Shown in pieces: positions 1 to 64,000 of a stretch of DNA of 64,000 nucleotides. Source of the stretch: Nostoc sphaeroides (GTDB lineage Bacteria > Cyanobacteriota > Cyanobacteriia > Cyanobacteriales > Nostocaceae); assembly GCF_003443655.1 (NCBI RefSeq), contig NZ_CP031941.1, positions 5,791,001 to 5,855,000 on the forward strand, read 5' to 3'. The translations under genes and the position numbers were made by a program. The notes below the pieces were generated by a model. That model was not told the origin of the DNA. It worked only from the letters and a program-made list of their open reading frames with translations, and searched no databases. How positions within the stretch are numbered: position 1 is the stretch's first letter; each line of letters starts with the position of its first letter.

Positions 1-515
1 TAAGGATTTTTGGTACTAATTTTAGACCTGTAGAGACGCGAAATTTCGCGTCTTTACCAAGGTTTTTGGGCTTAACTGAACTGTATTGCGCTATAAGATA
101 GCCTTCTACATGGCTGAAAATTTTGTATTTAGTCCTCTTGAGAAGACTTTAGCTATAAGCAAGAGGAGTTTATTCCGAGGCGGGAATGGTAATGAAGATT
201 AAATCCAAGACAGTAATAGTACTACTACTTCATATAACTATTAGTAAATAAAGTTACTTACGATCGCAGTTTCTTTAAATTTGCATAATCAGACACAGGT
301 AGATATTTATATTTTTATAAATAATGGTTAAGAAAAAATAAAATCATCTAAAAGTTGGAGAAGTAGTTGTAGTTTTATAAAGTATAATTAAGAAAAAGAT
401 AAACAAATCTTTAGGTAGTAACATAAGCTAAAATCACCGCGAACAGTATCCCAAAAGGGTAGAGTTCTAGTTGTTTTAGATAAAAGGCTACCGCTATCCT
501 GAACTTGCAACTAAC
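1..515. other. Intergenic region at window edge
   Basis: No gene is recognisable. The stretch holds a perfect palindrome at 34-53 (AGACGCGAAA / TTTCGCGTCT), one of the many 'gagacgcga...' hairpins of this genome, and at 71-88 a single end (CTTAACTGAACTGTATTG) resembling the terminal repeat of the small element seen complete at 48136-48270. The promoter and leader of the kinase gene that begins near 516 must lie here, but no clear -35/-10 pair was identified. Confidence 0.5.
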
Positions 516-2300
516 TTGTGGGTTAGGAGAAAAACAATCATTGTAAATTTTTCAGTTGAAGAGGCAAATAAAGGCGTGGGTCAGTATCAACCTGCTCTGC
601 TAACACTCTATAATCCAGAGGCGATCGCTCGCTACTATAGTTACCGTCCCTGGCTAGCATGGGGGCGACTCCTGAGAATTATCTCCTCTTTTGCGGGATT
701 TATCCTCAGTCTCAAGTGGGACGAATGGCAAGATAAAGTTGAGCAGAACAAGGGTAAACGAGCTATTCAGTTGCGAGAACTGCTCACCCGCCTCGGCCCG
801 ACTTTTATCAAAGTTGGTCAAGCCCTCTCTACCAGGCCTGACCTAATCCGTAAGGATTTTCTAGAAGAACTGATCAAATTACAAGATCAGTTACCACCTT
901 TCGATAATGCGATCGCTTACAAAATTATCGAAACTGAACTAGACTGTCCCATTCACGAAAGCTTTAGCGAACTGTCACCTAACCCAGTCGCAGCAGCTAG
1001 CTTGGGTCAAGTATACCGTGGTCGTCTAATTAGTGGCGAAGAAGTCGCAGTGAAGGTGCAACGCCCCAACTTACGCCCGACTCTCACCCGCGACCTTTAT
1101 CTATTGCGGTGGGCTGCGAGTTGGTTAGCTCCCTGGTTACCTCTCAATCTCGGTCACGACCTAACTTTAATCGTGGATGAGTTTGGCACGAAGCTATTTG
1201 AGGAAATCGACTATATAAATGAAGGCCGCAACGCCGAGAAATTTGCCAGCAACTTCCGCAACGACCCGCAAGTTAGAGTTCCAGGAATTTACTGGCGTTA
1301 TACCAATACCCACGTTTTAACCCTGGAATGGATTGACGGCTTCAAGTTGACAGATACTAAACGCATCCGGGAAGCAGGTTTAGATCCAGAAGCAATTATC
1401 CAAATTGGCGTTACTTCGGGATTGCAACAGCTTTTAGAACACGGCTTCTTTCATGCTGATCCTCATCCCGGCAATTTGTTTGCTGTACCCGATGGTCGGA
1501 TGGCTTATATTGACTTCGGCATGATGGATCAGTTGGAGGAAACCACCAAAGAAACACTGGTGGATGCACTAGTACATTTGGTGAATAAAGACTACACCGA
1601 CTTAGCCGAAGATTTTGTCAAATTAGGATTTCTGACTCCAGACACTAATATTTGCCCGATTGTACCAGCATTAGAAGCGGTGCTGGGAAACGCTATTGGT
1701 AAAAATGTCAAGGATTTTAACTTCAAAACTATTACCGATGAATTTTCGGAACTGATGTATGAATATCCTTTCCGAGTCCCGGCGAAGTTTGCTTTGATTA
1801 TTCGTTCTTTGGTGACTCAAGAAGGTATTGCTCTAAGCCTCAACCCAGATTTCAAAATTGTTGAGGTGGGTTATCCCTATATAGCACGGCGCTTGCTAAC
1901 AGGGGAATCGCCGGAATTACGGCGACGATTATTGAATGTGTTATTTAAAGATGGTAAATTTCAGTGGCAGCGATTAGAGAATTTAATTGCGATCGCTCGG
2001 ACTGATAACAACTTTGATGTCTTGCCCACAGCCCAGATGGGGTTCCAATTTTTAATTTCGGAAGAAGGCAAATTTTTGCGGAGACAGCTGGTGCTTGCTC
2101 TCACCGAAGATGACCGCCTCCACACCGAAGATGTTCAACGCCTGTGGAACCTAGTTAAAGATGACTTAAAACCGGATCGTTTATTAAATGTAGCGATCGG
2201 CATTTTAACAGACTTATCTAGGGAAGGCGCAGCTGCTATTTTGCCAAAAGCTACATTCCTTGCGTCTTTTGCTGGGAATCAGTCAACAAACAACAACTAA
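516..2300 (+). CDS. ABC1/UbiB-family atypical protein kinase
   Basis: This 594-residue protein belongs to the ABC1/ADCK/UbiB kinase-like family, which in bacteria and plastids acts on quinone or prenyl-lipid metabolism at membranes. Visible motifs in order are the family-specific KxGQ motif (KVGQALSTRPDLIR, about residue 98), the alanine-rich loop AAASLGQVY with VKVQRP, the catalytic HADPHPGN (about 313) and the metal-binding DFG (about 333). The C-terminal 150 residues are the helical tail typical of cyanobacterial members. The listed start is TTG; an in-frame GTG at 576 is an alternative and would remove 20 poorly conserved residues. A small membrane-protein gene follows after 29 bp on the same strand, so the two are probably cotranscribed. 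Family assignment is firm; substrate is unknown. Confidence 0.93.
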   Translation: MWVRRKTIIVNFSVEEANKGVGQYQPALLTLYNPEAIARYYSYRPWLAWGRLLRIISSFAGFILSLKWDEWQDKVEQNKGKRAIQLRELLTRLGPTFIKVGQALSTRPDLIRKDFLEELIKLQDQLPPFDNAIAYKIIETELDCPIHESFSELSPNPVAAASLGQVYRGRLISGEEVAVKVQRPNLRPTLTRDLYLLRWAASWLAPWLPLNLGHDLTLIVDEFGTKLFEEIDYINEGRNAEKFASNFRNDPQVRVPGIYWRYTNTHVLTLEWIDGFKLTDTKRIREAGLDPEAIIQIGVTSGLQQLLEHGFFHADPHPGNLFAVPDGRMAYIDFGMMDQLEETTKETLVDALVHLVNKDYTDLAEDFVKLGFLTPDTNICPIVPALEAVLGNAIGKNVKDFNFKTITDEFSELMYEYPFRVPAKFALIIRSLVTQEGIALSLNPDFKIVEVGYPYIARRLLTGESPELRRRLLNVLFKDGKFQWQRLENLIAIARTDNNFDVLPTAQMGFQFLISEEGKFLRRQLVLALTEDDRLHTEDVQRLWNLVKDDLKPDRLLNVAIGILTDLSREGAAAILPKATFLASFAGNQSTNNN

Positions 2301-2329
2301 AAAATCTTTAATATAAATCAGGAGTTTTC

Positions 2330-2704
2330 ATGTACTATTTTCCTCTGCAACCGCCTTATTTTCTATTACTTGTTGGCTTTCTGGCAGCATTAACATCTGG
2401 TTTGGCATTATCTGGCACTTTGAAAGTAATTGTGCAGAAATGGCCAAGCGAGCGCACAGAAAATACTAAACCGCGTTCCTCACTGAAACAATTACTTGTA
2501 CCATTTATCGGTATAACTGGCGGTACTTGTCTATTTTTGTCTTCAGGCTTGGAGATATTTGGCTTTCCGTCCTCCTTGGCTTTAGGAGTCGGTCTACCAA
2601 TTAGTCTCTTTACGTGTTTATTAGTTTGGTTGCAGTTGGGAAGTATGATGACCTTTATAGAACGCGAAGGTATGCAATCTTTAGATTTAGATTCTATGCC
2701 ATAA
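2330..2704 (+). CDS. Small membrane protein, conserved-type hypothetical
   Basis: A 124-residue protein with three hydrophobic segments (about 8-32, 52-72 and 78-102) separated by a basic loop that contains KWPSERTENTKPRSS. No known domain was recognised. The ATG is preceded by AGGAG with good spacing (ATCAGGAGTTTTC), which supports translation, and the gene lies 29 bp after the ABC1 kinase gene on the same strand, suggesting an operon. A minus-strand frame covering the same bases is a shadow. It could be a membrane partner of the kinase, but this rests only on adjacency. Confidence 0.75.
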   Translation: MYYFPLQPPYFLLLVGFLAALTSGLALSGTLKVIVQKWPSERTENTKPRSSLKQLLVPFIGITGGTCLFLSSGLEIFGFPSSLALGVGLPISLFTCLLVWLQLGSMMTFIEREGMQSLDLDSMP

Positions 2705-2810
2705 TTTAAAACAATATGGTAATAGCGCCTTTCAAGCAATCGAACTACACTACTCCCTACTACCCGTCTCAGTCATAGTCTAAATACCTGAAAATAGCTG
2801 TAAGATTCTT

Positions 2811-2832
2811 ATTAACAGAACTGTATTGAGAT
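2811..2832. repeat. Solitary end of the AATACTG-TIR element family
   Basis: TTAACAGAACTGTATTG resembles one end of the element found complete at 48136-48270 and 59706-59795 (CTTAACCGAGCAGTATT). No matching inverted end is nearby, so this looks like a decayed half copy. Similar halves occur at 71-88 and about 42788-42806. Confidence 0.4.
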
Positions 2833-2850
2833 ATAAGACACTTCACTAAA

Positions 2851-3033
2851 TATAGGACTTACGCACTGTACAAATGAATCATCTTATGTATTAACGTAAA
2901 TAGGTTGTTTCAGGCATTTACAAACTATCCTTTGTTAGCCGCGATCGCAAAAAGTATAGTTGAAAAATCTGGTTAAAAGCCTTGAAAAGCATACCTATCA
3001 TTTCGGCTTTCCTGTCAATGCGTAAGTCCTATA
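2851..3033. mobile_element. MITE-like element, TIR TATAGGACTTACGCA (family A)
   Basis: A 183-bp segment is bounded by perfect 15-bp terminal inverted repeats, TATAGGACTTACGCA at 2851-2865 and its complement at 3019-3033. It has no coding capacity, so it would be a non-autonomous element moved by a transposase elsewhere. A TA dinucleotide lies at each outer edge, as in the IS630/Tc1 group, but this is suggestive only. A second copy sits at 4218-4333 and one end lies at 59393-59404. Confidence 0.7.
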
Positions 3034-3049
3034 ATATACAAATCAACCT

Positions 3050-3084
3050 AAATGCTCACCAGCGATGGTGAGCATTTATATTTT
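3050..3084 (+). terminator. Hairpin with T-rich tail
   Basis: AAATGCTCACC (3050-3060), a six-base loop and GGTGAGCATTT (3067-3077) form an 11-bp perfect stem followed by ATATTTT. This has the shape of an intrinsic terminator. It lies 345 bp after the last recognised gene and 240 bp before the next, so what it terminates is unclear; it might belong to an unannotated small RNA. A 67-codon frame starting inside the stem (3052) is not considered real. Confidence 0.5.
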
Positions 3085-3323
3085 GAGTATGATGATTTGT
3101 CAAAGCTTTGTCGAGATGCGATTAATCACGTCTTCACATCTGCTAGGGCTTGCATGGGATTTAGTAATCAGAGAAAAATAAGTACTATTACAGTAGTCAG
3201 TATCCACATTATATATGTAAATATAGTATTTAATTTAAATCGGAACAGGCTGTAAATTCTGCTGTCTCTAAACGTATTTTTGATATTAGTTGTCAGTCAA
3301 ATTTTATTTTAAAATAAAACCTT

Positions 3324-4208
3324 ATGCAACAAGAAAAACCAGAAGTTTGTTTTTGTACTTTAGCTTTGGGTAAAAGATATCGCTCTCATGCTTTCCTATT
3401 AGCTGAAGATATTGAAAAACATTCGCCGGGAATATACTTAATCGTATTAACAGATAAGCCACAAGAATTTCAAAAATATTCTAATGTTTTAGCATTTAAA
3501 CATGAACAACAGAGCATTGGTTGTTACCACGATAAAAGGTTTGTAATTGCCAAAGCAATATCACTGTTTAATACTTGTATATTTATTGATGCAGATATCA
3601 GAATATTAGATAAGTTACAACCAGACATGAAATGGCTTCCTGGCATAACAGCAAGAAGCTGTACCAGTATTGTCCAACATAATCACGCATATATTAATTC
3701 CGTAAATGATGCTTACAAGGCAAATAGAGCTAGAGATTTGACTATTCTTAGCAAGCTAGCACAAAAGCTAGACCTGGATTTAGAAGATACTAATATCCAG
3801 TTTGTGATGGAAATGTTATTTGTAGTGACAAGGCAAGATGGACGGGAAATCGAATTTCTCAAGCATTGGGAAACCATTGCACTTTACTGTGAGTTAAATG
3901 GTTTTTATGGTGCTGAGGGTTATGCAATAGGATTAGCTGCTGCTAAGGCTGGATTACCAGTTCGATGGGATGCTATGGATGGTATTGTCTATTTCAAAGA
4001 TTGGGTAGAACGCCAGAAAATCAAAAAGGGACAAGCAAATCCAGATACAACTCTAATATATTTTCAACAGCATGAAGCCATTGAGTACCGCCAAAATTCA
4101 ATTTTCCAAAAGCTGGCACGTAAACTAAATAAATTTATCGGCTATTACTATCGTTCGTTGTGTTTAAGACTTGCGACATTGAGTAATTTTAATTTTTATT
4201 ACCGATAG
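3324..4208 (+). CDS. DxD-type glycosyltransferase (nucleotide-diphospho-sugar fold)
   Basis: A 294-residue protein with the layout of GT-A glycosyltransferases: an N-terminal CFCTLALGKRY strand-loop, and FIDADIRIL with a DxD motif at residues 89-91 that would bind the metal and nucleotide sugar. The C-terminal 35 residues are basic and tyrosine-rich (KLARKLNKFIGYYYR), a possible membrane-contact helix. Its AT content appears higher than that of neighbouring housekeeping genes. It is bracketed by two copies of the same small element (2851-3033 and 4218-4333) and followed by a DUF1919 gene, so it belongs to the surface-glycan cluster. Donor and acceptor cannot be predicted. Confidence 0.75.
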   Translation: MQQEKPEVCFCTLALGKRYRSHAFLLAEDIEKHSPGIYLIVLTDKPQEFQKYSNVLAFKHEQQSIGCYHDKRFVIAKAISLFNTCIFIDADIRILDKLQPDMKWLPGITARSCTSIVQHNHAYINSVNDAYKANRARDLTILSKLAQKLDLDLEDTNIQFVMEMLFVVTRQDGREIEFLKHWETIALYCELNGFYGAEGYAIGLAAAKAGLPVRWDAMDGIVYFKDWVERQKIKKGQANPDTTLIYFQQHEAIEYRQNSIFQKLARKLNKFIGYYYRSLCLRLATLSNFNFYYR

Positions 4209-4217
4209 AACCTTGTC

Positions 4218-4333
4218 AGGACTTACGCAAAATCATGAAAAAACGAACCGCATTCACGCAGCGTTTCCCCTTGGGAGAAGGACGCAAAGGACACAAAGGA
4301 ATAAGAGTTTTAGAGAGTTATTGCGTAAGTCCT
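4218..4333. mobile_element. MITE-like element, family A, second copy
   Basis: A 116-bp segment bounded by AGGACTTACGCAA (4218-4230) and its complement (4321-4333), the same terminal repeat as the element at 2851-3033 but with a different, shorter interior (containing GAAGGACGCAAAGGACACAAAGG). It begins 9 bp after the stop of the preceding glycosyltransferase gene. Confidence 0.68.
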
Positions 4334-4374
4334 ACTTCTAAAAAAATCTGTTCGAGCTTACTAAAAATTGTAAT

Positions 4375-5055
4375 ATGACAAACTTAGTAGAAAGTTTTAA
4401 GAATCGAACCCGAAAAACGAGAAAAGTCTTAAATCGCAAACTCATGTATTTGCGTATCAAAGATAAGAATTTTACAATTATTTCTAATGATTGTTGGGGT
4501 GGAGAAGTCTACAAAGATTTAGGATTAGAGTACACAACCCCTTTTGTTGGGATACGCCTGTTTGCTCCCTGTTATATTAAACTTATCAAAAATATCAAGG
4601 AGTATATTGAATCTCCTCTTACTTGGACTAGTGTTTCTCGTTATCATTCAGTTAATGAAGAACTAGAAAAACGATTTTTTCCGATTGGTTTATTAAAAGA
4701 CGATGTAGAAATTCATTTTTTTCACGAAGCGAGTGAGGCACAAGCACAGGAAAAATGGAATAGACGGGTAAAAAGAATAAATTGGGATAATCTTTTTATT
4801 AAATTTGCAGGTGATAAAGACTTATGCGATGAGCAGCTTATAGAAGAGTTCGACAAGTTAGACTTTCCTCATAAAATCTGTCTCACTGGCAAAGAATATT
4901 CTCACCTCAAATCTACCGTATTTGTTAAAAATTATGTGATAAATGGAGCAACTATGTATGACATTTCCAGAAAGCATTTTGATCTTGCTGGTTGGCTTAA
5001 CAAAGAAGGTGGACAATTTTCACCTGTGCAAAGGCTAATAAATAAGCTAATTTAA
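4375..5055 (+). CDS. DUF1919-family exopolysaccharide-associated protein
   Basis: A 226-residue protein with the hallmarks of the DUF1919 family: an early FTIISNDCWGGEVY segment, then TPFVGIRLF and a mid-protein EIHFFHEAS stretch. Members are found in capsule and exopolysaccharide clusters; their exact activity is unproven. It lies downstream of the plus-strand glycosyltransferase and converges with the minus-strand glycosyltransferase operon, leaving only 18 bp between stop codons. No signal peptide or membrane segment is visible, so it is expected in the cytoplasm. The family call is from the motif pattern and context. Confidence 0.78.
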   Translation: MTNLVESFKNRTRKTRKVLNRKLMYLRIKDKNFTIISNDCWGGEVYKDLGLEYTTPFVGIRLFAPCYIKLIKNIKEYIESPLTWTSVSRYHSVNEELEKRFFPIGLLKDDVEIHFFHEASEAQAQEKWNRRVKRINWDNLFIKFAGDKDLCDEQLIEEFDKLDFPHKICLTGKEYSHLKSTVFVKNYVINGATMYDISRKHFDLAGWLNKEGGQFSPVQRLINKLI

Positions 5056-5073
5056 CAACTTTGCTATATGTTA

Positions 5074-6111
5074 TTAGTAACCATTAATCCTATCCTTTAA
5101 ATTCCGGTAATTTAGCTTAATATTATTGACTCTTTGCTGAATAAAACTCCTAGTATACTTTTGAAGAAGCATTAGCTGGCTTGGGCGGGTAAAGCTTTGA
5201 GGACGTTCTTCAGGTGATTTTAAATAGCGATAATGTAAAAACACATCTCGATATGGAATATTAACGTCTTCACCAGCGCAAAGTTGAGTAAACTTTGATG
5301 AACTTATACTCATATAGTGCAGATATGTCAATCTCCGCCCTTGGTCGTAGAGGATATTATCTACCACATCAAATTGAGAACTCCAATGATTCCCAGTTGC
5401 CTGTTCGCAGTCATAGCAGGCAAAGTTATAATAGGAAATTCCACTTCTCAAAACCATGTAGTTAAATAAAGATTGGTCAGGTGCTAAAAAAGCCATAACA
5501 TCTGCTTCACCTGCTGTTAATTTTTTGAGTAAGTCAGCTCTTATAGCTGGAGAAAAAATATTTTTCTTAGTGGCAAACCAACCAGCACAAAATACTTTAG
5601 CCTGCAAGTTTTCTGAATTGAAAATTTGCTCCATCTGCTCTGGAGAGCCATCAAAAATAAATTTTAATTCAGACTTATATTGAAAATCATTGACTACCCA
5701 ATCATAAGTATCTAATTTTTCATATACATAATCTATCGGCCGCATTAACAAGGTATCTGCATCAAAATAAATAAATCTATCAAAGGGGCCATCCACAGCA
5801 CAAAATTTGCGGTGCATAGGTAGCTCATAGAGTTCTGGGAAGCCCCACTCTCGCCAAGTTTTTTGCGCTCTAGGATAATTTTTCCATATCTGAGTAGCAA
5901 AGTTATCCCAATAGGCTATGGAATCAGAGTCTTCAAATAAGGTGACATTATCTCTAGATGCAAGCTCTGCCTTTACTTTGTCTAATTGCTGATTATATGG
6001 AAGTATACAAATAGGAATTTTACTACCAGCATTAGCTTCTATACTGTTGAGCAACGCAACTAGTTGGTCATAAACAACATCATTCGCTAGGATGTAAATG
6101 CCATCAATCAT
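5074..6111 (-). CDS. Glycosyltransferase, tandem paralogue 3
   Basis: About 345 residues; a GT-A-like sugar transferase with FIYFDADTLLMRP (DxD motif) and a C-terminal block YDQGRRLTYLHYM. It is a clear paralogue of the genes at 6128-7018 and 7022-8002: all share the start G-I-Y/C, a VxNDxV-type segment, ALLNSI, the DxD block and the Y-D-x-G-x-R-L-x-Y block. The open frame extends to 6147, but the ATG at 6111 has AGGAGT eight bases upstream and gives an N-terminus (MIDGIYILAND) that matches the paralogues, so this start is preferred; it leaves a 16-bp gap after the upstream gene. This is the last gene of the minus-strand glycan run. Substrate unknown. Confidence 0.8.
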   Translation of the reverse strand: MIDGIYILANDVVYDQLVALLNSIEANAGSKIPICILPYNQQLDKVKAELASRDNVTLFEDSDSIAYWDNFATQIWKNYPRAQKTWREWGFPELYELPMHRKFCAVDGPFDRFIYFDADTLLMRPIDYVYEKLDTYDWVVNDFQYKSELKFIFDGSPEQMEQIFNSENLQAKVFCAGWFATKKNIFSPAIRADLLKKLTAGEADVMAFLAPDQSLFNYMVLRSGISYYNFACYDCEQATGNHWSSQFDVVDNILYDQGRRLTYLHYMSISSSKFTQLCAGEDVNIPYRDVFLHYRYLKSPEERPQSFTRPSQLMLLQKYTRSFIQQRVNNIKLNYRNLKDRINGY

Positions 6112-6127
6112 TGGGATACTCCTAATA

Positions 6128-7018
6128 TTAAGTGCGGGCAGAAACAAAGGGAAATAAACGGCGAGTCAGTTTGGAGATGAAGGCGAATTTACCCTCATGG
6201 AGATAGCGATAGTGTTCCCACAATTGCCAATATGGACTACCAATTTTCATCCGCGTACCAGCCCAGTGGAGATATTTTAGTCGTTGTCCTCTGTCGTAGA
6301 GTGCGTAGTCTTGCTGTTGAAAATTTGGCGAACCTGCCCAACTACCAGGCCCGCCTCCAGGAATTCTGACAAGATTTCCACGCTTGGCAATTAGTTTGAG
6401 AACAAGATAATTTAAAATGGGTTGGTCTGTAACTCCTTCAGAAAAATCGAAATATTCTCGATGTGCAGCACATTCATGCAAAGCTTCATCCATCTGTTGT
6501 TCGGTAATAGTTCCTTTTCTCGAAGCCCAAAAACCGCTATTGAAAACGTCTTGAAATTGGGCATCTGAAAAAATTTGCTGCTCTTTCACAAATGGAGAAA
6601 AGATATTTCGCAGCTTTTCATTAGCATGATGATAATCACAACAGAAGAAATCGACTTCTGAAAGTTTGTCTAAATTGTCGGCAATTTTTTCAAAAACGAC
6701 AATATCCGTATCAATATAAATAAACTCATCTAAAGGGCCAAACCACGCCACTAGTTTACGCATTTTATTGGGTAAAGCAAGAAAATCTCGATCAAAAATT
6801 TCTCCGATGCGTTTGGTAAATTTATCAATAAGTTCTAAATCTGGAAAAATTTGCACTTGATGTAAGCTAGCAAGCTGCTCTGCTACCTTGTGATAATTTT
6901 CATTAAAAGGTATGAGATAAACGGTAACTTCTGGGTCATAGTAACGAATGCTATTGAGTAAAGCGATCGCATTATCGATAACCCGGTCATTGGCAACAAT
7001 ATAAATTCCCCTACTCAT
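6128..7018 (-). CDS. Glycosyltransferase, tandem paralogue 2
   Basis: A 296-residue protein, the most divergent of three tandem paralogues. It begins MSRGIYIVANDRV, carries EFIYIDTDIVVF (DxD) and ends with YDRGQRLKYLHWAG followed by a basic tail. AAGGA lies at proper distance before the ATG. It is separated from the upstream paralogue by 3 bp, so translational coupling is likely. It is expected to transfer a sugar to a growing surface glycan in the cytoplasm. The DxD and fold are seen in the sequence; donor and linkage are unknown. Confidence 0.78.
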   Translation of the reverse strand: MSRGIYIVANDRVIDNAIALLNSIRYYDPEVTVYLIPFNENYHKVAEQLASLHQVQIFPDLELIDKFTKRIGEIFDRDFLALPNKMRKLVAWFGPLDEFIYIDTDIVVFEKIADNLDKLSEVDFFCCDYHHANEKLRNIFSPFVKEQQIFSDAQFQDVFNSGFWASRKGTITEQQMDEALHECAAHREYFDFSEGVTDQPILNYLVLKLIAKRGNLVRIPGGGPGSWAGSPNFQQQDYALYDRGQRLKYLHWAGTRMKIGSPYWQLWEHYRYLHEGKFAFISKLTRRLFPFVSART

Positions 7019-7021
7019 AAA

Positions 7022-8002
7022 TTATCCTTGTTTAATTAACTTAAATTTTCGCAAAGCTCTTGTAAGTAAATTTGGTGTTGGAGAGTCATGAGAATTTTTA
7101 GGAGGATTTGTAAAGACTGGACGTTTTTCTGGTTCGTGTAAGTAGCGATAATAGAGAAATAAATCTCGATAGGGGAACTCAATATTTTCTCCAGCGCAGA
7201 CGGCTTGATTGATATTAGGAGGAATACCAATGTAATGAATGTAAGTTAGTCGATTGCCTTTGTCATAGAGAATATGCTCTCGTTCCTCAAAGTGCTTAGA
7301 GGTGGCAGAACATCCAGTTTTTTGATTATCTGGTAATTGTTGAGCAAAGTTATAAATAGAAAGATTAGACCTCATTACCATGTAGTTGATCAGTGGTTGT
7401 TCACCAGCCCCTTCATACAAAATTTCTGCTTCACCATTTTGTAAATAAGATATCAGCAAATCTCTTTGTTCTGAATTAAATACGCCCTGCTTTGAGCCAT
7501 AGAAGCCGGAGCAAAATATTTCGGAATCAATGCGCTTTTGCTGGAAAATTTTTAGTAATTTGGGAGAATTAACATTGTATATTTTACTAACATCTTTAAA
7601 TTGAAAATCGTAAACAACAAAATCATAACTATCTAACTTTTCAAACACCGCCGCGAGAGAGTTCATCACCAACGTGTCTGCATCTAAATAGATAAACTTA
7701 TCAAATGGCCCATCAAAAGCACAAAAACGACGGTGAGCGCCATACAAACGGAATTTACTACGATTCAATCGTTCTGGTGCTGCTGAGAGCATAAATTGAT
7801 CCCAGCGATTGATTGATTCTTGATTATCGTAAAGAAATACATTAGGGCGTTTAGCTATTTCATCAGCGATTCGCTGTGTCTGATCGTCGAAAGGATAAAT
7901 ACAAACAGGAGTTTCTGACCCCAAGATAACATCAATACTGTTGAGCAAAGCCACCAGTTGATCGAAAACATAATCATTGCCAAGGGTACAAATACCATTC
8001 AT
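7022..8002 (-). CDS. Glycosyltransferase, tandem paralogue 1
   Basis: A 326-residue protein with MNGICTLGNDYVFDQLVALL, KFIYLDADTLVM (DxD), a long shared block (EQPLINYMVMRSNLSIYNFA) and YDKGNRLTYIHYIG. By eye it is closest to the copy at 5074-6111, and both contain FPYRD or IPYRD followed by a tyrosine-rich FLHYRYL-type block near the C-terminus. It follows the GT10-like gene by 3 bp, consistent with one transcript. The triplet probably arose by local duplication followed by divergence of acceptor specificity; that last step is inference. Confidence 0.8.
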   Translation of the reverse strand: MNGICTLGNDYVFDQLVALLNSIDVILGSETPVCIYPFDDQTQRIADEIAKRPNVFLYDNQESINRWDQFMLSAAPERLNRSKFRLYGAHRRFCAFDGPFDKFIYLDADTLVMNSLAAVFEKLDSYDFVVYDFQFKDVSKIYNVNSPKLLKIFQQKRIDSEIFCSGFYGSKQGVFNSEQRDLLISYLQNGEAEILYEGAGEQPLINYMVMRSNLSIYNFAQQLPDNQKTGCSATSKHFEEREHILYDKGNRLTYIHYIGIPPNINQAVCAGENIEFPYRDLFLYYRYLHEPEKRPVFTNPPKNSHDSPTPNLLTRALRKFKLIKQG

Positions 8003-8005
8003 AAT

Positions 8006-8965
8006 TTATGAGTGTTGATCAACAAAGTTTGATAACCAGTTAAGCAGGTTTAATTTGTGTAAGATGATTTGACGTGCTTCTGCGATCGCATCTTTAGCAG
8101 CATACCAAGCATCAGGAGTGGCTGTCACTTCTTGGATGTAGGCAATGCCTTTTTCATCTAAACTGGGCAACCGTAAAAAACTACCCGGTGGCAATAATTT
8201 ATCAGCAGCCGGGCCGCCATAGTAAATTGGTAGACACCAGGCAAGTAAACTATCCCAAAGTTTCTCACTCACATACCAATTATTATCAGCATAATTTTCA
8301 ATTGCCAAATTGTAATAGTATGGTGCCATGCCATACCATTTGTTACCTAGTTCTCCCGATTTGTTAGCCCATTGTGGTAAGTTACGCCCATACAAATCAA
8401 ATTTCATGCCACTAGATTGTAGGGACTGCAAAAAGTCTAGACGCTGGCGATGGTTGACAGTGCGGCTAATTCCTGAAGTAATCCAACTACATGGAGCAAC
8501 CTTTTCGGGAGGTGGCATTTCATTTAAATCTTGAAATGAATTTGAGTGATACCAAATAGCAGGCATATAGTCAGGAGTGGGGGCAAAATCATCTGGGCCA
8601 GAAACGTAGCCGCAATACTTTTGAGCTTGTTGGTAATTATGATTAGTGATTTCTACAATTTCATCTAAAGGCGGTTCTCTTAGTAAATAAATAATTCGCT
8701 CTTTACTCACACCACGCAGTAAAGAATCAATATTTACTATTGATTGTTGTCGCTGTTTACGAAAACTATCTAACCAAGATTTTTGTGGCGATGCTTGGGG
8801 AAAATCAAATTGATACATCAGCAGAAAATCTGGTTTCGCTGCCAATGCCTGCATTTGTATATTGCCCCAAACTCCAAATTGATTCGGGGTTTGTTGCCAC
8901 AGCCAATCGGCTCTAGTTTCTAAACCTCGATAGCTGCTAATCATACCTACAGTTTTGATAGTCAT
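8006..8965 (-). CDS. GT10-like (alpha-fucosyltransferase fold) glycosyltransferase
   Basis: A 319-residue protein whose C-terminal half carries the conserved GT10 block: VSEKLWDSLLAWCLPIYYGGP (about residues 231-251) followed by LPPGSFLRL, matching the EKL-x-D-A...P-x-Y-Y-G pattern of bacterial alpha-1,3-fucosyltransferases. The N-terminal half (LMYQFDFPQASPQ, YLLREPP) is variable, as is usual for acceptor-binding parts. It is the first of four closely spaced genes (3, 3 and 16 bp gaps). A fucosyl or related deoxy-sugar donor is likely from the family, but not proven. Confidence 0.8.
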   Translation of the reverse strand: MTIKTVGMISSYRGLETRADWLWQQTPNQFGVWGNIQMQALAAKPDFLLMYQFDFPQASPQKSWLDSFRKQRQQSIVNIDSLLRGVSKERIIYLLREPPLDEIVEITNHNYQQAQKYCGYVSGPDDFAPTPDYMPAIWYHSNSFQDLNEMPPPEKVAPCSWITSGISRTVNHRQRLDFLQSLQSSGMKFDLYGRNLPQWANKSGELGNKWYGMAPYYYNLAIENYADNNWYVSEKLWDSLLAWCLPIYYGGPAADKLLPPGSFLRLPSLDEKGIAYIQEVTATPDAWYAAKDAIAEARQIILHKLNLLNWLSNFVDQHS

Positions 8966-8970
8966 TTTAG

Positions 8971-9016
8971 TTATTAGTCATTAGTCATTAGTCATTAGTC
9001 ATTAGTCATTAGTCAT
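8971..9016. repeat. Short tandem heptamer repeat (TTAGTCA)
   Basis: The heptamer TTAGTCA is repeated about six times between two genes of the glycosyltransferase operon. Such STRR-type heptamers are typical of Nostoc-like genomes; the same unit reappears near 19930 and a related one (TTTGTCA) at 16012-16032 and 56673-56705. No coding or terminator function is visible. Confidence 0.85.
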
Positions 9017-9041
9017 TTTGCTTAATATCCTCGATGTTTCC

Positions 9042-10265
9042 TTATACAACAAGTTGCGGTAACAGAGATTCATCAACATAACTAAGGATTTTTGCCGCTC
9101 TATTTTCCCAAGAGAACTGCTTGACAAAATTGATACTATGTGGGTAACCTTCTATTTTTCGGGGATGAGTTTCTAAAACCCGCTTTAGACATTCGGCAAA
9201 TTTGCTGGAGTTATCTGGCTCACACCAAGCAGCGATTGCTTGAGTATCTTGAAATTCAACTAATGATGGAATTTCTGTTGCTACAATGGGAGTCCCAGAG
9301 GCGAAGTAGTCAAATAGCTTTAAGGGTGATGTGAAAGTTGCCGCTTTTCCCGAACAATGAGGGTGAGCTAAAACATCGGCTGCTTGTAGCAAAGATGCTA
9401 AATCATTATGTAATATATAACCCAAAAATTTAATATTATTAACCTGTTTGTCTTTTACCAATTGCTGATAATCTTCGATATCTTTTGGCTTGCCACCTGC
9501 ACAAACAAATTGCACATTAGGCATTTTATTAGCCACATCAATTAATACATTAATACCTTTAAATTCCTGTAAAGCTCCCGCATAAACCACCAATTTCTGG
9601 CTTTCGTCTTGTAATAATTTTTGACGCCATTCTGCGGCTTTTTCGGGTTGTCTCTCCATAAATAAGCGATTAAAACCATTGTGCAGTTTAATCACTTTTT
9701 CTGGTGGCATTCCATTTTTAATCATGCTTTCGCGGATGGTGTCTACAACTGTGACAGCAATTTGCAATAGCGGATTTGTAACAATTTCTGGCTCAAATGG
9801 TTTGTCTTCGTGGTGGTGGTGTTCATAAATTGCCGGAACGCCATTTTTGATGGCAGCTTTGACAAAATTCCAGTTGCGACTGTGGACAAGTTTAGTAGTT
9901 GGAAGTATGTGAAATGGTAAATAATACTTGCTGGCAATGGTGTTAGAATCAGTAAATTTGCTCCGAAAATGGTCAATCGGCCAAGGCATCGGTAAGGGGG
10001 CAACTTTTAACTTATCATGGAGGTTGTAATATTTAATAAGTTCTGTTGGTGTTTTTCTCGGTTGAAAAGGACGAGCTAAATTAACTGGATTAATAGCTTT
10101 TGCTCCTTTTTCAAGATATACCAAAACTGTTGAGTATCCTAAGTTGGCAGCGCCGTTAGCGGCATTTGTAGACTGCACTAGGTGAGCCTCTGGCTGCGGC
10201 AACTCTTCACCAATGAAAAAAGTATAGTGTTTTTTTAAAGCAGGATTATTCATAATTTTAGACAT
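9042..10265 (-). CDS. GT4-family glycosyltransferase
   Basis: About 407 residues with the GT-B architecture of family GT4. The C-terminal Rossmann domain shows VVYAGALQEFKGINVLID (donor-binding start), VQFVCAGGKP, FLGYILHNDLASLLQAADVLAHPH and the SPLKLFDYFASGTPIVATEIPS block that carries the E/D-x7-E-like nucleotide-sugar motif in modified form. The frame is open to a TTG at 10280; ATG codons at 10265 and 10253 are more probable starts, and both lie at the end of the ABC exporter gene, so the two genes overlap or nearly touch. It probably adds a sugar to the lipid-linked or exported glycan. Start uncertain by 4 codons. Confidence 0.85.
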   Translation of the reverse strand: MSKIMNNPALKKHYTFFIGEELPQPEAHLVQSTNAANGAANLGYSTVLVYLEKGAKAINPVNLARPFQPRKTPTELIKYYNLHDKLKVAPLPMPWPIDHFRSKFTDSNTIASKYYLPFHILPTTKLVHSRNWNFVKAAIKNGVPAIYEHHHHEDKPFEPEIVTNPLLQIAVTVVDTIRESMIKNGMPPEKVIKLHNGFNRLFMERQPEKAAEWRQKLLQDESQKLVVYAGALQEFKGINVLIDVANKMPNVQFVCAGGKPKDIEDYQQLVKDKQVNNIKFLGYILHNDLASLLQAADVLAHPHCSGKAATFTSPLKLFDYFASGTPIVATEIPSLVEFQDTQAIAAWCEPDNSSKFAECLKRVLETHPRKIEGYPHSINFVKQFSWENRAAKILSYVDESLLPQLVV

Positions 10266-12579
10266 TAATACTATTCTCAAATTTTTCTAAATTTTCGAGC
10301 AGATATATAGCAGATTGATAACCTTCAGTAATTAATCTATTTTGTTCTTCTGTGGTAGATACCCAATTATCAGTTAAAAATCGCAGAGTGTTAAGTATAA
10401 AGTTAAGAGAAGTCCTAAACTCAATTGAGACATGATTAAAGGCTTGATAATAGCTACTAATAATATCTTGACTTTGCTCAGGAATTGAGATGATTTGCCC
10501 CTTGTGTTGCAAGTTAATAACATCTTCAAAAACATCTATAGTGTTGAGAAGTCTCAAAGCTGATTTGTAAGAGTCTTCAATTAATTCCTGCCGTTCTTTG
10601 GAATTATCTACCAGATCATCAAGTAATAAGCGGAGTAAGCCAATCATCGAGTTCATCTGCGTCCGAATTTCGTGAGAGATGCGGAGCAAGCTTTGCTTGT
10701 GTTTAGTAGTGGTTTCAGGATGTTCAACAAATTTCTTTGAGTTTAGGCGCATTGCCTTAAGAATTTTTGTCTGAATCAAGTTTTTGTTAGGGCGATCGCT
10801 AAATTGCATTGAGTACAAACGCGAGTAGTAACCACCTTTTTGTAACAATTCTTCATGGGTTCCCACTTCTACCACCTGTCCTTGATCTAATACGGCAATT
10901 TGATCGGCTTTTTGGACTGTGGAAAGGCGGTGAGCAATTACAAGGGTTGTGCGATCGCGACTCAAATCATCAAGTGCAGATTGTACTAAGCGTTCGGAAA
11001 CGGTATCTAAAGCGCTGGTGGCTTCATCTAAAATCAGAATATCTGGATTTTGCAGGAGGGCACGGGCGATCGCTAATCTTTGCCTTTGTCCACCAGATAA
11101 CATGACGCCGCGATCGCCAATCAAGGTGTCAAATCCTTGAGGCAATTTGCTAATAAATTCATAAGCATTTGCCCGCTTGGCTGCTGTCAGAATTTCATCC
11201 TCAGTAGCCTCTTCTCGCCCATAAGCGATGTTATTCTTCACCGAGTCATTAAAAAGAAAGGTATCTTGACTGACAATCCCCATTCGCTTTCGCAGGGATA
11301 CAACATCGAACTCCCGCAAATCAGTCCCGTCAATGCTAATACTGCCAGATATTGGGTCATAAAATCTGGGCAAAAGGTCTGCTAAAGTGGATTTACCAGC
11401 ACCAGAACTGCCTACTAATGCTAAGGTCGTGCCACGGGGTAAAAATAAATTTACATCTTTGAGTACCAACTTTTCATGACCAGGGTAGGTAAAGCAAAGA
11501 GAATTAAAAGACACGCCCTCAAGTAATTTTGTATAGGGAAGCTTACCCTGATCCATGAACGGCTTATCATCAAGGCTTAAAAACTCATTCGTCACATCTA
11601 CACTAGCGGCGGTACTGGCAAAGTTGCTGCGAACACTATTTAACTGAGAAATTAATGGCAGCACTCGCAGCAGCACTAATAAATATGTTAAAAGGACGGT
11701 GGAAAGAGAAGAAATCTGGCCAGCAAAGAAGGTTTTGCTCAAAAGTACAATCAACAGTAAAGCTGTAATACCCATCACCTCATTCAGAGGTGTAATCGCT
11801 TCCGAATTAACCTGAGATTGGAAATCTGCTAACTCGCGATCGCGAATTAATTTTTTGATCCTTCGATATTCTTTTTCTTCATTTCCCGTCGCCTTTACCA
11901 GTCGGATTCCGTTTAAAGTCTCCAGCACAGAGATTGAATATGCTCTAGACATCTCACTAAGCTGTTTTCCAAAAGTTCTAGACCGGGAAATGGCATACTG
12001 ATTTATTAACGTCACCAACGACAGCAAAATCGTAGCAGCAATTGTTAACTGCCAAGATATCGATAGCAATAAACCGACAAAAACTAAAATTGTGATTCCC
12101 AGGATAAGCATCCTGACTGTACTACCTATGGCACTTGCAGCCCGACCAATTTCTCCACCAAGACGGTTGATTAAATCACCAACTTTTGTCTTTGCATAAT
12201 AATCTATATCAATTTCTAGTAATAGCTTTAACCCGGTTTCTCGCATATCCGATGTCAGCTTTCGGCTTAAAGAACTCGATGCTAATGCGCCGGCATAAGT
12301 AGCTAAGTTTTTTAAAAAAATTGTGAATATAATCGCCCCGGCCATTACTACTATCCGGTAAGATTCTGGCGTATTATCAAAGGGAGTTATCAACCTTTTT
12401 AGGATGGGAGGGGCAGTCGTTAAATCTACTTCTTGTCCCACAATTTTTAAAATCACTGGCACAATTAAAGTTGTGCTGATTCCATTAAATAAGGCTCCAG
12501 AAAATCCTAACAATATTGTCAGTAAAATCAAACCTGGATAGGGTTTAGCGAATCTTAGTAGTAGTTTTCTGGTAGACAT
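10258..12579 (-). CDS. MsbA/HepA-type ABC exporter fused to two DHp-like helical hairpins
   Basis: A 773-residue protein. Residues 1-330 form a six-helix exporter membrane domain and about 350-600 the ATPase: Walker A GSSGAGKST (about 387), signature LSGGQRQRLAIARAL (about 492), Walker B ILILDEATSALD (about 518). This is a full half-transporter of the lipid/polysaccharide exporter group. It then continues for about 165 residues. At 635-650 there is SHEIRTQMNSMIGLL, the H-box of histidine kinases with the phospho-acceptor His at 636; about 80 residues later a diverged second copy reads SIEFRTSLNFILNTL, with Ile719 in place of His. Both are followed by similar helices (SYKSALRLL / GYQSAIYLL). 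No HATPase domain follows. It lies in the middle of the glycan operon and should export a glycan or glycolipid. Domain fusion is seen; signalling is inference. Confidence 0.9.
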   Translation of the reverse strand: MSTRKLLLRFAKPYPGLILLTILLGFSGALFNGISTTLIVPVILKIVGQEVDLTTAPPILKRLITPFDNTPESYRIVVMAGAIIFTIFLKNLATYAGALASSSLSRKLTSDMRETGLKLLLEIDIDYYAKTKVGDLINRLGGEIGRAASAIGSTVRMLILGITILVFVGLLLSISWQLTIAATILLSLVTLINQYAISRSRTFGKQLSEMSRAYSISVLETLNGIRLVKATGNEEKEYRRIKKLIRDRELADFQSQVNSEAITPLNEVMGITALLLIVLLSKTFFAGQISSLSTVLLTYLLVLLRVLPLISQLNSVRSNFASTAASVDVTNEFLSLDDKPFMDQGKLPYTKLLEGVSFNSLCFTYPGHEKLVLKDVNLFLPRGTTLALVGSSGAGKSTLADLLPRFYDPISGSISIDGTDLREFDVVSLRKRMGIVSQDTFLFNDSVKNNIAYGREEATEDEILTAAKRANAYEFISKLPQGFDTLIGDRGVMLSGGQRQRLAIARALLQNPDILILDEATSALDTVSERLVQSALDDLSRDRTTLVIAHRLSTVQKADQIAVLDQGQVVEVGTHEELLQKGGYYSRLYSMQFSDRPNKNLIQTKILKAMRLNSKKFVEHPETTTKHKQSLLRISHEIRTQMNSMIGLLRLLLDDLVDNSKERQELIEDSYKSALRLLNTIDVFEDVINLQHKGQIISIPEQSQDIISSYYQAFNHVSIEFRTSLNFILNTLRFLTDNWVSTTEEQNRLITEGYQSAIYLLENLEKFENSINV

Positions 12580-12809
12580 TGGGTATTTTTATGCCACTTT
12601 CACTTAATAATATAATTCACAAATTACTTGCTAGATTAGCTAATCATCAAACAAGTCAAACTAAATAATCTTCATCTCTCAACTCCGTGAAAACACAGTT
12701 AAACCTACAACAGCAGCAATCGTGATATTTTGCCAGATAGAATCTAGAATCAATTTGGCACATAAGGGAATGAAAATCTCTTTTTCAATGCCTAATGGCC
12801 TATTAATAT
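12580..12809. other. Gap inside the glycan operon
   Basis: A 230-bp stretch separates the exporter gene from the upstream GT4 gene. No convincing reading frame, terminator or repeat was seen. Because the other gaps in this run are 3-76 bp, a separate promoter for the exporter and downstream genes may lie here, but no clear promoter elements were identified. Confidence 0.4.
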
Positions 12810-13973
12810 TCATAACCGAGTAATTACCGACTTGAGTACAGAAGCCATAGCCTCTATGCTATAGTGTTCCACACATCTTTCTCTTGCCTTGATACCTCGC
12901 TGGCTTGCTGACTCTAAATTCTGAAAAATCAGTTGAATCTGTTCGGCAATCTGTTCAGGGCAAGCAGGCTCAACTAAATAACCAGTATCACCTAAAATTT
13001 GGGGAATATCTCCAACTCGTGTTGATAATATAGGTTTAGCCATTGCCATTCCATCTGTCAACTTTAGGGGAAATTGAGCGCGAGTTTCTGGGGTATCTCG
13101 CTGGGGGACGACTACAATGTGAGCCGCCGCTACCAAATCAGGCATCACATCAGCTGGATACTTTGGTAATTTGATAATCCAGCGTCCCCATTTTTGTTGA
13201 AGTTGCTGATCATAATCATCATAAGGACTGCCACCTACAATCACTAGTCTTAAGTCTGGCTGATTAATTTTATCGAGTGCTATAAGAACATCTTCTAGAC
13301 CTTTATAGGGTCTTGGCGCACCAGGAAACATTAAAATACGATATTCAGATAAACCATAACGATTTCTGCTGGACTCAGCATCATATCGAGCCGGATCAAA
13401 TAAAGAAGTATCCTTACCATTGGGGACAAATGTACCGCCAAAACGCTGCTGCAAAAATTTAGTATGCACCGTCACAGCATCAGCCTGACCTACTAAACCT
13501 TCCATCCATTTTACGTACAAAGGATGATAAGGATTCCTGAGTGCGCCGTCTGCTTTCAACAATTCCCTAGCTAATTGTTTCGGTGTGGGACTATAATTCC
13601 AGTCATCGCCACCGTACCAACTGAGTTCCCAATCATCTATGTCTAAAATTAACGGTTTTTGGCTAAATATTTTCTTTAGTAGGGCAACTCCAAAACTCGC
13701 TATTTGTGGTTTTATAGCATAAATTATATCTCCATTAATTTTTGGTAAAATTTTGCTGATTTCTCCAAATAACTCTGGAAAATTTTTGCCTGGTAAATTA
13801 TAAACGTTTAATTGGGATGGTAAATTTCGATATAAGTTATTTCCAAATGAAAAACCCAGAATTTCAACTTCATATTCTAAACTTTTTAGGGCTGTTGCTA
13901 TCAAGTATGCACGCAAAATAGCTGCACTTGATAAATCGGAAACCAACAGCGATATTTTGGAAAATTTTTTCAC
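12810..13973 (-). CDS. GT4-family glycosyltransferase
   Basis: A 387-residue GT-B enzyme. The N-terminal domain has ISLLVSDLSSAAILRAYLIATALKSL-type helix packing and DIDDWELSWYGGDDW; the C-terminal domain has ILMFPGAPRPYKGLEDVLIAL, LRLVIVGGSPYDDY and VVPQRDTPETRAQFPLKLTDGMAMAKPILSTRVGDIP, the usual nucleotide-sugar site. The start codon is GTG at 13973. The gene follows the DxD glycosyltransferase by 17 bp and precedes the ABC exporter. It likely adds a hexose during glycan assembly in the cytoplasm; the exact sugar is unknown. Confidence 0.87.
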   Translation of the reverse strand: MKKFSKISLLVSDLSSAAILRAYLIATALKSLEYEVEILGFSFGNNLYRNLPSQLNVYNLPGKNFPELFGEISKILPKINGDIIYAIKPQIASFGVALLKKIFSQKPLILDIDDWELSWYGGDDWNYSPTPKQLARELLKADGALRNPYHPLYVKWMEGLVGQADAVTVHTKFLQQRFGGTFVPNGKDTSLFDPARYDAESSRNRYGLSEYRILMFPGAPRPYKGLEDVLIALDKINQPDLRLVIVGGSPYDDYDQQLQQKWGRWIIKLPKYPADVMPDLVAAAHIVVVPQRDTPETRAQFPLKLTDGMAMAKPILSTRVGDIPQILGDTGYLVEPACPEQIAEQIQLIFQNLESASQRGIKARERCVEHYSIEAMASVLKSVITRL

Positions 13974-13990
13974 TATTTTAATAATTATTT

Positions 13991-14833
13991 TTATTTAATG
14001 CGCCAAGGATTTGTAACTTGATTCGGTAAAAATACTTGAGCGAATCTGTCAAAAACCCTTGTATATAAGGAACGAGTAATATTTTTAGCATATTGAGGTC
14101 GATAAGGATAGGTACAGTGAAGAACTTTAATTTGATCCTGAATATTATAAGCATCCTGCCACTTGCTGAGGTAATTATAGGTAGGTGGTAGGATTTTTTT
14201 ATGAGGGCGTACAGATGCGATCGCAGAAGCAAAAGCTCCTTGATCTTTTAGGAGCAATTTATCTTGGTTATTTTTGACAATTTCAAAATAACGTTGAAAT
14301 TCTTCAAAAAATATCTTGGTTACTTCTGTTTTCCGAAAAGCCATAAAACCGCCATTATACTGCACACTATCTGCTTGTAATGGTAATCCTACAGATTGCA
14401 GAATTGGCAAAACATTTGGCAAAAGGTCTTCTTGTTTACCACGTAATAAATTTGTAGCTTTAAGAATAGAAGGTTGCACATCTTCGGTTAGTAAAAACTC
14501 ATATTCATCTAAATACTCAAATACATCATTGATATCGGAAAGTAAACAAATATCAGAATCTAGGTAAATCGTTTTATCAAACTCAGAAGCCGCATATAAA
14601 GCTAACTTTGCTTGTCGTGATGCTAAAACAGTATTTTCATTTGCAGGCGCTGGCTTTAAAATTACATTTTTGAACGCCTTGAGCAAGGGATAAAGAACTA
14701 TTGGAACTTGGTCAATTAAAATAATGATCGGCTCTTGATGAAATTTTCTAACCGCCGCTAAAAAATGAATACAATCTTGAAAAGAGTAGAGTCCAGTTAA
14801 AATTGTAATAAATCCTTTAGTTTGTGTTGACAT
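13991..14833 (-). CDS. DxD glycosyltransferase, first gene of the minus-strand glycan run
   Basis: A 280-residue GT-A-like protein: GFITILTGLYSFQDC at the N-terminus, IIILIDQVPIV, and TIYLDSDICLLSD with the DxD motif, then YNGGFMAFRK, the 'acceptor side' block common in GT8-like enzymes. The ATG at 14833 gives MSTQTKGFIT. It appears to be the promoter-proximal gene of the eight-gene run that ends at 5074. No membrane segment is visible. Only the fold and metal site are supported; donor and acceptor are not. Confidence 0.78.
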   Translation of the reverse strand: MSTQTKGFITILTGLYSFQDCIHFLAAVRKFHQEPIIILIDQVPIVLYPLLKAFKNVILKPAPANENTVLASRQAKLALYAASEFDKTIYLDSDICLLSDINDVFEYLDEYEFLLTEDVQPSILKATNLLRGKQEDLLPNVLPILQSVGLPLQADSVQYNGGFMAFRKTEVTKIFFEEFQRYFEIVKNNQDKLLLKDQGAFASAIASVRPHKKILPPTYNYLSKWQDAYNIQDQIKVLHCTYPYRPQYAKNITRSLYTRVFDRFAQVFLPNQVTNPWRIK

Positions 14834-15168
14834 AAATAAAATGGTAATTGTTTTTACTTGGAAAATTAGATATGTCTGATTTCAGAAAAATTCCTCTATT
14901 TTTAGTTATATTCAAATTCAATAGAGTAGAGATAGGCAAAAGATTAACTTGACGATTTATTATTTTTAAGTCAAAAAATAATATAATAAATTTAACTTCG
15001 TATTTGTAAGTATTTCCAGAGAAATTTTACTGATAAATTCATCTGAAGTTTACTTAGCTTAAGTATAATTACTTTGTCAGCACGGTTGTATAATATCATG
15101 GTTAGTATTGCACTATAGCGAGAATAAACCAAGTATAAATACTTAATGTAGCTTATGGAGGTAGCACT
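14834..15168. other. Divergent intergenic region between glycan run and gloB
   Basis: About 335 bp, very AT-rich. It must contain the promoter of the minus-strand glycan run and that of the plus-strand glyoxalase gene. No repeat element or clear -35/-10 pair was recognised. A strong ribosome-binding site, GGAGG at about 15157, lies at its right end and is followed by a short frame described separately. Confidence 0.45.
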
Positions 15169-15291
15169 ATGATTCACTTGAATGTAGGATTGCTACTCAA
15201 TACCAAACATTTATGTTGTAAGGGAGGCAGAGGTAATGCAGGTAATCCGTCTGGAAGCACTCTCAGACAACTACATATTCTTGTTACATGA
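15169..15291 (+). CDS. Possible 40-codon leader ORF overlapping gloB start
   Basis: ATG at 15169 is preceded by TATGGAGGTAGCACT, an excellent ribosome-binding site with 7-base spacing. The frame encodes [20 protein letters not shown]... and stops at 15289-15291, overlapping the first 56 bases of gloB in another frame. No domain is recognised. It may be a real leader peptide that couples to or regulates gloB translation, or a chance frame. The strength of the ribosome-binding site is the only support. Confidence 0.3.
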
Positions 15292-16009
15292 CGAGAAACA
15301 AAATATCGCGGCTGTTGTCGATCCAGCCGAGTCTCAACCAGTATTAAAGAAGCTGGCAGAATTAAAAGCTGAGTTAGTAGCAATTTTTAACACGCACCAC
15401 CATAACGATCATGTGGGTGGTAATAAGCAACTAATAGAACAATTCCCCCAACTGATAATTTATGGAGGAGCGGAGGATCGTGGTAGAATTCCCGGACAGC
15501 AGGTGTTTTTGCAACAAGGCGATCGCGTCGAGTTTGCAGATCGCATAGCTGAAGTTATTTTCGTTCCCGGACATACCCGCGCTCACATCGTTTACTACTT
15601 TCCCCCGGAAAACGCTGGTGAGACAGGCGAATTATTTTGCGGCGATACCTTATTTTCTGGTGGTTGCGGTCGCTTGTTTGAAGGAACACCCAGCCAAATG
15701 GTAGACTCTTTAAGCAAACTGCGCTCTCTACCCGATGATACACGCATCTGGTGTGCCCACGAATACACCTTGAAAAATCTGCAATTTGCCCTAACTGTGG
15801 ATGGCGACAATGCCGACTTACAAAAACGCTTCAATGAAGTAAAAGCTTACCGTAGTCGAGGAGAAGCCACCATCCCCTCGCTGCTGGGAGTAGAGAAGCG
15901 AACCAATCCCTTTTTACGTTGGGATCAGCAATCATTACAATCAACCGTTAAGAGTAGCGATGGAGTCCAAACTTTTGCGCGGATACGGGAAATGAGAAAT
16001 AATTTTTAG
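15236..16009 (+). CDS. gloB: Hydroxyacylglutathione hydrolase (glyoxalase II)
   Basis: A 257-residue metallo-beta-lactamase-fold enzyme that hydrolyses S-lactoylglutathione to lactate and glutathione, completing methylglyoxal detoxification in the cytoplasm. The binuclear metal motif [10 protein letters not shown] begins at residue 53, followed by [32 protein letters not shown] (metal-bridging Asp) and [10 protein letters not shown], all diagnostic of GloB. Length is normal. The start ATG follows GGGAGGCAGAGGTA. A 40-codon frame with its own strong ribosome-binding site overlaps the start. Compare the inactive-looking MBL protein at 51203. Confidence 0.95.
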
Positions 16010-16011
16010 TC

Positions 16012-16032
16012 ATTTGTCATTTGTCATTTGTC
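16012..16032. repeat. Short tandem heptamer (TTTGTCA)
   Basis: Three copies of the heptamer TTTGTCA follow the gloB stop, then a C-rich stretch (CCCCTGCCTCCCCTG). The same association of a GTCATT array with a CCCCTGC array recurs at 56673-56817. Confidence 0.7.
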
Positions 16033-16229
16033 ATTAATTATTCTTCCCCTGCCTCCCCTGCTCCCCATTCCCTAATTCATTCAATTTTCGCTAATAGTTG
16101 CGATCGCACCCTTCCTTTCGCTACGATCTGTAAGCTTTAGGGTATAGGCAAAGAAGCTTGGAATACAGCACTGAACATTGTGAGCTATCTTACCCAAACC
16201 CAAATTAATCAGATTTTACAGGAAAAACG

Positions 16230-16688
16230 ATGGCGAAACGCGTACAGTTAGTTTTAAATCAGGATATCAGTAAGCTAGGAAAATCTGGCGATTTAGTGGA
16301 AGTAGCTCCTGGCTACGCTCGTAATTATCTGATTCCCCAAAAATTGGCAACCAATGCCACTCCTGGTATTCTCAGGCAAGTAGAACGCCGTCGTGAGCAA
16401 GAGCGTCAACGGCAATTAGAACTCAGACAACAAGCTCTTGAGCAAAAAGAATCTTTGGAAAAAGTTGGCAGCTTGACAATTGCCAAGCCAGTTGGTGAAA
16501 ACGAAGCAATTTTCGGTACTATCACCACTCAAGATGTTGTAGATGCAATCAAGGCAGCCACCGGTCAAGAAATCGATCGGCGTGGAGTTACGATCCCGGA
16601 TATTAACCACCTTGGTACTTATCAAGCCGAAATCAAGCTGTATTTGGAAGTAGCGGCACAAGTCGATATTCAAGTCGTCGCTAGCTAA
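16230..16688 (+). CDS. rplI: 50S ribosomal protein L9
   Basis: A 152-residue protein beginning [37 protein letters not shown], with the L9 N-terminal signature GxxGxxVxVxxGYxRNxLxP. A charged central helix (residues about 50-75) links to the C-terminal domain [15 protein letters not shown]9 binds 23S rRNA near the L1 stalk. It is followed by dnaB on the same strand, an order common in cyanobacteria and other bacteria. Confidence 0.98.
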
Positions 16689-16737
16689 GAGACAGCACAG
16701 GGAGCAGAGGGAGCAGGGAAAGCACGCTAAATCTTGT

Positions 16738-16822
16738 ACAGACGCGATTAATCGCGTCTCCCTTGTACAGACGCGATTAATCGCGTCTCTATTCCTGACA
16801 GACGCGATTAATCGCGTCTCTA
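16738..16822. repeat. Three palindromic repeats between rplI and dnaB
   Basis: The palindrome AGACGCGATTAATCGCGTCT occurs three times (starting near 16739, 16769 and 16799) with short C/T-rich spacers. Each copy can form a 10-bp perfect hairpin. Close relatives are at 34-53, 58102-58158 and 40180-40278. They may act as transcript-stability or attenuation elements between the two genes; this is inference. Confidence 0.8.
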
Positions 16823-16848
16823 GCAAAATTTCAAAACTAAAATCGTTT

Positions 16849-16911
16849 ATGGCTGAAGCACTGAATTTTCAAGGCGATGGTAGCGATTCGCCTCCCACCA
16901 CAAAATATTGA
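16849..16911 (+). other. Remnant of the canonical DnaB N-terminus, out of frame
   Basis: ATG at 16849 starts a 20-codon frame, MAEALNFQGDGSDSPP..., that stops at 16909. Its first 14 residues look like the usual N-terminus of Nostoc-type DnaB, which normally continues directly into LPPQNIEAEEAILGG. Here that continuation is read in the +1 frame, beginning in the next reading frame at 16877. One extra C in the CGCCTCCC run at 16889-16896 (or loss of two bases) would account for the shift. It is either a sequencing error or a real frameshift bypassed by an internal ATG. Confidence 0.6.
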
Positions 16912-18226
16912 GGCGGAAGAAGCGATTTTGGGGGGTATTTTACTAGATCCAGAAGCGATTAGTCGAGTTAGCGATCGCCTCCTTCCAGAAGCTTTTTACA
17001 TTAGCGCTCACAAAGATATTTATCAGGCAGCTGTGAGGCTCCATACCCAAGGTAAACCCACAGATTTGCTCTCAGTCACAAGTTGGCTGACTGACCACGA
17101 AATGCTTGCCCGTATAGGCGGTAGAAATAAATTAGCAACTCTGGTAGATCGTACAGTGTCAGCCGTGAACATCGACGCCTTAGCAGGATTGGTGATGGAA
17201 AAATACCTGCGGCGACAGTTAATTAAAGCTGGCAATGAAATTGTACATCTTGGTTACGAGACAGAAACCGAATTACCAACAGTTTTAGATCAGGCAGAAC
17301 AGAAAGTCTTTGCCGTTACTCAAGAGCGTCCCCAATCGGGTTTAGTTCACATAAGTGACACTCTAATTAATAATTTTCAGGATATTGAGGATCGAAATCA
17401 AGGCATCGCCTTACCTGGTATTCCCTGCGGATTTTACGATTTAGATGCCATGACCGGCGGCTTTCAGCGTTCTGATTTGATTATTGTCGCTGCTAGGCCT
17501 GCAATGGGAAAGACAAGCTTTTCGATGAATATTGCACAATATATTGCCAATTACGAAATTATTATCAAGCGTGATAACATTGACGAGCGGAAGAAACTAC
17601 CAGTTTCTATTTTCAGTTTGGAAATGTCCAAAGAGCAACTGACGCAACGGTTATTAGCTAGCGAAGCGCAAATTGAAAGTAGTTATCTGCGGACTGGACG
17701 CCTGAGCCAAACACAGTGGGAACCTTTAAGCCGTGCTATTGGTATCCTTTCGGAGATGCCGATTTATATTGACGACACGCCGAATATTACAGTTACACAA
17801 ATGCGTAGTCAGGCAAGAAGACTGCAAGCAGAGCAAGGAACACTGGGTTTGATTGTAATAGATTACTTGCAATTAATGGAAGGAGCAGGCGATAATCGCG
17901 TTCAAGAATTATCAAAAATTACGCGTCAACTCAAAGGTTTAGCGCGGGAATTATCTGTACCAGTTATTGCCCTATCTCAGTTGAGTCGAGGGGTGGAAGC
18001 ACGCACTAACAAGCGTCCGATGTTGTCAGATTTGAGAGAATCGGGTTCGATCGAACAAGATGCCGATTTAGTAATAATGTTGTACCGCGACGAGTACTAC
18101 TCTCCCGATACTCCCGATCGCGGCATTGCAGAAGTAATTATAGCTAAACATCGCAACGGGCCTACAGGTACTGCGAAACTTTTATTTAATCCACAGTTTA
18201 CAAAGTTTCAAAATTTAAAAATTTAG
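16877..18226 (+). CDS. dnaB: Replicative DNA helicase DnaB
   Basis: 449 residues from the in-frame ATG at 16877. DnaB is the hexameric 5'-3' helicase that unwinds the replication fork and recruits primase. The N-terminal domain starts RLPPQNIEAEEAILGG; the RecA-like domain has Walker A ARPAMGKTS (Lys212), IFSLEMSKEQL, LGLIVIDYLQLM (Walker B), SQLSRGVEAR and DLRESGSIEQDADLV (arginine-finger region). No intein interrupts the gene, although cyanobacterial dnaB often carries one. The natural start at 16849 appears separated by a frameshift, so the annotated N-terminus MVAI replaces about 14 normal residues. It follows rplI on the same strand. Confidence 0.93.
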   Translation: MVAIRLPPQNIEAEEAILGGILLDPEAISRVSDRLLPEAFYISAHKDIYQAAVRLHTQGKPTDLLSVTSWLTDHEMLARIGGRNKLATLVDRTVSAVNIDALAGLVMEKYLRRQLIKAGNEIVHLGYETETELPTVLDQAEQKVFAVTQERPQSGLVHISDTLINNFQDIEDRNQGIALPGIPCGFYDLDAMTGGFQRSDLIIVAARPAMGKTSFSMNIAQYIANYEIIIKRDNIDERKKLPVSIFSLEMSKEQLTQRLLASEAQIESSYLRTGRLSQTQWEPLSRAIGILSEMPIYIDDTPNITVTQMRSQARRLQAEQGTLGLIVIDYLQLMEGAGDNRVQELSKITRQLKGLARELSVPVIALSQLSRGVEARTNKRPMLSDLRESGSIEQDADLVIMLYRDEYYSPDTPDRGIAEVIIAKHRNGPTGTAKLLFNPQFTKFQNLKI

Positions 18227-18274
18227 CTAGATAAGCTAAAAAACATCTAATTTGCATAATCTAATTAAATATAA

Positions 18275-18330
18275 CTCTTGTGGGGTGGGCATCTTGCCCG
18301 CCCAGCTTATGCAATTTAAATGTGGAACAG
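18275..18330. repeat. Repeat segment shared with 62910-62965
   Basis: TTGTGGGGTGGGCATCTTGC and, after a short gap, AATGTGGAACAGCTTA are found in the opposite orientation and similar spacing at about 62910-62965 (TAAGCTGTTCCACATTTAA ... TTGCCCACCCCACAA). Part of it also recurs at 61195-61215. It is a dispersed non-coding repeat; no inverted termini were clearly defined. Confidence 0.55.
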
Positions 18331-18432
18331 CTTAATAATTATTGAATTAGGGACTGGGGACTAGGGAAAGGGGAGCAGAGGAGAGAATTCCTAACTCCTA
18401 ACTCCTAACTCAGCACCCCAATGCCCTAGTTT

Positions 18433-18954
18433 CTACTTAACTCCCAGCAATTCCACTTCAAAAATTAGAGTTGCATTGGGTGGAATCACGCCACCAGCGC
18501 CACGAGCGCCATAACCTAACTCAGATGGGATGATTAACTTACGAAGACCACCTACTTTCATGGTGCTAAGTCCTTCGTCCCAACCTTTGATTACCTGTCC
18601 AACGCCAATTTTAAAGCTGAAGGGTTGGCCGCGATCGCGTGAACTATCAAACTTAGTACCATCTTCTAAAGTGCCGACATAGTGAACTTCAACCGTTTGT
18701 CCTGGTTGAGGAGTCGCCCCAGTCCCCTCTTTTAACTCGACATACTTTAATCCAGAGGGAGTGGTTACGGCATTAGCATCAGACATAGTATTGCTCGCAA
18801 TTAGAGGATTATTTTCAGTTACAGTTGTGGACACTGGCGGCGTTTGGGTTATCTGGGCAGCAATGGCAGTATTCTGTTTACTGCTTACTTGCCCCACAAT
18901 CAACAGCACAACACACGCCAGCATGAACGCCACGCTGAGGAAAATTGGTTTCAA
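18433..18954 (-). CDS. FKBP-type peptidyl-prolyl cis-trans isomerase
   Basis: A 173-residue protein that catalyses proline isomerisation during protein folding. Residues 5-25 form a hydrophobic signal or anchor segment ([18 protein letters not shown]), then a Thr/Asn-rich linker, then one FKBP domain from about residue 64: [82 protein letters not shown]. All residues lining the FKBP pocket are present. It should act in the periplasm or thylakoid lumen. Length and layout match cyanobacterial FkpA-like proteins. Confidence 0.94.
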
Positions 18955-19032
18955 AATCAGTTCTCCTTACTTAGGTATCCTGGCAAAAACATTACCAACA
19001 GGACACAATTAGTTTAAATCAGAAAGGACATC

Positions 19033-19356
19033 TTAACGCCAAAGCTTATTTTCTAAATCGCGCAATTGACGCTCTAAACGATCAATTCTACCGCGCAGTT
19101 CGTCCACTTCCGACTGGCGAGCTACCCCCAAATCTTGCATCATATTTCGCATTTGCCGTTGCATTTGAACATCAAAGTTTCCCTGCTCCGACTTTAACTG
19201 CTGGGCAATATCATCTATAACTGCCTTGGCTTGCTCAGGATTGAGCTTACCGTCTTTAACTAAATCATCGCTGACTTGGCGCAGTTTTTCTGCTACTAAA
19301 GACGTTGTGCCAAGGCCCACCATCATAAGCTGTTGCAACCAGTTGTTGCTTTCCAT
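19033..19356 (-). CDS. Phasin-like coiled-coil protein
   Basis: A 107-residue, largely helical protein. The N-terminus (NNWLQQLMMVGLGTTSLVAEKLRQ) resembles phasin/PhaF-like proteins, followed by DGKLNPEQAKAVIDDIAQQL and a C-terminal leucine-heptad coiled coil (EVDELRGRIDRLERQLRDLENKLW). Phasins coat polyhydroxyalkanoate granules, but many such small cyanobacterial proteins have no proven granule role. It stands alone between the FKBP gene and a TIGR03792-type gene. Confidence 0.8.
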   Translation of the reverse strand: MESNNWLQQLMMVGLGTTSLVAEKLRQVSDDLVKDGKLNPEQAKAVIDDIAQQLKSEQGNFDVQMQRQMRNMMQDLGVARQSEVDELRGRIDRLERQLRDLENKLWR

Positions 19357-19492
19357 ACTCCTTTCCTCTTAAATTATTTTAAACCAGCCGATCCTTGCTC
19401 CTGAGTATAGGCAATCAAGCTATGCTAAAAGCGTGGTTATTCTAGCCTACATCTCTATTTTGGCAAATTAGCAAACACAGAGATCGCAGGGT

Positions 19493-19801
19493 GTGCTTAT
19501 AGAACGACTCAAGTTTAAGGTTGCCCCGAATTTAAGAGAAAATTTTATCCAGAAGGACGCACAAATTTGGACAATAGCCCTGGCTGAATATCCTAGATTT
19601 CTCGCTAAACAGGTTTGGATCAGCCTCAATGACCACACAGAAATTATCTTCATCATTTGTTGGGCAACACTAGAGCAGTGGAAAGCCATACCCCAAGCAG
19701 ATTTGCAGACTATTAAAGATAAATTCATCCCAGCACTGAGAGAATCTTATCCAGTAGTGAAATCAGCAAAGTATCAAGTACGGAAATTTCCCCATTTCTA
19801 G
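19493..19801 (+). CDS. TIGR03792-type small protein
   Basis: A 102-residue protein starting with GTG; it shows the pattern IERLKFKVAPNLRENFIQKDAQIWT...YPRFLAKQVWIS...EIIFIICWATLEQWKAIP, which fits the cyanobacterial TIGR03792 family, a dimeric alpha-beta barrel related to antibiotic-monooxygenase-like domains. Function is unknown; heme or small-molecule binding is only a family-level possibility. It diverges from the phasin-like gene and is followed by a repeat-rich region. Confidence 0.75.
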   Translation: MLIERLKFKVAPNLRENFIQKDAQIWTIALAEYPRFLAKQVWISLNDHTEIIFIICWATLEQWKAIPQADLQTIKDKFIPALRESYPVVKSAKYQVRKFPHF

Positions 19802-19951
19802 GTGAAAAATTACTCTCTACTCCAAGAGTTGGGGTTTAACAACTGGCAAGCTTCCGCCACAGTTACTAGTGAAGCGATTCGCCCCAAAAATTATATGAAT
19901 CCAACTTAATTATTTCACGGCAATTCAAGTCATTAGGTCATTAGTCATTAA

Positions 19952-20111
19952 GTAAGTAGGCAAGAATAAATAAAAGGAAGTTAAGTAATGTAAAAAATAT
20001 TGAAATTAGTTCGTAGTGTTCGCGTAGCCTCTCGAAGAGAAGAGAAGAGAAGAGAAGAGAGGACTAAAGTCCTCACTACGAACCTTTAATTATTTACGCC
20101 GCTCTACTTAG
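19952..20111. mobile_element. MITE-like element, arms TTCGTAGTG...CACTACGAA (family B), copy 1
   Basis: A 160-bp segment with the left block AAGTTAAGTAATGTAAAAAA...TTCGTAGTG and right block AGGACTAAAGTCCTCACTACGAA...TTTACGCCGCTCTACTTA. The same blocks occur at 31792-31923 and, shorter, at 52138-52220. This copy carries an internal run of GAAGAGAA repeats. It has no coding capacity. Outer limits are approximate. Confidence 0.68.
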
Positions 20112-20129
20112 TACCAATAACTAGATCGG

Positions 20130-20239
20130 CGGGAATCCCACCGATTCTATTTGAGTTTTGCAAAGTATACTGAGAACCAAAACTTGATTTGGCAAGCTTT
20201 CAGTCAGCTTGGCTTTTGAAAAATCAAATCGGATTCCCG
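20130..20239. mobile_element. MITE-like element, TIR CGGGAATCC (family I), copy 1
   Basis: About 110 bp bounded by CGGGAATCCCACCGATT and AAATCGGATTCCCG, with imperfectly paired inner arms. A related copy of similar size (about 106 bp) is at 23879-23984. No open reading frame. Confidence 0.55.
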
Positions 20240-20329
20240 TCATAAAATGAGTTAGAGGTTAGATAAACCCATTGCTTTTAAAACTTAAAGCATCTTCTTG
20301 ACATCTCCATTCTTCAAAGTAGGGAGGAG

Positions 20330-20740
20330 TTAGATTTTTGCACGCCAATTCTGAAAGGCTATCTCGTAATCCTCTGATTTGCTTTGATAAACACTCCACC
20401 AATGAAAAAATAGTCCTAACCCCCATCCTAATACTGGGAAGATAGCCCAAAAATAACTAGGACTAGTTATTAAATTCAAAAGAATAAGGAATGAATTCAC
20501 CGCTACGAAGCTAACCAAATGTGCCTTAAAGGCTCTGCGTCGGAAAGTATTAAATGTGCGTCGCAAACGTTCCTCTTCTTCTTGAGCTAACCACTTGTTT
20601 TCAGTTGCTTCCAAAATATCAGAAGAGATACCTAAGTCAGATGCCATTTCTATAAGCTGTTCTCGTGAAAATCCACCTTCCTGTTTTCGAGCGAGTGCTA
20701 TTTGAAGGATTTTTTGCACATCTTCTGAATCGTAAGTCAT
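20330..20740 (-). CDS. 2TM-domain protein
   Basis: A 136-residue protein. The N-terminal 50 residues (SEDVQKILQIALARKQEGGFSREQLIEMASDLGIS) are a small helical regulatory-like domain; the rest matches the 2TM domain: an amphipathic RRAFKAHLVSFVAVNSFLILLNLIT helix, a tryptophan-rich turn (SYFWAIFPVLGWGLGLFFHWWSVY) and a short cytoplasmic tail. In other bacteria 2TM domains are fused to LytS or LiaF-like regulators. Here it stands alone and its role is unknown. Confidence 0.8.
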   Translation of the reverse strand: MTYDSEDVQKILQIALARKQEGGFSREQLIEMASDLGISSDILEATENKWLAQEEEERLRRTFNTFRRRAFKAHLVSFVAVNSFLILLNLITSPSYFWAIFPVLGWGLGLFFHWWSVYQSKSEDYEIAFQNWRAKI

Positions 20741-21019
20741 TTTAATTACCTTATAAGTTGGTGTGTAAATGCGCCTTTGATTTCACGAAGTTTTTGAGAG
20801 GTTTCGTTCAATTCAGTTAGCGAATGCCTCCACATTTTGCAGCCATTACTTAGTTAAATTTACACAGTTATTATTTTCTCACAATCAATTTAGAGCTACT
20901 GTATTTGTCAATACCTCTATATTGCTTTTATGACATTAAGCAAACATTATCTGAAAGTTGAATGCTAGTACTGTCAGAAAATATTGATATTAATTATGAA
21001 TTACTAATTATTAATTATC
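20741..21019. other. AT-rich intergenic sequence
   Basis: No gene or repeat is recognised in these 280 bp between the divergent 2TM gene and the promoter-like sequence upstream of the fasciclin gene. Confidence 0.4.
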
Positions 21020-21049
21020 TTGACATACTTTTTCTATTGAGATTGTATA
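21020..21049 (+). promoter_or_regulatory. Possible sigma70-type promoter
   Basis: TTGACA (21020-21025) is followed after 18 bp by TGTATA (21044-21049). The -10 match is modest. It would transcribe rightward through the family H element toward the fasciclin gene, leaving a leader of about 290 bases. The -10 overlaps the left edge of that element, so the element may have supplied part of the promoter. Confidence 0.3.
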
Positions 21050-21140
21050 TAGTGGTTCCCACTCAGATGCGGTACAAAATTATATCGCAAGGTGAGGGGC
21101 ACGGCATGTTCCCTACGGGTGTACCTCCTACCGTTGTATA
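21048..21140. mobile_element. MITE-like element, TIR TATAGCGGTTCCC (family H), decayed copy
   Basis: TATAGTGGTTCCC at the left and CCGTTGTATA at the right bracket an interior (AGATGCGGTACA, TTATATCGCAAGGTG, GGGGCACGGCA) nearly identical to that of the better-preserved copy at 40301-40409. A third copy with different interior is at 34473-34573. Confidence 0.6.
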
Positions 21141-21346
21141 GAAAAAGGAGCGATGCATCCAGGAGTGCCCATAAGTCATCCGTCCAGACAATGTACATCT
21201 AATTCTGTACTTGTATAAAAAAATATATATACAAACTTTTATGATATCAATAAGAAATTTTATTTTACATACGTCTAACGATAGATAGATTTTATTAAAC
21301 AAATAGTTTAGATTTGTAACAGATTACACAGAACTAGGTAAAGCAC

Positions 21347-21748
21347 ATGGCCAATATAGTTGATACCGCCGCTAATAATGGTTCTTTCAACACACTAGTT
21401 GCAGCAATCCAAGCAGCTGGTCTAGTAGATACACTGAAAGGCCCCGGGCCATTTACTGTCTTCGCACCCACTGATGAAGCGTTTAATAAGCTTCCAGCAG
21501 GTACAGTAGATGCATTACTGAAAGATATTCCCAAGCTCACCAAAATCTTGACCTATCATGTAGTCTCAGGCAAGGTACTAGCTGCTGATGTAGTTAAACT
21601 GAAGTCAGCTACAACAGTTGAAGGTTCAGATGTAAAAATTGACGCTTCTAATGGCGTTAAAATCAATGATGCAACTGTTGCAACAGCAGATGTTGCTGCT
21701 GATAACGGTGTCATCCACGTAATTGATACAGTTTTGATTCCTGCATAA
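21347..21748 (+). CDS. Fasciclin-domain (FAS1/beta-Ig-h3) protein
   Basis: A 133-residue protein that is a single FAS1 domain: [47 protein letters not shown] (the H1 motif) and [16 protein letters not shown]...[11 protein letters not shown] (H2 region). FAS1 domains mediate cell adhesion or matrix interactions. There is no signal peptide in this frame, although an extracellular site would be expected, so secretion route is unclear; cyanobacteria have many such leaderless single-domain copies. AGGTAAAGCAC precedes the ATG. A short hairpin follows (21786-21801). Confidence 0.93.
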
Positions 21749-21779
21749 GCAAACGTCAGAATAGCTAATTGCTATTTCT

Positions 21780-21812
21780 GGGGCGGCGACTACCTGTAGT
21801 CGTTTCTCTATT
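21780..21812 (+). terminator. Possible terminator after fasciclin gene
   Basis: GGCGGCGACTAC CTGTAG TCG forms a short stem (CGACTA / TAGTCG at 21786-21801) followed by TTTCTCTATT. It lies about 40 bases after the stop. The stem is only six pairs, so support is weak. Confidence 0.35.
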
Positions 21813-21897
21813 ACAGTCTGGTTGAATGTTTTTTAGCTAAACACCAACTACCAATAAATCCATCTAGACAGTATCTAGGTGGATTTGTTGTTTCATT

Positions 21898-22055
21898 TAG
21901 GGACTTCCAAGAAATAAATTATCCAAATAAACGAACCACAGAGACAAGGCAGTGCGTTGGGCGGGTTCCCAGACTTGAAGCAACTGCCGCACAAAGAACA
22001 CAGAGAGAAGAGGTTGCGTCAGTTTTGGAACATTTTTTTATTTGGAAGTTCCTTA
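21898..22055. mobile_element. MITE-like element, TIR TAGGGACTTCCAA (family D), copy 1
   Basis: About 158 bp bounded by TAGGGACTTCCAAGAAATAAA and TTTATTTGGAAGTTCCTTA. The interior includes AACGAACCACAGAGACA and CAAAGAACACAGAGAGAAGAGG. A second copy with the same ends but a different interior is at 52245-52377. Its right end overlaps none of the sfsA coding sequence, which ends at 22059. Confidence 0.68.
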
Positions 22056-22058
22056 GAA

Positions 22059-22784
22059 TCAAATTTTTAGTTTCGCCAAACCCAAATAACGGATACCTTC
22101 GGGGGAAATATCAAAACGGCAAGGTAAGACTTCTAAACCTTGAGCGATCGCATCCCGTAATAATTTACCATATACAGGATCTGTGCGATCGCCAGGGGAA
22201 AACTCGGTACAATCACTACGATTGATAAAGTAAAGCATCACCGCACGAGTTAGAGGTAGCAGCGCCATTAGTTCTCGCAAATGCTTTTGTCCTCTTGTAG
22301 TCTCCGTGTCGGGAAATAAGGCTAGTCTCCCCTCAGACAAAGTTGTATTTTTCACTTCTAAATAAATCGGGCGTTCCTCATCACTTCCCGTTAAGAAAAA
22401 ATCTACTCGACTTTTTTTATCTAGCCCATAAACCACCTCACCCTTAATTTGGCTATAGCCGCCCAATTCTGGGAAAAGATATTTCGCCAAAGCTAGCTTT
22501 ACCACCCGATTGGGCAAGAAAGTATTTATGCCTACCCAAGTCGGCTCGTTGTCATGTACCTGAATTAGTTCTAAAGTGTAAGCCAATTTGCGGTTAAGAT
22601 TATCACTTTTGGAAAGCTGTACAGCACTTTGGGGAGTTGATACTCCAGTCATTGGCCCTGTATTTGGACAATGTGCTGTCACTATTTCGCCAGAAGTAAG
22701 TTGAACGTCAGCAAAAAACCGCTTGTAGCGTTTTAGCAGAATACCTGGATATAAAGGTGGGTAACGGTAAAGCCAATCTATCAT
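22059..22784 (-). CDS. sfsA: DNA/RNA nuclease SfsA (sugar fermentation stimulation protein A)
   Basis: A 241-residue protein of normal SfsA length. Features include LYPGILLKRYKRFFADVQLTSGE at the N-terminus, VTAHCPNTGPMTG, then RVDFFLTG...YLEVKNTTL (PD-(D/E)xK-like core, with Asp and the ExK-type EVK) and ALFPDTETTRGQKHLREL. The family was named from E. coli sugar-fermentation effects and has a nuclease-like fold; its physiological role is unclear. It stands alone between a small mobile element and a 240-bp gap. Confidence 0.95.
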   Translation of the reverse strand: MIDWLYRYPPLYPGILLKRYKRFFADVQLTSGEIVTAHCPNTGPMTGVSTPQSAVQLSKSDNLNRKLAYTLELIQVHDNEPTWVGINTFLPNRVVKLALAKYLFPELGGYSQIKGEVVYGLDKKSRVDFFLTGSDEERPIYLEVKNTTLSEGRLALFPDTETTRGQKHLRELMALLPLTRAVMLYFINRSDCTEFSPGDRTDPVYGKLLRDAIAQGLEVLPCRFDISPEGIRYLGLAKLKI

Positions 22785-23026
22785 TATAAAACCTTGTTGC
22801 TGCTAGTAAATATACGTCGATTCCTTACCCACCTACCTCTCAACAGCAAATCTTTTCAGCAGCTACTCTGCCCCATAATAGAAATTGAGTAAATGCACAT
22901 ATCATAAAATGCGAATTTTTGTAGTTAAATTGACAACATAGTAATATAAAGTAGCATATACTAAGTATTGTAAGCCTCCCATAAAAAAAATCCGGGAGAA
23001 TTCCAACGTGCAAGGGGGTAAATCCT

Positions 23027-23695
23027 ATGCAAGAAGTGTGGTCATCAACGGAATTAGAATATGCTTTTCTGTTTACTCTAAGAAAGGTAAATTCGATAAA
23101 TGTAGAAGGTTTCAAGCCATTTTTTAGTAATATGCCTATTGACCCTTATATCAAAGGCAACTATCGTCAGAGAAGATTATCTCGGTTCACAGTTTCTGGA
23201 AATCAGTTAATCAAATTACCTCATGGCTATTTCTTTCAAAGTAAAAAGTATAATCCATTAGTGGGCGACATAAAAAGAGAGTTTGCAGAATTAGATGATG
23301 CACTCATAAAACTTGATATTTTTAGAAATCTTGTTTTAGCATTTAGCGATTCTTGTAAACTTCATCCTGAAGCTGAAATCGGAGTTCATCAAATTAGAAT
23401 TATTTGTACGCCAGATAATTTTGCTAATCCAGCCCCTGAAGGTATCCATCAAGATGGTACTGATTTTATTGGCATATTTTCAGTAGATAGAGATAATATT
23501 CAAGGTGGAGAAACACATTTATATACTGCAAAAAGAGAAAAACCTGTGTTTAGCAAAGTTCTAAATCCGGGGGAACTATTATTGGTTAATGACCATGAAT
23601 TTTTCCATTTTGCGAATCCCATAAAACCAAAAACTGACGCTCAAGGAAGCTTTGATGTTTTTGTACTGACTTCTCCTAGCTTACTTTCAGAATAA
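23027..23695 (+). CDS. 2OG-Fe(II) dioxygenase, PF10014 (isoleucine-hydroxylase-like) family
   Basis: A 222-residue protein. The pattern EIGVHQIRI...PEGIHQDGTDFIGIFSVDRDNIQGGETHLY...LNPGELLLVNDHEFFHFANPI matches the PF10014 dioxygenase family, which includes the L-isoleucine-4-hydroxylase of Bacillus. Iron ligands are probably His141 and Asp143 (HQD) and a distal His, most likely His194. It would use 2-oxoglutarate, O2 and Fe(II) to hydroxylate a free amino acid or related small molecule; the substrate is not predictable. It is a single gene with a clear downstream terminator. The region is AT-rich compared with nearby genes. Confidence 0.87.
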   Translation: MQEVWSSTELEYAFLFTLRKVNSINVEGFKPFFSNMPIDPYIKGNYRQRRLSRFTVSGNQLIKLPHGYFFQSKKYNPLVGDIKREFAELDDALIKLDIFRNLVLAFSDSCKLHPEAEIGVHQIRIICTPDNFANPAPEGIHQDGTDFIGIFSVDRDNIQGGETHLYTAKREKPVFSKVLNPGELLLVNDHEFFHFANPIKPKTDAQGSFDVFVLTSPSLLSE

Positions 23696-23732
23696 TTCTA
23701 GTTAACTGTAAATATTTTACAATCTAAGAGAT

Positions 23733-23772
23733 ATGGGGAATTGAATGTAGTCATTTCCCCAGCTTTTTTATT
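23733..23772 (+). terminator. Intrinsic terminator after the dioxygenase gene
   Basis: TGGGGAA (23734-23740) pairs with TTCCCCA (23755-23761) across a 14-base loop, followed by GCTTTTTTAT. It lies about 40 bases after the stop of the dioxygenase gene and is a convincing intrinsic terminator. Confidence 0.65.
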
Positions 23773-23878
23773 TGTAATTGGAAATAATCAATAGTAATTA
23801 ATAAAGCTGCAATTTTTGCTATATTTATATCACCTTGGATCGCAATATCCAGTTAACATTCACAAACTGCTGAATATA

Positions 23879-23984
23879 ATATAGGACTCCTATTTGATTT
23901 CTGAACGGGTTTTAGAGAGAAATCCTTGCTGGATATGCATTTAAGTCTCAGTATGTTTTCAAAATTCAAACCGGATTCCTATAA
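23879..23984. mobile_element. MITE-like element, family I, copy 2
   Basis: About 106 bp bounded by ATAGGACTCCTATTTGATTT and AAACCGGATTCCTAT. The inner arm wording (CTGAACGGGTTTTAGAG, CTCAGTATG) and size resemble the copy at 20130-20239. No coding capacity. Confidence 0.5.
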
Positions 23985-24022
23985 TGAATTTGTAATATTA
24001 TATGTTTGCTTGTTAGTCCTGT

Positions 24023-24125
24023 TATAGCAATCCTAAATGAGTTATGAAAATTGAGAGACTAAGATCCCCGACTTCTTTGAGAAGTCGGGGATCTTATTGT
24101 TCACGACTGATTTAGGACTGCTATA
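24023..24125. mobile_element. MITE-like element, TIR TATAGCAATCCTAAAT (family E)
   Basis: A 103-bp segment bounded by TATAGCAATCCTAAAT (24023-24038) and ATTTAGGACTGCTATA (24110-24125), 15 of 16 positions paired. Its centre is a strong hairpin, AAGATCCCCGACTTCT / AGAAGTCGGGGATCTT, that could itself stop transcription. One related end (AGCAGTCCTAAAT) lies alone at about 52218-52231. Confidence 0.68.
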
Positions 24126-24312
24126 GCTAGTCCGACATCTTCACAAACCAAAAGCATAAATCCAGAGTAACCACAGATTTTTATTGATACATTTTTTAAT
24201 ACACGAGAAACAAAAGCACGCTGAATACTTAAAATAGTAAAGGTGAGTGTATAGGTGAGGCTACAAATAAGCGTGCTGGAATTTAACTAACTGAATCAAC
24301 CAAACAAATGCC

Positions 24313-25581
24313 ATGAATGACGAATTTTACAATAGAGGATTGGAAAAGGCTAGGCGAAAAGACTACGCTGGAGCAATTGAGGAATTTAACCATGCTTTAC
24401 AACTGACACCTTATTTTGCTGAAGCTTACTTGCAACGGGGTTTGGCATATTATGACTCAGGATCAATCCTTAAGGCTGTTTCAGATTATACTGAAGCCCT
24501 AAAGCTGAATCCTGAGAGTGTACAGGCATATTATTGTCGTGGATTGGCTAGGGTGGCGCTGAAAAATTTACCGGGGGCGCTAGACGATGTTGAACGCGCT
24601 ATTCGTCTCAATCTTAACTATGCTTCTGCTTATTATCTGCGGGGGATAGTGCGACGCAAACAGGGTTATATTGAAGATGCGATCGCTAATTTTAAAAAAG
24701 CTGCTGGGTTATATCTAGAACAACAGGATAAAGACAATTGTCGTCTGTGTCTGGAAGAAATTAAACAGCTACAACCTCAAGAATTACCTGTTGTACAGCA
24801 ATCACGTTCTCCAAATGCGCCTATTTTATCCACAAATGAATATTTTACGCAATTATTAGAAAAAGCTGAAAAGGGAGATACGCAAGAGGCACTAGCTGAT
24901 TTAAACTGGGTATTAAAAGCCGATCCACAAGATGCCCAAGCTTACTGCTGTCGTGGGGTTGTGCGTTGTAAAATGGGGAATTATCGAGAAGCGATCGCAG
25001 ATTTTAATCAAGCATTGCGATTAAATTTTCAAGATGCTATTGTCTATCGTAACCGAGGTAAAGCCCGTTCTATATTGGGCGATCATCAAGGTGCGATCGC
25101 AGACCTCAACCAAGCACTCCAGATGCAACCCCAAGATCCCTTAGTCTATATTGCCAGAGGCAATGCCTATCGGGCAACGGGTAATTATCTCGGTGCAATT
25201 CAAGATTACACCCAAGCGCTGCAAATAAACAAGAATGATGCTCAAGCTTACTACAATCGCGGCATTGCCTATACTTGCACAGAAGAAATGCAAAATGCCT
25301 TAGAAGATTATCAACGGGCGGCGAGTATTTTTTGTGAACAAGAAGACTGGGGAAATTATCAACAAGTATTAAGTAGTTTAGAAAAAATTCAAAAATTTAG
25401 TCCAGAGTCAAAAAAGCAAAAATATAACCTACTACGTCAGCGACTTTTGCGAATGGTTGGCGGATATTGGGAAATTGCCGAAAGATTAATTCAGCAGAAG
25501 CAAGATTACCATCCTGGGATGTCAGACGAGTGGTATTTGGAAAAAGTGATTGATGATTTAGAACGCGATCGCGGTAGATAA
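24313..25581 (+). CDS. TPR-repeat protein
   Basis: A 422-residue protein made of tetratricopeptide repeats in two blocks (about 1-155 and 177-340), each unit with the usual A-x-A-Y-x-x-R-G and G-x-x-x-x-A-I-x-D-x-x-x-A-L pattern (DYAGAIEEFNHALQLTP, NYREAIADFNQALRLN, NYLGAIQDYTQALQIN). A helical C-terminal tail (LLRMVGGYWEIAERLIQQKQDYHPGM) has no recognised domain. TPR proteins are protein-interaction scaffolds; the partner is unknown. No signal peptide. ATG preceded by CAAATGCC with no clear Shine-Dalgarno. Confidence 0.92.
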   Translation: MNDEFYNRGLEKARRKDYAGAIEEFNHALQLTPYFAEAYLQRGLAYYDSGSILKAVSDYTEALKLNPESVQAYYCRGLARVALKNLPGALDDVERAIRLNLNYASAYYLRGIVRRKQGYIEDAIANFKKAAGLYLEQQDKDNCRLCLEEIKQLQPQELPVVQQSRSPNAPILSTNEYFTQLLEKAEKGDTQEALADLNWVLKADPQDAQAYCCRGVVRCKMGNYREAIADFNQALRLNFQDAIVYRNRGKARSILGDHQGAIADLNQALQMQPQDPLVYIARGNAYRATGNYLGAIQDYTQALQINKNDAQAYYNRGIAYTCTEEMQNALEDYQRAASIFCEQEDWGNYQQVLSSLEKIQKFSPESKKQKYNLLRQRLLRMVGGYWEIAERLIQQKQDYHPGMSDEWYLEKVIDDLERDRGR

Positions 25582-25766
25582 TATCATGTCCGCCAAATTA
25601 ACCATATCGACAGGGGACTATGATGTACCTCATTTGATCAGGAAAAGCTATAGACATCTCCAGAAATTAAATATGCGTTACCCAGACCACTTGTAGAGAC
25701 GTAGCAGTGCTACGTCTCTACATTCTTTTTCGGAGATGTCTTATAAATAATCAAGCGGACATCATA
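25582..25766. mobile_element. MITE-like element, TIR ATATSATGTCCGC (family K)
   Basis: About 185 bp bounded by ATATCATGTCCGC and GCGGACATCATAT (12 of 13 paired). Nested inside are a second inverted pair, AGACATCTCC / GGAGATGTCT, and a central palindrome GTAGAGACGTAGCA / TGCTACGTCTCTAC. It fills the gap between the TPR gene and the convergent radical SAM gene and could act as a bidirectional transcription stop. Confidence 0.6.
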
Positions 25767-25789
25767 TCACTTGTTATTTTCCAATGAAA

Positions 25790-27388
25790 CTAACTGACTA
25801 CCGCTTCAGCTTTTTCCTCTGCTTTTTCCTTCACTAGCACATAAGGCGTTTCTGCACCTTGTGCCAAATATTCAGCTAGCTGACTTTCAATTTGATCGCG
25901 CACAATTTGGCGATATTCTAGAAAATGCTCGTTGTGGGCGCAAGCAGAGATGTAATGCTCAATAACTCCAGGGTTACGCTTGAGAATGCTGAACAAATGG
26001 TGCCAGAACTTCCAACGGGTTTCCCGTTTGATGCCTTGTCGCCAAATTACAATCAACAGTGCTTTTACAACCACCCACTCCGGCATTTTCGCTGGCGCTT
26101 TCCAACTTGGCAAACCCATCATCAAGAAGCAGCGATAGGTACGATCCAAATACTGTACTGGGTCGTATAAAGTACAAAATGCTTCAATATATTCTCGTGC
26201 CAGTTCTTCTAGAGGACGGGTGGGGAGGAAGTTCATCAATGTTGTTTGGTTGATGTTGCCATCTTGATTTTCCCGCAGTCGTCCTTCTTTTTTCAGGCGA
26301 TGCCAAAGCGCGGTATTAGGTAACGCTTGTAACATGGCAAAGGTAGTAGAGGGAATCGCTGCTTGTTCTGCAAAGCGAACAATGCGATCGCCTGCGCCTG
26401 CTTTTTCGCCATCAAAGCCAATAATAAACCCAGCCATTGGGCGCAATCCGGCTTTGATGATGGTTTCCACTGCCTCAGTTAGAGAACTGCGAGTATTTTG
26501 AAACTTCTTAGTCATTTGCAAACTATCCTCATCCGGCGTTTCGATTCCCAAAAACACCGCCGAGAAACCGCACTCAACCATCAACTCCAACATTTCTGCG
26601 TCTTGTGCCAAGTCAATTGAAGCTTCAGTGTCAAATCGGAAGGGATACTTGTGTTCTGCCATCCAGACTTTCAACTCTTTCAGCAACAATTTCACATTTC
26701 GTTTGTTGCCAATAAAGTTGTCATCCACCATGAACACACCCCGCCGCCAACCCAATTCGTAGAGGTAATCTAACTCCGCTAGCAATTGGGCTGGGGTTTT
26801 GGTGCGCGGTTTGCGTCCGTAAAGAACAATAATGTCGCAAAATTCGCACTGGAAGGGACACCCACGCGAAAACTGCACCGACATCATGTCATAAGCATTC
26901 AATTCTAATAAATCAAAGCGGGGTATTGGTGTGCTTGTGACATCAGGTTTTTCTGTGGCGCGGAAAGTCCCAGATGTGTCTCCCCGTTGAATTGCCTCAA
27001 TAAACATGGGGAGAGTGATTTCCCCTTCATCCAGAATCAGAAAATCTGCGCCAACATTTTCAACTTCGTGAGGTACAGAGGTGGGGTAGGGGCCGCCAAC
27101 TGCAACTAGCTTGCCACGTTTTTTTGCTTCCTGGATTTGGTCAAGTAAATCTTGTTTCTGGACAATCATCGCAGAGAGAATTACCACATCTGCCCATGCC
27201 CATTCTGCTTCTGTTGCTGCGCGAATGTTGCGATCGACTAGCTTGAATTCCCATTCTTGGGGCAGAATCGCCGCTACTGTTACTAAACCCAGAGGTGGTA
27301 ATAAAACCTTGCGATCGACTAACTCCAAGATTTTTTCATAAGACCAAAAGGTTTTGGGAAATATTGGATACACTAACAAGATTCGCAT
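25790..27388 (-). CDS. B12-binding-domain radical SAM protein
   Basis: A 532-residue enzyme. The N-terminal 150 residues form a cobalamin-binding-like Rossmann domain (RILLVYPIFPKTFWSYEKIL, WADVVILSAMIVQKQD, VAVGGPYPTSVPHEVE). The radical SAM core has CPFQCEFC with the cluster cysteines Cys177, Cys181 and Cys184, then FMVDDNFIGN and FDTEASIDLAQDAEM, and the C-terminal region resembles the DUF4070 extension. Members carry out methylations or rearrangements; the canonical His of the B12 DxHxxG motif is not evident, so cobalamin may bind base-off without it. It stands alone; substrate unknown. Confidence 0.9.
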   Translation of the reverse strand: MRILLVYPIFPKTFWSYEKILELVDRKVLLPPLGLVTVAAILPQEWEFKLVDRNIRAATEAEWAWADVVILSAMIVQKQDLLDQIQEAKKRGKLVAVGGPYPTSVPHEVENVGADFLILDEGEITLPMFIEAIQRGDTSGTFRATEKPDVTSTPIPRFDLLELNAYDMMSVQFSRGCPFQCEFCDIIVLYGRKPRTKTPAQLLAELDYLYELGWRRGVFMVDDNFIGNKRNVKLLLKELKVWMAEHKYPFRFDTEASIDLAQDAEMLELMVECGFSAVFLGIETPDEDSLQMTKKFQNTRSSLTEAVETIIKAGLRPMAGFIIGFDGEKAGAGDRIVRFAEQAAIPSTTFAMLQALPNTALWHRLKKEGRLRENQDGNINQTTLMNFLPTRPLEELAREYIEAFCTLYDPVQYLDRTYRCFLMMGLPSWKAPAKMPEWVVVKALLIVIWRQGIKRETRWKFWHHLFSILKRNPGVIEHYISACAHNEHFLEYRQIVRDQIESQLAEYLAQGAETPYVLVKEKAEEKAEAVVS

Positions 27389-27509
27389 GTAGTATCAATC
27401 CTCACACTTTGATTGTTATCCCACTCTAACGAAAATTAAGAGCTATTGACTTTTTATTAAAAAGGTTATTTTAATACACATAAGGTTACATTTTTTATAA
27501 GCTATATGT

Positions 27510-28166
27510 ATGTATAACATTTTAGAACGTTGGAGTATTACCGTTGACGAGCTTAGTCAAGCTATTCTTGAAAATGGTAGCCTACGCGGAATGGTATTTG
27601 GTTATGTAGCTGAAATTAAGCTGCGTAATATCCTTCAAAATGCTGGGACTATAGCAAGCTTGGTTAAAGACGATGATCATGACCGAAAGAAAAAGGGCGA
27701 CCTCCGCATCACATATAAAGGTCATGAGTTTAAAATTGAAGCTAAATCTCTTCAAACTGCTCGTAATAAAGTTTTAAATGATGGAACTTTTGAAGGAGTA
27801 TCCCAAGTTGATGCCAGTGACCGAAGAACAGTAACATTGCCAGATGGATCGAAGCTTGAGACAACTAATCTTGTTGTAGGCGAGTTTGATATATTAGCAG
27901 TAAATTGCTTTACATTCGAGGATAAGTGGCATTTTGTTTTTGCTAAAAACAAAGATTTACCTCGAACTAACTGGAGAAAATACACAGAAGCACAACGGCA
28001 ATATTTGTTAGCAACAACAGTTAAAGTTACATGGCCTCCTAAAGGTATATTTACAGATAACATATTTAGTCTTTTAGACAAAATAATAGAAGAGCAAAGC
28101 AATGAGCCTAAAGAATTTGTTATTGTTGAAGAAAAAGGTAAGTTACCTTTTATTGCCGAAGAGTAA
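27510..28166 (+). CDS. Probable type II restriction endonuclease (PD-(D/E)xK)
   Basis: A 218-residue protein with no strong family match by eye. It has the arrangement of a PD-(D/E)xK nuclease core: [19 protein letters not shown], where Asp64 and Glu77-x-Lys79 would hold the catalytic metal, placed after a helix with [12 protein letters not shown]. Its 3' end overlaps the end of the convergent DNA methyltransferase gene by 17 bp, and a small helix-turn-helix gene lies just beyond, so the three form a compact restriction-modification module. Codon use is AT-rich relative to neighbours, consistent with transfer. The nuclease call combines the motif and the context. Confidence 0.72.
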
Positions 28167-28929
28167 CTACATTAGAAATGCGAGTTTTCATTTTCTGAAA
28201 GACTAAGAAGTAAGAATGATTTTTCCTTGCATGTACTTGAGTTTTTAGTCTGCTAACACCAGGTTGGTTGGCTCGCATGACTACAAACAAATCTTTTGTG
28301 TAAAAGCCTAAAGATTCATAAGCTGTAATAATCTCTACATGGGTTAATCGCTGTTTGTTAGCACTTACTTCGTCCTGGCACTTAACTATAAAAATACCTT
28401 TAGGTTTCATTACTCTATATGCTTCTAGACCAGTTTTAAGATACAAATCTACAACAGCATCATGCCACTTTGGTTGGTCATCTGCATGTTCTATGGCCTT
28501 ACCATTAGAGTAGTGATTTCTAAAAGCTGAGTGTGTTCCTGACCCTGCTAATTGTCTAACTGAGGAGCGAAATAGACCTTCCATATAAGGTGGGTCAAAT
28601 ACCATACAATCAAGATAATTATCTTGAAATGGAAGCATCCTACTATCTATTTGTGTCTTAACTTGAACTTCATGAATGGGGTCTATTTGTACTTTCGCAT
28701 CAATATCTGAAAACAGTATCCGATACTCATTTACTGGAACCTGTTGCCAAAAAACACCTTTGCCATAAGTAACATCAGCAACAATAGAATTTTTCGGAAC
28801 ATGTAATTTCATTATGTTTGCAAAAACTTCCGCATTCCCAGTAATGTAAGAAGATACAATGACATCTGTCGTTGCCTCACCACCCTGGACACGGCAAGGT
28901 TTTTGTTCTGATAATGGTAACTGCTCCAT
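28150..28929 (-). CDS. DNA amino-methyltransferase (DPPY type)
   Basis: A 259-residue SAM-dependent enzyme. Motif I is [13 protein letters not shown] (about residues 48-60) and motif IV is VFDPPYMEG with Asp112-Pro-Pro-Tyr115, the signature of N6-adenine (or N4-cytosine) methyltransferases; motif I precedes motif [19 protein letters not shown] is a further SAM-fold strand. It would protect the target of the adjacent nuclease at 27510. It is transcribed divergently from the helix-turn-helix gene at 29011 with an 81-bp intergenic region containing a perfect palindrome. Recognition sequence unknown. Confidence 0.9.
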
Positions 28930-28969
28930 TAGGGATTTTTTTTAAACACTTAAGTTTATTCATATTAAA

Positions 28970-28990
28970 TACTCTACCTGAAGTAGAGTA
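28970..28990. promoter_or_regulatory. Palindromic operator candidate of the R-M module
   Basis: TACTCTAC and GTAGAGTA, separated by five bases, form a perfect 8-bp inverted repeat. It lies midway between the methyltransferase start (28929, leftward) and the helix-turn-helix gene start (29011, rightward). This is the place and form of a controller-protein ('C box') operator that sets the timing of methyltransferase and nuclease expression. Binding is inference. Confidence 0.55.
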
Positions 28991-29010
28991 AAAAGTCAAG
29001 GTATCCAGCA

Positions 29011-29256
29011 GTGCAGGAAAAAAAAACTATAAAAATTACGATTACGTTAAAACAATATTTGGATTCTGTTGGAATAACTTCTTACGTCTTGGGCAAGTGG
29101 GTTGATGGAGTAAGCCCCCAAATGGTCTACGCCATAGCAAATGGTACGCGTCGCCCAAGCTTGGAGGTATTAGAAAAAATTCTTAGCAGTCTCCATTCTC
29201 ATGGTTATCCTGCAAGCTTAGAAGACATTATTCAAATTGAAGCAAAAGAGAACTAA
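29011..29256 (+). CDS. Helix-turn-helix regulator, putative R-M controller
   Basis: An 81-residue protein with a GTG start. Residues about 12-60 read as an XRE-like helix-turn-helix: LKQYLDSVGITSYVLGKWVDGVSPQMVYAIANGTRRPSLEVLEKIL, where the recognition helix would be SPQMVYAIANG. Size and position match controller proteins of restriction-modification systems. It is divergent from the methyltransferase gene and adjacent to the palindrome at 28970-28990, to which it may bind. It is also possible that it is an unrelated small repressor. Confidence 0.78.
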   Translation: MQEKKTIKITITLKQYLDSVGITSYVLGKWVDGVSPQMVYAIANGTRRPSLEVLEKILSSLHSHGYPASLEDIIQIEAKEN

Positions 29257-29315
29257 CCTGTAGGTTGAATACTTCCAGGTAATTATTAAGTGTCTGGGAA
29301 AAGTACTCGAAAGGG

Positions 29316-30293
29316 CTACAATAATTCTTGCAGTTTGTCAGAGCTAGCCTTAACGCCACTAATTTTTAAAACATCACTCATGGTTACACAATAATTTGGC
29401 AAGCCGAAGCTATGGGGATTGATGAATTTTTCATAAGTAAAATGGCGATAGTTCATGCAAAACCGATCCCAAGCGGCCATCTGAATGCGGAACAGAATAA
29501 TAATTAAATTAGCCAATGCTAAAGATATGGGAATCCGAAAGTAAATCTTTTTGCCCAAATATGCACAAACTTGTCTCACTGCTTGATTAGCAGTTAATGG
29601 TGCTTGACCTAAAACAAGCCGACGTGGTTGATCGTTTTCGGGAGGATGATCAATTAAATATCGGACGACAGTGGCAATATCTCGTGCGTGGATAAAGTGA
29701 AAACTGCCATCTGCTTCTAAAAAGCGAATTATATTAATATATTTTGTAACTTCTGGAATCCCAGATGTGACAGCAGAATAGGGTTTATTCGCATCACCGC
29801 CCAATACTACAGTGGGAAATACTGTGGTAATTTTGGGTGCGATCGCTAATTTTTCTTTTTTCTCTAAGCACTCATATTTAGAACGGATATAATCTGTCCC
29901 AATTTCCCCGGCTTCTTTCAATGGTTGATTGTACCGATCCAAAACGCTAGCTGTCGAAAAGTAAATCACCTGCTGGCAACGTTCTGGATCTAGCAGTTCC
30001 AGCAACTCTATAGTTTTGACGACATTAATATCAAATGTCTCATCACCACCCCAAGCTGTGGCTGTGAGTACTGCCGTATCAATTGTAGATAGCAAATCGG
30101 CAAATTGGCGAATATTTTGCATATCACCTTGTAAAACGTTGATACCTGAACGGGCTTTAGTATCAACTTGCAGTTTGCTTGGGTTCCTAACTAGTAGATA
30201 CAGTTCGTGATCTGTTTCCTTAATTAAGGCTTCTGTTAAATAGTGACCTACACAACCACTTGCACCAGTCACTAAAATCCGTTTCTGGCTCAT
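29316..30293 (-). CDS. NAD(P)-dependent epimerase/dehydratase-type SDR
   Basis: A 325-residue extended short-chain dehydrogenase/reductase. The N-terminal Rossmann motif is RILVTGASGCVGHYL; INVLQGDMQN holds the adenine-binding Asp, IYFSTASVLD the active-site Ser region, and DYIRSKYECLEK the catalytic Tyr-x3-Lys. The C-terminal part is long and hydrophobic near 260-275 (SLALANLIIILFRIQMA). Members act on nucleotide sugars or other lipophilic alcohols. It precedes a repeat-rich gap and the hemE gene; function beyond the family is unknown. Confidence 0.88.
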   Translation of the reverse strand: MSQKRILVTGASGCVGHYLTEALIKETDHELYLLVRNPSKLQVDTKARSGINVLQGDMQNIRQFADLLSTIDTAVLTATAWGGDETFDINVVKTIELLELLDPERCQQVIYFSTASVLDRYNQPLKEAGEIGTDYIRSKYECLEKKEKLAIAPKITTVFPTVVLGGDANKPYSAVTSGIPEVTKYINIIRFLEADGSFHFIHARDIATVVRYLIDHPPENDQPRRLVLGQAPLTANQAVRQVCAYLGKKIYFRIPISLALANLIIILFRIQMAAWDRFCMNYRHFTYEKFINPHSFGLPNYCVTMSDVLKISGVKASSDKLQELL

Positions 30294-30305
30294 ACTAAGA
30301 TTTTA

Positions 30306-30527
30306 ATAAGTTAGGAGTTAGGAGTTAGGAGTTAAGAATTAAGTTAAAAGTTCCCAATCAGAAGCCATGAATAATAAAGTTAGGAGTGAGGAGTTTAATA
30401 AAGTTAGGAGTGAGGAGTTTAATAAAGTTAGGAGTGAGGAGTGAGGAGTTAAGAATAAAAAAATAACTCTGCACCTCGCAACTGAATAGTTTATAACTCC
30501 TAACTCATAACTCATAACTCATAACTT
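30306..30527. repeat. Tandem STRR arrays (AGTTAGG and 24-bp unit)
   Basis: The gap holds heptamers AGTTAGG (30311-30333), a 24-bp unit AATAAAGTTAGGAGTGAGGA... repeated three times (about 30375-30445), and the complementary CTCATAA/CTAACTC heptamers up to 30527. Inverted relation between the two halves would allow long imperfect hairpins. Very similar arrays lie at 50650-50752 and 57940-58095. Confidence 0.8.
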
Positions 30528-31589
30528 CTAACCCTTAACTCCTGCAAGATTCAATTCCTTTGCGGTTTCAAAGAAGAAAGCGACATTTTCTTCGGGAGTT
30601 TCTGGGAGGACACCATGACCGAGATTGAGAATGTGACCCCAATTACCAGCTTTGCGAACGGTATCAAGAATGCGATCGCGGATAAATTCTTTAGAGCCGA
30701 ATAGCACGCCTGGGTCAAGATTTCCTTGAACTTTGACTTGCTTACCCAATCTGGCTCGTGCGTCTGCCATATCTACAGCCCAGTCTACACTGACTATATC
30801 AGCGCCAGATTGTGCCATTCTTTCCAACACACCGGCACTACCACTAACTAGTAAAATCAAAGGTGTATCGGGGTGGGTTTGCTTAACCTGCTGGAAAACT
30901 CGCTGTTGATAGGGGAGAGCAAAGGTGTCATAATCTTGAGGACTCAATTGACCCGCCCAAGAATCGAACATTTGCACAACTTGAGCGCCAGAGTCAATTT
31001 GGTAGCGGGCATAGATGGCGATCGCATCTGCTAATTTAGCTAACAATTGATGCAATATCGTCGGATCGGAAAATGCCATATTTTTGATGATGGAGTAGGT
31101 TTTAGAACCTTTTCCTTCGACTGCATAAGCTGCTAATGTCCACGGCGCACCTACAAAGCCCAACACTGTTGATTTATCGCCTACTTCCGAACGCAGTGCT
31201 TGTAAGATTGTCTTGATGAATGGTAGAGCTGCTTCTGGTTCTAAAGGATGCAGAAGTTCGATTTGTTCTTGAGTGCGGAGGGGCGAGTGAATGATTGGCC
31301 CTTTACCTTCGGCAATATCCATGTCAATGCCCAAACCAGGTAATGGGGTGACAATATCAGAAAATAAAATTACTCCGTCTGGTTGGAAGGCTCTCCACGG
31401 TTGCAAGGAAACTTCAATTGCTACATCTGGAATTTCGGAGCGATCGCGAAACGAAGGATACTTCTCTCTTAAGTCTCGATATGCTTTCATATACCGTCCC
31501 GCTTGTCGCATCATCCATACAGGGGGACGATCTACTACTTCACCACGAGCAGCCCGTAAGAGATGAGGAGTCGTTGAATAAACACCCAT
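30528..31589 (-). CDS. hemE: Uroporphyrinogen decarboxylase
   Basis: A 353-residue enzyme that decarboxylates the four acetate side chains of uroporphyrinogen III to give coproporphyrinogen III, for heme and chlorophyll synthesis. Diagnostic segments are [21 protein letters not shown] (substrate-binding arginines), [46 protein letters not shown], and [15 protein letters not shown] with the conserved His. Full length. HemJ, a later enzyme of the same pathway, is encoded at 55034. Confidence 0.98.
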
Positions 31590-31791
31590 TTATTACTTCA
31601 TCCTATTTATGCCACTGTTCAGCTTATCATTCTGGGATTACGCTTTTCCAGCAGTTTTTCAGGAAAAGGTGAATAGCAGGGCATAATAGTAATATTTTAT
31701 AATATTTTGATTATTGCATATAAGCGATCGGTTGCTTTGACTACAGTATTAATGCCAGTAAGCGCTATAAGAAAACTGCATGAATCAAACT
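31590..31791. other. hemE upstream region
   Basis: About 200 bp containing the hemE promoter region; AT-rich with AATATTTTATAATATTTTGAT at 31690. No regulatory palindrome is recognised. Confidence 0.35.
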
Positions 31792-31923
31792 AAGTTAAGT
31801 AATGTAAAAAATATTGAAATTAGTTCGTAGTGAGGACTTTAGTCCTTATTTGAGGACTAAAGTCCTCTCTTCGAGACGCACTCGCGTTCACTACGAACCT
31901 TTAATTATTTACGCCGCTCTAGT
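31792..31923. mobile_element. MITE-like element, family B, copy 2
   Basis: A 132-bp copy of the element at 19952-20111. It begins AAGTTAAGTAATGTAAAAAA, has inverted arms AGTTCGTAGTGAGGACTTTA / AGGACTAAAGTCCTC and CACTACGAACC, and ends TTTACGCCGCTCTAG. The 70 bases at each edge are nearly identical to copy 1, whereas the centres differ (here CGAGACGCACTCGCG). No open frame is credible. Confidence 0.72.
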
Positions 31924-32289
31924 TAAATTAGTTTTGATCGCAACCAAGGTTAAGAACCAACAAAAAAAATCACCATTTCTCGTTTGCTTTAGTTTCCGAG
32001 ACTCAAAGCAATGTCTATGATGGGCCTGACTTTTCACTCTTATCTGGAAAACCTCACTTCTATTTCTCTCATCCTTTAATAGACTGCTATTATTGACATA
32101 ATATTTTTGCCTTGGGGAAGTAGCGAGTAGCGAGTGGCGAGTGGGGAATGGAAAATAGGGACTGGCGATTGAGAAATAGGGTAAAACAAGAATCAATATT
32201 TAATTGAGGATTGGGCAAACAGGGCATTAGTTATTCTCCCCCTGCTCCCCTATCTCCCTACTCTCCCTACTCCCCCTACTCCCCTAACT
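31924..32289. repeat. Gap with short tandem repeats
   Basis: No gene is recognised. The stretch includes AGTAGCGAGTAGCGAGTGGCGAGTGG (heptamer-type repeats, 32119-32144) and a C/T-rich run CTCCCTACTCTCCCTACTCC ahead of the next start. Frames on either strand lack any recognisable protein character. Confidence 0.5.
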
Positions 32290-33036
32290 ATGCAAACTGA
32301 CTCTAACAGTCCCGATGATGTTGCATCTGCTAATAATGATCCTAACCCAGGAAAATTTTTGATTCCGCGATCGCAGCGACAGAGGTTCTTTATCCAGTTT
32401 ACCTTAATGACCCTGATTGGATGGGTTGTGGGTGGCATTGCCAGTATCGCCTTAGAGAAAATTATTCTCCAAAGCTCACCTAGCATTGCAATCCAACCAC
32501 AAACATGGGGCATCTTGGTTAGAAGTCTCAGTAATGTTATGTTTGCTGTGATTTTTGCTGCCGATCAAGCCTTTGTCCTTTATCGATATTTATCGGGTTG
32601 GCAATGGATATTTGCTACTAGTGTAGGTTGGTTGATTGCTAACGGCGTTTCTACAGCCTGGATTAACTATCTTTCAAGTATTGCCATATCGTTAAATGAA
32701 ATATCTCCTGAGCAGACTTTTATTTTTGGATTTCTGTCTGCGATCGCATATATTATTTCTGGTATTTGGCTGGGTATTAGCCAATGGCTAGTATTGAGGC
32801 GATACACAGCAGACATTTGGTGGTGGAATTTTTTACCCTCAATCTCTTTCTTCTTAATCACTATTTTGGTTTGGTTACTTTTTATTATGCAAAATTTAAT
32901 TCCAGAAACCTACCGTACTCCCATATTATATTGGAGTGAGCAAGGACTTACAGCAGTGATTTTGGGAGCTATACCAGCAATTGGCTTGTGTACATTGAAA
33001 AGAAATTCACATCGCCAAAGTGGAATTTCTGGTTAA
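32290..33036 (+). CDS. Multi-pass membrane protein of unknown function
   Basis: A 248-residue protein with a polar N-terminus (about 35 residues), then about six membrane helices: FTLMTLIGWVVGGIASIAL, SLSNVMFAVIFAADQAFVL, WIFATSVGWLIANGV, FIFGFLSAIAYIISGIWLG, FLPSISFFLITILVWLLFI and LTAVILGAIPAIGLC. The repeated pattern 'WxxATSVGWLIA' and 'GIWLGISQWLVLRRY' is seen in a group of cyanobacterial hypothetical proteins. No catalytic motif is evident. No clear Shine-Dalgarno; the start is chosen as the first ATG. Confidence 0.75.
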   Translation: MQTDSNSPDDVASANNDPNPGKFLIPRSQRQRFFIQFTLMTLIGWVVGGIASIALEKIILQSSPSIAIQPQTWGILVRSLSNVMFAVIFAADQAFVLYRYLSGWQWIFATSVGWLIANGVSTAWINYLSSIAISLNEISPEQTFIFGFLSAIAYIISGIWLGISQWLVLRRYTADIWWWNFLPSISFFLITILVWLLFIMQNLIPETYRTPILYWSEQGLTAVILGAIPAIGLCTLKRNSHRQSGISG

Positions 33037-33123
33037 TCATAATTAAGCATCGGGTTTGAAACCTAGTTTTTGCAAGGCTAAGTGAAAAGGAAGGCTTAGT
33101 TAGGATTTTAGGTTTCATCTAGA

Positions 33124-34443
33124 TTATGGAGAATCCCAAATTGAATCGATATTTGCTTGAGCTTGTTTGAGTGCTGTTTCTGGAGATGCCCCTAGCATCG
33201 TGGCTTCGATGGCTCGACCTAAACTGTCAGACAAACGACTATAGCCAGGAATGATTGGTCGAGAACCGGATACGGGCATTTGGTCAATAAAGACTTTTAA
33301 GACAGGTTTCTGCTGGAGAATTTCTTGATAAGCCTGACTTTGGGCAGATTTAACGTTAACTGGTAAAAAACCCGTCCCTATACTCCATTCTGTTTGGAAT
33401 TCTTCACTTAAAACATACTCCAAAAATTTGAGTGCTGCTTGCTCTCTTTTTGGTGTAGTCTTCATCAAATACATATTTCCAGTGCCTGTTACCGTAGCAG
33501 GTTTGACACTTGCAGGTATGGGGAATACGTTAAAGTCAACATTAGACTTCATGATATAAGTCCAAGGGCCTGTGATCTGCATTGCAACGCGACCCGCAAT
33601 AAAAGCATCTTCTTCATAACCTCGCTCTGGCGAAGAAAGGGTTGCTGAACCATCTTTTAATATATCCTGCCAAAATTGTAAGGCTGCGATCGCACCTGGA
33701 TTCGTCAAATTTGGATGGTTATTGGTAACAATTTCTCCGCCAGCGCTCAATAAAAAGGGGAACCAAGTAAATACAGTCCATTCTCCTTTCCCTAAAGGCA
33801 ATAGCATTCCGTACTGTTCGGGTCGATTGTCGCCATTCCGGTCTATGGTCAATTTTTTGGCAACTTCCCTCAACTCTTCCCAAGTCTTAGGAATTTGCGT
33901 AATTCCCGCAGCTTGGAAAAGTTTAGGTCGGTAAAAAATGCCTACATTGCTAGTGGAGAGTGGAATTGACCAAAGATGACCATCTAATTTTAATTCCTCC
34001 CATAAGTTGGGGCTAATTTCTGACTTTAATGGAAATTTCTCCAGCCATTTATCTAAAGGACGAATTGCCCCTAGTTCCATAAACTGACCGGTCAATTGAG
34101 GATCGAATGACAGAATATCTGGAGATGTATTGCCCACAACTGCTGTTAATATTTTTGGCAGTTGGGGTTGACCGATAAAGATAGATTCTACCTGTATATC
34201 AGTATGAGTCTGATTAAATTTATCTACTAGTTTATCAAACACATCCCGATTAACAGGGGGATTGATTGATTGCCATAAATTCAGATGAATTACTCTCTCA
34301 TTCTTCTGGACTGTCCCCTGACAACCATATAAGAATATGAAAAATATACTCAGAATTATTCCTATTAGCGAAAGCCGCCAAGGAGAGTTGGTCAAATTGC
34401 GGTAAAAAGCTGGAATTTGGAATTGAAAAAGGGTAACTTTCAT
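33124..34443 (-). CDS. ABC sugar-transporter substrate-binding lipoprotein
   Basis: A 439-residue extracytoplasmic solute-binding protein of the family 1 (MalE/UgpB-like) type. A signal segment at 23-40 ends in the lipobox FLYGC, placing the lipidated Cys at 41. The body shows VIHLNLWQSINPPVNRDVFDKLVDKFNQTH, DILSFDPQLTGQFMELGAIRPLDKWL, IPLSTSNVGIFYRPKLFQAAGI and the hinge block FIAGRVAMQITGPWTY, all typical. No permease or ATPase genes adjoin it, so it must work with components encoded elsewhere. Sugar specificity is not predictable. Confidence 0.92.
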   Translation of the reverse strand: MKVTLFQFQIPAFYRNLTNSPWRLSLIGIILSIFFIFLYGCQGTVQKNERVIHLNLWQSINPPVNRDVFDKLVDKFNQTHTDIQVESIFIGQPQLPKILTAVVGNTSPDILSFDPQLTGQFMELGAIRPLDKWLEKFPLKSEISPNLWEELKLDGHLWSIPLSTSNVGIFYRPKLFQAAGITQIPKTWEELREVAKKLTIDRNGDNRPEQYGMLLPLGKGEWTVFTWFPFLLSAGGEIVTNNHPNLTNPGAIAALQFWQDILKDGSATLSSPERGYEEDAFIAGRVAMQITGPWTYIMKSNVDFNVFPIPASVKPATVTGTGNMYLMKTTPKREQAALKFLEYVLSEEFQTEWSIGTGFLPVNVKSAQSQAYQEILQQKPVLKVFIDQMPVSGSRPIIPGYSRLSDSLGRAIEATMLGASPETALKQAQANIDSIWDSP

Positions 34444-34472
34444 GCCAATTTTTAGAGGATCTTTGGAAAATC

Positions 34473-34573
34473 TATAGCGTTTCCCGGCCTAGTGACGTAC
34501 ACTCGTAGGCACTGCCGTGCCCCTACACCTGGCGATAGAATTTTGTAGCTCATTTGAATGGGAACCGCTATAT
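34473..34573. mobile_element. MITE-like element, family H, copy 2
   Basis: A 101-bp segment bounded by TATAGCGTTTCCC and GGGAACCGCTATA, with an internal palindrome GTAGGCACTGCC / GTGCCCCTAC. It lies upstream of the sugar-binding protein gene. Same termini as 40301-40409. Confidence 0.68.
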
Positions 34574-34691
34574 ATGTATCAAGATACCTCCTTTTCAGTC
34601 AGCAATAACCTTCTCAAAATCCTCATTTTAAAGAGAATTTAGGAGTGTATCTAAAGTTTTTGATACATCAGCCACCACTTTTAAAATCTTC

Positions 34692-36155
34692 TTATATTTG
34701 TTGAGTATCTATCACTTCACCTTTCTTAAACCACACCGCCGTATAGTCAATTCGATGAAGGTTAAATTGCTCCCCTCTCAAACCCTCAAAGTCATGTAAG
34801 GCTTTTCGACAACCATCCCAATGACCATAATCATCCACCTGAATCATCCCATTAGGAGTAACACTGTCATAAAGGGTATTGAAGATATCCATTGTTGATT
34901 CATACCAATCGCCATCGGCATGTAGCAAAGCAATACTACCTATCTCTGATTTATATTGAGGCAATGTTTGAGCAAATAAACCCTTAACAGGTACAACAAT
35001 ATCTTTAACGTTTAACAATTCACAAATCAACTGTATATTTTCTGCAATTGGAGCTTTTAAAGTGCCAACTCCAAACCCCGTATCATTTGCGGCTATCCCG
35101 TTGTGTAGATCAATTTCTATCGGTTCAGGCATTCCTTCAAAAGTATCACAAGCATAAAGTAGACGTGGGCGAAGGCTGTAGTGCTTGATTACGAATGCTA
35201 AAAGCGCAGCTGCTCCCCCTTTACAACTTCCACATTCAACAAAGTTTCCGGGAATATCTTGTAGACAAATTTCCTTTGCCAAAGAGTAGAGTGAAAATAA
35301 ACGTGCTTCACCCAATAAAGTGTAGGGACGGATAGCAGTAATAATTTCCAGAAATTCATTTACTGAATCTGTTGATAATTCACTCACATAATAGTTTGTT
35401 AAATGCTCTGGTAAACTCCAGTTAATATCTGGATCGGGCTGATGTTTCACTGGCTCAATATTTCCGCGCCAAGCAACCCCCATAATTTGCATAGTTTGAT
35501 AGATCATTGTGTTCCACCCATTTTGCTTTAAGTAATCCAAGCCTTGGGCAACATCAGGAGCATTCAAATCATGAAATAAAATTAGAGCATCTGCTTCTGC
35601 AAATTGTTCGCAAATCATTGCATCACTGAGTGGACACGGAGCTTCATGAGAACCATCAATGAAAAACAACGACCACTTACGCTGTAATTTTTCTGCTAAT
35701 TCTTCTACTTTTTGAGGACTATAACCGCTTACTAAATTAACTTTATCAAGGACACCCGCAGATTGCAAAGAATTAGTCACACTCTCATACATATCTTCTT
35801 TTTCTAGCAGGGGGTCAATTACATCTAACTCTACTCCTGCTAAAGCTAAGTGACAAGCAGACCAACCATACCAACAGCCAATTTCTAAAGCTTTTTTACC
35901 TCTAAATTTTAGGGCAGTATTATAAAGAATGTGAGCTTCATCTCGACTGAGAAATCCTACATACGTTTCTCTTTGGTCTACATACCAGTTATGGGGAATT
36001 TCGCGTCTTAAATAAGGCCAATCCGAAACATTAGTATCTTCTGCAATCATGTTGGTAAAACATTTATCTGGCTTGATAATTTCAAAGCCAACTGAAACAT
36101 AATCTCCATCTACTAACAACGATCTTTCAATAAACTCTATCGTTTCTGTATTCAT
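34692..36155 (-). CDS. Fusion of a class I methyltransferase and a TylF/MycF-type methyltransferase
   Basis: About 487 residues with two SAM-dependent domains. The N-terminal domain (to about 235) has ALEIGCWYGWSACHLAL (motif I), DVIDPLLEK and LFFIDGSHEAPCPLSDAM, as in Methyltransf_24-type enzymes. The C-terminal domain has GNFVECGSCKGGAAALL, YACDTFEGMPEP, IALLHADGDWYESTMDIFNTLYDSVTPNGMIQVDDYGHWDGCRKA, the TylF/macrocin O-methyltransferase signature including the metal-binding DDY. The frame is open to 36206, but the ATG at 36155 has AAGGA eight bases upstream and is preferred. It lies next to glycosyltransferase genes and probably methylates sugars on the surface glycan. Confidence 0.86.
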   Translation of the reverse strand: MNTETIEFIERSLLVDGDYVSVGFEIIKPDKCFTNMIAEDTNVSDWPYLRREIPHNWYVDQRETYVGFLSRDEAHILYNTALKFRGKKALEIGCWYGWSACHLALAGVELDVIDPLLEKEDMYESVTNSLQSAGVLDKVNLVSGYSPQKVEELAEKLQRKWSLFFIDGSHEAPCPLSDAMICEQFAEADALILFHDLNAPDVAQGLDYLKQNGWNTMIYQTMQIMGVAWRGNIEPVKHQPDPDINWSLPEHLTNYYVSELSTDSVNEFLEIITAIRPYTLLGEARLFSLYSLAKEICLQDIPGNFVECGSCKGGAAALLAFVIKHYSLRPRLLYACDTFEGMPEPIEIDLHNGIAANDTGFGVGTLKAPIAENIQLICELLNVKDIVVPVKGLFAQTLPQYKSEIGSIALLHADGDWYESTMDIFNTLYDSVTPNGMIQVDDYGHWDGCRKALHDFEGLRGEQFNLHRIDYTAVWFKKGEVIDTQQI

Positions 36156-36227
36156 AATTCCTTTTTCCTGAAATCTCCTAATTTTTGTTCTAAAATGCAG
36201 ATGCATCTGCTGATTGACAGTCTACTA

Positions 36228-37196
36228 CTAATAGTAAAACTTAATAAATTCATCAATTATCTGAATATATGTTTTGATAATCTGACTAAAATCAAAATTT
36301 CCCCTAACATATTCTACAATTTCTTGGCGTAAAAATCTATTTTTATCAATCAAATCAGTAATTGTATCACAAACAATTTTTTGGTTTTCGGCAGTAGCAT
36401 TGGTTAATATATCATCTGGCAAAACTCTAATAAAATCTTTGGAGTGTAAGTTAGCGCTAGCAGATTCCGAAACAACTACAGATAAACCTGCGGCCATCGC
36501 TTCTAGTACTACGAGCGGTGCAACTTCTCCATCACTAATTAAAACTAAACAACTATAATTTGTCAGATGTGAATAAACGTCTTTTAAACTCCATACGCCT
36601 AAATATTTTGTTGTGCTTCCTTCTACAAAATCAGGATCGTCTAAAGGGCCAACAAAATCTATTGCGATTTTTCCATTGATTATTTCTGCCAATAATTTCT
36701 GCTGTTTTCTTGGTTGAATCCAACCTAAACAAATAGCTTTATTATTTCCTTGGTCTTTAAAATCGAATTTTTGAGTATCAATACCGTTTACTTGCGTTGA
36801 TATGTATCCAGAATAGCCTGCTTGCAGAAAAACATCTTTTGTCGGATGAGAAAGAGCAATTATCCCAGGTGCATTTAAGTAATGTTGAAATCCTTGTTTA
36901 AAATCTTCCTCCCATTTGTCTTTTTTAAGAAAATAACCATTATGACAGCTAAAACAATACTTTTGTTTTAGGCTTTGATTAAATTGACTAACAAATTGAT
37001 AAGCGTGTAAATGCACAAAATCATAATTATTCTTATTGATTTTATCTATAACTTCATTAACATTCTTATCGTTAAAAATATCTACTTCATATCCAAGATT
37101 ATCTAAAAAATATTTATACTCTTGCATCAGAGTCAAGATAGAATTGGATAAGGGAGGTGCAGGAATATATCCCCCAGCAACTAAAGCTATTTTCAT
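36228..37196 (-). CDS. GT4-like glycosyltransferase
   Basis: A 322-residue GT-B enzyme, shorter than usual. N-terminal MKIALVAGGYIPAPPLSNSILTLMQEYKYFL is typical of a GT4 acceptor domain; KAICLGWIQPRKQQKLLAEII begins the donor domain, followed by DFVGPLDDPDFVEGS, LGVWSLKDVYSHLTNYSCLVLISDGEVAPLVVLEAMAAGLSVVVSESAS with the ExxxLVVLEA nucleotide-sugar motif. It precedes the double methyltransferase gene by about 70 bp on the same strand and is divergent from the next GT4. Very AT-rich, suggesting transfer. Confidence 0.85.
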   Translation of the reverse strand: MKIALVAGGYIPAPPLSNSILTLMQEYKYFLDNLGYEVDIFNDKNVNEVIDKINKNNYDFVHLHAYQFVSQFNQSLKQKYCFSCHNGYFLKKDKWEEDFKQGFQHYLNAPGIIALSHPTKDVFLQAGYSGYISTQVNGIDTQKFDFKDQGNNKAICLGWIQPRKQQKLLAEIINGKIAIDFVGPLDDPDFVEGSTTKYLGVWSLKDVYSHLTNYSCLVLISDGEVAPLVVLEAMAAGLSVVVSESASANLHSKDFIRVLPDDILTNATAENQKIVCDTITDLIDKNRFLRQEIVEYVRGNFDFSQIIKTYIQIIDEFIKFYY

Positions 37197-37365
37197 ATAA
37201 AAACCTATTTTTTTAGAAATGATTGCTTCACTATAGTATATTTAGTCTCATTGTTTACAACTCAGAATAGGTAAACATCAATTATATAATAGGATATGTT
37301 TATTTGATTTAAGTACGTTATTTAGATAAGAAAATGATGTTTATTAAAATACATTAACGACGAAA

Positions 37366-38433
37366 ATGTACCATAAATTATTATTTATGTCTACCCCAAT
37401 GGGTGCTATAGGTTCAGGATTGGGAGGCGGAGTAGAGTTAACGCTATCTAATATTGCTACAGAGATGCTGCGGCGAGGACATAAATTAGAAATTGTTGCA
37501 CCGCAAGGGTCTATTAGCAATTCCTTACCGATTAAAGAAATTCCCGGAGAACTAATACAGATTCCAGCGCAAAATCAAAGTCGTAGCGATCCAATTGTGC
37601 TGCATAAAAATTCTGTTCTGGCGAATATGTGGGATTATGCTCGCCAAGTGCAAGCAGATTATGATTTGATTGTCAACTTTGCTTATGATTGGCTACCACT
37701 ATATTTAACACCATTTTTTAACTGTGCGATCGCACATCTGATCAGCATGGGTTCTTTGACAGATGCAATGGATCAGATTATTGAACAAGTAGCAATCAAT
37801 TTTCCGAATACTATCGGTGTTCATAGCCAAACACAGGCAGCTACTTTCACCTTTGCAGAACGGTGTATTTGTCTGCTAAACGGTTTGGATTTATCTATTT
37901 ATCAATTTTGCCCAAAACCAACTCAGAGCTTGGCGTGGGTAGGTAGAATAGCTCCTGAAAAAGGTCTAGAAGATGCAGTAGCAGCAGCAGAAATCATTGG
38001 TATTACGCTGAAAATATTTGGGTTTAAACAGGATGTATCTTACTGGGATAAAATTTGCCAAGAATACCCTAATGCTCCCATCGAATATGTAGGATTTTTA
38101 CCAACGGTTGAGCTACAAAAGGAGCTAGGTAAATGCCAAGCACTTTTAGTAACTCCTCGTTGGATAGAAGCATTTGGAAATGTAGCAATAGAGGCGCTTG
38201 CTTGTGGTGTGCCTTTGATTAGTTATCGTCGGGGTGGTTTAATAGAAATTGTCCAGGAAGGCAAAACTGGTTTTTTGGTGGAGCCTGATAATGTTGAAGG
38301 TTTAGTAGAAGCGATTAAGCATTTGGATGAAATTGACCGCCAAGCTTGTCGTCACCAAGCAGAAACTTTATACTCTTTAGAAGCTATGGGCGATCGCACC
38401 GAAGAGTGGTTTCAAAAAATTCTGAGAAACTGA
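37366..38433 (+). CDS. GT4-family glycosyltransferase
   Basis: A 355-residue GT-B enzyme: the glycine-rich acceptor loop MGAIGSGLGGGVELTLSNIA at the N-terminus, AWVGRIAPEKGLEDAVAAA at the donor-domain start, then IEYVGFLPTVELQKELGKCQALLVTPRWIEAFGNVAIEALACGVPLISYRRGGLIEIV with the E-x7-E site (EAFGNVAIEA). It is divergent from the GT4 gene at 36228 with 169 bp between starts, and is followed after 53 bp by a methyltransferase gene, so these form a second small glycan-modification group. Confidence 0.88.
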   Translation: MYHKLLFMSTPMGAIGSGLGGGVELTLSNIATEMLRRGHKLEIVAPQGSISNSLPIKEIPGELIQIPAQNQSRSDPIVLHKNSVLANMWDYARQVQADYDLIVNFAYDWLPLYLTPFFNCAIAHLISMGSLTDAMDQIIEQVAINFPNTIGVHSQTQAATFTFAERCICLLNGLDLSIYQFCPKPTQSLAWVGRIAPEKGLEDAVAAAEIIGITLKIFGFKQDVSYWDKICQEYPNAPIEYVGFLPTVELQKELGKCQALLVTPRWIEAFGNVAIEALACGVPLISYRRGGLIEIVQEGKTGFLVEPDNVEGLVEAIKHLDEIDRQACRHQAETLYSLEAMGDRTEEWFQKILRN

Positions 38434-38486
38434 TATAGTACTAATCTTGTTCAAGTTAGATATTACCGCTATAACAGGAGCTACCA

Positions 38487-39197
38487 ATGCAGCCATCAAA
38501 CGTTGAAATTAATCAAGAATTCTGGAATAATTACGCCAAAAAATGGGATAAATCTCAAGTTGTTCTAGGTAATCAAAAGATTACAGATGATGAAAGAGAT
38601 AATTACATCAATTATTTAGGTGATGAATGGGCCACTGTAGAAGATGCAGTCGATATTGTGAATGAATATATTACACCATTTATTGATCAAGACAGCACAG
38701 TGGCAGAAATAGGTGTTGGTGGTGGTAGGATTGCCGCAAAAGTAGTTGAAAAGGTAAAAAAATTATACTGTTTCGACGTAGCAGAAGAGATGCTAAAAAA
38801 CGCTGAAGCAGCGCTTAGTAAAGATCCTCAGATAGAGTTTCATTTAATAAAAAATTGTCAATTTGAACCTGAGTTTAGCGACAAATTTGATTTTGTCTAT
38901 TCCTTCGATGTATTTGTACATTTAGATTTACTAACAATTTGGAAATACTTAAACAGTATTTATAAAACTCTCAAGTCAGGCGGAAGAGCTTTTATTCATA
39001 CCACTAATATAACTACACCGAATGGTTGGGCAAGGTTTGCTGCATATAATAATGATGAAGTATTGTATCAGCCCACTTCACCAGATGCAATTAAGTTGTT
39101 AATAGAAAAATCGCAATTTAAAGTGATTAAAGAGTCCAGTCCAGATGGAAAAAACTTTTATTCGGATCGGGATTATTTAGTCGTAATACAGAAGTAA
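38487..39197 (+). CDS. Class I SAM-dependent methyltransferase
   Basis: A 236-residue enzyme: EFWNNYAKKWDKSQ at the N-terminus, motif I VAEIGVGGGRIAAKV, post-I LYCFDVAEEMLKNAE, DFVYSFDVFVHLD (motif II/III) and LKSGGRAFIHTTN. These are typical of small-molecule O- or C-methyltransferases. AGGAGCTACC precedes the ATG. It follows the GT4 gene closely and is likely to methylate a sugar or lipid of the same surface product; target unproven. Confidence 0.88.
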   Translation: MQPSNVEINQEFWNNYAKKWDKSQVVLGNQKITDDERDNYINYLGDEWATVEDAVDIVNEYITPFIDQDSTVAEIGVGGGRIAAKVVEKVKKLYCFDVAEEMLKNAEAALSKDPQIEFHLIKNCQFEPEFSDKFDFVYSFDVFVHLDLLTIWKYLNSIYKTLKSGGRAFIHTTNITTPNGWARFAAYNNDEVLYQPTSPDAIKLLIEKSQFKVIKESSPDGKNFYSDRDYLVVIQK

Positions 39198-39243
39198 ATT
39201 AATCTTTGAGACTAATCTAGATGATGGAATATTTGCGAAAATC

Positions 39244-40158
39244 TTATGGCGCGTAGCTTGCCAAACTAGGTATCGCTAATATTCCCGCATCCCCATCTAA
39301 AATTACTTCTATACCCACTGGTAACGCTGCATTCGGGCTATCATGACCAAAAGGTAAATCAGAGACAATCGGAATTCCCAAATCACCCAAGCGATCGCGC
39401 AATACTTCTTCTACACTAAAACTAGGCACAGTTGGCGGCGCTTCACAGCGAGTAAAACCGCCCAAAGCAATACCGCAGACTTGAGACAAAGCACCACTCA
39501 AACGCCACTGTGTCAGCATTCTATCGATGCGATAAGGTGCTTCTGTAATATCTTCCAACGCCAGAATTACACCATCCAGATGTGGCAGAATTGGTGTACC
39601 CAAAAGGTGAGTAGCCACTGTGAGATTACCTGGTAGCAAAGTGCCATTAACTACACCGCCACCCCAACCGCAACCTTTGATAGGGGCGAGAGGACGACCT
39701 TCTACCGAGTCGAATAATCGCTCAATTGACCAATCCGGCTCATCTGCCAAAGTTGTCATTACAGGGCCGTGAACCCCGGAAATTCCTGCTGTATAAAGGC
39801 TCCATAATAAAGCTGTGATATCAGAAAAGCCTATAAGCCACTTTGGAAGCCCTGAGTTTGACCAATTCCAATCTTCTAAAATGCGAGTGCTGCCAAAACC
39901 GCCTCTGGTACAGAGAATACCACGACAATCAGGATCTTGCCATGCTGCCGCTAGTTGGTGACGGCGGGTTTCGTCTTTACTAGCTAGATAACCCCATTTG
40001 TCATCTACCTGAGGAGTGATTTGTACTCGATAACCGCGCGATCGCCAAATTTCTATACCCCGTTCAAATGCCTCAAATTCTCGCAAAGCACCACTAGGGG
40101 CAATTACTCTCAGTAAGTCTCCAGGTTTTAAGGGCGGTGGTAAGATTTTGGCTGGCAT
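39244..40158 (-). CDS. LD-carboxypeptidase (peptidase family S66)
   Basis: A 304-residue enzyme that trims the terminal D-alanine from muropeptide tetrapeptides during cell-wall recycling. Motifs: GDLLRVIAPSGAL at the N-terminus, ILCTRGGFGSTRIL, WLIGFSDITALLW with the probable catalytic Ser, ILALEDITEAPYRIDRML with the Glu, and LPFGHDSPNAALPVG with the His. The open frame extends upstream to 40236, but that part is read through the 19-bp repeat array (MRFIASLAIHRVS...) and is artefactual; the ATG at 40158 gives MPAKILPPPLKPGD, the expected start. Confidence 0.93.
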   Translation of the reverse strand: MPAKILPPPLKPGDLLRVIAPSGALREFEAFERGIEIWRSRGYRVQITPQVDDKWGYLASKDETRRHQLAAAWQDPDCRGILCTRGGFGSTRILEDWNWSNSGLPKWLIGFSDITALLWSLYTAGISGVHGPVMTTLADEPDWSIERLFDSVEGRPLAPIKGCGWGGGVVNGTLLPGNLTVATHLLGTPILPHLDGVILALEDITEAPYRIDRMLTQWRLSGALSQVCGIALGGFTRCEAPPTVPSFSVEEVLRDRLGDLGIPIVSDLPFGHDSPNAALPVGIEVILDGDAGILAIPSLASYAP

Positions 40159-40179
40159 GAAAAAAGTTAGGGGTGAGGA

Positions 40180-40278
40180 GAGACGCGATGAATCGCAAGA
40201 GACGCGATGAATCGCAAGAGACGCGATGAATCGCAAGAGACGCGATGAATCGCAAGAGACGCGATGAATCGCGTCTGT
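40180..40278. repeat. 19-bp tandem repeat array (five copies)
   Basis: GAGACGCGATGAATCGCAA is repeated five times from 40180; the last copy ends in the palindromic GCGTCT form. Each unit is a half of the GAGACGCGAT...ATCGCGTCTC palindrome found elsewhere in the window. It is in the leader region of the LD-carboxypeptidase gene and creates a false N-terminal extension in translation. Confidence 0.85.
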
Positions 40279-40300
40279 ACAAGGGGTTAAGAATAAAGAC

Positions 40301-40409
40301 TATAGCGGTTCCCATTCAGATGCGGTACAGCATTATATCGCAAGGTGTAGGGGCACGGCACTGCCGTGCCCTTACGGGTATACCTCACGGAAACGAAAAC
40401 CGCTATATA
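40301..40409. mobile_element. MITE-like element, family H, copy 3
   Basis: A 109-bp segment bounded by TATAGCGGTTCCC and GAAAACCGCTATATA. The interior (CAGATGCGGTACAGCATTAT...AAGGTGTAGGGGCACGGC) is nearly the same as at 21048-21140 and has a central palindrome GGCACGGCA / TGCCGTGCC. Confidence 0.7.
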
Positions 40410-40474
40410 GCCTTAGAACTCCGATCAAATTTTATTGAATCATTTTTGAAAGCGATCGCCACAGTGGTTTTATT

Positions 40475-41017
40475 TTAGGTTCGCTTTGTATCTAATTGTG
40501 GATTTTCTTTAGTTGGATTTTGCGGCAAGAGATAAATACCCCCAGAGATTAAAGTTAGGGCCACAGAAACCCAAAAGGCAATCACAGACGGAGTTTGCCA
40601 CGCTTCACCCAGAGGCGCAATCAAAAGTGCGATCGCAACTATTTGACTAACAGTTTTGAGTTTACCCCAAATATTCGCCCCCGTAATCGTCGTTTGATTC
40701 ACCCGCCAACCAGCGATCGCTAATTCCCGCGCTAAAATCAAAAACACTCCCCAAGCTGGCACTTTTCCTAGTTCAATAAAAACCAGCAACGCCGCAAGTA
40801 CCAGAAGTTTATCCACCAAGGGATCAAGAAACTTACCCAATTCACTAATTTGGTTGAGTTTCCGCGCCAAATAGCCGTCTAGCCAATCAGTCAATGCAGC
40901 AACGAGAAAGATCGCCAAACATATCCACTGAGCTTGAGGTGTGGGATTATATAAGCCGTAAAGCAGAAATGGTATCCCCAATAGGCGAGAGAAGGTAATC
41001 CAGTTGGGTATGGTCAT
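40475..41017 (-). CDS. pgsA: CDP-diacylglycerol-glycerol-3-phosphate 3-phosphatidyltransferase
   Basis: About 180 residues; makes phosphatidylglycerol phosphate, the precursor of phosphatidylglycerol, an essential thylakoid lipid. MTIPNWITFSRLLGIPFLLY starts the protein, and DWLDGYLARKLNQISELGKFLDPLVDK is the CDP-alcohol phosphotransferase motif (DG-x2-AR-x8-G-x3-D-x3-D) with all key residues. Three or four further membrane helices follow. The frame is open to 41083, but the first 22 residues there (NYVSEAGRSPLR) come from a dispersed repeat (GGGCTTCGCCCCGCTTCGC), so the ATG at 41017 is preferred. Confidence 0.94.
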   Translation of the reverse strand: MTIPNWITFSRLLGIPFLLYGLYNPTPQAQWICLAIFLVAALTDWLDGYLARKLNQISELGKFLDPLVDKLLVLAALLVFIELGKVPAWGVFLILARELAIAGWRVNQTTITGANIWGKLKTVSQIVAIALLIAPLGEAWQTPSVIAFWVSVALTLISGGIYLLPQNPTKENPQLDTKRT

Positions 41018-41209
41018 AATAATTCGTAATGGGCTTCGCCCCGCTTCGCTAACGTAATTCGTAATTCGTAATTCATAAATCAAACTTCAAAATTAACGAG
41101 TGTAAAGCAACAAGCAGTCAAGCAAATATGCAAAATCTATGCAGATTAGTGTATCTGGGTGTAGCTGCATGGGAAAATCTGTTTTCTGTAGCTCTCTTAA
41201 AAGAATACT

Positions 41210-42646
41210 ATGACTGAACACACAGACTCTCAATTCCGCATCGAACGCGATTCGATGGGCGATCGCCAAATTGCTGGTAGCTTTTATTACGGCATTCAAA
41301 CGCTTCGGGCTATCGAAAACTTCCCCATTAGCGGCATAAAGCCTTTAGCTACTTACGTAGATGCTGGATTAATTATTAAAAAAGCTACAGCAATTGTCAA
41401 TGGGGAACTAAATTGCATTCCCCAAGATATTAGTCAGGCGATTGTGCAAGCAACTGATGAAATCCTGGCTGGAAAGTTCCGGGATCAATTTGTCGTCGAT
41501 GTTTATCAGGCGGGTGCTGGAACATCCCACCACATGAATATCAACGAAGTTTTGGCAAATCGCGCCTTAGAAATTCTTGGTGAAGAAAAGGGCAATTATA
41601 AACGTGTTAGTCCTAACGATCACGTTAATTATGGGCAGTCTACCAATGATGTGATTCCTACCGCAATTCGGATTGGTGGATTATTGGCATTATCCAAGAC
41701 ATTACACCCAGCTTTAGAGAAGGCGATCGCATCCTTAGAAAACAAAGCTGTAGAATTTCAAGATATCGTCAAATCTGGTAGAACGCACTTACAAGACGCT
41801 GTACCCGTGCGCTTGGGTGAGAATTTTCGGGCTTGGGCGCAAATCTTCACAGAACATCAAAACCGGATTTATACCGCCTCTGGTGATTTGATGGTGCTGG
41901 GTTTGGGAGGTAGTGCAGCCGGAACGGGTTTAAATACTCATCCTTTGTATCGCGCCCGTGTGGTAGAAGTTCTTTCAGAATTGATTGATACTCCTTTAGA
42001 ACCTGCGCCCCATCTGATGGCAGCCATGCAAAGTATGGCCCCATTTGTAAATGTTTCTGGTGCTTTACGCAACTTAGCGCAGGATTTAGTCAAAATATCT
42101 CATGATTTGCGGCTGATGGATTCGGGGCCAAAAACTGGTTTGAAAGAAATTCAACTTCCCCCAGTGCAACCCGGTTCCTCGATTATGCCAGGGAAATATA
42201 ACCCCGTGATGGCAGAGATGACATCAATGGTGTGTTTTCAGGTGATGGGTTACGATAGTGCGATCGCATTAGCCGCACAAGCCGGACAATTAGAATTAAA
42301 TGTGATGATGCCGTTGATTGCTTATAACTTGATTCACAGTATCGAAATTCTCGGCAATACCATCGCTGTCCTTACAGAACGTTGCATTGAAGGAATCACA
42401 GCAAACCAGGAACGTTGTTTAGCTTATGCCGAAGGTAGTTTAGCTTTAGTAACCGCACTAAATACCCACATCGGTTATTTAAATGCCGCAGCTGTCGCCA
42501 GAGAATCTTTAGAAACTGGTAAATCTTTACGGCAGATTGTTTTAGAACGCGGATTGATGAATGAGGCAGAATTAGCCACAGTGTTAAATCTAGAACAGAT
42601 GAGTGCTATCTTACCTCTGAGTCGAGAATCAAAGCAGATTGATTAG
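41210..42646 (+). CDS. aspA: Aspartate ammonia-lyase-like enzyme (fumarase/aspartase superfamily)
   Basis: A 478-residue enzyme of the aspartase/fumarase superfamily. RIERDSMGDRQIAGSFYYGIQTLRAIENFPISG at the N-terminus favours aspartase over fumarase; DHVNYGQSTNDVIPTAIRI, SGRTHLQDAVPVRLGENF (with catalytic-region His) and the signature GSSIMPGKYNPVMAEM (mobile loop with catalytic Ser) are present. Two deviations are notable: GTSHHMN replaces GTxxNMN, and the loop reads GKYNP rather than GKVNP. Aspartase converts L-aspartate to fumarate and ammonia; the exact substrate here is less sure than the family. Confidence 0.85.
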   Translation: MTEHTDSQFRIERDSMGDRQIAGSFYYGIQTLRAIENFPISGIKPLATYVDAGLIIKKATAIVNGELNCIPQDISQAIVQATDEILAGKFRDQFVVDVYQAGAGTSHHMNINEVLANRALEILGEEKGNYKRVSPNDHVNYGQSTNDVIPTAIRIGGLLALSKTLHPALEKAIASLENKAVEFQDIVKSGRTHLQDAVPVRLGENFRAWAQIFTEHQNRIYTASGDLMVLGLGGSAAGTGLNTHPLYRARVVEVLSELIDTPLEPAPHLMAAMQSMAPFVNVSGALRNLAQDLVKISHDLRLMDSGPKTGLKEIQLPPVQPGSSIMPGKYNPVMAEMTSMVCFQVMGYDSAIALAAQAGQLELNVMMPLIAYNLIHSIEILGNTIAVLTERCIEGITANQERCLAYAEGSLALVTALNTHIGYLNAAAVARESLETGKSLRQIVLERGLMNEAELATVLNLEQMSAILPLSRESKQID

Positions 42647-42784
42647 TGTCAATTTTTTTAACAAACCACAGAGGCGCAGAGTACACAGAGAGAAAAATAA
42701 GTAACTGAGCAAAAAATCTCTCATGACTCTGCGTTCTCTGCGCCTTGGCGGTTCGTTAAAAAAATTACTTTGGTAACAGAGTTT

Positions 42785-42910
42785 TAGCCTTAACTGAACC
42801 GTATTGGAATATACCCAGGTTGACGAGTTTCGACTTCTCTGCGAGACGCTACGCGAACGCTCAACTCTCGATCTGTTAGGTTGGTTGAGCGAAGTCGAAA
42901 CCAACTGCGG
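42785..42910. repeat. Repeat-derived sequence downstream of the P-type ATPase gene
   Basis: It contains a solitary family C-type end (CCTTAACTGAACCGTATTGG) and an imperfect inverted pair GTTTCGACTTC ... TTGAGCGAAGTCGAAACCAAC with GCGAGACGCTACGCGAACGC inside, a dispersed repeat type. It separates the convergent lyase and ATPase genes. Confidence 0.5.
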
Positions 42911-42935
42911 CGGTAGATTTATTAACGGAAATTGC

Positions 42936-45683
42936 CTAATTTGGCGGATCAAAACGATTTACTACTGTAGCCCACAAAATCATTGGTGAACCAACTGCTA
43001 AACAAAATAACCACTGCTGCAAGCTTAATGGTGCTGTTTCAAAAACTTCATTAATTAATGGCACATGAGCAAAAATAATTTGCAAAATAATTGCTCCTAA
43101 AATCCCAAAGCCAATAGCAGGAATATCAACGTTCTCTTTAATTGTGCCGTCCATCTTGGCAATCAAATTCGGGATTAATTGACTAATACTCAATAAATAG
43201 AATATCCGTCCCGCAATGAGAGCGTTAATCGCCATTGTTCTCGCTAAATCGATATTACCTGTAGTTTGGCGGATATATTCAAATACTCCGAATATGACAA
43301 TCCAATTAAATAGAGAAATTGCTAAAATTCGTTGTAACCGACTTCCTGAAATTAACGGTTCATTAGGATGACGAGGCGCTTGCTGCATGACGTTTTGCGC
43401 TTTTGGCTCAAAGGCTAAAGGCACTGTCATAGTAATGGAATTGAGCATATTTAGCCACAGAACTTGTAAAGATAAAATTGGTAAATCTCTGGCTAGCAAT
43501 GTGCTAATTAAAATTGTCATTGATTCACCACCATTGACAGGCAAAATAAAGCAAATTGCTTTGAGCAGATTTTTATAAACTGCCCGTCCCTCTTCTATAG
43601 CAGCTTCAATGGAGGCAAAATTATCATCGGTAAGCAGCATATCTGCGGCTTCTTTGGCAACTTCTGTACCAGCACCACCCATCGCAATCCCAATATCTGC
43701 TTGTTTCAAGGCTGGTGCATCGTTGACACCATCTCCTGTCATGGCAACGATTTCACCTTTTGATTGCAAAGCTTCGACTAAACGTAGCTTTTGTTCTGGG
43801 GCGACACGGGCAAAGACTACACCTTCTTGGGCAACTTCGGCAAGTTCTGTTTTATCCATTTTTGCTAGTTCTGCACCTGTGAAAGCCAGAACTGAGCCAT
43901 TTTTGTTGATGCCCATACGATAAGCGATCGCCTGGGCTGTGATAGCATGATCCCCAGTGATCATTTTGACCTCAATTCCCGCTTCCTGACAGGCTTGGAC
44001 TGCTTTAATGGCACTCTCACGCGGCGGATCGATCATTCCCTGCAAGCCGATGAAAATTAACCCGGTATCAATATCTGGATGATCTAGTGTATTTTGCCCA
44101 TCGGGTACTACTTTTTTCGCTAAAGCTAATACCCGCAAGCCTTGCCGTGCCATAATATTGACTTCCCGCTCGATGCTGCTTTGCCGTAATGTTTCTACAC
44201 AATCTAAGGGGCGGGATTGTCCATCAGTGTTCAACATCAGAGTGCAACGCTGAATAATTGCCTCAACTGAACCCTTGACATAAATAGTCTTGCCTTGGGG
44301 TGTGGCGTGCAAAGTCGCCATGTATTGAAAGTCTGATTCAAAGGGAATCGCATCTACCTTTAGCATTTGCTTAAGTAGGGTAGACTGACTAAAACCTGCT
44401 TTATTTGCTGATGCAATTAATGCCCCTTCTGTGGGATCTCCCATTACTACCCACCTGCCATTCTTCTTTTCTAAATGGGAATCGTTACACAACAAGCCTG
44501 CGATTAAACATTCTTGTAAACCTTTATGGCTGTTGAGGTTCACGGGTTTGTCATCTATCAGGATTTCGCCTTCTGGTGTGTAACCGATACCAGTGAGAGT
44601 ATATTGATATCCCCCGGCATAAATTGCCTGTACTGTCATCTGGTTTTCTGTCAAAGTCCCAGTTTTATCAGAGCAAATAACAGTTGCACTTCCCAAGGTT
44701 TCAACGGCTGGTAATTTGCGGATAATGGCGTTGCGTCGCGCCATCCGGGAAACACCTATGGCTAAGGTAACTGTCACTACTGCTGGTAATCCTTCAGGAA
44801 TCGCGCTAACTGTTAAAGCGACTGCTGCTTCTAAAGCTTCTTGAAAACCTCGAAAGCTTAATCCCACCACGAAGCAGAGGGCTGCTAATCCTAACACCAT
44901 ATACAGCCAATTTTGGCTAAATTTATCGAATTTTCTAGTTAATGGTGTCGAAATATCGGTGTGTTGCTCCATTAACTGGGAAATACGCCCTGTTTCTGTA
45001 GTATTTCCTGTGGCAACTACAACACCAGTACCTTGCCCAAAGGTAACAAAGCCACCTGCATAAGCCATGTTTTGACGTTCGGCTAAAGCAGCATCTGGCT
45101 TAATAATTTGCGTATTTTTCTCTACTGCTAGAGATTCACCAGTCAGGGCAGATTCATCTACTTGTAAGTTTTTAACATTAATTAACCGTAAATCTGCTGG
45201 GACTTTATCACCAGAAGTTAACAGAACAATATCTCCAGGCACTAACTCACCAGAAGCAATGCGTAATTTTTGACCATCACGGATGACGGTTGCTTCTGTG
45301 GTAATTGCTTTGGCGAGAGCAGCGATCGCACTTTCGGCTTTCGATTCTTGAATAAATCCAATGATGGCGTTGGTTGTAGTCACTCCCCAAATAACACCAG
45401 CATTCACCAAGCTGCCACTTAGCGCCTTTACTAAACCCGCACACAACAAAATAATCAGCAGTGGTTGGTTAAATTGCAGTAAAAATTTTAACCACCAAGG
45501 TTTGCTTTTCTTGCCTGTGAGTTCGTTTGCTCCCACTTCAGACAATAAGTGTTTGGCTACTGCACTACTCAAACCATTCTCAGCATCACTATCCAAGCGG
45601 GCGATCGTTTCAGAAATTTCCAAAGTATGCCAAACGGTGAATTGCTTTTCTTGGGATGCAATAGGAGATTCTGCCTGTACCAT
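42936..45683 (-). CDS. P2-type cation-transporting ATPase
   Basis: A 915-residue ion pump. The actuator domain has [19 protein letters not shown] and [11 protein letters not shown]4 has [17 protein letters not shown]; the phosphorylation motif is [13 protein letters not shown] (Asp339); the hinge reads [21 protein letters not shown]. It resembles Ca2+/cation ATPases of the PacL group, but M6 reads [16 protein letters not shown]: the aspartate that binds Ca2+ in canonical pumps (NxxxD) is replaced by Ser749, so the ion is uncertain. The gene is preceded by a 23-bp palindrome at 45702-45724 likely to control it. AGAGGAAGTAAGT precedes the ATG. Confidence 0.93.
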
Positions 45684-45701
45684 ACTTACTTCCTCTGATT
45701 T

Positions 45702-45724
45702 AGTGCTAAATAAGTTTTAGCACT
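45702..45724 (-). promoter_or_regulatory. Operator-like palindrome upstream of P-type ATPase
   Basis: AGTGCTAAA and TTTAGCACT form a perfect 9-bp inverted repeat with 5-bp spacing, 18 bp upstream of the ATPase start. Half-site-like CACTT and AGTGCTTAT occur further upstream (about 45730-45760), as does TTGACA on the minus strand about 30 bp farther, so a repressor bound here would cover the promoter. The regulator is unknown. Confidence 0.6.
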
Positions 45725-45874
45725 AAAAATAAGTGTCAAATTAAAATAAGCACTAATAAGAATTAACTATTATCATAATTACTTTCAATGCTTGCTCAGT
45801 AGTCATGGAAGTGAGTATGCTTGCCGTTAAGTGGGGATTAAAACCAAGGGCAAAAAACCAAGGGCAAAAACTAG

Positions 45875-46957
45875 GTGAATTTGGATTTGTCTACTCCTTT
45901 ACAATTGGTTGGGCGATCGCTAGAATTTCAGCGAATTGTCGAAGTACTAGCCCAAGATGGAGATTTGCTAATTACTGGCGTACCTGGTAGTGGGCGACGA
46001 ACTTTAGTGCGAGGGGCTGCTCAAGAAGTTGGTGCGATCGTCTTGGAGATAGATTGTATCCGCGCTACAGATGGAGAGCGATTTATCCTCCTGCTAACAG
46101 AGACAATTAGCCAAAACTGGGAAGCAGCACAAATTCAAGACTGGGTAAGCAACTTTGGTAATGAGTTTTTTGTCTTTCATCCAGAAGGCAAACTTAAGTC
46201 ATTGCGTTCCCTAAACCAAAAGCAGTTATGGCAAGCATTTGAAATTTTGCTCAATTTGCTCCAAATTATGGCTATTGGTTTAAATAAGCGGGTAGTGCTG
46301 ATTTTGCAGAGTTTTCCGCACATTCGCTCTTGGGATCGTAATGGTTTGTGGGAAGCCACATTCAGACGAGAAATCAATGTACAAACTCATGTCAGCTACG
46401 TTTTAGTAGCAACCATAGCCCAGATCAGCCATCATCCAGATGAGACAAACTATCCGCTAGAAACTATACAGTTAGCCCCCTTAGCTAATGATGTTTTGGC
46501 ATTGTGGGCTAGGGAGATATTGAATATACAAGGAATGAAATTTGATTCTCGCTCCCAAGCACTGCAATTATTTTTAGAGGCTGTTCAAGGACATATTGGC
46601 GACGCAATGGCAATAATTCGCCGCCTGCAAACTTTTTCTTATCCTGATGGGTTAATTAGTGAAGCAGCAGTGCAGCAGGCAATAGAAGGATTGCTCAAAG
46701 ACTTGTCTTTAGTTTTTGAATCTTTACTCATGTTATTGCCAGCCAATCAGGTGCATCTTTTAGAATCTTTGGCTTTAGATCCTACAGATAAACCACAAAG
46801 TAAAGAATATATTCAAAAACATGGTCTTTCAAGAGGTGGTAGCCTTCAGGGATCGCTGACTGGATTACAGAACAAAGGTTTAATTTATAGTGCTGAACAG
46901 GGTTATCAAATAGCGTTACCTTTATTGGCTTTGTGGTTACGGCAGAGGTTAAGCTAG
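45875..46957 (+). CDS. AAA/STAND-like ATPase with divergent Walker A
   Basis: A 360-residue protein with a GTG start. Residues 1-230 form an AAA+-like nucleotide-binding domain: LVGRSLEFQRIVEVLAQDGDLLITGVPGSGRRTLVRGAA, where the P-loop lysine is replaced by arginine (Arg41), and KRVVLILQSFPHI, a degenerate Walker B. Residues about 250-360 are helical and end in a winged-helix-like fold (SKEYIQKHGLSRGGSLQGSLTGLQNKGLIYSAEQGYQIALPLLALWLRQRL), as in archaeal-type STAND ATPases. It diverges from the P-type ATPase and precedes a DUF362 gene by 73 bp. Function unknown. Confidence 0.75.
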   Translation: MNLDLSTPLQLVGRSLEFQRIVEVLAQDGDLLITGVPGSGRRTLVRGAAQEVGAIVLEIDCIRATDGERFILLLTETISQNWEAAQIQDWVSNFGNEFFVFHPEGKLKSLRSLNQKQLWQAFEILLNLLQIMAIGLNKRVVLILQSFPHIRSWDRNGLWEATFRREINVQTHVSYVLVATIAQISHHPDETNYPLETIQLAPLANDVLALWAREILNIQGMKFDSRSQALQLFLEAVQGHIGDAMAIIRRLQTFSYPDGLISEAAVQQAIEGLLKDLSLVFESLLMLLPANQVHLLESLALDPTDKPQSKEYIQKHGLSRGGSLQGSLTGLQNKGLIYSAEQGYQIALPLLALWLRQRLS

Positions 46958-47030
46958 TACGCGAGATTTTAGAGAATTGGTATAAATAGGAAGATAGAAA
47001 AATATCTTCATTACTGGTAATTTATTATCC

Positions 47031-48002
47031 ATGCAGACTCAAAAATCATCTGTCAGTCTTATTCGGGCTACATCCTACGAACGAGAGGCTTTACGGGAAT
47101 CCTTAGTTACGCTGCTGGAACCTTTTGGAGGAATGGCAGCCTTTGTGAAAAAAGGCGATCGCGTTTTACTTAAACCAAATCTACTTACAGGGTCGCGTCC
47201 TGGTAAAGAGTGTATCACCCGTGCCGAACTAGTTTATCAAGTCGCCCAGATGGTAATTGAGGTTGGTGGTAAGCCATTTTTGGGTGATAGTCCTGCTTTT
47301 GGTAGTGCCAAGGGCGTAGCAATAGCAAACGGCTATCTGCCGATTTTAGAAGAACTCAATCTTCCCATCATCGATTTTCATGGTCAGCGTTACCAAACCA
47401 TCAGTGACAATTTTAACCATCTGCGACTGTCTAAAGAAGCAATGGAAGCAGACGTAGTGATTAACCTACCTAAAGTGAAATCACACATGCAGTTGACATT
47501 AACACTGGGCGTAAAAAACTTATTTGGTTGCGTCCCCGGCAAAATGAAAGCTTGGTGGCACATGGAAGCAGGAAAAGATGCGAACAGATTTGGTGAAATG
47601 TTAGTAGAAACTGCCAGGGCAATTAACCCTAACTTAACCATATTAGATGGCATCATCGGTCATGAAGGAAATGGCCCCAGTAATGGTGAACCTCGCCAAT
47701 TGGGAATTTTAGCAGCCGCATCAGATATATTTGCCTTAGATCGGGCAATGATAGAAATCCTGAATGTTCCTCCCGAACAAGTGCCCACAGTTGCAGCTTC
47801 CCAAAGGCTAGGAGTTTGTCCAGAACTAGCTGCCATAGAGTTTCCGCATTTAAATCCTGACTTATTAAAAATACAAGATTGGCGGCTACCCGACAAGTTA
47901 ATGCCCATCGATTTTGGTATGCCCCGCGTAATTAAATCTACCTTTAAGCATCTTTACACCCGATTTATCAAGGAACCAATGAGTGTTTATGGAAGGGAGT
48001 AG
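47031..48002 (+). CDS. DUF362-domain protein
   Basis: A 323-residue protein with the DUF362 pattern: DRVLLKPNLLTGSRPGKECITRAELVYQVAQMVIEVG, PFLGDSPAFGSAKGVAIANGY, ADVVINLPKVKSHMQLTLTLGVKNLFGCVPGKMKAWWHM and LTILDGIIGHEGNGPSNGEPRQLG. Many DUF362 proteins carry 4Fe-4S ferredoxin motifs at the C-terminus; this one has none, only isolated cysteines. Related proteins are annotated as iron-sulfur or uncharacterised. It probably forms an operon with the STAND-like ATPase upstream. Confidence 0.88.
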   Translation: MQTQKSSVSLIRATSYEREALRESLVTLLEPFGGMAAFVKKGDRVLLKPNLLTGSRPGKECITRAELVYQVAQMVIEVGGKPFLGDSPAFGSAKGVAIANGYLPILEELNLPIIDFHGQRYQTISDNFNHLRLSKEAMEADVVINLPKVKSHMQLTLTLGVKNLFGCVPGKMKAWWHMEAGKDANRFGEMLVETARAINPNLTILDGIIGHEGNGPSNGEPRQLGILAAASDIFALDRAMIEILNVPPEQVPTVAASQRLGVCPELAAIEFPHLNPDLLKIQDWRLPDKLMPIDFGMPRVIKSTFKHLYTRFIKEPMSVYGRE

Positions 48003-48122
48003 TACCGCAGGCCGGAAGTCAAACTAATTCATAATTGATAATTAATAATTCATAATTTAAATCAGTGTTAGCTCTGAACTCTCCACTGTCTTTTTGACCA
48101 CTGATTTAAAAATGAGCGTGGG
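48003..48122. other. AT-rich repeat sequence after DUF362 gene
   Basis: Short TTCATAATTAATTATGAATT-type palindromic fragments and TTTTTAAAATGAGCGTGG. This part and 48283-48345 reappear in inverted order at 54660-54930, so it is the left part of a larger duplicated non-coding segment. Confidence 0.5.
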
Positions 48123-48282
48123 GGCTGCTGTACCCAATACTGTTCGGTTAAGCCTAAAAAATAACTCCAATGTAGGTTGGGTTGAGGAACGAAACCCAAC
48201 ATTATCGAGGCTTTGTTGGGTAACACTAAAGTTCAATCCAACCTACAAATTTTCTTAACCGAGCAGTATTGGCTCTGTACCC
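48123..48282. mobile_element. MITE-like element, TIR AATACTGTTCGGTTAAG (family C) with target duplication
   Basis: The element proper is 48136-48270 (135 bp), bounded by AATACTGTTCGGTTAAG and CTTAACCGAGCAGTATT. It is flanked by GGCTGCTGTACCC (48123-48135) and GGCTCTGTACCC (48271-48282), a 12-bp near-perfect direct repeat that looks like a target-site duplication. Inside is a second inverted pair, TGTAGGTTGG / CCAACCTACA. A paralogous segment at about 54878-54905 carries the site once, without the element. Confidence 0.75.
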
Positions 48283-48345
48283 ATTTCAAAATTTATGAAT
48301 TATGAATTATGAATTAATAATTATTTGGTCAACCTCTACGAGGAA

Positions 48346-49467
48346 GTCAAAAGTCAAAAGGATTATATTCCAAGCTTTTGCGCCATAAGAAAATGGTATA
48401 TTTATTTCCGCGCCCACTGTACGAGAGAAATGAGGGAGACAAGGGGAGAAAAGGGAGCATCTCAATGAGTGCAAAAACACGCCTGCCTTGGCGAATGGAA
48501 TGAGACTGTTGGCAAATTAATAGGGAGTCTAAACCATCAGTCCAAATCCATTTTGATTTCTTTAATTTCAGTGCGTTTCAACGCACTTTAGCTATGAGCA
48601 ATCAATTTATTGCAGGGCGGGAAAGCAACGCCAAACCAAGGTTTTGGGAATGGGGAGTTTAGAAGTTGTTTGAAAAGCCCTCTTGTCGGTATCAAAAGTT
48701 CTAGATCCCCCTAAATCCGCCGATAAATTGGGATTGGGTATTTTGTTCAGATATGAGCAAAGTTTGGCGATAACTCCTACACCTCTACGCCACCTTCTAA
48801 AATATTTTTTAATCTACCTATATATAGATTGACAAAATTGCTGTGATATTACCTATGTTTTAAAATTTTAATTATAAAATATTTGTTTAGTAGTATCACT
48901 GAATCCATGCTGCACACGCAGTTGATGCATGTGTATTTATTCGGTAGCTATCCTTAGTTATAAAAATTATTCCTATCCATTTCTTGTCTAGCATCAAATA
49001 TTTTTGTGTATAACTACTGTATAACAATCAAAAGTACTGAATATTTCTCAGTGCAATTGCTGTTTTGTATTCTGTATCACAAATTAGCAATTCCAGTAAA
49101 ATGACCTTATCAAAGGGATTTTAAGATGTTATACTCATGAAGTATCGGACAAATATGTTTTGCTAATTAATCTTGAAACAGCGAAAAAATGTAATTTATG
49201 ATGCTGTCAAAGTTGGCTTTGCGTATGCGAACCATTACACCCTACAGGGAAACATCTGAAAATATTAATTACAAAATAAAACATGATTTGTTTTCTTGTA
49301 ACTTTGTATTAAGAACTCCATGTATAAAAAGGCTATTATGACAGTTATAGAACTGGTTTAAATTGTATGATTATACACATTCTACAGTTGAAAAATAGCT
49401 AACATAGCATTAAGACTCTCGATAAGACAGTAGACCTACACAGCATTACGAAGAACTTCAATTTTGT
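48346..49467. other. Long gene-poor region before the 61-aa membrane protein
   Basis: About 1.1 kb without a credible gene. The left half has phrases typical of cyanobacterial repeats (GATCCCCCTAAATCCGCC at 48704, CAAAACACGCCTGCC). From about 48800 it becomes strongly AT-rich and continues so to the next start. No promoter or RNA structure could be defined by eye, though the unusual length suggests a long leader or an unannotated RNA. Confidence 0.45.
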
Positions 49468-49653
49468 ATGAATTCAAATAGCCAGTCTGCCAATACCGAC
49501 ACATATTCCCAACGTTTGGCAGACATTGTGGGAACTGCGATCGCTCTATTGACTCTCACCCTACCCGTGTTTGTCATCGCCCACTATTCTTCAACTAATG
49601 TTCAAATCAACCAGCAACCCTTGGTTCAAAATTTCAAAGGAAGTCAAGATTGA
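49468..49653 (+). CDS. Single-span small membrane protein
   Basis: A 61-residue protein: a polar N-terminus ([19 protein letters not shown]), one membrane helix ([23 protein letters not shown], about residues 20-42) and a short polar tail. It has the size and layout of photosystem accessory subunits, but no match to a named one was recognised. Coding character (clear amphipathic-polar-hydrophobic order) favours a real gene, though there is no strong ribosome-binding site. It lies after 1.1 kb of non-coding DNA and before a strong hairpin at 49865-49903. Confidence 0.6.
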
Positions 49654-49864
49654 TAAAGCTTTCTAGTAGCATTTAACCAGTACTAAAGCTACAAAAAAGG
49701 AGAAAACTGATTTTGAGAAAATCTCTCTAGATTTGGATGTAGTTCATCAGGAATAAGCTGAAATCTGTATTGTGTGACTCCAGATTTCAGTTGTCTTGAT
49801 AGAGTACGGGCACAAATAAATCCCTCCAACAGCAATCAAGGGCGGGAAAGAATAATACCGTCTT

Positions 49865-49903
49865 GGAAAAAGCGTTGCGAAGTAACTTCGTAACGCTTTT
49901 TCC
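49865..49903. terminator. Strong bidirectional terminator-like hairpin
   Basis: GGAAAAAGCGTTGCGAAG (49865-49882) pairs with CTTCGTAACGCTTTTTCC (49886-49903), 17 of 18 pairs with a three-base loop, flanked by A- and T-runs on both sides. It could terminate transcription in both directions between the small membrane protein gene and ppa. Confidence 0.65.
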
Positions 49904-50133
49904 ATTTCAATAAGAGTGGCAGAGATGAGGAGGATGAGGGAGCAGGGGAGGCAGGGGAGGCAAGGGGGAGAAAAAAATTAGCTCTTTCACCTCAGCAAAA
50001 GCAGCACCCCGCCCCTCTGACTCTTTTCAATGCCCAATCTCTTGGGAAGAGATCCATATTGCCCTAAAATTCTACACGGGGAGCGAAACTGACTGAGTGC
50101 CCCCATGATTCATTGTTATCAGAGGAGTTTTTT
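49904..50133. other. ppa upstream region with purine-rich repeats
   Basis: Contains AGCAGGGGAGGCAGGGGAGGC and CCCTGC-type repeats but no gene. The ppa ribosome-binding site AGAGGAG lies at its right end. Confidence 0.45.
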
Positions 50134-50646
50134 GTGGACTTATCTCGTATTCCTGCCCAACCGAAACCTGGTTTAATCAACGTTCTGATTGAAATTACTG
50201 GCGGAAGTAAAAATAAATATGAATATGATAAGGAACTAGAAGCTTTTGCTCTAGACCGAGTACTTTATTCCTCGGTACAATATCCTTATGACTACGGCTT
50301 TGTACCCAATACTTTGGCTGATGATGGCGATCCCCTGGATGGTATGGTCATAATTGACGAGCCAACCTTTCCAGGCTGTGTGATTGCCGCACGACCCATT
50401 GGCTTCTTGGAGATGATTGACGGTGGCGATCGCGATGAGAAAATCCTTTGTGTTCCTGACAAAGATCCGCGCTACACTCAGGTCAAATCCCTGAATGACT
50501 TAGCACCACACCGCTTAGATGAAATTGCTGAATTTTTCCGTAGTTATAAAAATTTGGAAAAAAAGGTGACTGAAATTCTCGGTTGGCAAGATGTGGACAA
50601 GGTTGCAGCAATAGTAGAAAAATCCGTCAAAGCTTATAGAGGATAA
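50134..50646 (+). CDS. ppa: Inorganic pyrophosphatase
   Basis: A 170-residue soluble family I pyrophosphatase, hydrolysing pyrophosphate to drive biosynthesis. [32 protein letters not shown] at the start, [30 protein letters not shown] with the D-G-D-P-x-D metal-binding motif, and DKDPRY are typical. The frame is open from a TTG at 50113, but GTG at 50134 has AGAGGAG at ideal spacing and gives the expected N-terminus, so it is chosen. Confidence 0.96.
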
Positions 50647-50649
50647 TAA

Positions 50650-50752
50650 AAGAGTTAGGAGTTAAGAGTTAGGAGTTAGGAGTTAAGAGTTAAGAGTTAA
50701 GAGTTATAAATTTTTATTCCTCACTTCTCACTCCTAACTCCTCACTCCTCAC
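50650..50752. repeat. STRR array between ppa and panD
   Basis: GAGTTAG/GAGTTAA heptamers (50651-50707) are followed by the complementary CTCCTAACTCCTCACTCC set. The two halves could pair as a long hairpin. Similar to 30306-30527 and 57940-58095. Confidence 0.78.
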
Positions 50753-50807
50753 TTTAATAACTTTTCCTTGTTACAGATTATAAAATCTGCCACCAACCCA
50801 AACTCAA

Positions 50808-51191
50808 ATGCAGCGCACTCTCCTTTTGGCAAAAATTCATAACTGCACCCTCACGGGGGCGAATATCAACTACGTGGGTAGTATCAGCATCGATGAGATG
50901 CTTTTGGAAAAAGCTGGCATCTTACCTTATGAGCAGGTGCAAGTAGTTAATAATGCTAATGGTCAGCGCTTTATTACTTATGCGATCCCCGCTCCAGCCC
51001 ATTCAGGAATAATTGAGCTAAATGGGGGTGCGGCACGTCTAGGCATTATTGGCGATCGCTTGATTATAATGACTTACGGGCAGTTCACTCTAGAAGAGTT
51101 AAAAAGTTACTCTCCTACGGTAGTCATTGTGGACGAAAAAAACAGGCTGTTGGAAGTGCGGCGCTACGATGACCTGCTCAGTAAGGTCTAA
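50808..51191 (+). CDS. panD: Aspartate 1-decarboxylase precursor
   Basis: A 127-residue pyruvoyl enzyme that converts L-aspartate to beta-alanine for pantothenate and CoA synthesis. [29 protein letters not shown] contains the self-cleavage site Gly24-Ser25, giving the pyruvoyl group on the alpha chain. [36 protein letters not shown] is the conserved C-terminal core. Length is normal. The MBL-fold gene at 51203 follows after only 11 bp, so the two probably share a transcript. Confidence 0.97.
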
Positions 51192-51202
51192 TTTCAAGGA
51201 AA

Positions 51203-52114
51203 ATGTCAAATTTTGAGTTGTCGGATTCCCAGAGCTACATAAGAGAAAAATCATCTACCCTGCCAAGTAGCCCAGCAGGTGAATTTATCGTGCAATTTTG
51301 GGGTGTAAGAGGTTTGATTCCCACTCCAAGTAGCAATACCAATCGTTATGGTGGTAATACCGCTTGTGTAGAAATGCATGTAGCTGGGAAACGCTTGATT
51401 TTTGATGGCGGTACTGGCTTACGTGTACTGGGTAAAACTTGGCAAGAACTGCAACAGCCATTAGAAGCCCATTTATTTTTTTCCAACTGCCAATCAAACA
51501 GAATTCAAGGGTTTCCCTTTTTTGCTCCAGCATTTATTGGGGAAAATTGCTTCCATATTTACGGCACAGCTGCATCAAATGGAGCCTCAATCAAACAATG
51601 TCTGTACGATCAGATGCTCCAGCCACACTTTCCTTACCCTTTACAGGTAATGCAGTCGGAATTGCAGTTTTACAATTTGACTCCAGAAAGTGACGTGAAG
51701 CTAGATGATGTCACCATTACAACTGCATTAATTAATCAAACTCAGAGGTCAGTTGGCTACCGAGTCACTTGGCAAGAATATAGTGTTGCTTACATCACGG
51801 ATTTGCACCAGAATGCCGATCAAGTGGAGCGAGAGCGGATTTTACAGTTCATTCAAGGCGTTGACTTGCTGATTGCCAATGCTACTTACACTCCGCCTAC
51901 ATCTCACAACCATGATTCAGCTGATTTACTCTGGCAAGCTGCGGTGAATGCGGCTCTGAATGCTGGCGTTAAACGGCTAGCCATTTCTCATCATCACCCA
52001 GATGACCATGATGATTTTCTTGACCAGGTTCAAGTCGATGTTAAATCTGCCTTTCCTCAAGCCATAATAGCCCACGAAGGTCTAGTATTAGCCGTTGGTG
52101 ATATGACTAAGTAG
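51203..52114 (+). CDS. Metallo-beta-lactamase-fold protein lacking the HxHxDH motif
   Basis: A 303-residue MBL-superfamily protein of the group with FIVQFWGVRGLIPTPSSNTNRYGGNTACVE and LIFDGGTGLRVLG at the N-terminus. Where active relatives have SHTHWDHIQGFPFF, this protein has SNCQSNRIQGFPFF: Asn95, Gln97, Asn99 and Arg100 replace all four metal-binding residues, while the surrounding IQGFPFFAPAF is kept. A later His-rich segment (ISHHHPDDHDDFL) remains. It is therefore unlikely to be a metal-dependent hydrolase and may have become a binding or regulatory protein. It is 11 bp after panD. Confidence 0.88.
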   Translation: MSNFELSDSQSYIREKSSTLPSSPAGEFIVQFWGVRGLIPTPSSNTNRYGGNTACVEMHVAGKRLIFDGGTGLRVLGKTWQELQQPLEAHLFFSNCQSNRIQGFPFFAPAFIGENCFHIYGTAASNGASIKQCLYDQMLQPHFPYPLQVMQSELQFYNLTPESDVKLDDVTITTALINQTQRSVGYRVTWQEYSVAYITDLHQNADQVERERILQFIQGVDLLIANATYTPPTSHNHDSADLLWQAAVNAALNAGVKRLAISHHHPDDHDDFLDQVQVDVKSAFPQAIIAHEGLVLAVGDMTK

Positions 52115-52137
52115 ATCGCATTTTGATACAAAAGATT

Positions 52138-52220
52138 ACTTCGTAGTGAGGGCTTCAGCCCTCATAAAAGGACTAAAGTCCTCATTACAAACCTTGAATT
52201 ATTCACGCTGCTCTACTTAG
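52138..52220. mobile_element. MITE-like element, family B, short copy 3
   Basis: TTCGTAGTGAGGGC and its inner arms lead to AGGACTAAAGTCCTCATTACAAACC and TTCACGCTGCTCTACTTAG, a diverged and shortened copy of the elements at 19952-20111 and 31792-31923. It is followed directly by a family E-like end (AGCAGTCCTAAAT). Confidence 0.58.
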
Positions 52221-52244
52221 CAGTCCTAAATCATTTGTGAAAAT

Positions 52245-52377
52245 TAGGGACTTCCAAGTAAAAAAATATTCCATTGCTATTGTTGACTGTTGACCGTTGA
52301 CGGTTCACGAGTTTTCAGTCAACAGTCAACAGTCAACGACTTTAATGTGGAATAATTTATTTTTTGGAGTTCCCTTA
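52245..52377. mobile_element. MITE-like element, family D, copy 2
   Basis: A 133-bp segment bounded by TAGGGACTTCCAAGTAAAAAA and TTTTTTGGAGTTCCCTTA. Its interior contains a second inverted pair built from GTTGACTGTTGACCGTTGAC and GTCAACAGTCAACAGTCAAC. Same ends as 21898-22055. Confidence 0.66.
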
Positions 52378-52510
52378 TATATCTCTTTCTTCTTTCTTCC
52401 CTCATGGGAATATCCCTGACTTTCCTACCTGGGAAGTTACAGAATATGTCTAAGATATTCTCAGTCTTATTCATCTCAACGGTGTGCGATCATGTGTTGT
52501 TCGCCACGTT

Positions 52511-53119
52511 TTATTGAATATTCAGATTTGCTTCCTTTATCAAAACTTTTAACAAAGCTGCCGCACCAATTTGGGCAGAAACAGCATTAGCATCCCATTT
52601 GCCATCTGCTACATACTTGCCTTTGTTGTAGTTGTTAGTCCCTGACCACAGGTAAGGCGTGAGAACTTCTGGATGGTACTGTCTATAACCAACGCCGTTG
52701 TATCTCTCTAGCTGCCAAAGTTGTGCTGGCAAACTCCAATCTTTTACTCGGTTGAATTCTTTGATTGTCAAAGCATCAATCGCGCTTTCTTCCCAAGTGT
52801 ATCCTACCTCCCAGCCGTTGATAGGGTCAGCTAGTGGTCTACCAGATGGTTCGTTGACAGTACGTTTTTTTAGCGAGTCGCCGTTGTGCAAATGTTTGCT
52901 GAAGTTAAGGGAACATTCCATATTATGGATGACTGCAACAAAGTACCAAGGCACATTAATTTTTTGCACTAATGCTTCGTAACGAGGGCGATTTGCACTG
53001 ATTTTCGCAACTATATTTTGAGTACTGCTCAGTTTATCTGGTCTAATTTGGCAACTATTCCAAAGCTTTTGATATTCTGGTTTTAAATCTTGAAGGCTGA
53101 GTAGTATTTTATTTGCCAT
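52511..53119 (-). CDS. Lysozyme-family (phage-type) muramidase-like protein
   Basis: A 202-residue protein: YFVAVIHNMECSLNFSKHLHNGD, with a probable catalytic Glu in HNMECSLNF, then RTVNEPSGRPLADPINGWEVGYTWEESAIDALT, LWQLERYNGVGYRQYHPEVLTPYLWSGTNNYNKGKYVADGKWD. This pattern fits the 'lysozyme family protein' group (COG5526-like) of phage-derived wall-lytic enzymes. No signal peptide is seen. It is divergent from a peptidoglycan-binding-domain gene at 53546 across 426 bp, so the pair may act on cell walls. Activity is inferred from family pattern. Confidence 0.78.
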   Translation of the reverse strand: MANKILLSLQDLKPEYQKLWNSCQIRPDKLSSTQNIVAKISANRPRYEALVQKINVPWYFVAVIHNMECSLNFSKHLHNGDSLKKRTVNEPSGRPLADPINGWEVGYTWEESAIDALTIKEFNRVKDWSLPAQLWQLERYNGVGYRQYHPEVLTPYLWSGTNNYNKGKYVADGKWDANAVSAQIGAAALLKVLIKEANLNIQ

Positions 53120-53545
53120 TTTTATTAAACACCTAAGAATAACCTTGATTTTTCTAGTTATGACGAAACTAGCTCACCTTTCTATTTTTGGAAAGTTTTT
53201 ATACAAAAGTTAATTTATTCAATATATATCAGATTAAGACAATTTGTTCTAACTAGGCAACCTCACAAATCATCGGTATTAACCCAAGCGTATTGCTCTA
53301 TAAACAAGCTTGTTCTGGATTTATACTTTTGAGGTATTATACGTATTATTACTTAGCAATGTATTTAGCATTGCAAATAAATACATTCTTATTCCAGTAT
53401 AAATCATGAATATTTGGGGTGCTTAATCATAAATTAATAGTAAAAATTATCACAATAAATTTTGTTTTAGAGTATTGTTCATAACAACATCAATGTTGAA
53501 AATGATGTTTATACTTAGAAGTAAGTAAATTAAGGTAGGTGCATC
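53120..53545. other. Divergent intergenic region of the wall-lytic pair
   Basis: A 426-bp AT-rich stretch between the divergent lysozyme-like and peptidoglycan-binding genes. No repeat element or gene is seen. Two promoters must lie here. TTAGCAATGTATTTAGCATTGC at 53355 contains a short inverted repeat (GCAATG / CATTGC) of unknown role. Confidence 0.4.
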
Positions 53546-54454
53546 ATGAAACTACAAGATTTCTTGGGAAAAGATGAGAAATGGGGATTTGAGGCGATCG
53601 CTGAGGATGCAGACTTGGCTCGTCAGATTCAGATACTGTTAATCGGCTTAGGTTTGCTGGAACCTCCAGCCGATGGTAAATTTGGCCCTGTTTCTGTGAT
53701 ATCTCTCAAAAAATTTCAAGAATTAACAAAGCTTGAAGAGAATGGCTTTTTAGGAGCAGTCACAGCCAAAAAACTAATTGAAACCAAAATAGATGATCTT
53801 CCTAAACCCCCCTTAAAACTAGGCAATGACATCGCTAGTAAGATTGTAAAATATATGCAATCCAAAGATTATCAGGTATTTAGCAATCCAAAAGAATACA
53901 ACATTGTTTATGTAGAGGGTATAGATGCAGACTGGACTCTCAACAGTGATACACCCAATCAATTTAACGATCGCCGCATTGTCATTGAAGTAGTAAACGG
54001 CGTTCCCAAAATCGTAGATCACTGGGAAGCTACTACAGAACCAGGGAAGTACTACACTTATAATCCGATGAATCGCAAAGGAGCAGCTAGGATTCAGTTT
54101 GGACAATACAAAGCTTGGGCTGTTGGTACTCACGGCACAGCAGAGCCTCACGAAGCATTAGTGCAAGTTGGAGATATAACTGTTTGTAGAGATTTCAACC
54201 AAGATTTTAAACGGACTGGCGACAAACTTGATACAGGTGATGATTTTTATGTGAATCAACACTACGGCTTTGATTATTCCCGGAATGATATTCGCCTTGC
54301 TAGCGCGGGTTGTTTAGTGGGACGGACTCGTGAGGGACATAGAGAGTTTATGGCGATTATTAAACAAGACCGCCGTTATGTCGCTAATCGCAAATATACT
54401 TTTTACACTGCCGTGATTCCTGGGGATGATTTACTGAAAACTTTTCCAGGATGA
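53546..54454 (+). CDS. Peptidoglycan-binding-domain protein with LD-transpeptidase-like C-terminus
   Basis: A 302-residue protein. Residues about 20-80 form a PG_binding_1 domain (LARQIQILLIGLGLLEPPADGKFGPVSVISLKKFQEL). The C-terminal half is of unrecognised family: VGTHGTAEPHEALVQVG, VNQHYGFDYSRNDIRLASAGCLVGRTREGH. The SAGC with a preceding His recalls the (S/T)-x-G-C active site of YkuD LD-transpeptidases, but the surrounding pattern does not fully fit. No signal peptide. It may be exported with the divergent lysozyme-like protein, for instance by a contractile or phage-like device; this is speculation. Confidence 0.7.
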   Translation: MKLQDFLGKDEKWGFEAIAEDADLARQIQILLIGLGLLEPPADGKFGPVSVISLKKFQELTKLEENGFLGAVTAKKLIETKIDDLPKPPLKLGNDIASKIVKYMQSKDYQVFSNPKEYNIVYVEGIDADWTLNSDTPNQFNDRRIVIEVVNGVPKIVDHWEATTEPGKYYTYNPMNRKGAARIQFGQYKAWAVGTHGTAEPHEALVQVGDITVCRDFNQDFKRTGDKLDTGDDFYVNQHYGFDYSRNDIRLASAGCLVGRTREGHREFMAIIKQDRRYVANRKYTFYTAVIPGDDLLKTFPG

Positions 54455-54479
54455 GTAATAGTAGGGACGTACATCTGTG

Positions 54480-54674
54480 CATTGGTGTCAACTTCAGCTA
54501 AAACTCCTTTAAAACCTCGTTTCCAGCCAGAGGCTGGAAATGCTCTTCAATTGCGGCTCTACCGCAAGTCTTGAGGCGGAGCCTCTTAGTAGGCATTCCC
54601 AGTCGGAGACTCTTGACGAGGCAATCTTTTAAAGCTCTGTCTGGACTGGTTTTTACGTTAATTTGACACCAATG
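54480..54674. mobile_element. MITE-like element, TIR CATTGGTGTCAACTT (family F), copy 1
   Basis: A 195-bp segment bounded by CATTGGTGTCAACTT (54480-54494) and AATTTGACACCAATG (54660-54674), with small internal hairpins (CCAGCCAGAGGCTGG, TTGCGGCTCTACCGCAA). A second copy with a different interior is at 60988-61192. Confidence 0.68.
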
Positions 54675-54710
54675 ACCAAATAATTATTAATTCATAATTC
54701 ATAATACTTC

Positions 54711-54858
54711 GGCTCCCTTCGGCTTACCTCGGCTTACCTCGGCTTACCTCGGCTTACCTCGGCTTACCTCGGCTTCGCTCGGCACAAGTCGCTCGGCACA
54801 AGTCGCTCGGCACAAGTCGCTCGGCACAAGTCGCTCAGGGCAAGACGCTCAGTACAAG
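54711..54858. repeat. Two adjacent minisatellites
   Basis: GGCTTACCTC (10 bp) is repeated five times from 54721, followed by GCTCGGCACAAGTC (14 bp) four times from 54777 and two diverged copies to 54858. The second unit resembles an outgrowth of the first (CTCGG shared). They sit inside the inverted copy of the 48003-48345 segment. Confidence 0.85.
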
Positions 54859-55020
54859 TTCATAAATTTTAAAATGGGACAGAGCCACCCACGCTCATTT
54901 TTAATGAGCGTGGTCTTAAAGAGCGTGGAGCATTTCTTGCTCCCACTGATAGCGAGTCCGCGAGCGTCTTTCAATTATGAATTATAAATTATCAATTATG
55001 AATTAGTTTGACATCTGTGC
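54859..55020. repeat. Inverted paralogue of the 48 kb non-coding segment, with empty site
   Basis: TTCATAAATTTTAAAATGGGACAGAGCC followed by ACCCACGCTCATTTTT matches, in the opposite orientation, the DNA flanking the family C element at 48123-48282, but without that element. The ATGAGCGTGG hairpin and TTATGAATTATAAATT strings complete the match. ACATCTGTGC occurs at 54471-54480 and again at 55011-55020, bracketing the whole block as a 10-bp direct repeat. Confidence 0.6.
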
Positions 55021-55033
55021 TACCCTACTTTGT

Positions 55034-55615
55034 CTAACTTTGTTCTTGTGGTTGTCCTATTTGTGCAGTTAACTTCTCTTTATCCTGCCTGCGTTTTTTG
55101 GCGTAAAGTTGAATAGTGACTGCCATCAAAATAATCATGCCAAAAATAGCCCAAGCAGCGATATCTGTAGGTAGATTATTCTTAAACACAGCCAGCAACA
55201 CGATCGCTACTAACATAACTGTGGGTGCTTCATTTAGAGCACGTAATTGCTGACCACTCCAGCCACACTCATCTACTGCTAACTTTTTCATCAGCCGAGC
55301 GCAGTAATGATGATAACCAATTAAAATAGCCACAAACAGCAGTTTTATATGCAACCAACCCTCTTTTAAAACGTCCGGTTCAGTGGTTAATAAACCGATA
55401 GCCATTGCGATCGTCACGTACATTCCTGGGTTAGTGATGATATAGTAGAGACGCTTTTCCATAATTTGATACTGATTTTTCAGTATCGTTTGCGCTGGTT
55501 CGGGTTCAAGGTTGGCTTCAACGTGATAGATAAAAAGACGAACTAAGTAGAACAAACCAGCGAACCAAACTACAAATCCGACAATATGAAAGGCTTTAAA
55601 CCATGAATAAGCCAT
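55034..55615 (-). CDS. hemJ: Protoporphyrinogen IX oxidase HemJ
   Basis: A 193-residue membrane protein that oxidises protoporphyrinogen IX to protoporphyrin IX. It has four or five helices: WFKAFHIVGFVVWFAGLFYLVRLFIYHVEA (with the conserved His and Arg), MYVTIAMAIGLL, WLHIKLLFVAILIGYHHYCARLMKKLA with the conserved His and Lys, and MLVAIVLLAVF. This matches the HemJ/UPF0093 family that serves most cyanobacteria. hemE at 30528 is in the same pathway but not linked. A minus-strand frame overlapping its start (55596-55829) is not credited. Confidence 0.95.
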   Translation of the reverse strand: MAYSWFKAFHIVGFVVWFAGLFYLVRLFIYHVEANLEPEPAQTILKNQYQIMEKRLYYIITNPGMYVTIAMAIGLLTTEPDVLKEGWLHIKLLFVAILIGYHHYCARLMKKLAVDECGWSGQQLRALNEAPTVMLVAIVLLAVFKNNLPTDIAAWAIFGMIILMAVTIQLYAKKRRQDKEKLTAQIGQPQEQS

Positions 55616-55803
55616 GAATACTAATCTCCTTTACTTGTGGTTGTGAGCCATTTTTAATGGTAATAAAAAGTTCACAAATGCAGGCTGAAATAACATTATA
55701 AGTCTGGCAAAAATCCAGAATTAATTTCTTTCCCACAGATAAATCATCGGTATTTATCTGTGGTTTCATTTTTATAATATCGATTTTTGCCAAAAGTATA
55801 TTG

Positions 55804-56655
55804 TCAATGAGCATCTTTACGACGCACAAAGGGTAAAAGGTCTTCTAAAATCGCTTCGTGGTAGTGTTCTTGAGGATAATGCCCGACATTGTTAAGTTTT
55901 ATTAATTCGGTATTTGGTACGGAATTGGCAAAGTTTTCGGCAATGTCTACGGGTAACCAAGGGTCAATCATACCCCATTGAATCAGAATTGGCTGTTGCC
56001 ATTCTTTAAAGCCAGATTCAATTTCTTTCATTGCTGAATCAAGCTGTAAATTGCGAATACTTGATAAGAGACTCCGCCCAGATGAAGAACTTTTCAAGAA
56101 TGGTTTTCGATAAATATCTAATTCCTTATCCCCTATGCGATAACGGCTTCCACCTTCTAGCGTTCGGTCAACCAAAAGCGGGTCTTGGGTCATGACCTCA
56201 CCTGCCAAAGGTAAACCCATTTGTTTAATTTTCCAGGGTAATCTGGCAGCAGTTGAAATTGGTGTATTTAAAATAACTAAATTGGCAATTTGTTCTGGAT
56301 GACGCAAGGCATATTGTAATCCTACAGAACCTAAAAATCCTTGGACAACTAGAGAAAAGTGTTCAAGTTCTAGCGCTTTAACAAATCCTTCTAAAGCTGT
56401 AATAAAAGCATCAGGAGTGTAAGCAAAATCTCGTTTTTCTGGTTTTAAAGAATTGCCGTAACCAATCCAATCTGGAGCGATCGCTCTTGTCCCCTGATTC
56501 GCCAAAGCAGGTATAATATTACGCCAGCTATAACTTTGTGAAACTAAGCCGTGTAGCAACAACACAGGCGCTAAGTCACTTCTGCCGATTGGTAAAGATT
56601 CCCGATAAAACCATTCCAGTGAATCTACATTGATTTTATGTTCTGTTATTGACAC
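55804..56655 (-). CDS. Alpha/beta hydrolase-fold protein with no canonical nucleophile
   Basis: A 283-residue protein with the alpha/beta hydrolase frame: [22 protein letters not shown] (oxyanion region), [16 protein letters not shown], and the nucleophile elbow [17 protein letters not shown]. In related haloalkane-dehalogenase-like proteins this elbow reads VVQDWGG with the nucleophile at the D; here that position is Gly106. The acid (WGMIDPWLP) and His (NVGHYPQEH) regions remain. It may use another residue, bind ligands without hydrolysis, or be inactive. The family fold is certain; enzymatic activity is doubtful. Confidence 0.88.
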
Positions 56656-56672
56656 GCTATTTTCCTATATTG

Positions 56673-56817
56673 GGCATTTGTCATTTGTCATTTGTCATTT
56701 GTCATTGGTCATTGGTCATTCGTCATTAGTTATTCTTTCTCCCCCTGCCTCCCCTGCTCCCCCTGCCTCCCCTGCTCCCCCTGCCTCCCCTGCTCCCCCT
56801 GCTCCCCCTGCTCCCTC
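56673..56817. repeat. TTTGTCA/TTGGTCA heptamers followed by CCCCTGCCTCC arrays
   Basis: Heptamers TTTGTCA, TTGGTCA and TTCGTCA run from about 56673 to 56728, then the units CCCCTGCCTCC and CCCCTGCTCC repeat to 56817. The C-rich part overlaps the 3' end of the glycine-oxidase-like gene region by only a few bases. It is a typical Nostoc-type low-complexity spacer. Confidence 0.8.
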
Positions 56818-57925
56818 ATCCCCCTATTCCTTGAGAAATAATCATCTCACGAATCGCATAAGCTGTAGCGGGTGCTAGTAAAACGCCGTTGCGATAGTGT
56901 CCGGTAGCTAGGAGGACATTACTAAACCCTGGTAACTTACCAATAACTGGGGCTGGACGACCTTCAGGACGGGGACGTAAACCCGACCAGGTGCGGCGAA
57001 TGGTTGCTGTGGCTAATTCTGGACAAAATGCGATCGCTTGTTTTCTAACTGATTCCAGCAGTTCTTGATTTGGCGGTATCTCATGGCCATTGTTGGGAAA
57101 TTCCACTGTTGCACCCACCCAATAATCTCCACCACCCACAGGAACAATATGCACATCGTTACCCGTTATCGCTGGCTGGAAGTCTGGATTACCCAACGGA
57201 TGCCCTACATGCATTTGCAATGCTTGCCCTAGCACGGGGCGGATATCAATTATTTGATTTAATTTTGCTGTCAGTGGTGTTGAACCTAACCCTGCTGCGA
57301 CTACAAACCAATCTGCGGCTATTTTTCCTTCTGTAGTCTCAAGTTGAACGCAAAATTGGGGGGAAGAATCAGGTGGTGAGGTTTGGGCATCCAAAACAGC
57401 GACACCAAATTTGAAGGTTACACCGTTTTGTTGGGCAGCCTCAACTAAAGCTAATGTGAGAGCAGTTGGATCAAGTTGACGATCTTGAGGAGAATAGACA
57501 GCGCCAGTTATTGTTTCGCAATCAACTTGAGGACAGATATTTTTGAGTTTAGCCGTATCCCATATTTCTAAATGCCAGCCTTGAGAGTGGCGAACTTCTA
57601 CAAGTTTTTCCCATGCTGCTAAATTCTCCTCTTCCAAACCAAGACTGAGAATTCCCTGGCGATTAAAGGGGATTTTGCGACCTGTTACAGCTTCTAGTTC
57701 AGGAATCAAAGTTTCATAGCGTTGGATGCTAGTTTCCCGCATCTGCCAAGCTTTGCCCTTAATTTTTTGGCTGATTGCGCCCATTAAAACGCCAAGTGCA
57801 GCGCCCGTAGAAGCTTGGGCTGGTGCTTGCCGATCGCAAACTGTGATTTTTAGCCCTTTTACTAGACTCAGTTGGTATGCGATCGCAGCCCCAACCACAC
57901 CACAACCGATAATAACTACATTCAT
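56816..57925 (-). CDS. FAD-dependent oxidoreductase, glycine oxidase/ThiO-like
   Basis: A 369-residue DAO-family flavoenzyme. [19 protein letters not shown] holds the FAD GxGxx[45 protein letters not shown] and [11 protein letters not shown]...[17 protein letters not shown], then [18 protein letters not shown], are typical of glycine oxidase and D-amino-acid dehydrogenase relatives. ThiO-type enzymes make dehydroglycine for thiamine thiazole synthesis in many cyanobacteria; no thi genes adjoin here, so the substrate assignment is tentative. Confidence 0.87.
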
Positions 57926-57939
57926 GACTTGTGCTTTAA

Positions 57940-58157
57940 ATGAGAAGTTAGGAGGAAGTTAGAAGTTAGGAGTTAGCAGTTAAAAATTTGAGAAATTAGG
58001 AGTTAGAAGTGAGAAGTTAAAAATTTTAAATTCTTAACTCTTAACTCTTAACTGCTAACTCTTAACTCCTAACTCCTAACTCCTAACTCTTACCTCTTGT
58101 AGAGACGCGATTAATCGCGTCTCTACTGTACAGACGCGATTAATCGCGTCTCTACTT
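57940..58157. repeat. STRR array and two palindromes upstream of psbQ (downstream side)
   Basis: AAGTTAG/GAGTTAG heptamers and their complements (TAACTCT, AACTCCT) run from 57940 to 58092. They are followed by two copies of AGACGCGATTAATCGCGTCT near 58104 and 58134, the palindrome also seen three times at 16738-16822. The psbQ stop lies at 58158. Confidence 0.78.
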
Positions 58158-58613
58158 TTAACCCTCTTCTTTCTTAGGAAGCAGATTGAGGAATTTGTCA
58201 ATATCTGCAAAAGCAGCTTCAGAGCTAGTCAAGGCAGGTTGAGGTTTGCCAGCACTAGTAGCTTTATCAAGTTTAACCAGGTCTTTAAAAAAATCTTGCG
58301 TTATTTGACGTGCTGTGGGTTGGTCTTTGGGTAGAAGGTTGGGAGTTACATAAGTCAGATTCAGCTTTGCTTCCGTTATCGGGCCATGTATAAAATTACG
58401 CACATTAATCCAATCACCTTTTTTAATCAGGGTTGTCAATTCTTCTGAGCGATCGCGCACAGCCTGAATTTCAGGAACATAAGCCTGAATTCTTTCAAGT
58501 TGCGTTGCTGTATAAGTCGGAGGTGCTACCGCAACACCAGGGCCGCCACAACTAATTAGGAATGTGGCCAATAATACTAGGAAAAATGAAAAAATCGAGC
58601 GTTGACGCACCAT
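58158..58613 (-). CDS. psbQ: Photosystem II protein PsbQ (cyanobacterial lipoprotein)
   Basis: A 151-residue lumenal lipoprotein. A signal segment (SIFSFFLVLLATFLISC) ends in a lipobox with Cys22. The mature part (LERIQAYVPEIQAVRDRSEELTTLIKKGDWINVRNFIHGPI, then ITQDFFKDLVKLDKATSAGKPQPALTSSEAAFADIDKFLNLLP) is the four-helix PsbQ bundle that stabilises the oxygen-evolving complex of photosystem II. Its presence marks the organism as a cyanobacterium. It is a single gene flanked by repeats. Confidence 0.96.
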   Translation of the reverse strand: MVRQRSIFSFFLVLLATFLISCGGPGVAVAPPTYTATQLERIQAYVPEIQAVRDRSEELTTLIKKGDWINVRNFIHGPITEAKLNLTYVTPNLLPKDQPTARQITQDFFKDLVKLDKATSAGKPQPALTSSEAAFADIDKFLNLLPKKEEG

Positions 58614-58973
58614 ACATTGAACTTGATTACTGTTTTTTTGCCGATTAACAGTGTCATTTTAGATCGCTAGCGTAATTTATCGTTCTTATCTGCCAGGGAT
58701 TTTGCAGAAAATCTTGATATTTTTTCCAAACGGCAGAGTTTCATCTGCTTTTCAGGATTTTTTAAGTACAATTACTTAATAGGTGTTAGCCAGTCCCAAC
58801 AAGAACCTATTTTTGGTATCTGTCTAGTAACCAGGATTGTTAGGGAAATATGATTTAGAGTTGCTAAATCTCAAAGGTCTTGATAAGCTGAAACACCGAT
58901 AAGATAAGCCTTTTAGCGGTTTTTCTGTCTTCACATCCCCGAAGATGCCGACGCGATATAGGAGTGTTTTTTA
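58614..58973. other. psbQ upstream region
   Basis: A 360-bp gap between divergent genes. It contains AATAGGT / ACCTATT (about 58778-58824) as a weak inverted pair, but no gene or known element. Promoters for psbQ (leftward) and the next gene (rightward) must be here. Confidence 0.4.
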
Positions 58974-59408
58974 GTGAATGCAGCTGAACAGGCAACGAAC
59001 CTTGAACTCGCCAGCAACATTGCTACGGTGGTTAATTTGTTCAAATTCGAGTTTCCTGATGCCAAATCTGATCTCAAACCCTGGAAGAATGACCCGGAAA
59101 CCAGGGAGTTAGTCGATCCAGATTCTATAGATATTGGCTTTCACTTTCCTGGTATCAGCAAATCTTGGCGAAGTCGGAGTATTTTAATTCAAATCCGATT
59201 TTATCAAGATCCCATCAATAATTCCCGGCGGGCGATCGGCGTGGAAGTAGCTGGCTTCGATCATCGCGGTGAAGCGTGGCGACTTTCTACGGTAGAAAAC
59301 TGGAGTGTTGTCGGCGCATCTTCGCCTTCTGGCGAAATCGAGGATAAGCTCAAACAGATTTGCCGACACATTTTAGAAGTTTTTAATAAACCAGGACTTA
59401 CGCATTGA
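58974..59408 (+). CDS. Conserved-type hypothetical protein with MITE-derived C-terminus
   Basis: A 144-residue protein with a GTG start preceded by AGGAGTG. The pattern KFEFPDAKSDLKPWKNDPETRELVDPDSIDIGFHFPGISKSWRSRSILIQIRFY resembles a cyanobacterial hypothetical family with no known role; no catalytic motif was recognised. The last codons CCA GGA CTT ACG CAT TGA coincide with the family A terminal repeat AGGACTTACGCA, so the residues GLTH and the stop come from an inserted element, implying a modified C-terminus. Confidence 0.75.
   Translation: MNAAEQATNLELASNIATVVNLFKFEFPDAKSDLKPWKNDPETRELVDPDSIDIGFHFPGISKSWRSRSILIQIRFYQDPINNSRRAIGVEVAGFDHRGEAWRLSTVENWSVVGASSPSGEIEDKLKQICRHILEVFNKPGLTH
59393..59408. 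mobile_element. Solitary family A end inside gene terminus
   Basis: AGGACTTACGCATTGA is identical to the right-hand end of the element at 2851-3033 read inward. No partner end was seen in the next 600 bp, so only one end remains, or the rest was lost or replaced. Confidence 0.55.
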
Positions 59409-59422
59409 AAACCTGAAACCTA

Positions 59423-59698
59423 GATCCCCCCATTCTTGACAGGTTAAGGTCATCAAAAATTTGTCAATGAGTAATAATACTTAAAATATTGCCAAAAACA
59501 GGGTAGAAAAACACAATTTTTGGGCTAGCGATGCCTACGGCGGGCTGCGCCTACGCGTCGTCTTAAAAAGCATCACTCATTCTTACCCGATAAAGTCCGT
59601 AGAAGATGAGATTTGATACCTAACTACAGTTTCAATTTTTAGCGTAACTACTATTGACAAAACGAATTTTGTCTTAACCTGTCACGAATGGATCCCCC
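59423..59698. mobile_element. MITE-like element, TIR CATTCTTGACAGGTTAAG (family G) with GATCCCCC duplication
   Basis: The element is 59431-59690 (260 bp), bounded by CATTCTTGACAGGTTAAG and CTTAACCTGTCACGAATG. It is flanked on both sides by GATCCCCC (59423-59430 and 59691-59698), which reads as a target-site duplication. The interior includes a GCGATGCCTACGGCGGGCTG phrase and the palindrome GACAAAAC / GTTTTGTC. Confidence 0.7.
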
Positions 59699-59806
59699 CT
59701 AACCCAATACTGCTCGGTTAAGGAAAGAAAGTGGGCTGAAACCCTTGAACTATCGTTGTCTATAATGCCCAAAAGAGGCTTAACCGAGCAGTATTGCCCC
59801 CTAACC
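59695..59806. mobile_element. MITE-like element, family C, copy 2, with CCCCCTAACCC duplication
   Basis: The element is 59706-59795 (90 bp), bounded by AATACTGCTCGGTTAAG and CTTAACCGAGCAGTATT, the same ends as 48136-48270. CCCCCTAACCC lies on both sides (59695-59705 and 59797-59807), an 11-bp duplication. It is inserted only 15 bp from the family G element, in the same older GATCCCCCTAACCC...AAAAGG repeat. Confidence 0.74.
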
Positions 59807-60060
59807 CCCCTTAAAAAGGGGGGAATGATAAAAGCCCCCTTTTTAAGGGAGTTGGGGGCAAATCATCCCAATACAATAACCATTCGTAAAAATCTGGAAG
59901 ACTTGCGGCGGAATCGTCAGCCTTGATTCAGGAGAATGGTTGCTTTTGTCTGGCGTTGGTTTCAGTAATTTAGGTAATCTGCACCGGCTGCATTACCAGC
60001 CTGGGATTCAAATCCCAGTCTAATAAGTAGACAAGATAATTAATTACACAATGTCATTTC
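59807..60060. repeat. CCCCCTTAAAAAGGGGG hairpin repeat and spacer
   Basis: CCCCCCTTAAAAAGGGGGG and, 16 bases later, GCCCCCTTTTTAAGGG form strong hairpins; this is a common cyanobacterial dispersed repeat that served as the target of the two upstream elements. The remaining 180 bases hold no recognisable gene. Confidence 0.6.
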
Positions 60061-60114
60061 AAATGCAGGTAAGCAAAATGAAGCGATCGCAACCCTTATA
60101 ACTACTTCTCTACG

Positions 60115-60219
60115 ATACAGCACTTCCGGCAGCTATGAGGTACATCCTCAAATCTGAAAGCTTTGATAGGAGAGGGCAAGGAGAAAAGCTGTATTGCATA
60201 ATAGCCGGAAGCGCTGTAT
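60115..60219. mobile_element. Short inverted-repeat element, TIR ATACAGCACTTCCGGC (family L)
   Basis: ATACAGCACTTCCGGC (60115-60130) and GCCGGAAGCGCTGTAT (60204-60219) are inverted ends, 15 of 16 paired. The 105-bp segment lies just upstream of the 21-bp tandem array and contains the first codons of the plus-strand frame that runs into that array, which makes that frame doubtful. Confidence 0.58.
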
Positions 60220-60275
60220 GCTTTGCGAAGGGTGCGATCGCAATAACTGTAAATATTTTTGTTTCTCTACTTAAT

Positions 60276-60527
60276 GAGCCTCTGAACTCCATTAATGAGT
60301 CTTTGAACTCCATTAAAGAGCCTCTGAACTCCATTAAAGAGTCTTTTAGCTCCATTAATGAGCCTTTGAACTCCATTAAAGAGTCTTTTAGCTCCATTAA
60401 TGAGTCTTTGAACTCCATTAAAGAGTCTTTTAGCTCCATTAATGAGCCTTTTAGCTCCATTAAAGAGCCTCTGAACTCCATTAAAGAGTCTTTTAGCTCC
60501 ATTAATGAGTCTTTGAACTCCTTTCCA
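60276..60527. repeat. 21-bp tandem repeat array, about 12 units, open on both strands
   Basis: Units of the form GAGCCTCTGAACTCCATTAA(T/A) repeat 12 times with ordered point variation (GAG(C/T)CT(C/T)TGAACTCC or TTTTAGCTCC; ATTAA(T/A)). On the plus strand they encode 7-residue units such as EPLNSIK and ESFSSIN; on the minus strand MELKDSL and MEFKGSL, each beginning with ATG. No stop occurs in either of these two frames. It may be a repeat that happens to be open, or a coiled-coil coding part of a decayed gene. Neither frame has a convincing start signal. Confidence 0.8.
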
Positions 60528-60709
60528 TTATTCAGCTACAGCAATTCCAGATCCTCGATTTATTTGAAAAATTAGGGATCTAACTGCAAGTAGTTTTGAC
60601 TCTACTTTGTCAGACATTATTAAATTCAGAATAAAATAGTAAATATATCTTTAGTTATTTATACTTAATTTATGATAGTTAAATTTGAAATCTAGCTTGA
60701 TAAAAATGA

Positions 60710-60922
60710 TTATCTAAGATTATAGAGATAGCGATCGCGGTTAATAGCACCATCTTTTACATCACATTCCACAGGATTTGAACCTAAATCCCAAATAGAA
60801 GATGTTTGTTTGATGCTAGTAATAATAATTTTTCCATTTTCTTGAATAATCTCAAACTCTTGGTTTTCTCCTAATAGTTCTTTAGGGATTAATAAGCCTT
60901 TTTCTGTTGCTGTTAATTTCAT
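60710..60922 (-). CDS. AbrB/VapB-like antitoxin without adjacent toxin
   Basis: A 70-residue protein: MKLTATEKGLLIPKELLGENQEFEIIQENGKIIITSI is a swapped-hairpin AbrB-type DNA-binding domain as in VapB antitoxins, and SIWDLGSNPVECDVKDGAINRDRYLYN is a toxin-binding-like tail. The usual next gene, a PIN-domain toxin, is absent: the 120 bp downstream hold no gene. It may be an orphan antitoxin, or work with a toxin encoded elsewhere. A possible ribosome-binding site, AGGTAATTACAG, precedes the ATG. Confidence 0.82.
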   Translation of the reverse strand: MKLTATEKGLLIPKELLGENQEFEIIQENGKIIITSIKQTSSIWDLGSNPVECDVKDGAINRDRYLYNLR

Positions 60923-60987
60923 CTGTAATTACCTCGATTTATTTTGTAAGTTAATCAAATGAATTTGCTTTAGGGCAGACAAGATGT

Positions 60988-61192
60988 CATTGGTGTCAAC
61001 TTAACGTGAAACCCTTGTCAAAACGTCATATTCAGTTCTCTGGCTTCCCATCACGATCTGCGTTACCCCACCCTAACCCTCCCCTTGGAAAGGGGAGGGA
61101 ACTGGATTTTCGGTCTCCCCCCTTTCCAAGGGGGGATTAAGGGGGGTAAAACGCCTGTGGAATAAGCTTTTTAGCTTAAGTTGACACCAATG
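60988..61192. mobile_element. MITE-like element, family F, copy 2
   Basis: A 205-bp segment bounded by CATTGGTGTCAACTTAA (60988-61004) and TTAAGTTGACACCAATG (61176-61192), fully paired over 17 positions apart from one base. CAAGATG occurs immediately outside both ends, a 7-bp likely target duplication. The interior is the CCCTCCCCTTGGAAAGGGGAGG-type hairpin repeat. Confidence 0.72.
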
Positions 61193-61224
61193 GCAAGATG
61201 CCCACCCCACAAAATTGGATAAGG

Positions 61225-62718
61225 CTACCAGTTACCTACAGGTTGAGCATTATGAGAAAATATTGAGGGATCAATTGAAATGCCTAACCCTTCAGCTACA
61301 CGACTACCATAAGAAACATCTGCCCGGAAGAAGTGGCAAAGTTGACGCATTTGGATGTCTTCTCTTGCTTGACTTAGACTACCGACAATATTTTTAGCCA
61401 GCCGCTCTTGCTGTTCAGGAGTCATTAACCGATACAGATCACCAGCTTGGGTGTAATCGTCGTTTCCTTCACGATGACTGTAACGATCTACTGTGACATC
61501 GCCCAAATGACTAGGTGGTTCTGCATAAGCTGGATTTTCTTTGGGCGTACCCTCAGCACTATTCGGTTCATAGTTAGGAACGCTACCGCCGTTGTTCCCC
61601 GATGCCATAAAGCCATCTCGCTGATAATGCATCACTGGACATTTGGGCTGGTTAACGGGTAGTTGCTGATAGTTACCACCCAAGCGATAACGTTGAGCAT
61701 CTGGGTAAGAAAATATCCGAGCTTGCAGCATTTTATCTGGAGAGAAACTAACGCCCGGAACCACAGCACTAGGGCTAAAAGCAGCTTGCTCTACTTCGGC
61801 AAAATAATTCTCAGGGTTCCGATTTAGCTCTAATATCCCGACTTCAATTAAAGGATATTCTGAGTGCTTCCAAACTTTGGTCAAGTCAAAAGGATTATCT
61901 GGATGTTTTGCCGCTTGCTCCTCAGTCATCACCTGAATACACATCCGCCACTTAGGATAGTCTTTTTTAGCGATCGCTTCAAACAGATCGTGAGTCGCAT
62001 GATCGGGATCTTCGCCCTTAATCTTAGCCGATTCTTCCTCCGTCAAGGTTTGATGCCCTTGCAGAGTCTTAAAGTGAAATTTACACCAAACGCGATCGCC
62101 TTCAGCATTAATTAAACTGAAAGTATGGCTACCAAAGCCGTCCATGTTTCGATAGGTTTTGGGTATTCCCCTGTCTGAAAACAGGATCGTCACCTGGTGA
62201 AGCGATTCTGGACTGAGTGACCAAAAATCCCACTTTGCATTCTGGTCTTTGCAATTGGTTTGGGGATTGCGCTTTTGGGTATGGATAAAATCAGGAAACT
62301 TCAAAGGGTCGCGGATGAAGAAAATAGGCGTATTGTTGCCTACAATATCCCAGTTGCCCTCTTCAGTGTAGAATTTGATGGCAAAACCTCTAGGGTCACG
62401 CTCGGCATCTGCTGAACCCTTTTCTCCTCCGACTGTCGAAAAGCGCAGGAGAACTTCTGTTTTTTTGCCAATTTCAGAAAAAAGTTTGGCCTTACTGTAG
62501 CGGGTGATGTCATTGGTAACCGTGAAAGTACCATGAGCCGCCGCACCTTTAGCGTGAACAACTCTTTCAGGAATACGTTCTCTGTTGAAATGAGCCAGCT
62601 TTTCTAAGAGGTGGAAATCTTGAATTAATACAGGCCCACGCGATCCAGCTGTAAGTGAGTTCTGGTTATCGCTAACTGGAATACCGTCAGCAGTTGTCAA
62701 GTTTTGGGGTTCAGTCAT
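61225..62718 (-). CDS. Monofunctional heme catalase
   Basis: A 497-residue catalase that dismutates hydrogen peroxide. [20 protein letters not shown] holds the catalytic His; [46 protein letters not shown] holds the distal Asn; and [18 protein letters not shown] holds the proximal Tyr that binds heme. [14 protein letters not shown] is also typical. Length fits the small-subunit class. Heme catalases of this class are less common in cyanobacteria than manganese or KatG types. It stands alone near repeat elements. Confidence 0.97.
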
Positions 62719-63064
62719 GGGTAAAGAAGCTCTCTGTGAAGTTACTGGAACTGAAAAGGTAAATTTTTGTTGGTAGATAGATGCTTGCCCACTGATAGAG
62801 CCAATTAATTCATAGTCATAATGAGTTTACATATAAAGCATACTCGATATGACTATGAATTTCAACAAAATTATTTTGTATTTTTAGGATGTTAAGTGTT
62901 CATAAGCTGTTCCACATTTAACCTTCCATAATTAGGGCGCTCATGTTGCCCACCCCACAATAGTTATATTAATTTTGAATATGCAAGCTAGATAGCGTAT
63001 TTCAGGTAAATGAGGTACATCCGTAGGGGCATGGCAGTGCCATGCCCCTACAATTATCTGTACC
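62719..63064. repeat. Gap with the 18275-type repeat and a palindrome
   Basis: Contains the inverted copy of the 18275-18330 repeat (62910-62965) and, at 63013-63066, GAGGTACA ... TGTACCTC around GTAGGGGCATGGCA / TGCCATGCCCCTAC, a strong hairpin related to the interior of family H. It separates catalase and the next minus-strand gene; the hairpin sits right after the latter's stop and may terminate it. No gene. Confidence 0.55.
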
Positions 63065-64000
63065 TCACCAACTTGCAATCTGCTGTAAGTGTTTGAGAAT
63101 CAACGAGCAAACATCTGTCGCCTCAATTTGATGTTCATTAACTAGATGGGTTTGATGAGTGATAAATAGAGGCCCTTCAGCAACAGAAGTGGTGATATTA
63201 CCGTGAGAGCCACGTACTAGAGAAGCATCCAAAGGAATTACGTCCATTAAGTAGCGAAAACCCAGTTGTTTCTTAAGTAACTTGAGAGCAATTTTTCCTT
63301 GAGGAAATCTAATCTGCGGATCAAGGAAAAGTTCTACAGGATCGTAACCAGGTTTGCGGTGGATATCTACAGTTCTAGCAAAATCAGGCGCTTTTGCGTC
63401 ATCGAGCCAATAATAATAGGTAAACCAAGCGTCAGGCGCGGCGATCGCAACTAACTCTCCCGATCTAGGATGATTAAGGTGGTAGGCTTGTTTATCTTCG
63501 TCATCCAATACCTGTGCTACGCCTTCAGTCGCTTCTAAAAGCGATCGCACTTTCGGGATGTACGCCGGATCGTTCACATAGACATGAGCAATTTGATGAT
63601 CGGCAACAGCAAAAGCAATGCTAGCACCAAAATCTAGCAGTTCTCGCCCTAATTCTTCCCGCACAGCAATCAAACCGTTTTCCCGTAATACACGATTGAT
63701 ATCTACAGCTTTGGAAACTGGGGTAATGCCATACTCAGAAAGAATAATTACCTGAGTATTACGTGCTTGAAAATATTCAATTAAATCGCCACAAACAGCA
63801 TCAATTTCTCGCAAATCAGCTTGGATGTGTTTTGCATCATAACCAAATTTTTGCAGACAGTAATCTAAATGTGGTAAATAAACTAGTGATAATGTAGGGC
63901 TGTAACGTTCCTCAATCCATTTTGCTGAATTGGCAATCCATTGACTAGAACTAATGGTAGTTTTTGGCCCCCAAAAATCGAACAGAGGGAAGTTTCCTAA
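63065..64000 (-). CDS. Alkaline phosphatase-superfamily (nucleotide pyrophosphatase-like) protein, partial
   Basis: The frame is open from 63065 to the window edge at 64000, so only the C-terminal 311 residues are seen and the start is outside. Visible segments are LGNFPLFDFWGPKTTISSSQWIANSAKWIEERYSPTLSLVYLPHLDYCLQKFG and VIILSEYGITPVSKAVDINRVL, where the metal-binding SEYG replaces SDHG, and LDASLVRGSHGNI with its metal-binding His. This fits type I phosphodiesterase/nucleotide pyrophosphatases. In cyanobacteria such a gene closes the ebo (edb) cluster associated with scytonemin export; whether this copy does cannot be seen here. Confidence 0.83.
   Translation of the reverse strand, partial: LGNFPLFDFWGPKTTISSSQWIANSAKWIEERYSPTLSLVYLPHLDYCLQKFGYDAKHIQADLREIDAVCGDLIEYFQARNTQVIILSEYGITPVSKAVDINRVLRENGLIAVREELGRELLDFGASIAFAVADHQIAHVYVNDPAYIPKVRSLLEATEGVAQVLDDEDKQAYHLNHPRSGELVAIAAPDAWFTYYYWLDDAKAPDFARTVDIHRKPGYDPVELFLDPQIRFPQGKIALKLLKKQLGFRYLMDVIPLDASLVRGSHGNITTSVAEGPLFITHQTHLVNEHQIEATDVCSLILKHLQQIASW

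Follow-up and report, generated by a model that had tools for sequence, protein, structure and literature searches.

An ABC exporter from a conserved glycosyltransferase cluster in Nostoc sphaeroides carries a duplicated HisKA-type tail that looks unable to act as a kinase

The gene at 10258..12579 on the minus strand encodes, as read from its sequence, an MsbA/HepA-like ABC exporter that belongs to a conserved glycosyltransferase cluster and ends in a HisKA-type tail (coordinates are positions in the window, that is, the whole 64,000-nt stretch of N. sphaeroides DNA analysed here, NZ_CP031941.1, 5,791,001 to 5,855,000). The exporter family is a known one, here joined to a kinase domain that can be recognised although it is dead; this domain is real and conserved. 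As its hairpins do not look capable of kinase activity, they probably serve the pump as a platform for contacts with proteins. The explanation that we tentatively prefer is that of an exporter with a catalytically dead and duplicated pseudo-DHp, whose helical bundle would be a protein-contact module, likely for the docking of two-component proteins, with no phosphotransfer involved.

The open reading frame (773 aa; a half-transporter with a C-terminal pseudo-DHp tail according to the ORF list, Pfam, and NCBIfam) is translated without internal stops, and comprises a complete exporter core (residues 1-593) followed by a tail with two HisKA-type hairpins. The transmembrane domain takes up about residues 1-330 (11590..12579, minus strand, approximate limits; Pfam ABC_membrane 59-304), and the ATPase domain, with its LSGGQ ABC signature, about residues 355-593 (10801..11517, minus strand; Pfam ABC_tran 373-522), where the HepA profile match also stops. 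The presence of ABC_membrane and ABC_tran in one chain identifies the protein as a type IV (MsbA-like) ABC exporter. A linker of low model confidence and of differing length among orthologues (residues 594-625; 10705..10800, minus strand) leads to the first, HisKA-like hairpin (copy 1, residues 626-692; 10504..10704, minus strand; Pfam HisKA), whose helices are placed by AlphaFold2 at 626-653 and 660-692. This hairpin contains the His636 codon at the acceptor position (10672..10674, minus strand) and the Arg639 codon at position +3 (10663..10665, minus strand). The second hairpin (copy 2, residues 701-772; 10264..10479, minus strand) appears as a degenerate duplicate from Pfam, the tail profile, AlphaFold2, and the alignment between both copies, with Ile719 at the acceptor position and Arg722 at +3; the initial annotation had numbered both His636 and Ile719 correctly.

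That annotation had described an exporter fused to a tandem of histidine-kinase dimerisation-like domains and had suggested a search with HisKA profiles, which supported copy 1 (residues 634-682, 34.6 bits, E 2e-8, over the PF00512 cut-off of 26.9) and left copy 2, when submitted alone, under the same cut-off (20.2 bits, E 6e-4). The fusion itself stands. The two copies are 39% identical over 57 gapless residues (E 2e-14), and the exporter-tail profile A2 picks up both of them, with 115.1 and 56.8 bits. The HisKA score, the tail profile, and the copy-copy alignment rule out a chance helical coil. The four-helix fold anticipated for the tail is also predicted by AlphaFold2, which joins the two hairpins of the single-chain tail into one bundle. 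The claimed lack of a HATPase domain was likewise upheld, since none is found in the exporter frame among Pfam rows at E ≤ 10, and the protein would thus not qualify as a histidine kinase; the HPt family is absent from those rows too, from which HMMER filters drop weak matches. Within the 64-kb window there is no further HisKA match, kinase, or receiver, no other exporter-core match of the same genome overlaps a HisKA match when coordinates are compared by eye, and no plasmid copies appear at E ≤ 1e-100.

In a tree of the hairpins (105 rows and 55 columns only), those of the exporters all separate from the 15 that belong to kinases encoded in the same genome (support 98, starred), and inside the exporter hairpins the 21 copy-2 rows cluster together (support 92), for which reason copy 2 is most likely the product of a duplication inside the exporter gene. 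We also considered the descent of the tail from the group of GAF-HisKA-HATPase kinases represented by L211, which the exporter-tail profile finds at 60.5 bits, with the next kinase at 40.8. The tails are not singled out by the reverse search, so that such a descent would be no more than possible: median scores were 49.05 bits for one-hairpin tails (n=44), 55.7 for first tandem hairpins (n=65), and 24.1 for second copies (n=61), and 16 other kinases of the same genome score 40.5-80.6 bits.

The initial annotation had proposed that the exporter could be a phosphotransfer target for a partner kinase. In the form considered here, a partner kinase or a phosphorelay would phosphorylate His636, or the Tyr of its relatives. 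Among 178 distinct exporter cores, with a hairpin counted when it reached to its C-terminal part (12 cores have none by this rule, being paralogues and outgroups, losses, and one contig end), the acceptor of one-hairpin tails is Tyr in 44, His in two, Arg in one, and Phe in one (n=48), and that of the first tandem hairpin is His in 94, Tyr in 19, and Asp, Gly, or Val in one each (n=116). The second tandem hairpin has scattered residues there and His in 0/116, and L235 and L239, with a separate duplication, have Tyr in both copies. A looser rule, from which the +3 and +5 counts below are taken, yields 151 tails (117 tandem and 34 one-hairpin) and a similar picture, with first tandem hairpins having His in 92, Tyr in 20, Asp in two, and Ser, Gly, or Val in one each, and with His in 2/117 second copies and in 2/34 one-hairpin tails, one of the latter being L230, whose gene is truncated by the end of its contig. 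Altogether, the acceptor ranges over H, Y, D, G, V, S, R, and F among orthologues, so the phosphoacceptor His present in copy 1 of the window is not a conserved one, contrary to what is expected of HisKA.

The remaining landmarks of the H-box behave very differently from one another. The position of the HExRTP proline (+5), which is Gln in copy 1 of the window, is occupied by Pro in 0/151 first hairpins, and Arg+3 is found in 149/151, with an additional L063 frame and the truncated L230 gene as the exceptions identified. Among true kinases, His and Pro are both retained in 22/22 related HisKA stretches (kinases matching the exporter-tail profile, plus L211) and in 15/15 kinases of the same genome. 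A tree of the cores (116 rows, quick LG+G4, with the genome of the window included twice, as L001 and L212) requires at least 18 changes of the acceptor, with Tyr at the base (18 vs 20); the printed reconstruction contains six changes from Tyr to His and seven from His to Tyr. Where the tandem clade begins, the preference for Tyr over His amounts to a single step, and His may have entered once or several times. The family base state thus reads as Tyr rather than His, with a root that is not beyond doubt because long outgroup branches meet there. Counted over 109 rows, Arg+3 does not change at all (the acceptor changes 18 times), followed by Gly+11 (two changes), Leu+13 and Asp+18 (four each), Glu+1 and Ser-1 (five each), and Asn+7 (seven). 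Leu+15 (two changes), Leu+6 and Leu+30 (six each), together with Leu+13, are as slow as these slow positions outside the hydrophobic core. An association between the acceptor (H/Y) and position +5 (Q/R) received no support, with four independent pairs on starred branches. From these alignments, the conserved feature of the tail is something other than the acceptor His.

Phosphotransfer through His636 as a family function is therefore an unlikely proposal in view of these residue counts, with Tyr in 44/48 one-hairpin and 19/116 first tandem hairpins, the missing proline, and the inferred Tyr ancestor. It could still draw on the predominance of His in first tandem hairpins, on the retention of Glu+1 and Arg+3, and on the fact that Tyr and His codons are a single transition apart. 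It could also draw on two extra and shorter exporter frames, in L063 and L069 (part of the 151 tails, left out of the 178 cores by the length rule), where copy 2 bears His while copy 1 bears Asp or Ser; a single His in each chain, here in the other copy, may therefore be of importance in these two. However, the changeable acceptor, the almost complete lack of His in copy 2, and the absence of a HATPase domain in the frame and of a kinase in the window make phosphorylation of the tail the least probable of the explanations weighed here. The other two suggestions of the initial annotation, a scaffold for a partner kinase and a bundle that dimerises the transporter, may either of them be right.

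The initial annotation had suggested a survey of cyanobacterial exporters for the same tail, which turns out to be widespread. A 183-aa tail query matches at E ≤ 1e-12 in 164/192 genomes of the family of the window, which we take from its named relatives to be Nostocaceae, and among the matches listed the frames measure 658-791 aa; so frequent a tail is no accident. Absences in this search are weak evidence because at most 17 candidates were scored per genome, and most of them reflect the absence of the whole exporter, since no exporter at E ≤ 1e-120 was found in 15/20 rechecked family genomes (G013 and the 19 that lacked a tail match). G013 is one of the 164 matching genomes, and its match is probably something other than the exporter, as no exporter was found there at that threshold. 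Across the phylum, profile A2 matches at E ≤ 1e-15 in 61/244 genomes, of which, as read from the listed frames and ranges, 45 have exporters and 16 kinases only; five more exporter-type matches (G508, G510, G514, G517, G518) came from 20 relatives of one class-level genome. Tailed exporters thus occur in families outside the order. The number of hairpins is two within the family of the window and mostly one outside it, with the separate duplication in the distant pair L235 and L239; among 18 one-hairpin exporters complete in sequence, 16 frames measure 670-721 aa and two measure 751 and 765 aa. The core tree further indicates that the tail was lost in two lineages, one of them L231 and the other the clade of L232 and L233, the exporter frame of L233 being interrupted by a stop (L230 is displayed as tail-less in this tree and is merely cut at the contig end).

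The glycan setting claimed for this gene was corroborated by Pfam and synteny. Eight minus-strand frames, the exporter included, span 5074-14833 and may make up the operon proposed in the initial annotation. A GT4-type glycosyltransferase lies upstream of the exporter (12810..13973, minus strand; Pfam Glycos_transf_1) and is its most constant neighbour, another one lies downstream (9042..10280, minus strand), the longest version of which, with a TTG start, overlaps the 3' end of the exporter, and a GT10 protein (fucosyltransferase C-terminal family; 8006..8965, minus strand) follows. Both GT4 proteins and the GT10 protein exceed their Pfam cut-offs, two GT8-like proteins remain under theirs, a DUF1919 protein is also encoded, and 3/9 cluster proteins have no Pfam match. 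In 100 loci of the same family (L051-L150, cut at various lengths, with the same exporter in L068 and L150), the upstream GT4 gene is found in 99 and the GT10 gene in 97, and flanking genes that we presume, by eye from the frames of the window, to be gloB, rplI, and at the other end an ABC1-kinase-like gene are found in 87, 79, and 61, respectively; dnaB was named in the same presumptive way. In 20 loci picked mostly for one-hairpin exporters, the same GT4 gene adjoins the exporter in 19, L236 being the exception. The natural substrate would be a lipid-linked glycan. Promoter-like sites in the window are no commoner than in shuffles, terminator-like sites are likewise at chance level, and neither Rfam matches nor tRNAs are found in it. 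Export as such seems independent of the tail, since the tail-less orthologues L231, L232, and L233 retain the upstream GT4 gene. Downstream of the exporter, L231 and L232 have, by eye, a different glycosyltransferase-like gene, and in our reading of these few loci tail loss may have accompanied an exchange of the downstream cassette.

The relation of mean region dN to mean core dS, over 334 pairs of 36 genes, is 0.081 for the ATPase domain, 0.131 for the transmembrane domain, 0.178 for copy 1, and 0.321 for copy 2, with 0.40 for the inter-hairpin stretch (267 pairs) and 0.24 for the linker (48 pairs). The tail therefore evolves faster than the exporter core, and copy 2 faster than copy 1, which, together with the two losses, would suit a functionless tail in slow decay. 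This is improbable given values well below 1, the presence of the tail in most family genomes sampled and in families outside the order, and the constancy of Arg+3. By these codon comparisons, the tail is under purifying selection.

A more serious competitor, nearly as likely as docking, is that the bundle only holds or spaces the two ATPase domains, without any signalling partner. One-hairpin forms would then pair across the homodimer as in kinases, and tandem forms within the chain or in an eight-helix assembly. The HisKA hairpin is inherently a dimerisation element, MsbA-type exporters are homodimers, both helices largely retain their hydrophobic pattern across the one-hairpin, copy-1, and copy-2 sets, and the natural losses fit a helpful yet dispensable device. 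The constancy of Arg+3 may also be structural: this residue is common in kinases and could tie to the acidic +46/+49 of helix 2, so it is no proof of docking. However, Arg+3, Gly+11, Asp+18, Glu+1, and Asn+7, which lie outside the hydrophobic core, change less than most hydrophobic positions, and the predicted pairing within one chain would make a hold across chains needless.

Judged by comparison with known systems, the tail appears to have retained docking features and lost those of phosphorylation, which favours docking because DivL needs Arg+3 and not the acceptor, the DHp of RetS can capture another one, and GacS offers the nearest solved sequences. According to this preferred docking explanation, the ancestral tail would have had a single hairpin, its acceptor position occupied by Tyr. 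This hairpin would have been duplicated in the family of the window, where each chain would fold its pair of hairpins into a four-helix bundle, located beyond the ATPase domain on the cytosolic side. This bundle would not act by phosphotransfer and would rather offer a docking face, either to a response regulator (the case of DivL) or to the DHp of a kinase (the case of RetS-GacS), and the docked partner would couple the signalling state to export. The more specific proposal of an exporter serving as direct, transcription-independent output of two-component signalling, in which a phosphorylated response regulator or a kinase DHp docks and gates glycan export, is possible but rather doubtful; a kinase dimerisation domain would then have moved onto a transporter, been silenced, and later been duplicated as a built-in pseudo-dimer. 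If a partner docks, a route would lead from two-component signalling straight to polysaccharide export. The natural series of exporters with none, one, or two hairpins, and with Tyr or His, also allows asking what a DHp does without catalysis. No report of an ABC exporter joined to HisKA was found among the titles and abstract openings listed in searches of open-licence papers.

Among known exporters, the best NCBIfam match of the core is the HepA family (NF045513; 581.6 bits, residues 4-593), the exporter of the heterocyst envelope polysaccharide. The protein is not HepA itself, as it falls short of the 725 bits set as equivalog cut-off, another gene of the genome encodes a tail-less HepA (L002, 1062 bits), and HepA branches outside the tailed clade in the core tree. 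The profiles of the lipid-linked glycan flippases MsbA and PglK match the core at 461.8 and 245.2 bits, both below their cut-offs, and MsbA chains are among the PDB sequence matches of the exporter; to our knowledge, no HisKA tail has been described for either of them. The hepA gene is also situated among glycosyltransferase genes, according to PMC4390870.

Among signalling proteins, a close parallel is the pseudo-histidine kinase DivL from Caulobacter, with Tyr at the acceptor position of its HisKA, as in many exporter tails, which likewise keep Arg+3 while the acceptor varies. According to PMC4211667, the face with which DivL recognises DivK~P requires Arg+3 (R553) and no particular acceptor residue, although DivL Y550H cells are impaired. 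DivL also has a CA domain and other kinase motifs, whereas the exporter tail has neither a CA domain nor the H-box proline. DivL-type pseudo-histidine kinases keep the kinase frame, and here the dimerisation hairpin alone is kept, on a pump; by profile, DivL and the exporter hairpin are only weakly similar (4q20, E 0.7). Among solved sequences, the nearest to this hairpin is instead the GacS DHp from the RetS-GacS DHp heterodimer (PDB 7n0e), a system in which, according to PMC12148439, the DHp of one protein is able to capture that of another. RetS and GacS are kinases, whereas the protein encoded in the window is a transporter.

The proteins encoded at 3324-4205, 5077-6147 and 6131-7018, in the region of the glycosyltransferase cluster, gave no match in the Pfam search at E <= 0.001; by eye, they are similar to the two GT8-like neighbours, cluster proteins whose GT8 match lies under the cut-off. 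Elsewhere in the window, a GACGCGATxAATCGC-like palindromic core is common to three tandem arrays, located at 16733-16820 (29-bp unit), 40179-40272 (19-bp unit) and 58098-58156 (29-bp unit). Another repeat, with 12 copies of a 21-bp unit (60271-60521), is open in both strands: a minus-strand ORF spans it at 60110-60502 and a plus-strand ORF at 60135-60575, though these two frames are not necessarily genes.

Tail-less orthologues of the exporter occur at three of the compared loci (L231, L232 and L233), with the GT4-type glycosyltransferase gene still adjoining. In L231 and L232, the tail-less exporter is followed by what appears by eye to be a different glycosyltransferase-like gene, and in L233 the exporter frame is interrupted. 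In the exporters of L235 and L239, from outside the order, the hairpin has been separately duplicated in tandem, both copies carrying Tyr.

The genomes of L063 and L069 have an extra tailed exporter frame within the same locus (1-1044, plus strand, and 13562-14479, minus strand, respectively). These second frames carry Asp or Ser in hairpin 1 and His in hairpin 2 (SHQIR, SHEIR), the reverse of the window's exporter, where the His is in hairpin 1.
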